Positions 1 to 26,760 of a DNA stretch of 26,760 nucleotides are shown here, piece after piece. The notes under the pieces were generated by a model. The model saw only the letters and a list, made by a program, of their open reading frames with translations. It was not told where the DNA came from and made no database searches. The DNA is taken from IMG/VR virus record IMGVR_UViG_3300017917_003769, positions 1 to 26,760 of that record; one strand, 5' to 3'. The stretch is from a virus. Position 1 is the stretch's first letter; each line of letters begins with the position of its first letter. Position numbers and translations under genes: made by a program.

Positions 1-78
1 ACAATTGAAGAGGTTAAGTTACCTTGGGCATCTGAAGAGACTGCAGGCATTTCGTCTACTCCTCCCGCAGCACCCTAA
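1..78 (+). CDS. 3' end of an unidentified gene (partial)
   Basis: An open frame enters from the left edge and ends at a TAA at 76-78, giving 25 residues that finish in a Ser/Thr/Pro/Ala-rich tail (SSTPPAAP). A late promoter follows within 30 bases, so this is probably the last gene of a late structural operon. The fragment is too short to name, and its function is unknown. Confidence 0.55.
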   Translation, partial: TIEEVKLPWASEETAGISSTPPAAP

Positions 79-103
79 TTTTTTATATCAATAAGGAAGT
101 GTC

Positions 104-111
104 TATAAATA
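104..111 (+). promoter_or_regulatory. T4-type late promoter (perfect TATAAATA)
   Basis: TATAAATA at 104-111 matches the T4 late consensus read by gp55/gp33-modified host RNA polymerase. It lies between the upstream stop codon at 76-78 and the ATG at 128. A start 5-7 bases downstream would give a leader of only about 10 bases, in which no Shine-Dalgarno is visible. Confidence 0.75.
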
Positions 112-127
112 TTTAGACCGTTAAACG

Positions 128-358
128 ATGCCAGGATTTTTACCCGCAAGCGGAAATGAAATTTCATTCGGTAGAGTCAATAGGGCTTATACCAATTTTG
201 CACCCGGTGCCGGGGGTAACGCCCCGAACGGAGGCTCGAACATCAGTTTGAGTTCTGTTTTAGGTGCTAATGCCGCATATGGTGTTAATCAGGCTGCTGG
301 TACACAGATAAGATTTAGCCAGACATTCGGTAGTCGTTATTATCCTTATACCTACTAA
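128..358 (+). CDS. Small fibre-like structural protein
   Basis: This 76-residue protein is rich in Gly, Asn, Ser and Tyr. It carries the phrase EISFGRVNRAY near residue 11 and ISLSSVLG near residue 39. Short phrases of the type 'ISF(G/S)xVN' and 'ISLSxxLG' are recalled from tail-fibre and virion-surface proteins of marine T4-like phages, but usually inside larger proteins, so this may be a stand-alone fibre tip or attachment module. The end is Tyr-rich (SRYYPYTY). It has its own late promoter and sits three bases before the next gene, consistent with a virion role. The exact function is unknown. Confidence 0.6.
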   Translation: MPGFLPASGNEISFGRVNRAYTNFAPGAGGNAPNGGSNISLSSVLGANAAYGVNQAAGTQIRFSQTFGSRYYPYTY

Positions 359-361
359 GAT

Positions 362-832
362 ATGAAAATTAAAGATATTGAAAAAGTTTTAAAATTACTT
401 CCTTCATCGATCAGCAAATGGGAACTAGACAATGTTATCTGGGCTGATCGATTAAATGATCCTAGAGTTTTAGAAGAGTTTCTAACAAGAATATTAGAAC
501 TAAACAACAAAGTTGAAAAAACTAAATCTGAGACTGAAGAATTAAAAAATCTTGAAGAACTCCTTGCCGATATGACCGTTGAAGAATGCAAATCTTTAAC
601 TAATTTAAGCGAAGAGGACGAAAAAACTAATTTTATCGAATCATTGGCTCGAAAATCTGCAATTGAAACACTCTGCAATAGCAAATTGAGTATCGATACA
701 ATGAATATTGCTTGCAAACTAAGCCCTAACGACTTTATACTTTGTGCTAAGAGAACTCAAGATTTGATTACTGCTATACACGGATTAGTAATCAAAGGCG
801 AGTCTCTCAGTAAAGATGTAGCAGGCGCATGA
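362..832 (+). CDS. Hypothetical protein, helical/coiled coil
   Basis: The protein has 156 residues and I do not recognise it. It is highly charged, with a Lys/Glu-rich stretch at about residues 45-75 likely to form a coiled coil, and no signal peptide or membrane segment. The ATG is three bases after the upstream stop. Its own stop overlaps the start of the glycosyltransferase gene as ATGA at 829-832, so the two are probably translationally coupled. The context is a late operon with a fibre-like protein and a glycosyltransferase, which suggests a virion or host-surface task, but nothing in the sequence fixes this. Confidence 0.6.
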   Translation: MKIKDIEKVLKLLPSSISKWELDNVIWADRLNDPRVLEEFLTRILELNNKVEKTKSETEELKNLEELLADMTVEECKSLTNLSEEDEKTNFIESLARKSAIETLCNSKLSIDTMNIACKLSPNDFILCAKRTQDLITAIHGLVIKGESLSKDVAGA

Positions 833-1482
833 AAAAGAATTCAGTTTTTACAACAAGTAAATGGTCCGTTAAAAATAAAAAGCTAGCAGTTTGTATCCCA
901 ACAAGGGACACACTTCATTCTGCTCATGCATTATCTCTTGTTGAGTTGGTAAAATTTAATACCATGAACGACATAGATACACATGTTTTTATGGATGCTA
1001 GCACCATTTTACTTAATCAAAGAGAACGCCTAGCAGAAATGGCACTAGACTTTGACAGTGAATATATGCTGTGGTTAGACAGCGATATGACATTTCCTGC
1101 TACCACAGCAGTTCGACTGATGGCGCACAACAAGGACATCGTCTGTGGAAACTATGTAAAACGACAACCGCCATTCAAAGGTGTTGCTTATAAAAATATC
1201 GGAGATTGGCAAAATCCCTTGCCCTTTGATGTTGAAGATGACTTGGTTAAAATTGAAGGCATTGGTATGGGCTGTGTGCTGATGAAAACCAAGATATTTT
1301 CTGAACTTACTAAACCTTGGTTTGAATTTGAATATAGCCCCCAATCAAATGATTTTCTAGGCGAAGATATGATTCTATGGCAGAAAGTACAATCTCTAGG
1401 ATACGAACTTTTTGTTGATACACAACTTAGTCAAGAACTAAGACATCTAGGAACTTACGGTTTCGGCCCTAGCAATTTATAA
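829..1482 (+). CDS. Glycosyltransferase, GT-A fold (family 2-like)
   Basis: The 217-residue protein begins with a Rossmann-like strand (KLAVCIPTRD, about residues 18-27). It has a DxD-type metal/nucleotide-sugar site in LDSDM (83-87), a GIGMGCVLM strand (144-152) and the acidic acceptor-side motif GEDMILWQK (178-186), followed by HLG (206-208). These are the landmarks of small inverting GT-A enzymes, which move a sugar from a nucleotide-sugar donor to an acceptor. Phage members of this type may decorate DNA, virion proteins or host polysaccharide; the acceptor is not visible here. It starts in an ATGA overlap with the previous gene and ends convergently against the Nudix gene, six bases beyond that gene's stop. 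A terminator lies just downstream. Confidence 0.8.
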   Translation: MKKNSVFTTSKWSVKNKKLAVCIPTRDTLHSAHALSLVELVKFNTMNDIDTHVFMDASTILLNQRERLAEMALDFDSEYMLWLDSDMTFPATTAVRLMAHNKDIVCGNYVKRQPPFKGVAYKNIGDWQNPLPFDVEDDLVKIEGIGMGCVLMKTKIFSELTKPWFEFEYSPQSNDFLGEDMILWQKVQSLGYELFVDTQLSQELRHLGTYGFGPSNL

Positions 1483-1917
1483 TAACTCTAATAATAACTC
1501 TAATTTAGCCTTGGTGATTTTATTGCCAAGGCTATTTTTTAAGGCCTTATGTAACGGTTGGGGCCAATGGTCGTAATTAACCCAAGCGTAGCCAACATGT
1601 TCCTCATTTAGTCTGGGAATAAATTCATCCTCTACAATTAACACATAGGTGTTATATTGAAAATTTTGATCACTGGATACAAAAAGTTCTAAAGGCACAA
1701 TCTTTTTAATGTCCGGAGAAATTTTTATTTCTTCTTCAATTTCTCTTTTCAGTGCATCTATTAAAGTAGAGTCTTCGGGTTCTTTCTTGCCTCCGACTAG
1801 TCCCCAACTGCCTGCGGTTCTGCCTTGATTTCTTAACAAGAATAAAAATCTTTTTGTTCGCTGCGATACAAATATCCCGCCGCTACAGACAATTTCATTT
1901 AGAGGACTAGACGCCAT
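1477..1917 (-). CDS. Nudix hydrolase
   Basis: The protein has 146 residues with a Nudix box beginning GGKKEPEDS (about residues 42-50) and ending in REIEEEI (about 58-64). The usual spacing GX5EX7REUXEEXGU is stretched by one residue and the final Gly is replaced, so the box is slightly divergent, but the Glu cluster that binds Mg2+ is intact. Nudix enzymes cleave nucleoside diphosphates linked to another group; the substrate here (dNTP, ADP-ribose, NAD-like or capped RNA) cannot be told. The gene overlaps the end of gp15 by 19 bases and is the last of the minus-strand gp14-gp15-Nudix operon. Its last codons contain a TAATAACTC direct repeat (1480-1488 and 1492-1500), which yields the Leu-rich tail ELLLELL. 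Confidence 0.85.
   Translation of the reverse strand: MASSPLNEIVCSGGIFVSQRTKRFLFLLRNQGRTAGSWGLVGGKKEPEDSTLIDALKREIEEEIKISPDIKKIVPLELFVSSDQNFQYNTYVLIVEDEFIPRLNEEHVGYAWVNYDHWPQPLHKALKNSLGNKITKAKLELLLELL
1506..1540 (+). terminator. Rho-independent terminator inside the opposite-strand Nudix gene
   Basis: TAGCCTTGG (1506-1514) pairs perfectly with CCAAGGCTA (1526-1534) over an 11-base loop and is followed by six Ts (1535-1540). It would stop the + strand glycosyltransferase transcript 24 bases past its stop codon, while also encoding part of the Nudix C-terminus on the other strand. Confidence 0.8.
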
Positions 1918-3287
1918 AACTTAGCCTGATAGATTCCTTCATAGGTCTTACTCCAGGCACCGTGTTCCCATTTGTATTGTGTACCTGTATATGTGTTAGT
2001 TATATAGATTACACTAGATGCAGTTTGAGAATTGAAAACAATGTTCCAGCTGGTTCCGTTCCACTCTATAATATCATTGGCATGTGCTTGAAAATCAGAA
2101 CCATTAGAATTCTTCCAAGCATCGGGCCCATCATAACCCGGTGTTCCAAACTTGTTATTAATGTTGATGTCTTCTAATATTAAGTATCTAGTACCCGCAG
2201 CTAGTGAGGTTGGTTTGTATGTCTCGGGATTGATAACAGCATCTACCGTTCCTCTACCCGATATAAGTGTGTTGCTTGGCACTGTATCGGTATCGATGTT
2301 CAATAGCATAGTTTTGTCGTCTGTGGGATCTAAACTCATATAGGCAACAACTTCACTACCGCTGGCCTGTTCAAATCTCAACTGGCTTAATCCTGCTCTA
2401 AATTTACTAGGATGTAGATCTAACAGCTTAAACCACGATACTGAGCCGTTTAATGGGTCTCCTAGATTAGAACTACTTTGAGTTAACAGTTTAGCTTGAT
2501 TGTTAAGCACTAATAAATCATAGTTGCCCGGCGTCACAGTTACAGTAGCGTCTGAACTAATTTCACTGAATAACTCGGCAGCACCTTCTTTGTCATAGGC
2601 TAAGTTAATAGCCCCTTGACTAACTGCATAGACATTGCTGATAATTTTTGTAATAATACCTAGCTTTTTAACTTTTGCAGGAGGTGTAATCCATACAGGT
2701 GCGGTAAATGTCATAGTTAAAATATCTATATCCTCACTTACACCTTGAGGAACAGTTCTTGAACTCCATGTCTGACCTGTTAGTTCTAAAACACTTAAAC
2801 TAGTCCAATCGACATAATTGTCTGTGGTTTGAATTTCAAAACTAGGATTGAACAATACAGCAATTTGTTCCCATAGCTGTAATTTCATTTCAGTGTTAGT
2901 AGTCCACATATCAGCAGCAAATGTAATTGTCCACGGACTAGGCATAATTCTTTCGATGGTATAATTTTGACCTTGTACATTAAGATACTCATTATTTTCG
3001 CCATCAAAGTCTCGCTCTCTGACATGTATTTTGCTGACAAAAGTAGGATCCTGAACTCTTGCACGATCAAATTGTAAGTCTTTAATATAACAGGCAATAA
3101 ACGGCGCACTAGGAATAGTATTTTCACTGTTCTTTTTAATAATTTGTGCTACCTGTCTAGTCATGTCTCCGTATCTAACAGGTATTCTTATTAAATTACC
3201 TTTAGCATCTTTATAAGAAAAATTACTCAACACATTAATAAACTGTGTTAGATATCGTCGTACTTGACCGTCGTAAAAATGATCCAT
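1899..3287 (-). CDS. 15: Tail sheath stabiliser / tail completion protein gp15
   Basis: The N-terminus (FYDGQVRRYLTQF, then RIPVRYGDM) lines up with T4 gp15 (FYNSSFRRYATLM, then RVPITYASK). Further on come MPSPWTITFAADMWT and an Ile/Pro-rich segment ending WITPPAKVKKLG, as in gp15's conserved core. gp15 caps the finished tail as a hexameric ring and joins it to the gp13/gp14 neck. T4 gp15 has 272 residues and this one has 462; the extra is C-terminal and includes two 'Y/W-x-G-x-W' surface-like modules (about residues 400-455, for example IIEWNGTSWNIVF and YKWEHGAWS). It starts two bases after the gp14 stop, with no clear Shine-Dalgarno, so coupling to gp14 translation is likely. Confidence 0.85.
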   Translation of the reverse strand: MDHFYDGQVRRYLTQFINVLSNFSYKDAKGNLIRIPVRYGDMTRQVAQIIKKNSENTIPSAPFIACYIKDLQFDRARVQDPTFVSKIHVRERDFDGENNEYLNVQGQNYTIERIMPSPWTITFAADMWTTNTEMKLQLWEQIAVLFNPSFEIQTTDNYVDWTSLSVLELTGQTWSSRTVPQGVSEDIDILTMTFTAPVWITPPAKVKKLGIITKIISNVYAVSQGAINLAYDKEGAAELFSEISSDATVTVTPGNYDLLVLNNQAKLLTQSSSNLGDPLNGSVSWFKLLDLHPSKFRAGLSQLRFEQASGSEVVAYMSLDPTDDKTMLLNIDTDTVPSNTLISGRGTVDAVINPETYKPTSLAAGTRYLILEDININNKFGTPGYDGPDAWKNSNGSDFQAHANDIIEWNGTSWNIVFNSQTASSVIYITNTYTGTQYKWEHGAWSKTYEGIYQAKLWRLVL

Positions 3288-3289
3288 GT

Positions 3290-4477
3290 TTAATTGTCCG
3301 CTTTAGGTTTTAATACTTTGCTTAGTGCTTGACGCTCTTGAACAACTTCACCGGCAATGGTAGCAGTATTTTGATTATTAATAAATCCTGCTTTTTGTGT
3401 CTTGCGAACTTTTTCAGGATTAGTCGTCTGTGTTTCGCCTTGTTGTAGCATGGTCATTCTAACATTGTCTTCAAACTTAATCCAATGACGCCCATCATAT
3501 CTAAACAATCTATTGGGCATATAATCAGTTCTTAGATAAAATTGACCTTTAACTGCACCGGAAGGAAAGCTAATTCCAAATCCATATGGAGCACCATTAG
3601 GAGGAATACCGTCACCGGTCAAGTACCCTACATAGTAATTGTTTTGAGGACTGTTTAAAACCATGCTAGCATCAATATTAGTTGTACTAACATTAATTTC
3701 AGTGTCAGTGGCGTCTAATATGTCTACTGTTTCTTTATCTTTTAACGGAACAACATATAAATGTTCAGTGTCATATCCGCTTTTTTTAGCATCAGCTTCT
3801 GCCTGTGCAACTATTTGATCATTAATTTCAAGGTTTTTCTGATAGGTTGACAGCAGATCTCTAAGGGTTGAGCCGTCTTCTGCTCCGCTGTCTTTATCTA
3901 AAATTTCTTTAAATTCTTGTGTATCAACTAACGGCTGACACTTGGCACGAATTAGGTGAGGATACCAAGTTTGACTGTATCCACTAGCAGGTCTTGTGAC
4001 TTCTGATATCACATAGAATCTTTTTAAGGCCACTAAGTTGTCATCTAGGGCATATTCGTCCTTTTGATGCGGAAGTTCGACAACATCGCCGGCCATAATT
4101 TTTCTGCCTATTGCATCAAAACTGGATCTTAGATGAAATGTAATAAAGATTGTGTCGTTTTGTAAAAATAAACCAAACTGACTTAAATTAAATTCTATAT
4201 CTTGCAGAGTATAAATCCCACGAAGTGTGTATACATCTTCAGCATAGTGTCGATCACGGTTTTCCATGAATAACAAATCTTGAATACCTAGCTCCGGTAT
4301 TGGATTGTTATTATTAGGAGTTGCAGGCGTGCTAGTTCCTTCTTCGGGATCTACAGGTCCTAGATATTTGTGTAGGAAAATGTCTGTTCCGCCTACTTGA
4401 AATTGCTCGTTTATTACACGATCAAGAAAGCGAAAATCGTTGCCTTTTTCCGGACGATATAAAGATAGTCTTGGCAT
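3290..4477 (-). CDS. 14: Neck protein gp14 (head completion)
   Basis: The 395-residue protein resembles T4 gp14 in its middle: FNLSQFGLFLQND (about 96-108), MAGDVVELPH (128-137), then a Phe/Tyr-rich strand and YPHLIRAKCQPL (172-183), matching T4's SNFGMQVQDE, EGDLIYFPM and IRKITAGKF. gp14 forms the neck with gp13 and lets heads join tails. T4 gp14 has 256 residues; the extra here includes a Pro/Asn linker (50-60) and a C-terminal module (about 291-337) with GQFYLRTD and LFRYDGRHWIKF, the same decoration style seen in this phage's sheath and gp15. It is the first gene of the minus-strand operon. The late promoter octamer ends seven bases before its ATG and there is no Shine-Dalgarno. Confidence 0.8.
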   Translation of the reverse strand: MPRLSLYRPEKGNDFRFLDRVINEQFQVGGTDIFLHKYLGPVDPEEGTSTPATPNNNNPIPELGIQDLLFMENRDRHYAEDVYTLRGIYTLQDIEFNLSQFGLFLQNDTIFITFHLRSSFDAIGRKIMAGDVVELPHQKDEYALDDNLVALKRFYVISEVTRPASGYSQTWYPHLIRAKCQPLVDTQEFKEILDKDSGAEDGSTLRDLLSTYQKNLEINDQIVAQAEADAKKSGYDTEHLYVVPLKDKETVDILDATDTEINVSTTNIDASMVLNSPQNNYYVGYLTGDGIPPNGAPYGFGISFPSGAVKGQFYLRTDYMPNRLFRYDGRHWIKFEDNVRMTMLQQGETQTTNPEKVRKTQKAGFINNQNTATIAGEVVQERQALSKVLKPKADN

Positions 4478-4484
4478 AGTAGTG

Positions 4485-4492
4485 TATTTATT
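4485..4492 (-). promoter_or_regulatory. Late promoter for gp14-gp15-Nudix (AATAAATA)
   Basis: On the minus strand AATAAATA runs from 4492 to 4485, and the gp14 ATG (4477) follows after seven bases. It matches the T4 late octamer TATAAATA at seven of eight positions. It lies back to back with the gp13 promoter at 4495-4501, so the 29-base gap is a bidirectional late promoter. Confidence 0.7.
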
Positions 4493-4494
4493 GG

Positions 4495-4501
4495 CTAAAT
4501 A
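4495..4501 (+). promoter_or_regulatory. Late promoter for gp13 (CTAAATA)
   Basis: CTAAATA at 4495-4501 ends five bases before the gp13 ATG at 4507. The same heptamer at the same five-base distance precedes 10256. No Shine-Dalgarno is present between it and the start codon. Confidence 0.65.
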
Positions 4502-4506
4502 TCGAT

Positions 4507-5265
4507 ATGACTGACAACGAAAACGAACGCCAAAAAATAGTTGACTACTGCAAACTCATGCTGGGCGACGGTATGATCGACGTAGAGTTAGATCCTGCCC
4601 ACTATAATACTGCCATTGATCGAGCTTTAAATTATTTTAGATCTAGAAGTTCAAATGCAGTAGAAGAAAGTTATGCGTTTTTAACTATCGAAGTAGATAG
4701 GAATGATTACACATTGCCCACTGAAGTTATGAACGTTCGTCAAATTTTCCGTCGTAGTATCGGCTCACGATCTGGTGGTGGACAGGGCGGTACATTGTTT
4801 GAACCATTCAATTTAGCTTATTCAAATACATACTTATTAACCGCAACGAACATGGGTGGTCTAGCCACTTATTACGCCTTTGCAAGCTATCAAAAACAAG
4901 TAGGCAAAATGTTCGGTAGTGAAATTAATTTCACATATAATAGAACCACAAAAAAACTGACTTTAATGCAGCGTCCAAGAAGTGAAGAAGAAGTATTGCT
5001 GTGGATTTACAACTATCGACCCGATTTTAACCTGATGCAAGATCCGTTTGCTAATCAATGGTTAAAAGATTATAGCCTAGCAGTCTGTAAAATTATGTTA
5101 GGAGAAGCACGTGAAAAGTTTGCTCAAATTGCAAGCCCCCAGGGCGGAACTAGTCTAAATGGAACCGCTCTCAAGGGAGAAGGAAAAACCGAATTAGAAC
5201 GTTTAGAAAATGATCTCATCACATACAAAGATGGCGGTACTCCTTTAACTTTTGTAATTGGCTAA
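4507..5265 (+). CDS. 13: Neck protein gp13 (head completion)
   Basis: The 252-residue protein matches T4 gp13 (309 residues) in order: [26 protein letters not shown] at the N-terminus against T4's [37 protein letters not shown] (about 181-193) against NNRWVKDYATALAK, and a C-terminus GTSLNGTAL...LTFVIG against GVTIDGQRL...FGILVG. gp13 assembles with gp14 on the filled head to make the site that accepts the tail. It is transcribed away from gp14 and gp15, which in T4 follow it on the same strand. It has a late octamer five bases upstream and no ribosome-binding site. Confidence 0.85.
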   Translation: [252 protein letters not shown]

Positions 5266-5272
5266 CTAGGTC

Positions 5273-5299
5273 TTGACACACTGATCTTAACCCTATAAT
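5273..5299 (+). promoter_or_regulatory. Sigma70-type promoter (TTGACA / TATAAT)
   Basis: A perfect TTGACA (5273-5278) is followed by a perfect TATAAT (5294-5299) with a 15-base spacer; a 17-base spacer would put the -10 at TAATAT (5296-5301). It directly precedes the zinc-ribbon gene (ATG 5308), so initiation would fall at or within a few bases of the start codon. This is unlike the late octamers around it and suggests early or constitutive host-polymerase expression. Confidence 0.75.
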
Positions 5300-5307
5300 A
5301 TAAGTGC

Positions 5308-5511
5308 ATGTTCGTCAAACTTGAAATTGCCAAGGAACGATATTCCATTTGCAAAAATTGCGAAAACTTTGCACCAACGCTTAAACTCTGCAGAAAATGC
5401 GGATGTTTATTACCCGGAAAAGTAGCATTATCGATAGCTTCTTGCCCGATTGGTAAATGGGGCACTGGTAAAATCGATCCTGACACAAGAGAATACACTT
5501 ATAGGGAATAA
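5308..5511 (+). CDS. Small zinc-ribbon protein
   Basis: The 67-residue protein has CKNC (15-18), CRKCGC (28-33) and a final Cys in SCPIGKW (46), a Cys set typical of small zinc ribbons. Proteins of this pattern (Cys-x2-Cys, then Cys-x2-Cys-x-Cys, then CPxGKW) recur in marine T4-like phages and some bacteria, without a known function as far as I know. It is transcribed from a sigma70-type promoter and sits one base before the dNMP kinase start, so the two form an operon. No Shine-Dalgarno precedes its ATG. Confidence 0.75.
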   Translation: MFVKLEIAKERYSICKNCENFAPTLKLCRKCGCLLPGKVALSIASCPIGKWGTGKIDPDTREYTYRE

Positions 5512-5512
5512 C

Positions 5513-6166
5513 ATGATTATTGGATTCGTTGGATTTATTGGATCAGGTAAAGATACTGCCGCAGATTACCTTGTTAACTTTCACGAATTTCGAAGAGACA
5601 GTTTTGCCAATACACTAAAAGACGCAGTTGCCTGTGTTTTCGGTTGGGACCGTACATTACTCGAAGGACGTACAAAAGAAGCACGAGAGTGGAGGGAGCA
5701 AGTAGATCAGTGGTGGGCTGATAGGTTAGATATGCCAACGCTAACACCTCGTTGGGTATTGCAATATTGGGGCACTGATGTTTTACGCAACCATTTTCAT
5801 GATGATATATGGATTGCCAGTCTTGAAAACAAAATGCGAAAAACACGAGACAACATTGTAATCAGCGATGTTAGATTCCCGAATGAAATTCGGGCAATAC
5901 ATAATGCAGGTGGAATTGTTGTTCGAGTTCGCAGAGGTGATGATCCAGCATGGTATCAAGATGCTGTTAATGTAAATGCCGGCGCAACTAACATGAGTTG
6001 GGCCATTAGCAAAATGCGTCTAGAAGAACTAAAAATACACGCTAGTGAAACTGCATGGGTAGGGGGAGACATTGATTATGTAATTGAAAACAATTCGACT
6101 ATCGATGATCTGTTTGAACAAATTAAAGATCTGGTTTCAAATCGCCCTGTCGCCATGGCAGCTTGA
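5513..6166 (+). CDS. 1: Deoxynucleoside monophosphate kinase (T4 gp1-like)
   Basis: The enzyme phosphorylates dNMPs to dNDPs for phage DNA synthesis. The 217-residue protein opens with a P-loop GFIGSGKDT (7-15) in which Asp follows the Lys, as in T4 gp1 (RSGKDT). It continues with LQYWGTDVLRNHFHDDIW, matching T4's MQALGTDLIVNNFDRMYW, then ISDVRFPNE (dNMP-site region) and a C-terminal ENNSTIDDLFEQI matching TNDGSLEELFSKI. The start at 5513 is chosen over an upstream in-frame codon at 5450 because it follows the upstream stop by one base, has GGGA seven to ten bases before it, and puts the P-loop at the normal place. The last 44 bases overlap the convergent HNH-like gene. Confidence 0.9.
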   Translation: MIIGFVGFIGSGKDTAADYLVNFHEFRRDSFANTLKDAVACVFGWDRTLLEGRTKEAREWREQVDQWWADRLDMPTLTPRWVLQYWGTDVLRNHFHDDIWIASLENKMRKTRDNIVISDVRFPNEIRAIHNAGGIVVRVRRGDDPAWYQDAVNVNAGATNMSWAISKMRLEELKIHASETAWVGGDIDYVIENNSTIDDLFEQIKDLVSNRPVAMAA

Positions 6167-6458
6167 GTTTATGTAGTATGCGTTGACAGTTAGCACAGAC
6201 AGTTTTTAAATTTGTGTATCGACAGTTGTTAGGATCTCCGTCAACATAATAGACATTGAATTGTTCCTGGTACTTACTAGTAAAGCCGCATTTATCACAT
6301 GCGGCTTTCTTTTTATATCCTGCTCTTTCCCATAAAGATTTTCCTTCTTTTCTATTCTTAGAGCAATGATCGCACTTTGACCTATAAAAAGGCTGACCTT
6401 CTTTGTAGTAATTAATAGCAACAGGTCTTTTTTGACAGATTTGACAAAGATCTCGCAT
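6123..6458 (-). CDS. HNH-like zinc protein with altered catalytic motif
   Basis: The 111-residue protein has four CxxC pairs: 5-8, 29-32, 54-57 and 88-91. The second half resembles an HNH nuclease core: FNVYYVDGDPNNCRYTNL (67-84) then VCANC (87-91), where the usual motif would be 'VHHIDGDPxNNRxxNLxxLCxxC'. The two His residues that normally act in metal binding and catalysis are Tyr-Tyr (70-71), so nuclease activity is doubtful; it could be a degenerate homing endonuclease or a DNA-binding protein. It sits alone on the minus strand between the kinase and the sheath gene, with a possible TTAAATA octamer at 6496-6490 and AAGGGAAGC before its ATG. Confidence 0.7.
   Translation of the reverse strand: MRDLCQICQKRPVAINYYKEGQPFYRSKCDHCSKNRKEGKSLWERAGYKKKAACDKCGFTSKYQEQFNVYYVDGDPNNCRYTNLKTVCANCQRILHKLKLPWRQGDLKPDL
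6282..6316 (+). terminator. Rho-independent terminator inside the opposite-strand HNH-like gene
   Basis: AAAGCCGCAT (6282-6291) pairs perfectly with ATGCGGCTTT (6299-6308) over a seven-base loop and runs into CTTTTT. It would end the zinc-ribbon/dNMP-kinase transcript about 115 bases past the kinase stop. On the other strand the same bases encode the CDKC zinc knuckle of the HNH-like protein. Confidence 0.75.
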
Positions 6459-6489
6459 AGTCGCGCCCTTTTTGCTTCCCTTTTCGTTG

Positions 6490-6496
6490 TATTTAA
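6490..6496 (-). promoter_or_regulatory. Possible late promoter for the HNH-like gene (TTAAATA)
   Basis: TTAAATA reads from 6496 to 6490 on the minus strand, 31 bases before the ATG at 6458. It shares the TAAATA core of the other late elements. The AT-rich surroundings make a chance match possible. Confidence 0.35.
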
Positions 6497-6520
6497 CTCC
6501 TTAGTTTTTACCGTTTCTAA

Positions 6521-6527
6521 CTAAATA
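6521..6527 (+). promoter_or_regulatory. Late promoter for tail sheath (CTAAATA)
   Basis: CTAAATA at 6521-6527 lies 32 bases before the sheath ATG. Unlike other late genes here, the implied leader of about 25 bases carries a strong Shine-Dalgarno, TAAGGAG, at 6545-6551, eight bases from the ATG. Confidence 0.7.
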
Positions 6528-6559
6528 ATTCAAAGTAAATCCATTAAGGAGATTAGGTA

Positions 6560-9514
6560 ATGGCAACACTAGAGTCCCCAGGCGTACAAGTCACAGTTAT
6601 CGATGAAAGTTTCTATACTCCATCGGCCCCAGGAACAGTCCCTATGATTTTTGTAGCGTCTGCTCAAGATAAAACAAATCCTAGCGGAACAACAGCACTA
6701 GGAACCACAGCGGCTAATGCTGGTAAGGTATGGTTAATCACTAGCCAGAGAGATCTTACAGATACATTCGGAACCCCAGTTTTTTACACTGATGCTAGCG
6801 GAAATCCACAGCACGGTAATGAACTCAACGAATACGGATTACAGGCAGCTTATAGCGTGCTAGGTGCAAGTAGCAGAGCATACATTGTTCGTGCAAACCT
6901 AGACACAAACGATCTTATTCCTACAAGCAGTGTTCCGGTAGGTGATCCAGTTGCCGGTACTTATTGGTTAGATACCGATGCTACCAGCTACGGTATTAAA
7001 GAATGGGATGCCACAACACAGAAATTTACTGTTAAAACTCCGATCGTGTTAGATGACGACAGTCCTGCTGATCAGTTTAACGGCGGTGATCCTTCTAACT
7101 CTGTGGGACAAAAAGGCGATTATTGCATGATCGTGAGAAGCAATAATAACTTTAGACTATATCGCAAAAATGCTTCTAATGCATGGGTATTTGTACAAAA
7201 TACATTTGATAGTGGTAAGCGATATGTTGCTGCCCCGCACTTCAGTGTTCCTCCATTCAACGCATCAACTGCAACAGGCAGCGTATGGGTAACAACAACT
7301 ACCCCTGCCAATGGTGCAGATTATGTTATCAAATATTACAATGGAAGCAGTCAAGAATGGAGCACAGTATCGGCTCCTATGTACAGTGGCGTTAACGAAG
7401 CAAACAGAAGTTTAGACCCAACTAACGGCGGTAAGAATGTTCCAGTTGGTAGTCTATTTGTAGATTATAATGTTGACGATACTGCACAGGCCACAGGTGA
7501 TTATCAAGTTTGGAGAAAGTCTGTGACTGGAGTGACATCAATTACCAGTGCCGCAAGCACTGCTAATGCATCAGCCGGAACATACACATTCCAGGTAAGA
7601 GAAAGTGCAAACACATCTACTAACTATAGAACCGCAATTACAATTACATTGAACGGTTCTGGATCAGACAGAATTGCATCTTTAGTGCCTGCTGCTATTA
7701 GCGCATCTAACTTACAGTATGTAACTGCGTCATACAACACAGCAACTAATAAATTAACCATGACTCATAGTCAAGGTGGAAACTTTGAACTTAATGAAGG
7801 TACAGGTACTCCATTAACACTAATGGGATTCAGTGCTTATAATGTTTCAACTAATGCAGGTACAGTTAATCTATATACCGCGCCCGCAACAGCTGGATTC
7901 GATTTTGTAGCAACTAACTGGAAGCCATTAACTTTCGAAGCAAGAAAGACACAGCCTACCACAGATCCAGCAGATGGAAAACTATGGTATAGTTCTGTAG
8001 TTGATCAAGTTGATATCATGTATCACAATGGTGTTACTTGGGTCGGATACATAAACGGTCAGCCGGGCACTGATCCGGGCGGTCCAATTGTTAGTGCAAC
8101 AGAACCGATGGACGGTGATCGTAGTGATGGCGGAAACCTAGTAAACGGTGATATCTGGGTATCCACTGCTGATCTAGAAAGATACGGTAAGGACATCTAC
8201 GTTTACAATACAACCGACGGATGGGTAAAACAAGATACAACAGATCAAAGTACTCCAGATGGTTGGTTATTTGCTGATGCACGTTGGGCAACCACTGGCG
8301 GTGCAACTGAACCAGCAGATATTGCAAACTTGTTAACCAGCAATTATCTAGACCCAGATGCACCAGATCCTGCACTGTATCCTAAAGGCATGCGTCTATG
8401 GAATACACGTCGTAGCGGATTTAATGTTAAGAAGTACATTGTCGGGCACTTAGATCTAAATGCCAATAACGAACAAAATATTCGTTTTAATAACGAATCA
8501 ATGGCAAACTATGTTGCTGATCGTTGGGTCAGTCAATATCCTGTAGCTGAAGACGGTAGCCCACAGTTCGGTCGTCATGCTCAAAGAGCTCAAGTTATTA
8601 ATGCTCTTAAGGAAACTATCGATTCTAACGACACAATCAGAGATACTGATACATTAAACTTTAATTTAATGGCAACTCCTGGTTATCCAGAAGTTATTCA
8701 AAACATGATTGCGTTTAACACTGATCGTGGCCTAACAGCATTTGTATTAGGTGATACACCGTTTAGATTATCACCAACAGGAACTGCTCTAAGCAACTGG
8801 GGTAATAACACAGCAGGTGCTCTAGACAACGGTGATGAAGGCGCTACTAGCTACGACGAGTACATGGCAATGTACTACCCAAGCGGTTATACCAACGACA
8901 ATACTGGTAACAGAATTGTTGTTCCACCGAGCCACATGATGTTACGTACAATTATTAACAGCGATGCTAAGAGCTATCCATGGTTTGCACCTGCTGGTAC
9001 ACGTCGTGGTGGTGTTGACAACGCAAGCAGTGTAGGTTACATTGATAGTGAAGGCGAATTTAGAACTGTTGCCTTACATCAAAGTCTACGTGATGTTCTT
9101 GACGATGTTAAGATTAACCCAATTGCTACACTAACTGGTGTAGGGGTACTTGCATATGGTCAACGTACTCGTGCTAGAAATGCCAGTGCATTAGACAGAA
9201 TTAATGTAGCACGTTTAGTTGTTTATCTACGTAGACAGTTAGATATTCTTGCTCGTCCGTTCTTGTTTGAACCTAACGATGCTCAGACTCGTAGAGAAAT
9301 TCAAGCAGCGGCAGAAAGCCTATTATTAGAATTAGTAGGACAAAGAGCATTGTACGACTTTATTGTTGTATGTGACGAGACAAACAATACTCCAGCTAGA
9401 ATTGATCGTAATGAACTTTATGTTGATATTGCAATTGAGCCAGTTAAGGCAGTTGAATATATCTACATTCCATTACGCTTGAAGAATACTGGCGATATTG
9501 CAGCTGGTCTATAA
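6560..9514 (+). CDS. 18: Tail sheath protein gp18
   Basis: The contractile sheath drives injection. The N-terminus (LESPGVQVTVIDES, residues 4-17) and the C-terminal domain (ARNASALDRINVARLVVYLRRQL, then FEPNDAQTRREI, then VEYIYIPLRL) are unmistakable sheath signatures. The protein has 984 residues against 659 in T4. The excess sits in the middle (about 125-580), where six copies of a loose module 'G-x-x-W/Y ... Y-N/H-G-x-x-W' can be seen (near 133-158, 187-212, 239-270, 297-320, 472-498 and 529-557), likely surface-exposed domains on the outside of the tail. It has its own late promoter and a strong ribosome-binding site, as expected for one of the most abundant late proteins. Confidence 0.95.
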   Translation: MATLESPGVQVTVIDESFYTPSAPGTVPMIFVASAQDKTNPSGTTALGTTAANAGKVWLITSQRDLTDTFGTPVFYTDASGNPQHGNELNEYGLQAAYSVLGASSRAYIVRANLDTNDLIPTSSVPVGDPVAGTYWLDTDATSYGIKEWDATTQKFTVKTPIVLDDDSPADQFNGGDPSNSVGQKGDYCMIVRSNNNFRLYRKNASNAWVFVQNTFDSGKRYVAAPHFSVPPFNASTATGSVWVTTTTPANGADYVIKYYNGSSQEWSTVSAPMYSGVNEANRSLDPTNGGKNVPVGSLFVDYNVDDTAQATGDYQVWRKSVTGVTSITSAASTANASAGTYTFQVRESANTSTNYRTAITITLNGSGSDRIASLVPAAISASNLQYVTASYNTATNKLTMTHSQGGNFELNEGTGTPLTLMGFSAYNVSTNAGTVNLYTAPATAGFDFVATNWKPLTFEARKTQPTTDPADGKLWYSSVVDQVDIMYHNGVTWVGYINGQPGTDPGGPIVSATEPMDGDRSDGGNLVNGDIWVSTADLERYGKDIYVYNTTDGWVKQDTTDQSTPDGWLFADARWATTGGATEPADIANLLTSNYLDPDAPDPALYPKGMRLWNTRRSGFNVKKYIVGHLDLNANNEQNIRFNNESMANYVADRWVSQYPVAEDGSPQFGRHAQRAQVINALKETIDSNDTIRDTDTLNFNLMATPGYPEVIQNMIAFNTDRGLTAFVLGDTPFRLSPTGTALSNWGNNTAGALDNGDEGATSYDEYMAMYYPSGYTNDNTGNRIVVPPSHMMLRTIINSDAKSYPWFAPAGTRRGGVDNASSVGYIDSEGEFRTVALHQSLRDVLDDVKINPIATLTGVGVLAYGQRTRARNASALDRINVARLVVYLRRQLDILARPFLFEPNDAQTRREIQAAAESLLLELVGQRALYDFIVVCDETNNTPARIDRNELYVDIAIEPVKAVEYIYIPLRLKNTGDIAAGL

Positions 9515-9517
9515 GTG

Positions 9518-9524
9518 GTAAATA
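9518..9524 (+). promoter_or_regulatory. Late promoter for tail tube (GTAAATA)
   Basis: GTAAATA at 9518-9524 follows the sheath stop. It is followed by AAGGAG (9534-9539), seven bases before the tube ATG. The tube gene can thus be transcribed separately from the sheath. Confidence 0.6.
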
Positions 9525-9546
9525 ATAAAGATTAAGGAGCAGAGTA

Positions 9547-10194
9547 ATGCCAATCGCAAGTTTAAATAGATTTACAGTACCGTTGAGTGCTACACAGGCA
9601 GCAACAACTCAAGGTCTGTTAATGCCGAAATTAAAGTATCGCTTCCGCGTTACTTTAGATCAATTTGGTGTGCCTGGCCTTCCTACAACAGAACTTACTA
9701 AGCAAGTGATGAACGTATCGAGACCAGAAGTTAGTTTTGAAGAAGTTAAATTACCTGTATACAACAGCACAGTTAAAATTCTAGGCAAACATAGTTTTGC
9801 TGATGCTAAATTAACAATTCGTGATGATGCTAGTGGTGTTGTTACAAGAAAAGTTGGCGAACAACTACAGAAACAATTTGATTTCTTCGAACAGAGCGGC
9901 GCAGCCAGCGCAGTTGATTATAAATTTAGAATGCGTGTTGAAATACTAGACGGCGGCAACGGTCAGTATGAGCCAGTAACATTAGAAAGTTTTGAATTCT
10001 TAGGTTGCTGGGTTAAACAAGCTACATATCAGGGTGGCGATTATAGCAGCAATGATCCTATGGACATTAGCTTGACAATCTGTTATGATAACGCTATCCA
10101 GCTAGAGGCTCCAGGCGGAGCAGCCAGTGGTATCGGACTAGAAGTAGGACGAGTAGTAAGACCAGCTGGCGCACAAGGTCTAGCAGTAGGTTAA
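9547..10194 (+). CDS. 19: Tail tube protein gp19
   Basis: The 215-residue protein, close to the usual gp19 length of about 160-210, follows the sheath gene as in T4. Sequence landmarks are KYRFRVTLDQFG (about 30-41), MNVSRPEVSFEEVKLPVYNSTVKI (about 55-78), LTIRDDASG (about 89-97) and the C-terminal FEFLGCWVKQATYQGGDYSSNDPMDISLTICYDNA, the strand pattern of the tube subunit. It polymerises as hexameric rings inside the sheath and forms the DNA channel. A terminator follows 17 bases after its stop. Confidence 0.92.
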   Translation: MPIASLNRFTVPLSATQAATTQGLLMPKLKYRFRVTLDQFGVPGLPTTELTKQVMNVSRPEVSFEEVKLPVYNSTVKILGKHSFADAKLTIRDDASGVVTRKVGEQLQKQFDFFEQSGAASAVDYKFRMRVEILDGGNGQYEPVTLESFEFLGCWVKQATYQGGDYSSNDPMDISLTICYDNAIQLEAPGGAASGIGLEVGRVVRPAGAQGLAVG

Positions 10195-10210
10195 TTAATC
10201 TACTAACTTT

Positions 10211-10239
10211 AAAAGCCCGGAAATTTCCGGGCTTTTTTT
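10211..10239 (+). terminator. Rho-independent terminator after tail tube
   Basis: AAAAGCCCGG (10211-10220) pairs with CCGGGCTTTT (10227-10236), and a run of seven Ts closes it. The full 26 bases form a perfect palindrome. It ends the sheath-tube unit just before the next late promoter. Confidence 0.92.
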
Positions 10240-10243
10240 ATGA

Positions 10244-10250
10244 CTAAATA
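10244..10250 (+). promoter_or_regulatory. Late promoter (CTAAATA), five bases from ATG
   Basis: CTAAATA at 10244-10250 directly follows the terminator and ends five bases before the ATG at 10256. The intervening ATTGT contains no ribosome-binding site. Confidence 0.7.
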
Positions 10251-10255
10251 ATTGT

Positions 10256-11428
10256 ATGAGTAAAATTACCCCCTACATCTCCGGAACTAGATCCGGAACA
10301 TTAGACGGTTACCCAATACTTAGAGATTGGCAACATGCCGCAAGATTTTATCTTGACAACGACATGGCTCGTAGCCCTAAGTTTGGATTCATTTACTATG
10401 TTCAGTTTAATCTAAATGAACAGGCAATAATTGATCGCCAATGGTTTGAACAATACAAAAGCACAGAAGTGGGACTTTTTTGTAAAAAAGTAGACTTACC
10501 TAGATTTACCGTAGCAACAGAAACTCTTAACCAATACAATAGAAAAACGGTAGTTCAATCAAGGCTAACTTATAATCCTGTTAGCATGGAATTACATGAC
10601 GACAGTAGCAACGTCACACATAGTCTATGGTTAAATTATTTTAAACATTATTATGCTGATAGTAACTACGGTGATTTAAACGAAGGCCGCGCAGGAAATC
10701 CGGTTTCATTTACAGATACCAAGTACGGAGAAATTGATTATACATACGGTCGCTACAGTAGAGGAATAGATGAAGAATTTATTCGTTCAATCGACATCTA
10801 CGTGTTGCATCAAAAAGAATACACAAAGTATACCTTAGTTAATCCTAAGATTACAGATTGGAAACATGATACCGTCAATCAAAGCGATGGTGCAAAACTT
10901 TTAACTAACTCTTTAACTATTGCTTATGAAACTGTAATTTATAAGGAAGGTCTAATTGTCGAAGAGCAAGAGCCTGAAGGTTGGACTCCTGTTTATTACG
11001 ATAACGCCCCAAGCCCCTATGGTATTGCCGGTAATCCTCTTAACAATGCAAATGTTAGATCTAGAGACAATATAGTTTCTCAGTTCGACGTTAAAGCAGG
11101 AAATCGACTATATGGTAGAGTTGGTGGGAAATTTAACAGTAATAATCCATTAGTCGACATTGCGGCAATTCTAGCAAAGAATTATGTCAATAAGGGCGGA
11201 TTAACTAGACAAAAAGGTGCTACTTATAATGTTGCATCAAGCGCACTAACTGCCTTAACACTTGAAAAACCTGGAAAGTATTATACTCCTCCGAACACAC
11301 AGGATCAACCTGGTATCTTTAATTTGCCAGGCGGTGTAGGCATTAATATCTTTAAAGGATTTAATACCAGTGTTGATGGCAAAGTCAGAGCCAACCCTGC
11401 TGCAATTATATTTCCTCCAAGAGGTTAA
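10256..11428 (+). CDS. Tail-tube-fold structural protein, candidate tube initiator (gp54-like)
   Basis: The 390-residue protein has a tube-like strand order: GFIYYVQFNLNE (about 44-55), a segment LFCKKVDLPRFTVATETLNQYNRKTVVQSRLTYNPV (about 74-109, against T4 gp54 MIYSVKMPENRLSYETDWNYNSPNIRITGRELDPL), then MELHDDSSN and LWLNYFKHYY. T4 gp54 sits on the baseplate and starts tube polymerisation. Similarity is by pattern only, so a different tube-domain baseplate protein is possible. The last ~130 residues are Gly/Asn/Pro-rich and look flexible. It lies directly after gp19 and its terminator, and starts from a late octamer with no ribosome-binding site. Confidence 0.5.
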   Translation: MSKITPYISGTRSGTLDGYPILRDWQHAARFYLDNDMARSPKFGFIYYVQFNLNEQAIIDRQWFEQYKSTEVGLFCKKVDLPRFTVATETLNQYNRKTVVQSRLTYNPVSMELHDDSSNVTHSLWLNYFKHYYADSNYGDLNEGRAGNPVSFTDTKYGEIDYTYGRYSRGIDEEFIRSIDIYVLHQKEYTKYTLVNPKITDWKHDTVNQSDGAKLLTNSLTIAYETVIYKEGLIVEEQEPEGWTPVYYDNAPSPYGIAGNPLNNANVRSRDNIVSQFDVKAGNRLYGRVGGKFNSNNPLVDIAAILAKNYVNKGGLTRQKGATYNVASSALTALTLEKPGKYYTPPNTQDQPGIFNLPGGVGINIFKGFNTSVDGKVRANPAAIIFPPRG

Positions 11429-11430
11429 TC

Positions 11431-11793
11431 ATGTCTTTTACTAACTTACCAGTAACAAAAAATCAAAATAGCACTGTAGATTCGTTTGATAGATACTACA
11501 CAGATGACCTAGAATTAAATTCAACTGTGTTTGCAGCAATGAAGGCATTTTTTACCAGTCGTAATTTTGGAGAAGTTGCCAGTGATGCAATAACCACATT
11601 AATTATGCGTCAGGCAAAACAAGACGGTTATAATCCTATGGAGATTTTAGATACCCTCAAAGGTTATAATTCAGTTGATCTATCTTCTTTAGTTGCAGAA
11701 ATAATGAACTATAATCGTTTTAAAAGCAGCAGCCTAGGAATTGCACAACCTTTTAGAACTAACCCTGAAGTATTAAGAAACATCTTGGCATGA
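11431..11793 (+). CDS. Small probable structural protein
   Basis: The 120-residue, mostly helical protein contains FAAMKAFFTSRNFGEVASDAITTLIMRQAK and YNPMEILDTLKG. The 'NPxEILDTLKG' phrase is recalled from an uncharacterised structural protein of marine T4-like phages found near head and tail completion genes. It follows the tube-fold gene by two bases, with AAGAGG at 11418-11423 as the ribosome-binding site, and overlaps gp4 as ATGA. Its role is unknown; co-expression with gp4 and terminase suggests assembly. Confidence 0.65.
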   Translation: MSFTNLPVTKNQNSTVDSFDRYYTDDLELNSTVFAAMKAFFTSRNFGEVASDAITTLIMRQAKQDGYNPMEILDTLKGYNSVDLSSLVAEIMNYNRFKSSSLGIAQPFRTNPEVLRNILA

Positions 11794-12236
11794 GCTTAAA
11801 ATTTAGCAAGGGCATATATAAAATCAAAAACCCAGAAAAGTATGTAGGTGGCAAGCAACCTACATATCGAAGTTCGTGGGAATTTACATTTATGAGCTTT
11901 TGTGATAATAATCCTAGTATTAATCAATGGAGCAGTGAGCCAGTAAAAATTCCATATCGAGATCCTCTAACTGGCAAACAGACAGTATACGTTCCAGATT
12001 TTCTTATTGTCTATGTAGATAAGAATCACAAAAAACATGCCGAAATGATCGAGATAAAACCGATCAAACAAACAGTGTTAGAAAAAGTAGGAAAAAATCC
12101 CTACGATCAAGCACAGTTTGTAAAAAATCAAGCAAAATGGGCCGCAGCTACTCAATGGTGTCGACAACAAGGAATCCGTTTTCGAATTGTAAACGAAGGT
12201 GATATTTTCCACAATCCGAAAAAAGGAAATAAGTAG
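11790..12236 (+). CDS. 4: Head completion protein gp4 (PD-(D/E)xK-like)
   Basis: The 148-residue protein is co-linear with T4 gp4 (also called gp50): YRSSWEFTFMSFCDNNPSI (26-44) against YRSSWELKFMRWCDTNPNI, WSSEPVKIPY (47-56) against WSSEEVVIPY, and AEMIEIKP (84-91) against TVLVEIKP. Glu31, Asp70 and Glu88-x-Lys90 form the metal-binding set of the PD-(D/E)xK nuclease fold. In T4 this protein is needed to make filled heads competent for tail joining. It starts in an ATGA overlap with the upstream gene. Confidence 0.9.
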   Translation: MSLKFSKGIYKIKNPEKYVGGKQPTYRSSWEFTFMSFCDNNPSINQWSSEPVKIPYRDPLTGKQTVYVPDFLIVYVDKNHKKHAEMIEIKPIKQTVLEKVGKNPYDQAQFVKNQAKWAAATQWCRQQGIRFRIVNEGDIFHNPKKGNK

Positions 12237-12240
12237 TGTT

Positions 12241-12714
12241 ATGACTAAAAAACTAGAAGAACTTTTTAACCTTCCGGAAGAAGCTGTTATTCCGCCCGAA
12301 CCGCAGGAAGCGACTCCTGTTGCTACAATCGATCTTCAAGAAAAATTAGAAGAGTTTGATAAAATTGCAGAAGCATTGCCTAGAGTAAAAGGTCTAGGGG
12401 ATATGGCAGACAGTGAGTTAGATGCATTAGCAGCAAAAGCAGAACAGGCCTATGATGATCTAATGGATCTAGGAATGAACGTAGAAGCTAGGTACGGTGC
12501 TCGTATGTTTGAAGTAGCAGCCAATATGATGAACGCCGCGATTCAGGCTAAAAGTGCTAAAATTGACAAAAAACTAAAAATGGTAGATTTACAACTAAAG
12601 AAGCTAGCAATAGATAAAAAGCATGGAGAAGGAAGCGGTACCATTGAAGGCGAAGGTTATATTGTAACTGACCGTAATAGCATTCTAGCAAAACTTAAAA
12701 ATTTGAATAAATAA
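12241..12714 (+). CDS. 16: Terminase small subunit gp16
   Basis: The 157-residue protein has an acidic, Pro-rich N-terminus, a central helical region (about residues 35-110) with a long coiled-coil stretch rich in Ala and Met (GARMFEVAANMMNAAIQAKSA), and a C-terminal tail with GTIEGEGYIVTDRNSILAKL. This layout matches T4 gp16 (164 residues), which forms rings that recognise DNA and regulate the gp17 motor. The ATG at 12241 is preferred over an upstream alternative at 12199 because it follows the gp4 stop by four bases and an AAGGA lies upstream. Unusually, two other genes separate it from gp17. Confidence 0.75.
   Translation: MTKKLEELFNLPEEAVIPPEPQEATPVATIDLQEKLEEFDKIAEALPRVKGLGDMADSELDALAAKAEQAYDDLMDLGMNVEARYGARMFEVAANMMNAAIQAKSAKIDKKLKMVDLQLKKLAIDKKHGEGSGTIEGEGYIVTDRNSILAKLKNLNK
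12706..12713 (+). promoter_or_regulatory. Late promoter overlapping the gp16 stop (AATAAATA)
   Basis: AATAAATA at 12706-12713 shares bases with the gp16 stop codon TAA (12712-12714). It ends seven bases before the next ATG at 12721, with no Shine-Dalgarno between. Confidence 0.6.
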
Positions 12715-12720
12715 TAGACT

Positions 12721-13317
12721 ATGAAAACATTCAAAGAATACCTAACCGAGTCTAAAAAAACCTACGATTTTAGAATTAAAATTGCAGGCGACATGACTTC
12801 TGAAAAAGAAGATACAATGAAAAGATTGCTAGGTCGTTTTACTAATGAAAACACTCTACAATCTTTTAAGAAATCTAAAACTCCTATTCAGGCTGTTCCA
12901 CTAGATTTTCCCCAAGTTAAAAATTGTGAAGTTAACATCTATGAAGTTACACTAGATTTTCCAACTACACAATATGAACTAACAGAATATCTAGCTACAG
13001 AGTTAGGAATTGGTAAATCTCATCTTGTTGTTCGTCGCCCTGGTGAACCTAGTGAAGAATATCAAACTCCTGCTCCAGAACGTACAGGTGCCTTATTAGA
13101 TGATCCTGATTACAAAGAAGCAGGTAACGCAAACTTTGAAGATTTTTACGGGGACAAATATAACAGCGGATTCGTCAAAGAATTAAATGAAATTTTAAAA
13201 CTGCAAAGACGTGAACGTGGTGAAGAAATTCCCACTGAAGGTGCTGCAAAATTTAATACCGACAGTCCAGCAAATACTAAAAGCCCTATTCAACAGGCCC
13301 CCGATCCAAGGAAATAA
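12721..13317 (+). CDS. Candidate internal head protein with capsid-targeting peptide
   Basis: The 198-residue protein begins MKTFKEYLTES. T4 internal proteins I-III begin MKTYQEFIAEA, a ten-residue capsid-targeting sequence that directs them into the prohead and is cut off by the gp21 protease after Glu10 (consensus L/I-x-E|A/G/S). Here the match is Met-Lys-Thr-aromatic-x-Glu-aromatic-aliphatic-x-Glu, with Ser after the cut point. The rest is an alpha/beta domain (about 15-105, YDFRIKIAGDM, EVNIYEVTLDFP, SHLVVRR) with a disordered, charged, Pro-rich tail. The inference is a protein packaged in the head, perhaps ejected with DNA, or a head-assembly factor. It lies between the two terminase genes and has its own late octamer seven bases upstream. 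Confidence 0.55.
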   Translation: MKTFKEYLTESKKTYDFRIKIAGDMTSEKEDTMKRLLGRFTNENTLQSFKKSKTPIQAVPLDFPQVKNCEVNIYEVTLDFPTTQYELTEYLATELGIGKSHLVVRRPGEPSEEYQTPAPERTGALLDDPDYKEAGNANFEDFYGDKYNSGFVKELNEILKLQRRERGEEIPTEGAAKFNTDSPANTKSPIQQAPDPRK

Positions 13318-13319
13318 AC

Positions 13320-13895
13320 ATGCAAATGATTAACTTATTAAAACGTCTACAAGAACTTGACGCTCAAAATCCTAATGTAGTTTATGAGAATGAGCAAAAA
13401 GTTGAAGAATGTGGAATGATGCCTGAAATGGGGATGCCCATGGATCGCCCATCTACTCCTGCTACAATTAACATGACAGCTGGCAGTGCTGCTGAATTAG
13501 GCGATCTTCTTAAAGATATTGTAAGCCTAGCTGGAATGGATAAAGGTAGTTCTATGGAACCAATGATGCCTATGGCGGTTGGTGCTCCTGCAACATTAGA
13601 ACCTGCAGGATCTGATATGGATTCTATGCGTTCTGTTATTGACAAACTTAATGGCCCTGAAGACGACGAAAGTAACGACGAACAAGATAAAAAGCCAGTC
13701 GACGAGTACGATAATACACCAAATGATCCTGTAAAAGATGTAGACGAGTTTGATCCTGATCAACATGCACATCAAGAAAATCAGCCAGGTCAAGGCGATC
13801 GTATGGACGGAACTGCACCTAAAGCCTATTCAGATGTTAAAGAAGCATTTGAAGATTTATATAATCAATACAAGAAATTTGTATCTGAAAATTAA
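13320..13895 (+). CDS. Hypothetical Met/Pro-rich acidic protein
   Basis: The 191-residue protein has an amphipathic N-terminal helix (MINLLKRLQELDAQNPN), a Met/Pro-rich stretch (about 30-50), a predicted helix AAELGDLLKDIVSLAG, a long acidic linker (about 118-165, rich in Asp/Glu/Asn/Gln) and a C-terminal helix DLYNQYKKFV. I recall related companions of terminase genes in marine T4-like phages but no known function. AAGGA at 13308-13312 is its ribosome-binding site. The low complexity and acidity would suit a scaffold, core or DNA-mimic role, but this is speculation. A strong terminator follows. Confidence 0.6.
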   Translation: MQMINLLKRLQELDAQNPNVVYENEQKVEECGMMPEMGMPMDRPSTPATINMTAGSAAELGDLLKDIVSLAGMDKGSSMEPMMPMAVGAPATLEPAGSDMDSMRSVIDKLNGPEDDESNDEQDKKPVDEYDNTPNDPVKDVDEFDPDQHAHQENQPGQGDRMDGTAPKAYSDVKEAFEDLYNQYKKFVSEN

Positions 13896-13912
13896 AATAG
13901 GTATGTTTTACC

Positions 13913-13940
13913 AAATAGCCTCTTCGGAGGCTATTTTTTT
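13913..13940 (+). terminator. Rho-independent terminator with UUCG loop
   Basis: AAATAGCCTC (13913-13922) and GAGGCTATTT (13927-13936) form a perfect ten-pair stem closed by a TTCG tetraloop, followed by Ts to 13940. The cUUCGg loop is an especially stable one. It separates the gp16 unit from the large terminase, which restarts from a promoter three bases further on. Confidence 0.93.
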
Positions 13941-13942
13941 CA

Positions 13943-13949
13943 GTAAATA
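13943..13949 (+). promoter_or_regulatory. Late promoter for large terminase (GTAAATA)
   Basis: GTAAATA at 13943-13949 lies directly after the terminator and ends five bases before the terminase ATG at 13955. AAAGT in between gives no ribosome-binding site. Confidence 0.65.
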
Positions 13950-13954
13950 AAAGT

Positions 13955-15541
13955 ATGGCCAGTAAAAATATTGACAACAAGTTAGTTAAAACTGCACACG
14001 TTCAACAACGATTCACAGAAGCTGAAGTTCTTGAACTCGGTAAGTGTGCTAATCCTGTCGACGGACCACATTATTTTTTAGAACACTTTTTTTATATTCA
14101 GCATCCTGTTAAAGGAAAGCTACGATATGATCCGTTTGATTATCAACGAAGACTGATTGATAGTTACCATCAGCATAGATTTAATGTTAATCTACTACCG
14201 CGCCAGACTGGTAAAACAACCACGGCCGCAGGTTATCTACTGTGGTACGCTATGTTTGTACCAGATTCGACCATTTTGATCGCTGCACACAAATACACAG
14301 GCGCTCAAGAAATTATGCAACGTATTAGATATGCATATGAGCTATGTCCTAATCATATTCGTTGCGGTGTTACTAGTTACAACAAACAGAGTTTAGAATT
14401 TGATAACGGTAGTCGTATAGTTGCACAAACAACTACTGAAACAACTGGTCGTGGTATGAGCTTGTCATTACTGTATGCAGACGAGTTCGCATTCGTTCCG
14501 CCTAACGTAGCACAGGAGTTCTGGACTTCTATTTCTCCTACGCTAGCAACGGGCGGTAAGGCAATTATTACATCTACTCCTAATAGCGACGAGGACCAAT
14601 TTGCACTAATCTGGAAAGAAGCTAACAAAAAATTTGATGAATTCGGCAATGCAACCAACGTAGGACGAAATGGTTTCTTTCCTTTCAGAGCGTATTGGAA
14701 CGAACATCCTGACAGAAATGATAAGTGGGCCGAAGAAGAAAGAAGTCGTATTGGTGAAGAAAGATTTAGACGTGAGCATGACTGCGAGTTCTTAGTATTT
14801 GACGAAACTCTGATCAACAGTATTAAACTTGCCGAACTTGAAGGCAAGGATCCTTTTATGAAAATGGGACAATGCCGTTGGTACAAAAAAATCAACCCTA
14901 ATCACACTTATATTGTTGCATTAGATCCTAGTCTCGGGACCGGCGGGGACCCGGCGGCGATACAGGTGCTTGAAATACCAACTATGATTCAAATAGCGGA
15001 GTGGCAGCATAACTTAACAACTATACAGGCGCAGGCTAGAATTTTAAGAGATATTTGTAACTATATTCAGGAACAATGTGTAAGCAAAGGCGTTCAACCT
15101 AGCATATATTATTCTGTAGAAAACAATTCAGTGGGCGAAGCCGCATTGGTAGCAATTAGTGAAATTGGTGAAGAAACAATCCCTGGCCTATTCTTAAGCG
15201 AACCTATCAAGAAAGGACATGTTCGTAGGTTTAGAAAAGGTTTTAATACTACTCATGCCAGTAAAATTTCTGCGTGTGCTAAGTTAAAACATCTAATAGA
15301 AAGCAATAGATTAGTGCTACACTCAAAACCGTTAATTTCCGAACTTAAAACTTTTATCGCTAAAGGTATAAGTTTTGAAGGAAAAGTAGGTAGCACAGAC
15401 GATCTTGTAAGTAGTATGTTGTTGGCTATTAGAATGACTGTGATGTTACAAGATTGGGATCCGGCAATTTACGATAAATTGCGGGAAGAGCGAGAAGATG
15501 AGTTCGTTATGCCCATGCCAATCTATGTAAGCAACTTTTAA
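13955..15541 (+). CDS. 17: Terminase large subunit gp17
   Basis: gp17 is the ATP-driven DNA-packaging motor and headful nuclease. The 528-residue protein has Walker A LPRQTGKTTT (81-90), Walker B LLYADE (172-177), a coupling motif STPN (207-210) and the RNase H-like nuclease triad Asp324 in ALDPS, Glu389 in SVENN and Asp482/483 in GSTDDLVSSM, the same order as T4 gp17 (610 residues). The shorter length comes mainly from the ends. The ATG follows a late octamer by five bases. A 28-base GC-rich patch (14933-14960) encodes the first nuclease motif and differs sharply in codon choice from the rest of the gene. The stop codon overlaps the next late promoter. Confidence 0.96.
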   Translation: MASKNIDNKLVKTAHVQQRFTEAEVLELGKCANPVDGPHYFLEHFFYIQHPVKGKLRYDPFDYQRRLIDSYHQHRFNVNLLPRQTGKTTTAAGYLLWYAMFVPDSTILIAAHKYTGAQEIMQRIRYAYELCPNHIRCGVTSYNKQSLEFDNGSRIVAQTTTETTGRGMSLSLLYADEFAFVPPNVAQEFWTSISPTLATGGKAIITSTPNSDEDQFALIWKEANKKFDEFGNATNVGRNGFFPFRAYWNEHPDRNDKWAEEERSRIGEERFRREHDCEFLVFDETLINSIKLAELEGKDPFMKMGQCRWYKKINPNHTYIVALDPSLGTGGDPAAIQVLEIPTMIQIAEWQHNLTTIQAQARILRDICNYIQEQCVSKGVQPSIYYSVENNSVGEAALVAISEIGEETIPGLFLSEPIKKGHVRRFRKGFNTTHASKISACAKLKHLIESNRLVLHSKPLISELKTFIAKGISFEGKVGSTDDLVSSMLLAIRMTVMLQDWDPAIYDKLREEREDEFVMPMPIYVSNF

Positions 15542-15547
15542 TAAATA
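15541..15547 (+). promoter_or_regulatory. Late promoter overlapping the gp17 stop (ATAAATA)
   Basis: ATAAATA at 15541-15547 begins at the last base of the gp17 stop codon and ends seven bases before the ATG at 15555. ATACATT in between has no Shine-Dalgarno. The arrangement copies that at 12706-12713. Confidence 0.6.
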
Positions 15548-15554
15548 ATACATT

Positions 15555-17852
15555 ATGAAAGCTATTCAAATAATCTCTCAAGATCTTTTTGACAAAGTAC
15601 GCAGCCGATTTCAAAATTTAGAAATGGGTGACGAAACTGGGGCCATTACGATCGATCCTAAAGAAGCTCGTTTTTTTGATTTTGACTTTATACACGAAGG
15701 TGTAAACTTAGGTCGTGTTAGTATTAGTCTAGGTGATCTAGGCAGTTTAAAAGTTTACTATAGTCAAGGCATTACAGAAAATCAAGACGACATTGCTAAA
15801 AAAATGTGGTATAGTTTTTTAAAAGAAATGAGATTATTTGCTATGCGTCGATTATTACGTTTTGATACTAGAGATATCGCTAAAACTAATTTAGATAAAA
15901 ATGATTTCCAGCAACTTGCGGCGACACAAGGCCCGAAGGAAGAAACTATGAATATGAACGAATCCAGATGGAATAATAAAAGCACGAAGAAAACCAGTCG
16001 TGCAGTTAAAGGTACTACCGAAGTTATTGTTAGACATACAGAATCCATGGACGAAATGGCTCCTGGTCTAAGAAGTCATCCTAAAAAAATTAAGGCAATT
16101 TTTATTCAAAACAAAGACGGAGAAAGATTCAAATATCCTTTCATTCATCCGGCTGGTGCGTTTGCAATGGCACAGCACGTTGACCACGGTGGTATTCCCC
16201 ATGATCCTGCCGGCAAAGCAATTATGCGTATGAGTGAACAGATTGCACAGCTTCAAGAATTTCAAAAACAAGTCAAAACAGCTACCCTACATGATGATGC
16301 TTTAGGAATCACTGAAAGGGCCGTAGGCCGATTACACGAACTAAAAGCACAACTTGAAGCACTATCAAAGCGTCATCATTACGAATCATGGATTGCAGAA
16401 TTTAACGAAAGTGATAGTCTAGTGTCAGAACTTGATGCTGCTACTATGGAACAATACAAGGCAAAATTTACACAATCATCTTTTAACGAAAATCTTGCAA
16501 ATTTATTTCCACTGATACATAGTATCATGCAAGAAACAAATACAATTAACCTTGAAGATTATGTTGATACAGATCTTAAAGAAGGCGTGGCAGACATTAC
16601 ATTAAATGGAAAACCAGTTAATCTTAGAAGTCTTGAAATCGACGGAGTTGATAGAAGAGATCATCCAGATTATTCCGATGCGTATTTTTCTTACGGAGAA
16701 TACGCCGACGGAACACAGTTAACAGATGATGAATTAGAAAGACTTACCGACGAAAGAGGCGATATAGTTAATCAAATGGCCAACGATTCGATGTATGAAT
16801 CGGGTGATTCAATGGAACAATTTGAAGCATGGGCTGAAGCTGTAGAAAGTGGCGATTTAACTCAAGATCAGAAAGATTCATTAAAGGCAGAACTAGGCAA
16901 TTTAACAACTCCTTTAGATTTAGATAATGCATATCAATTTTTTAATCAATTTGGAATTGAAAGTGATAGCTTAGAACAAAAGTTTGATGCTGCTAAAGAA
17001 TTTCCAGACATGGATCCTTTAGAAGTATTCAAAGCATGGGCAAAAGAAGAAGGCAAGGAAGATCTTTTAAACTATATTGGTTTAAATACACCTGCTCCCC
17101 AGCCAGAAGCGCCTGCACCTCAACCTCCGGCACCGGAGCAACCCGTAGCCGAAGGCAAAGACCACGGAGCAGTCATTCAAGAAGTAGCGAAGATTGTTAA
17201 AAGTTTTTATAACAAAGATAATCCTAATGTGGGTCCATTTAGAGGTGAAGAAGGAATTGCTATTGATGTTGAAAAGCGTATTAGCGAAAAGTTTGGTGAA
17301 GAAATGGGACAACAGGCTAGAGCATTGGCAGAAAAATATATGGCAAAACTAACACAAGAATGGAACGAACGTCATGGGGGAACAGATATGCCAGTAAATC
17401 AAGATGACGGTTTAGCAAGACTAAAAGAATTATTAGGCAATGTTAAGGCAAAAGTTGAAAATATCGATGGACCTAAAAAGAGTGAGATTCCTGCCTATAT
17501 GCGTAAGGAAAAAGGTGGCGATTGGAAAACTTCTGCTCAAGATTTAGAAAAAGAAAAAGAACGCAACATTAGTGGACCAGAGGGTCTTAAGGCATTAAAA
17601 GCAAAACTAGGTCAATCAGAAGATCATAACGATACCTTTGATGCAAAATCTCATGCATACAAGACCACAATGAAACACGCCGACAATCCAACAGTACAAC
17701 AACGTATGGCAGCACACGACATTAAACCCGGTATTGCTGGATATAAAGACCGCATTGACATGCTAAAAGATTTGGAAAGAACCGGTAAATTAAAGAAAGA
17801 AGATGTCTCGGCATTTGAAGATATTATGAAATTAGCCGGATTGGCAAAATAA
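15555..17852 (+). CDS. Large probable virion protein, function unknown
   Basis: The 765-residue protein follows the large terminase. Its N-terminal domain (about 1-130) is alpha/beta (FDFDFIHEGVNLGRVSI). Next comes a domain with KKIKAIFIQNKDGERFKYPFIHPAGAFAMAQHVDHGG (about 175-211), a phrase recalled from large uncharacterised proteins of marine T4-like phages. A helical region rich in Gln/Leu follows, then an acidic region (about 335-500), a Pro/Ala/Gln linker (about 512-533) and a Lys-rich, mostly helical C-terminus (about 640-765). No enzyme motif is seen. The size, own late promoter and position suggest a structural or ejected protein. The tail GKLKKEDVSAFEDIMKLAG resembles a short docking helix. 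Confidence 0.65.
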   Translation: MKAIQIISQDLFDKVRSRFQNLEMGDETGAITIDPKEARFFDFDFIHEGVNLGRVSISLGDLGSLKVYYSQGITENQDDIAKKMWYSFLKEMRLFAMRRLLRFDTRDIAKTNLDKNDFQQLAATQGPKEETMNMNESRWNNKSTKKTSRAVKGTTEVIVRHTESMDEMAPGLRSHPKKIKAIFIQNKDGERFKYPFIHPAGAFAMAQHVDHGGIPHDPAGKAIMRMSEQIAQLQEFQKQVKTATLHDDALGITERAVGRLHELKAQLEALSKRHHYESWIAEFNESDSLVSELDAATMEQYKAKFTQSSFNENLANLFPLIHSIMQETNTINLEDYVDTDLKEGVADITLNGKPVNLRSLEIDGVDRRDHPDYSDAYFSYGEYADGTQLTDDELERLTDERGDIVNQMANDSMYESGDSMEQFEAWAEAVESGDLTQDQKDSLKAELGNLTTPLDLDNAYQFFNQFGIESDSLEQKFDAAKEFPDMDPLEVFKAWAKEEGKEDLLNYIGLNTPAPQPEAPAPQPPAPEQPVAEGKDHGAVIQEVAKIVKSFYNKDNPNVGPFRGEEGIAIDVEKRISEKFGEEMGQQARALAEKYMAKLTQEWNERHGGTDMPVNQDDGLARLKELLGNVKAKVENIDGPKKSEIPAYMRKEKGGDWKTSAQDLEKEKERNISGPEGLKALKAKLGQSEDHNDTFDAKSHAYKTTMKHADNPTVQQRMAAHDIKPGIAGYKDRIDMLKDLERTGKLKKEDVSAFEDIMKLAGLAK

Positions 17853-17860
17853 ACCATCTT

Positions 17861-17882
17861 TTGCAGCCCTTTGAGGTTGCAA
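17861..17882 (+). other. Hairpin without T-tract after the 765-residue gene
   Basis: TTGCAGCC (17861-17868) pairs with GGTTGCAA (17875-17882) with one G-T wobble and a six-base loop. No T-run follows, so it is not a classical terminator. It could protect the 3' end of the late mRNA or pause polymerase, and its last six bases double as a possible -35 box. Confidence 0.5.
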
Positions 17883-17905
17883 TACTAAATAAAACTGTGC
17901 ATACT
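17877..17905 (+). promoter_or_regulatory. Possible sigma70-type promoter for gp32-uvsX, buried in the terminator
   Basis: TTGCAA (17877-17882) and CATACT (17900-17905) are 17 bases apart, each matching four of six consensus positions. A start near 17912 would lie in the right arm of the terminator hairpin, so the new RNA would lack the left arm and escape termination. A CTAAATA late-like element lies at 17885-17891 in the same stretch. This is a weak call. Confidence 0.3.
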
Positions 17906-17930
17906 AAACACATGCACAGTTTTTCTTTTT
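17891..17930 (+). terminator. Rho-independent terminator upstream of gp32
   Basis: AAAACTGTGCAT (17891-17902) pairs perfectly with ATGCACAGTTTT (17912-17923) over a nine-base loop, followed by TCTTTTT. It would stop late transcription coming through the terminase and 765-residue genes before the recombination cluster. Confidence 0.85.
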
Positions 17931-17985
17931 AGTCAGTGGGCTAGAAAGAAGTGGCATACAAAGGCATAACATTAAGGAGAAAATT

Positions 17986-18978
17986 ATGGCAACTTTGGCT
18001 GAAATTCGCGCTAAACTTCAACAGAGCGCACAACAAGCTGGCGGATCATCCGGCGGCGACAACGCAATCTTTCCACACTGGAACATCCAAGAAGGTTCAA
18101 CTGTAACAGTTCGTTTCCTACCGGATGGCGATCCTAATAACACTTTTTTCTGGATTGAACGTGCAATGATCAATTTGCCGTTTGCCGGCGTTAAGGGTGA
18201 AACTAACTCTAAGCCTGTGACTGTGCAAGTCCCATGTATGGAAATGTGGGGCGAATCTTGCCCAATCCTTACAGAAGTTCGTCCTTGGTTCAAAGACAAG
18301 AGCCTTGAGGACATGGGTCGTAAGTACTGGAAGAAGAAGAGCTATCTGTTCCAAGGATTTGTTGTCGACAGCAAATTTAAGGAAGATCGCACTCCGGAGA
18401 ATCCAATTCGTCGATTCATCATTGGCAGTCAAATCTTCAACATTGTCAAGAACGCATTGATGGACAGTGAGATTGAAGAACTACCAACAGACTTTGTTCG
18501 TGGTCTTGATTTCAAGATTGCCAAGACTAGCAAAGGTGGTTACGCTGACTACAACACTTCTACTTGGGCTCGTCGTGAACGTGCTCTAAGCGAAGAAGAA
18601 AATGCAGCCATTAAACAGCATGGCCTGTTTAATCTTAAGGACTTCTTGCCCAAGAAGCCAGGCGAAGTCGAACTCAAGGTTATCAAAGAAATGTTTGAAG
18701 CGTCTGTTGACGGTGAAGCATTTGACATGGATCGTTGGGGTCAATACTTCAAGCCTAAGGGCTACGGTGGTCGAGATGGCGGTGACGGCGAAGGTACAAG
18801 TGCTCCTGCGCCTAAGGCAGCACCGGCTGTAGTCAAGCCGCAGGTTACTGAAGATGACGAAACTCCTCCTTGGGAAGATACTTCTGCTAAAGCAGAAGCT
18901 AAACCCACAGGCAGTGAAGCATCTAATCGTGCCGCAGACATCATTGCGATGATTCGTAATCGTCAAAAATCTGAATAA
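17986..18978 (+). CDS. 32: Single-stranded DNA-binding protein gp32
   Basis: gp32 coats single-stranded DNA in replication, recombination and repair. The 330-residue protein has the basic N-terminal self-interaction segment (IRAKLQQS), the OB core with FPHWNIQEGSTVTVRFLPDGD (29-49), VRPWFKDKSLEDMGRKYWKKKSYLFQGFVV and FDMDRWGQYFKPKGYG, and an acidic C-terminal tail (about 285-330, EDDETPPWED) that in T4 recruits partner proteins. The T4 zinc site (His-x12-Cys-x9-Cys-x2-Cys) is largely lost: only Cys84 and Cys92 (C-x7-C) remain in this segment. AAGGAG at 17974-17979 is the ribosome-binding site. uvsX follows after 13 bases, so ssDNA-binding protein and recombinase are made together. Confidence 0.93.
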   Translation: MATLAEIRAKLQQSAQQAGGSSGGDNAIFPHWNIQEGSTVTVRFLPDGDPNNTFFWIERAMINLPFAGVKGETNSKPVTVQVPCMEMWGESCPILTEVRPWFKDKSLEDMGRKYWKKKSYLFQGFVVDSKFKEDRTPENPIRRFIIGSQIFNIVKNALMDSEIEELPTDFVRGLDFKIAKTSKGGYADYNTSTWARRERALSEEENAAIKQHGLFNLKDFLPKKPGEVELKVIKEMFEASVDGEAFDMDRWGQYFKPKGYGGRDGGDGEGTSAPAPKAAPAVVKPQVTEDDETPPWEDTSAKAEAKPTGSEASNRAADIIAMIRNRQKSE

Positions 18979-18991
18979 TAGGAGATAGACT

Positions 18992-20050
18992 ATGGGAAAG
19001 GCCTTCGATATTTCGAAGTTCCGTAAGTCTATCACTAAAAGTATTGATGGCTTAGGAATTGGTTTCAATGATCCAACTGATTGGATCTCTACAGGCAACT
19101 ATGCACTAAACTATCTTATCTCAGGGGACTTCTTTAAGGGAGTACCCCTTGGTAAGGTAACTGTGTTTGCCGGTGAATCCGGTGCAGGTAAATCTTACAT
19201 CTGTTCCGGTAATATTATTCGTCATGCACAAGAACAAGGCATTTATGTTATCCTTGTTGACAGCGAAAACGCACTTGATCAAGCATGGCTAGAAGCATTG
19301 GGTGTTGATACCAGCGACAACAAGTTGCTCAAACTCAACATGGCAATGATTGATGATGTAGCAAAAACTATCAGCGAGTTCATGAAAGAATACAAAACTA
19401 TGCCCGAGGACGAGCGTCCTAAGGTCTTGTTTGTTATTGACTCGCTCGGTATGTTGTTGACCCCGACTGATCTAAATCAGTTTGAAGCAGGCGATTTGAA
19501 GGGCGATATGGGTCGTAAGCCTAAGGCATTGACTGCTCTTGTTCGAAACTGTGTAAATATGTTCGGTTCTTATAACGTTGGTTTAGTTGCTACAAATCAT
19601 ACGTATGCGAGCCAAGACATGTTTGATCCGGACGACAAGATCAGTGGAGGCCAAGGATTTATCTATGCATCTAGTATTGTTGTTGCTATGAAAAAACTCA
19701 AACTCAAAGAGGATGAGGATGGCAATAAGGTCAGTGATGTTCTAGGTATTCGTTCGGCCTGTAAGATTATGAAAACACGCTATGCAAAACCTTTTGAAAG
19801 TGTGCAGGTAAAGATTCCTTACTCAACAGGTATGGCTCCTACCTCCGGATTAGTTGACATGTTTGAGAAAATGGGTGTATTATCTAAGGTAGGTAATAAG
19901 CTAGCCTATACAAGCAAACAAACAGGCGAAATTGTTGCAGAGTTCCGTAAGAACTGGACCGAGGACAAACTCATGCAAATTATGCTCGAGTGGGACGAAA
20001 GTTCTGTTCAATCAAATGCTGCACCAGTTGTTGAATCCGAGGAAACATAA
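18992..20050 (+). CDS. uvsX: Recombinase UvsX (RecA family)
   Basis: UvsX forms filaments on gp32-coated single-stranded DNA and drives strand invasion for recombination-dependent replication. The 352-residue protein (T4: 391) has Walker A GESGAGKS (61-68), a catalytic Glu region VDSENALD (89-96), Walker B LFVIDSLGML (146-155) and the DNA-binding loop region around SGGQGFIYASS. A TAGGAGATAG sequence gives the ribosome-binding site. The stop overlaps the next start (TAATG). Codons at the start of the gene (GGAAAGGCCTTCGATATTTCGAAG) differ little from the neighbours. Confidence 0.95.
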   Translation: MGKAFDISKFRKSITKSIDGLGIGFNDPTDWISTGNYALNYLISGDFFKGVPLGKVTVFAGESGAGKSYICSGNIIRHAQEQGIYVILVDSENALDQAWLEALGVDTSDNKLLKLNMAMIDDVAKTISEFMKEYKTMPEDERPKVLFVIDSLGMLLTPTDLNQFEAGDLKGDMGRKPKALTALVRNCVNMFGSYNVGLVATNHTYASQDMFDPDDKISGGQGFIYASSIVVAMKKLKLKEDEDGNKVSDVLGIRSACKIMKTRYAKPFESVQVKIPYSTGMAPTSGLVDMFEKMGVLSKVGNKLAYTSKQTGEIVAEFRKNWTEDKLMQIMLEWDESSVQSNAAPVVESEET

Positions 20051-20304
20051 TGGACGAACAATTAATTTTTGAAATTTGGGACACATTTAGAGATCATATT
20101 CCAGAAAAGGGTCGAGGTATTGCCGCAGAGCAGTTCGTTGATTTTTTATCTAACAACGATGTAGATCTAGAAACTCTAGAAGGATTGTTGGGCTATGATC
20201 CTCATCTTGACGACGCAGTACAATCCGTCCTTGACGAAAATCAAGAAGAAGAGGAAGAAGATAGCGAATATGATGACTGGGGTGAGGAAGAAGAGGATTA
20301 CTAA
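20050..20304 (+). CDS. Small acidic protein between uvsX and uvsY
   Basis: The 84-residue protein has a helical N-terminal half (LIFEIWDTFRDHIPEKGRGIAAEQFVDFL) and an extremely acidic tail (QEEEEEDSEYDDWGEEEEDY). I recall similar small ORFs at this place in marine T4-like phages, with no known function. It overlaps the uvsX stop as TAATG and the uvsY start directly, so all three are coupled. The tail resembles the gp32 acidic C-terminus and could compete for the same partners or mimic DNA; this is inference only. Confidence 0.7.
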   Translation: MDEQLIFEIWDTFRDHIPEKGRGIAAEQFVDFLSNNDVDLETLEGLLGYDPHLDDAVQSVLDENQEEEEEDSEYDDWGEEEEDY

Positions 20305-20759
20305 TGGCATGGTATTCTAAAGTCAGTAAAGACATTGCTCATTTACCAGACTGCATAGAATACTTTTACAAAGAGTTAGACCAAGCCCGAGCCGAAGCTA
20401 AAATCTACGGCAACGTAGAAAAAGCTTCGGCTTCTTTACCTGGTATTGTCGAACACAGGTTTAATCAACTTCAAGAAATTGAAGCAATATTAGAATATCT
20501 AAATATTGAGCTTCGTAGAACTCGTAGTAAAGCATTCAAAAAGTATCTGGAAAACTATCAACGTGCTCTGTCTAGTCGAGATGTTGAAAAATATGTCGAG
20601 GGCGAAGCCGATGTAGTCGACATGGAAAAAATTATCAACGAATTTGCCATGCTACGCAATCAATGGCTAGGTATCATCAAAGCATTGGATATCAAGCAAT
20701 GGCAATTGAGCAATATTATCAAACTTCGTACAGCAGGTCTTGAAGATATTACTCTTTGA
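20304..20759 (+). CDS. uvsY: Recombination mediator UvsY
   Basis: UvsY helps UvsX displace gp32 from single-stranded DNA. The 151-residue protein is close to T4's 137 and similar in pattern: an N-terminal helix pair, KYLENYQRALSSRDVEKYVEGEADVV (about 90-115, against T4 RLDYYSGRGDGDEFSMDRYE and SADKDV) and a C-terminal ALDIKQWQLSNIIKLRTAG matching AIKSRGFAIKHIQDMRAFEAG. The position behind uvsX supports the call. AGAGGA precedes its ATG inside the upstream gene's acidic tail. Confidence 0.85.
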   Translation: MAWYSKVSKDIAHLPDCIEYFYKELDQARAEAKIYGNVEKASASLPGIVEHRFNQLQEIEAILEYLNIELRRTRSKAFKKYLENYQRALSSRDVEKYVEGEADVVDMEKIINEFAMLRNQWLGIIKALDIKQWQLSNIIKLRTAGLEDITL

Positions 20760-20770
20760 TATTTTCAATC

Positions 20771-20799
20771 TTGCTTTTTTTCAATTTTTCGTGTAAAAT
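20771..20799 (+). promoter_or_regulatory. Sigma70-like promoter for the HARP-like/uvsW operon
   Basis: TTGCTT (20771-20776) and TAAAAT (20794-20799) are exactly 17 bases apart; the -10 matches five of six positions. It ends six bases before the ATG at 20806, so the transcript would start on or next to the start codon. No Shine-Dalgarno is present. The T-rich spacer is also suited to ending the uvsY transcript. Confidence 0.5.
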
Positions 20800-20805
20800 A
20801 TTGTT

Positions 20806-21984
20806 ATGTTTATCGAAGACCTAATTATTCTGCTAGCAACAAGGGCTAAAATGAACCCTTTCGACACAAATTTGGTCAATAGTTTTCAAGATCAAATTTA
20901 TAATGGTCGGGGCTTCACTGAAAAACAAGCACAACTGGCAATAAAAATTTGTTTGCGTCATGTCGAGAAGGCAAATCAGATTTTAGGACAAGATATTAGG
21001 TCATCTATTGAAAATCCTGTTTTTAAACTAGCCAGAAGAACAATTTCTTCGGACAAAAAAATCTCAGTAGTCAAGCACGATACCTTTGTAAAGGCTCTAA
21101 AAGCAGAATTTCCCTACAATGACGAAATTGTTAACAAAATTCGTCAGCATCGATCGAAACTAAATTTTGCTCAGTGGGACAAAGACGAAAAATCATGGTT
21201 TTTTTCATTAGATGAAAAAAGCATTGATTTTTTATCAGAATTTATTGACAAGTTTGAGTTTACTATTGATGATGAGCTTCGAGAATATCTATTCCAGATA
21301 AAAAATATCAAAGATAATTTTGAAAAATACATTCCAATTGTAAAATTTGAAAAAGAATCGATATTTTTTGATAATGTTCCAGAAAATGTGCCTCAACCGC
21401 AAACTTCTGATATACTTGAATCTTTATTTTTAGCCAGGACAGCTGGAATTCAAGTCTGGGACGAAACGATAAACCAATTGTTAGCAACAAAAGATATTGC
21501 TCCCGCTGTTAAAAAATTTCTTGACAGTCAGCCGGGAGATATTTTTGAACATGTACTGGAAAATTCTTCAATTTATGAAATTAAGGATATTGTAAAATAT
21601 CTAACACCTTCTCTTTTTGTTATCCCAGGTGGTACAGAATTAGAAAAATTAGAGACAGCCATGGATCTACTAAAAAATTGTGGTATCTCTAACCAAGAGA
21701 TCAGTGTTCTCTTTAGGTTGCCGAACGAAACCGGTGAAAATTTCAATAAATTTGTGAAAAATAATCAATTGAACAATCCAATTAGTGAAAATACTAAGGT
21801 AGTGTTTATCAGTAGTAAGGTCCCTAAGACAATTTTGGAACCAGAAATGAAATTTAACTCAGTAATTAATTTTAGCTTTTATTCTGTGCATCATACTATT
21901 AGAGATTTTATAAAAAATCACCATAATGTAGTACAAATTACAGAAAAAAAGCAACAAAGGAGTTTTAACTTTGCCATCATGTAA
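20806..21984 (+). CDS. HARP-like protein coupled to UvsW
   Basis: The 392-residue protein is not a T4 gene I recognise. Residues 93-150 (TFVKALKAEFPYNDEIVNKI..., FAQWDKDEKSWFFSL) have the pattern of the HARP domain of SMARCAL1-type annealing helicases: a 'f-PYN-ell' strand, then 'a-WD-x-x-x-k-W-FsL'. The N-terminus (YNGRGFTEKQAQLAIKICLRH, about 32-52) is helical. The C-terminal third (about 285-392, VIPGGTELEKLETAMDLLKNCG, TKVVFISSKVPKTIL, VINFSFYSVHHTIRDFIKNH) resembles a RecA-like helicase lobe without ATP-binding motifs. Its last 14 bases overlap uvsW. The likely role is an accessory factor for the UvsW helicase at forks or annealing junctions; this is inferred from domain and position. 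Confidence 0.55.
   Translation: MFIEDLIILLATRAKMNPFDTNLVNSFQDQIYNGRGFTEKQAQLAIKICLRHVEKANQILGQDIRSSIENPVFKLARRTISSDKKISVVKHDTFVKALKAEFPYNDEIVNKIRQHRSKLNFAQWDKDEKSWFFSLDEKSIDFLSEFIDKFEFTIDDELREYLFQIKNIKDNFEKYIPIVKFEKESIFFDNVPENVPQPQTSDILESLFLARTAGIQVWDETINQLLATKDIAPAVKKFLDSQPGDIFEHVLENSSIYEIKDIVKYLTPSLFVIPGGTELEKLETAMDLLKNCGISNQEISVLFRLPNETGENFNKFVKNNQLNNPISENTKVVFISSKVPKTILEPEMKFNSVINFSFYSVHHTIRDFIKNHHNVVQITEKKQQRSFNFAIM
21956..21962 (+). promoter_or_regulatory. Shine-Dalgarno fixing a TTG start for uvsW
   Basis: AAAGGAG at 21956-21962 lies eight bases before the TTG at 21971. There is no in-frame ATG until about 65 codons later, inside the conserved N-terminal domain, so this site decides the start. 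Confidence 0.75.
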
Positions 21985-23425
21985 AGTTATTATTAAAGAT
22001 GAAGTGAACGTTAAGATAGAAAATCTCGATCTTGACACACGAAAGGCTCTTGTTCGTAAATTTAAGTACGAAGACCCCACTGCGAGGTATCGTCCCGCCT
22101 ATAAATTAGGTCGTTGGGATGGCACTGTCTCCTTTTTTGGCCTCGGCGGAACTACCTATCTTTCAATGCTGCCACAGGTATTAGAATATCTTGAGGAAAA
22201 AAATTATTACATTGAATTAGAAGATCTAAGAAATTCTACAGAACTTAAATTTGATGAAATTTCTGAAGATTTTTGGGGTGAAAAATGCTGGCCTACAGGC
22301 CATCGATTTGCAGGACAGCCAATTCGTCTGCGAGATGATCAAGTCGAAGTTATCAATAAATTTTTATCTAATCCTCAATGCATTCAAGAAATTGCCACAG
22401 GATTCGGTAAGACAATTACAACTGCAACCTTGGCAAAAATCTGTGAAAAATATGGAAGAACAGTCACTATTGTACCGAATAAAAGCCTTGTCGAACAAAC
22501 AGAAGAAGATTTTATTAACTGCGGCCTTGACGTCGGAGTTTATTACGGAGACAGAAAAGATATTGGCAAGACACATACTATCTGCACTTGGCAAAGTCTA
22601 AACATTTTAGACAAAAAATCACACGACGATGACGATCTTTTAAGTCTTGCTGAATTTTTAGAAGGTGTTCAGTGTGTCATGGTTGACGAAGTTCATATGG
22701 CCAAGGCAGAAGTTCTCAAAAAATTACTAACACAGAATTTGTCTAATGCCTGCATTCGATGGGGGCTGACAGGAACTGTACCTAAAGAAGATTTTGAGTT
22801 TCAAAGTCTGCGTGCGAGCCTGGGCGAAGTTGTTCACAGGGTGGCTGCACACGAATTACAAGAAAAAGGTGTGCTAGCACAATGTCATGTAAACATTGTT
22901 CAAACAGCTGAGTGGAAAGAATTCAGCGGTTATGCAGAGGAACTAAAATATCTAGTCACTAATGACGAAAGAATGACATGGATTTCTAGCTTAATCAATG
23001 AAATCTCTGCATCCGGAAATACATTAGTATTAGTAGACAGAATTGAGAGTGGCGAGTTTCTGACCGAAAAACTCGCTGACAGTGTTTTCATATCCGGTCG
23101 AGTAAAAACTAAAGACAGAAAAGAAGAATACAATGAAGTGGCAACTGCTGATAACAAGATTATTGTGGCGACTTACGGTGTGGCCGCTGTGGGTATTAAT
23201 ATTCCTCGGATTTTTAATCTGGTTCTTCTGGAGCCCGGAAAGAGCTTTGTCCGGGTTATACAGAGTATTGGACGAGGCATTAGAAAAGCAGAGGATAAAG
23301 ACTTCGTACAGATCTGGGACCTTACCGCATCGACCAAGTATGCCAAGCGGCACCTCACCCAACGGAAAAAGTTTTATAAGGAAGCGAAATATCCTTTTGA
23401 GATTCAGAAAGCGAAATACCAATAA
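21971..23425 (+). CDS. uvsW: DNA helicase UvsW (SF2)
   Basis: UvsW unwinds branched DNA and R-loops, anneals strands and helps T4 switch to recombination-dependent replication. The 484-residue protein (T4: about 500) has an N-terminal DNA-binding domain with YRPAYKLGRWDGTVSFF (40-56; T4 NPRFRYGNWDGRIRLL), Walker A ATGFGKT (142-148), DEVH box (239-242), motif III LTGT and a second lobe ending in QSIGRGIRKAED (motif VI). The start is TTG, judged by the AAAGGAG eight bases upstream and by matching the T4 N-terminus. It overlaps the upstream gene by 14 bases and the downstream one by a TAATG. Confidence 0.93.
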   Translation: MPSCKVIIKDEVNVKIENLDLDTRKALVRKFKYEDPTARYRPAYKLGRWDGTVSFFGLGGTTYLSMLPQVLEYLEEKNYYIELEDLRNSTELKFDEISEDFWGEKCWPTGHRFAGQPIRLRDDQVEVINKFLSNPQCIQEIATGFGKTITTATLAKICEKYGRTVTIVPNKSLVEQTEEDFINCGLDVGVYYGDRKDIGKTHTICTWQSLNILDKKSHDDDDLLSLAEFLEGVQCVMVDEVHMAKAEVLKKLLTQNLSNACIRWGLTGTVPKEDFEFQSLRASLGEVVHRVAAHELQEKGVLAQCHVNIVQTAEWKEFSGYAEELKYLVTNDERMTWISSLINEISASGNTLVLVDRIESGEFLTEKLADSVFISGRVKTKDRKEEYNEVATADNKIIVATYGVAAVGINIPRIFNLVLLEPGKSFVRVIQSIGRGIRKAEDKDFVQIWDLTASTKYAKRHLTQRKKFYKEAKYPFEIQKAKYQ

Positions 23426-23928
23426 TGCAGATACTTACTATTGAAAATAAAACATTTTATCTAAACGAACTACCAGAAGAAATAGATGATGATTTAAGAT
23501 TTTCAGTATTAGACAATAGTGATAGTTCTAATCCTGATTACTTCTTTATTCCTTTAATCTTCTTAGAAAGTTTTACAGGACCTGCCGCTGTATTACAAAT
23601 AGGCTCGCATCAACTTACTATGCCTCTAGACTGGTGTACAATTGTAGGCGATCCCGAAGGTCCAGATATGGAAATTATTCCGTTAACTAGTCTCAACGAT
23701 CGAGGTTTTAAAACATTTTGTTTTAATCCTCTAAGTAGTTTTAGACCAGAATTTTTAGATATTGATATTATCGATATCTATCAAGATGTTAAATGGTATT
23801 TTCCTAAAATGCGATCTGGCCAATTACTCTGCACACCATTGCAACCAGGCGAAAAACCTTTATGTAGTTATTTTGTCAAAGAAGTTAGTAGGCAAAGTGA
23901 ATTGGTAGATTATACAAAGTGCTGGTAA
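23425..23928 (+). CDS. Hypothetical protein after uvsW
   Basis: The 167-residue, acidic protein has a beta-rich middle: FFIPLIFLESFTGPAAVLQIG (about 40-60), MPLDWCTIVGDPEGP (about 66-80) and FCFNPLSSFRPEFLDIDI (about 97-114), ending in Cys-Trp. I do not recognise it beyond a vague memory of the 'LDWxxxVGD' phrase in marine T4-like phages. The start overlaps the uvsW stop (TAATG), so it belongs to the same operon and is probably produced with the recombination proteins. No metal site or membrane segment is visible. Confidence 0.65.
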   Translation: MQILTIENKTFYLNELPEEIDDDLRFSVLDNSDSSNPDYFFIPLIFLESFTGPAAVLQIGSHQLTMPLDWCTIVGDPEGPDMEIIPLTSLNDRGFKTFCFNPLSSFRPEFLDIDIIDIYQDVKWYFPKMRSGQLLCTPLQPGEKPLCSYFVKEVSRQSELVDYTKCW

Positions 23929-23931
23929 ACT

Positions 23932-24195
23932 ATGCCTAATAGCTCAATGATCTTTGAAAGTCCCGATAAAGGACTTACAATATATGCTAGACAAGCAGGC
24001 AGTACTGAACGTTTTCGAATATCGTCTAATGGAAATCTTGGTATAGGAACTACACCACCGAGCATGAACATCAACCAGTACAATGAATGGAGCGATATAT
24101 TAGATACAGCAGAAAAAAATCCAGCAGTTAAGGCAGCATTAGATAGATTGAAAGCTACATATTATTTGAGTAAAGAAAATGGCAGCGAAACTTGA
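23932..24195 (+). CDS. Small protein with a tail-fibre-like phrase
   Basis: The 87-residue protein combines an N-terminal segment MIFESPDKGLTIYARQ, a fibre-repeat-like phrase STERFRISSNGNLGIGTTPPS (24-44), and a helical C-terminus (AEKNPAVKAALDRLKATYYLSKENG). The middle matches the 'ERMRIDSSGNVGIGTTSPS' repeats common in phage tail fibres, yet the gene sits among recombination genes. The other two parts recall a small uncharacterised phage family, so this may be a domain insertion or convergence. No strong ribosome-binding site is seen. It overlaps the next gene by 17 bases. Confidence 0.6.
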   Translation: MPNSSMIFESPDKGLTIYARQAGSTERFRISSNGNLGIGTTPPSMNINQYNEWSDILDTAEKNPAVKAALDRLKATYYLSKENGSET

Positions 24196-24640
24196 CATTA
24201 AGAGAGAACTTAGAGCAGTTGATACTCGAGATTATGACTTTTATAGCAATCTCACTGACGAAGAAAAGAAAGCATTTAGTCCATATATTCTAATGCGCTA
24301 TGTCAGCAATGTTCAAGGTGACCGGGATCTTCAAGAATGGTTTTTAGAAACAACCAATGAACATGTAAACAAAAATCATTGGACTCTGAGCAAAAATCAC
24401 AAAGAGTTATTGTGGAAACTATTTGCATCAACAGGTATTGGTACCACTATGTATCATCCTTATCTAGCCGCAGGCAAAAAGGAAAAAGCAAATAAGATTG
24501 AAAAATTAATTGCCGAACTTTATCCTGCAATGAAGCTTGAAGATGTTAAACTATTAGCATCCTTGATGACAGACGAAGATAAGAAAAAACTGTTTGACGA
24601 TATGGGATTTGATAAAAAACAGCGAAAAGAATACGAATGA
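24179..24640 (+). CDS. Possible clamp-loader small subunit (gp62-like)
   Basis: The 153-residue helical protein contains YDFYSNLTDEEKKAFSPYILMRYVSNV (about 19-45), TNEHVNKNHWTLSKNHKELLWKLFASTGIG (about 59-88) and a Lys-rich part followed by ELYPAMKLEDVKLLASLM. The order 'F-x-P-ilmR-S', 'tNe-vNk-fw-LskhpelLw' resembles proteins annotated as the gp62 clamp-loader subunit in some marine T4-like phages; gp62 with gp44 loads the sliding clamp. No clear match to T4 gp62 itself can be shown by eye, and no gp44 gene is within the window. It overlaps its neighbours at both ends (17 bases, then ATGA). Confidence 0.4.
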   Translation: MAAKLDIKRELRAVDTRDYDFYSNLTDEEKKAFSPYILMRYVSNVQGDRDLQEWFLETTNEHVNKNHWTLSKNHKELLWKLFASTGIGTTMYHPYLAAGKKEKANKIEKLIAELYPAMKLEDVKLLASLMTDEDKKKLFDDMGFDKKQRKEYE

Positions 24641-25332
24641 TTGCTCTACAGAATCAGCCATTTAATTGTGTACATTGTAGTAAAAGTTTTATGAAGGAAA
24701 AAACTTTAATTGCTCACATGTGCGAAAGAAAACGGCGTGCTCTCCAAGAAACTGAAAAACGTGTGCAGGCAGGTTTCATGGCATTTAACAGATTCTGGCA
24801 ACTAACACAAAAAGCTAAAAAGCCTAAAACCTATGATGAATTTGCAGACAGCAGTTATTACAATGCTTTTGTAAAGTTTGGCAGTTTTATTAATAATGTC
24901 AATCCGCTGTATCCTGATAAATTTGTAGATTATGTCATTAAAAGTGGTGTTAAGCTCGATCATTGGTGTAGAGATGAACTGTATGAAAAATATCTACACG
25001 AAATGCTGAAAGTTGAGCCAGTAGAAAGTGCAGTTCAACGATCATTACAAAATATGATGGAATGGGCAGAAACAAATAATGCAAATTTTGCACATTACTT
25101 TGAGTTTGTAAGTCTAAACAGAGCAGTGCATGATATACTTAATGGCAAAATTAGCCCTTGGTTAATATTGAATTGTAATTCCGGCAAAACAATGATTAGC
25201 CGCATGAACGACGAACAGTTATCTATGATTGCTCCTGTATTCGATGTTAAGTTCTGGTTAAAAAAATTTAAAGAAAATCCTGCAGATATTATTATGATCT
25301 CTGAGATTTTTAAAGAAACAGGTATCAAATGA
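24637..25332 (+). CDS. C2HC zinc-finger protein, function unknown
   Basis: The 231-residue protein starts with a single zinc finger, Cys11-x2-Cys14-x12-His27-x-Cys29, followed by a basic patch ERKRR. The remaining ~200 residues are helical (YYNAFVKFGSFINNVNPLYPDKFVDYVI, FEFVSLNRAVHDILNGKISPWLIL). A finger of the type 'F-C-hCsksF-kE-tL-HmCe-kRR' is recalled in marine T4-like phages as an uncharacterised protein near replication genes. A nucleic-acid-binding role in replication or transcription is plausible. It begins in an ATGA overlap with the preceding gene and ends in another with the mini-gene array. Confidence 0.7.
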   Translation: MIALQNQPFNCVHCSKSFMKEKTLIAHMCERKRRALQETEKRVQAGFMAFNRFWQLTQKAKKPKTYDEFADSSYYNAFVKFGSFINNVNPLYPDKFVDYVIKSGVKLDHWCRDELYEKYLHEMLKVEPVESAVQRSLQNMMEWAETNNANFAHYFEFVSLNRAVHDILNGKISPWLILNCNSGKTMISRMNDEQLSMIAPVFDVKFWLKKFKENPADIIMISEIFKETGIK

Positions 25333-25547
25333 TTTCAGTTGTGGTCGCGGAAAAAACACCCAATGAAATAATAGATATCGTTAAAGCCCTTAAACAACAA
25401 GGACTTTTAGTTGGTAAAGATTTTGATTTTGCATATCAACCTTCGGAGTACGATTACATGACCGGATATACAAAAAACAGACAGACAAAATTTACGTTTT
25501 ATGATAAAAAACTTGCAACTTGGTTTGCATTGAGGTGGGCATCGTGA
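25329..25547 (+). CDS. Mini-protein 1 of the LRW array
   Basis: The 72-residue protein has an N-terminal beta-alpha unit (ISVVVAEKTPNEIIDIVKALKQQG) and a C-terminus KFTFYDKKLATWFALRWAS. The last part is shared with the next two proteins as 'F-x-F-x-D-x-K-x-x-x-x-F-x-L-R-W'. It starts in an ATGA overlap with the zinc-finger gene and overlaps the next gene's GTG by GTGA. The function is unknown. Confidence 0.65.
   Translation: MISVVVAEKTPNEIIDIVKALKQQGLLVGKDFDFAYQPSEYDYMTGYTKNRQTKFTFYDKKLATWFALRWAS
25532..25538 (+). promoter_or_regulatory. Ribosome-binding site inside the LRW codons of mini-gene 1
   Basis: GAGGTGG at 25532-25538 overlaps the Arg and Trp codons (TTG AGG TGG) of the upstream protein and lies five bases before the GTG start at 25544. 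Confidence 0.6.
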
Positions 25548-25822
25548 ACAATATATTCAGCAGCAGTGTATTCAATGGAATTCAAATAGAGCCAGAACTT
25601 TCACCAATGAAAACTGGTAAGGCAAAAGGTTGGCTAGGAGAATATCATTGGGTCAGTCCACCAGTGACAGAAAAAAATAAGTATGATAATGTTACTGAGC
25701 AGGCCACAGAATGGTGCCGTGAATATTTTGGAAAAAGCGGAGCTCGTTGGTTTGAAAAAGAAAAGAAATTCTATTTCAAAGATGAAAAAGATATGAGTAT
25801 GTTTATCTTAAGGTGGTCATGA
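25544..25822 (+). CDS. Mini-protein 2 of the LRW array (GTG start)
   Basis: The protein has 92 residues. The start is taken as GTG at 25544, in a GTGA overlap with the upstream stop and five bases after GAGGTGG; an earlier in-frame start at 25520 would lie deep in the upstream gene. After a variable N-terminus it has ATEWCREYFGKSGARWF and KFYFKDEKDMSMFILRWS, matching mini-protein 3 (AKEWCEQHLGQRW, then FFENDKDAVMFALRWT). The function is unknown. Confidence 0.65.
   Translation: MNNIFSSSVFNGIQIEPELSPMKTGKAKGWLGEYHWVSPPVTEKNKYDNVTEQATEWCREYFGKSGARWFEKEKKFYFKDEKDMSMFILRWS
25810..25816 (+). promoter_or_regulatory. Ribosome-binding site inside the LRW codons of mini-gene 2
   Basis: AAGGTGG at 25810-25816 overlaps the codons TTA AGG TGG and precedes the ATG at 25819 (AAGG ends five bases before it). 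Confidence 0.6.
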
Positions 25823-26040
25823 AGGACCTACCATATAAAGTTGTTACTTCGAAACGAGTAGTCGAATCTGCCAAGGAATGGTGTGAACAACATCTTGGCC
25901 AGCGCTGGGAAGCAACAGGGTATAAGCAGGGAAAGTGGTGCGTATTCTGGGCAGGATTCCGCAGTAAGAATCCGGGAACCTACGAATGGTTTTTTGAAAA
26001 CGACAAAGATGCTGTGATGTTTGCATTAAGGTGGACTTAA
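25819..26040 (+). CDS. Mini-protein 3 of the LRW array
   Basis: The 73-residue protein has two conserved blocks: ESAKEWCEQHLGQRWEATG (16-34) and WFFENDKDAVMFALRWT (57-73), linked by KWCVFWAGF. The start at ATG 25819 is in an ATGA overlap; an in-frame GTG at 25813 is less likely because it lies inside the ribosome-binding site. It is the clearest representative of the array's consensus. The function is unknown. Confidence 0.65.
   Translation: MKDLPYKVVTSKRVVESAKEWCEQHLGQRWEATGYKQGKWCVFWAGFRSKNPGTYEWFFENDKDAVMFALRWT
26028..26034 (+). promoter_or_regulatory. Ribosome-binding site inside the LRW codons of mini-gene 3
   Basis: AAGGTGG at 26028-26034 overlaps TTA AGG TGG and lies five bases before the ATG at 26040. 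Confidence 0.6.
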
Positions 26041-26384
26041 TGCATAAATGGCAAAAAGATTTATGGGCAGGACTAACAGGAAGTGATCCTAGAGAAATGA
26101 AAATTATAATGAACGGTCGACAAATTGGCAAAAGTGTAATGGCGCAGATGTGGAATCAAACGTTTAATGTTAAAGAATATTATAATAAAGTCTCAGAAGC
26201 CAAGGTTGACCATGCTACCTGGTATACTGTAAAATGTAGCGGTGGTATATCAAAATGGATCAAAGAACAGCCAGAAAATCTCTGGTTTGAGCATATTGAT
26301 AAAGATTGGCAAGTCTATCGAAACATATTTGACGTCCATGAAAAGATATATACTATGCTACAGTTAAAATACAGCGATGCTTGA
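26040..26384 (+). CDS. Mini-protein 4: terminase-like P-loop stub plus array C-terminus
   Basis: The 114-residue protein starts with HKWQKDLWAGLTG and EMKIIMNGRQIGKSVMAQ (about 19-36). The GRQIGKS piece matches the Walker A of large terminases (R-Q-x-G-K-S/T; this phage's gp17 has PRQTGKTT). No Walker B or other ATPase motif follows; instead there is WYTVKCSGGISKWIKEQPENLWFEHI and a C-terminus IFDVHEKIYTMLQLKY that follows the 'F-x-D-x-x-K-x-x-x-x-L-x-[LW]' pattern of its neighbours. It might bind a nucleotide or phosphate, or mimic part of a P-loop protein. ATG 26040 overlaps the upstream stop as TAATG. Confidence 0.6.
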   Translation: MHKWQKDLWAGLTGSDPREMKIIMNGRQIGKSVMAQMWNQTFNVKEYYNKVSEAKVDHATWYTVKCSGGISKWIKEQPENLWFEHIDKDWQVYRNIFDVHEKIYTMLQLKYSDA

Positions 26385-26574
26385 ATTTAAAATTAAACAA
26401 ATTGGTATTGCAGAGGTCTGGTGTTTAAGAAACGTCGGACCTCGTCTCTATTATCTACATAATAATATTGGCGGTCAAGGCTGGCGTATTATGAGGAAAA
26501 ATTCTGATCTTTTACTGTGTATAGAAGACGACAAAAAAGCCTTAATGGCAATGTTAACACTCGGTGGACAATAA
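26377..26574 (+). CDS. Mini-protein 5 of the array
   Basis: The 65-residue protein reads VWCLRNVGPRLYYLHNNIGGQGWRI then LLLCIEDDKKALMAMLTLGGQ. The acidic-lysine-hydrophobic ending (EDDKKALMAML) parallels the NDKDAVMFALRW of mini-protein 3, so it is a divergent member of the same architecture. It overlaps the upstream gene by eight bases. Its final Gly-Gly codons (GGT GGA) form GGTGG before the next start. The function is unknown. Confidence 0.6.
   Translation: MLEFKIKQIGIAEVWCLRNVGPRLYYLHNNIGGQGWRIMRKNSDLLLCIEDDKKALMAMLTLGGQ
26563..26567 (+). promoter_or_regulatory. GGTGG ribosome-binding site inside mini-gene 5
   Basis: GGTGG at 26563-26567 lies in the Gly-Gly codons of mini-gene 5 and six bases before the ATG at 26574. 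It repeats the arrangement of the LRW sites upstream with different residues. Confidence 0.5.
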
Positions 26575-26760
26575 TGAATACTAGGAAAGAAGTTAGAGAG
26601 TTTTGTTATAAGCACAGCATTAATGTCATTGATACAAATAAACGTGCTCATAGAGTAACTAGAATGAATACAAAATTCTTTCAGTTTGCTGATGATTATA
26701 ATAAGTTTCTATCAGACACGATAACATATGATACTGAACCATTATACACTGTAGAAATTG
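26574..26760 (+). CDS. Mini-protein 6 (partial, runs off the window)
   Basis: An ATG at 26574 overlaps the upstream stop (TAATG) and opens a frame that stays open for 62 codons to the window end. The start REFCYKHSINVID and FFQFADDYNKFL recall the 'EWC-x-x-h' and 'F-x-F-x-D' blocks of mini-proteins 2 and 3, suggesting another array member. The C-terminus is not in the window. Confidence 0.55.
   Translation, partial: MNTRKEVREFCYKHSINVIDTNKRAHRVTRMNTKFFQFADDYNKFLSDTITYDTEPLYTVEI

Follow-up and report, generated by a model that had tools for sequence, protein, structure and literature searches.

A T4-type capsid-targeting-like peptide on a conserved virion protein encoded beside the neck and packaging genes of uncultured T4-like phages

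In phage T4 the proteins known to bear the capsid-targeting sequence are internal proteins, variable and for the most part dispensable, and a peptide resembling it at the start of a gene lodged among neck and packaging genes raises the question of what such a peptide would do there. The gene lies on a fragment of 26,760 bases from an uncultured T4-like phage (hereafter the window, meaning the whole stretch of DNA analysed), where an ATG-initiated open reading frame on the plus strand at 12721-13317 encodes a protein of 198 amino acids, p198, with the N-terminus MKTFKEYLTESKK (MKTFKEYLTE|SKK). An earlier note on this DNA had taken p198 for an unrecognised protein between the terminase genes, tagged for the prohead, processed after residue 10 and perhaps injected into the host as an anti-restriction protein.

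Upstream of p198, on the same strand, lies its fixed neighbour, a gp4-type head closure/completion protein with a TnsA-like nuclease fold (11790-12236; PHROG 218, E 1.5e-41). The ORF directly preceding p198 (12241-12714, plus strand) is possibly the small terminase on a weak match (phrog_445, E 0.011), its top profile match being phrog_16202, a group without known function. Downstream, again on the plus strand, come p191 (13320-13895), a 191-residue protein that is the positional counterpart of the virion protein gp281 of phage PA5oct, and the large subunit of the terminase, gp17 (13955-15541; E 4e-120). The placement between terminase genes is thus certain on the downstream side and weak on the upstream one.

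The first ten codons of p198 (12721-12750, plus strand) encode a peptide of capsid-targeting type, and its likeness to T4 was confirmed by reading ipII and ipIII from NC_000866, both of which start MKTYQEFIAE|A. The p198 peptide is identical to these at positions 1, 2, 3, 6 and 10 and similar at positions 4 (F/Y), 7 (Y/F) and 8 (L/I). In T4, according to the account of the tag in PMC9026906, residues 4 and 7 govern targeting and residues 8 and 10 processing, a tag with Asp10 being targeted and left uncut; section 2.5 of the same source gives L/I-X-E as the motif after which the gp21 protease cuts. p198 has this layout, with hydrophobic/aromatic residues at both targeting positions (F4 and Y7) and L8-T9-E10|S11 fitting L/I-X-E, which places a predicted gp21-type cut between E10 and S11 (12748-12753, plus strand). 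Taken by itself the L/I-X-E motif is weak, because it recurs in p198 at E75, E89 and E157; E75 is kept in 100 and E89 in 93 of 131 relatives, and both fall within predicted secondary structure.

To gauge the specificity of the whole peptide, the strict motif MK.[FY]..[FYH][LIV].E was scored at every Met-initiated candidate in ORFs of at least 60 amino acids. It matched once in each of three large relatives (one of 1254 candidates in G003, one of 1303 in G001 and one of 1719 in G002), each time at the p198 orthologue, and in none of the 1969 candidates of PA5oct; the 6242 other candidates of these four genomes contained no match. The earlier note had proposed a search for further starts of this type; as no genome gave more than one N-terminal match, the idea that a genome might encode more than one tagged protein, as T4 does, was dropped. 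Elsewhere the motif was found in T4 ipII and ipIII and in an internal head protein of Citrobacter phage CkP1, CkP1_0130, which falls in PHROG 2667 (T4-like internal head proteins) and carries the nearest tag outside the p198 family (MKTYKEFLTE|A). The profile of PHROG 2667 matches residues 1-53 of p198 (E 1e-3) and matches T4 ipII and ipIII only via their first 16-19 residues; its proteins differ from p198 in being small (about 99 amino acids) and basic, with a different body. Likewise, blastp of p198 against ipII and ipIII gave E-values of 0.2-0.3, with no similarity to these two proteins outside the tag. CkP1_0130 (L136:2001-2300) is annotated as hypothetical and adjoins the endolysin gene, as T4 ipII and ipIII adjoin gene e.

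Conservation of the peptide was assessed within the clade of the window. A first IMG/VR scan gave at least 80 close relatives (at least 496 of 599 stretches confirmed), and together with later scans it yielded 192 distinct clade proteins of at least 120 amino acids; three of 217 distinct proteins fell below this length and were left out, and five of 136 selected rows were omitted for length from the alignment A3. After a shift by one residue of those rows in which Met is followed by an additional Thr or Ser, position 4 was F in 184 proteins, L in 7 and Y in 1; position 7 was Y in 166, H in 24, F in 1 and L in 1; position 8 was L in 187; and position 10 was E in 188, K in 3 and D in 1. In 189 of the 192 a small residue (S, N, G or A) follows the predicted cut. 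Because two of the scans used N-terminal patterns, a separate count was made of the 104 clade proteins that a DNA pattern covering residues 54-64, and so blind to the N-terminus, had picked up as well: F4 was present in 96, Y, H or F at position 7 in all 104, L8 in 99 and E10 in 101. Among 27 relatives retrieved with the N-terminus-blind pattern and 30-45% identical over residues 15-198, Y7 and E10 were invariant and ranked second and third of the 198 positions; the mean majority share fell from 0.78 in residues 1-11 to 0.60 in the domain and 0.49 in the tail. Both neighbours of p198, upstream and downstream, were kept in 49 of the 50 loci with room on both sides among the first 80. The clade members without Glu10 carry Lys (the L032 group, L463 and L469) or Asp (L371), and in L463 and L469 the sequence after position 10 is altered too (TKRTFDF).

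Beyond the clade, p198 is not quite as unrecognised as first supposed. It matches PHROG 14802, 'virion structural protein', over residues 1-110 (E 2e-4; PA5oct 7e-8, Atu_ph07 6e-10), and tblastn from p198 leads to PA5oct-type Pseudomonas phages and Atu_ph07, and through these to the RaK2-like jumbo phages. RaK2 ORF047, GAP32_204, CBB_210, 121Q gp557, a PBECO4 protein and BF gp206 fall in this PHROG, as does PA5oct gp282. Queried against viral contigs, PA5oct gp282 found no relative and the Atu_ph07 protein only Atu_ph07 itself. The order tail tube, gp4-type protein, hypothetical protein, p198 is kept in GAP32, CBB, XaC1, RaK2, 121Q, BF, Hallingskeid and XbC2. The large terminase follows closely downstream in the window clade, PA5oct, Atu_ph07 and Phosso, and not in the RaK2-like stretches read. 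The RaK2-like members and PA5oct gp282 share with p198 the homologous domain, the neighbours (gp4-type head closure and hypothetical) and a ten-residue N-terminal helix that is hydrophobic at positions 4, 7 and 8, and differ from it in a position 10 that is mostly not Glu and in a C-terminal half that cannot be aligned. Two annotated starts are at odds with the family N-terminus: that of Atu_ph07 AUZ94910 (L135:6001-6756) lies about 29 codons too late, an upstream in-frame ATG giving the family N-terminus MKTLQDYLTESKK, and that of RaK2 ORF047 (L212:3929-4549) precedes the family start MINLQKILTD by 24 codons.

Members of the family have been detected in virions. CBB_210 is listed with 13 unique peptides and 60.5% coverage in the virion data of PMC5259590, and PA5oct gp282 carries the annotation ESI-MS/MS. 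For Atu_ph07 the published account gives 131 virion proteins; the main text on MIJ3 names four virion proteins by mass spectrometry, the p198 counterpart not obviously among those named. On profile, synteny and these detections, p198 is best described as a head or virion protein and a divergent member of PHROG 14802. No paper assigning a capsid-targeting tag to the family was found in the literature covered, in which subscription journals are little represented.

The distant relatives differ from the clade at position 10 of the peptide. Across 22 distinct sequences (the L275 row, with an extra residue before Lys, being read one residue later than its raw string), position 4 is L in 20 and F in 2, position 7 is I, Y, F or V, and position 8 is L in 20, while position 10 is D in 9, E in 6, S in 4, A in 2 and G in 1, so that the L/I-X-E site does not extend family-wide. 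Glu10 is present in CBB and GAP32 (MNKLQKILTE, followed by Leu11), Asp10 in RaK2 and BF. The PA5oct counterpart is in the virion although it has Ala at position 10; from this, and from Glu being present in just 6 of the 22, it follows that incorporation in distant relatives does not depend on processing. On a tree of the 22, built from whole proteins with position 10 included and with several long rows, residue 10 changed at least 10 times and was hardly clustered, a count as low arising in 37 of 200 shuffles. The processing after residue 10 proposed in the earlier note is therefore likely for the clade and does not carry over to the whole family. New here is the pattern that targeting positions 4 and 7 remain hydrophobic throughout, while the presumed cleavage residue is nearly always Glu in the clade and variable in the distant relatives. 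The distant family looks, by inference, like the T4 residue-10 experiment run by nature.

A structural model places the peptide outside the folded part of the protein. AlphaFold2, run with 131 relatives, gave a mean pLDDT of 76.5 and a pTM of 0.50 for p198, with a predicted helix at residues 4-10, a ferredoxin-like core, a predicted long helix at residues 145-165 (13153-13215, plus strand) and then a low-confidence tail. The core, residues 15-110 (12763-13050, plus strand), is predicted as strand-helix-strand-strand-helix-strand in an S6-like arrangement. Mean pLDDT is 70 over residues 1-10 and 82-92 in the domain, and since the structural matches to S6 and similar proteins start at p198 residues 11-16, the tag falls outside the predicted domain. 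Pfam gave no match up to E 1, a PDB sequence search with the 131-row profile nothing below E 0.4, and Foldseek against the PDB no match at E ≤0.001, its best rows being ferredoxin-like or S6-like. VIA-align scores did not exceed Z 7.5, an ordinary value for this common arrangement, and we accordingly took no function from the fold. Against viral models Foldseek gave six matches at E ≤0.001, and four of the top five were unnamed or uncharacterised phage proteins of 181-260 amino acids. No T4 IPI structure stood among the best 50 matches listed in either structure list, which says nothing either way.

The window, a 26.7-kb fragment, does not reach far enough to reveal gp21 or gp23, both of which are present in relatives. 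Of 12 clade contigs, 7 contain the gp21 family (PF03420), among them every one of the five above 100 kb; the five without it are fragments of 51-81 kb. The family is present too in 13 of 13 named records, T4 included; the gp21 homologue that the earlier note had asked after thus exists in the relatives. The gp23 family (PF07068) accompanied gp21 in all seven gp21-bearing clade contigs, and was found in 9 of 40 on a wider check. An L-x-E or M-x-E-type site with Glu before the cut stands in every capsid protein read, from 9 of 9 clade contigs and from 12 of 12 named relatives; in the clade the capsid-protein N-termini read RR[YH]L[AG]E|[AS]ATAGATS or a close variant, a site matching both SFLTE|A of T4 gp23 and [YH]LxE|S of p198. 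A cut at this site would follow by analogy with T4. Co-variation of Y/H7 with the residue preceding the capsid-protein site agreed in most contigs with both residues read, but the contigs were few and related, and this line was dropped.

The tag, its conservation, the matching site in the capsid protein and the occurrence of gp21 and gp23 in relatives are read directly from sequence, and together with the orthologues in virions they uphold a capsid-targeting-type N-terminus with a gp21-type L-x-E|S site. The reading we prefer, at a probability of roughly two in three, is that p198 is a conserved virion protein, probably of the head. Its N-terminal ten residues would dock it on the prohead core, after which the shell closes; in the window clade a gp21-type prohead protease would then cut after Glu10, and the mature protein of 188 residues, a ferredoxin-like domain with a helical acidic tail, would stay in the head, presumably inside it. 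Where position 10 is not Glu, as often in the RaK2-like relatives (Asp, Ser, Ala or Gly), the protein would still be targeted but left unprocessed, as in the T4 Asp10 mutants. Further observations count against this reading: the neighbours of p198 are neck and packaging genes rather than core genes, the mature protein is acidic unlike the T4 internal proteins, and E10 is missing in 4 of the 192 clade proteins.

The leading rival reading draws on the same neighbourhood. The N-terminal helix might instead dock p198 on a portal, neck or terminase partner, p198 being a packaging or vertex protein, its likeness to T4 convergent and Glu10 kept for binding. The fixed position beside the gp4-type head closure, tail tube and terminase genes would suit such a role, as would the acidic mature protein and the free replacement of Glu10 in RaK2-like relatives (at least 10 changes over 22 rows) while the capsid protein keeps its Glu before the cut in all sequences read. 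We nevertheless consider it rather unlikely, as the conserved positions 4, 7, 8 and 10 follow the targeting and processing positions of T4 and not merely an amphipathic helix, the residue after the cut is small in nearly every clade protein, and the clade capsid proteins carry the same [YH]LxE|[AS] shape. Chance can be set aside with more assurance. The peptide is only ten residues long and L/I-x-E occurs three more times in p198, but the motif appeared once per genome in three of three large relatives, always in the orthologue and never among thousands of other candidates, and it is conserved across the 192 distinct proteins; a resemblance by chance is unlikely, and conservation in practice refutes a short low-information match as the explanation, leaving it barely credible.

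The injected anti-restriction protein of the earlier note fared poorly. The treatment of internal proteins in PMC9026906 describes how tagged T4 proteins are ejected along with the DNA and how one of them, IPI, inhibits a restriction enzyme; by analogy p198 could be an ejected effector of this kind. The tag is, however, the sole ground for the anti-restriction idea, and p198 has no likeness to the T4 internal proteins compared (ipII and ipIII) outside it. The same source describes the T4 internal proteins as basic and poorly conserved between relatives, and the values for ipII (net charge +5, pI 9.6) and ipIII (+10, pI 9.7) contrast with those computed for mature p198, residues 11-198 (−5, pI 5.2). 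Where T4 has three variable genes sharing with p198 the ten-residue layout and a gp21-type site, the p198 clade has one conserved gene per genome, at a fixed locus in phages of many hosts, and no defence or restriction context was seen within the window. We therefore regard an ejected effector as improbable; p198, being single-copy, syntenic and acidic, looks more like a protein of structure or assembly than like an accessory effector. A parallel of another kind is DarB of phage P1, in which, as proposed here for p198, an N-terminal stretch (of 30 residues) guides cargo into the head; PMC9024508 reports no common sequence and describes P1 as lacking a separate scaffold, a further difference.

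Motifs resembling tags were also noted at the termini of neighbouring genes, as motif counts alone, without homology or structure tests. The C-terminus of p191, YKKFVSEN (13869-13892), looks like the p198 tag placed at the other end of a protein. The pattern [FYW]..[FYH][LIV].E within the last 12 residues occurred only in the p191 orthologue in G003 (1 of 386 ORFs) and G001 (1 of 364), and in none of the 519 ORFs of G002. Of 153 distinct proteins at the p191 position, 46 matched this pattern, 22 had an LAG tag instead, none had both and 78 had neither. A second pattern, [IL]..L[AS]G[LIM].K, is common to the C-termini of the gp22 scaffold (DIRKLAGLK; L121-L127) and of a 765-aa protein (IMKLAGLAK; 15555-17852 in the window, C-terminus 17823-17849), being matched by regular expression in 11 of 19 gp22-type and 31 of 64 765-type distinct C-termini; most matches of I..L[AS]G[LIVM] in G001-G003 were head proteins of these two types. 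It could be a second tag for docking on the core or shell.

A broader proposal can be built on these patterns, which we offer only tentatively. Prohead loading may follow a code of terminal tags, with the T4-type tag at the N-terminus of p198, one of the same kind at the C-terminus of p191, and the second tag ending the gp22 scaffold, the 765-aa neighbour and part of the p191 proteins; evolution would have uncoupled docking from cutting in p198, the docking positions being ancient and the cut lost repeatedly or gained in some lineages.

As it stands, a T4-type tag on a conserved gene of uncultured phages and of jumbo phages infecting many hosts may belong to core head assembly, and not only to the loading of accessory cargo. 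The natural Asp, Ala and Ser10 sequences of cultured phages would offer a ready way to learn whether, outside T4, targeting can be separated from processing. The preferred reading would also give a first role to an unexplained, well-detected virion protein of the RaK2-like phages.
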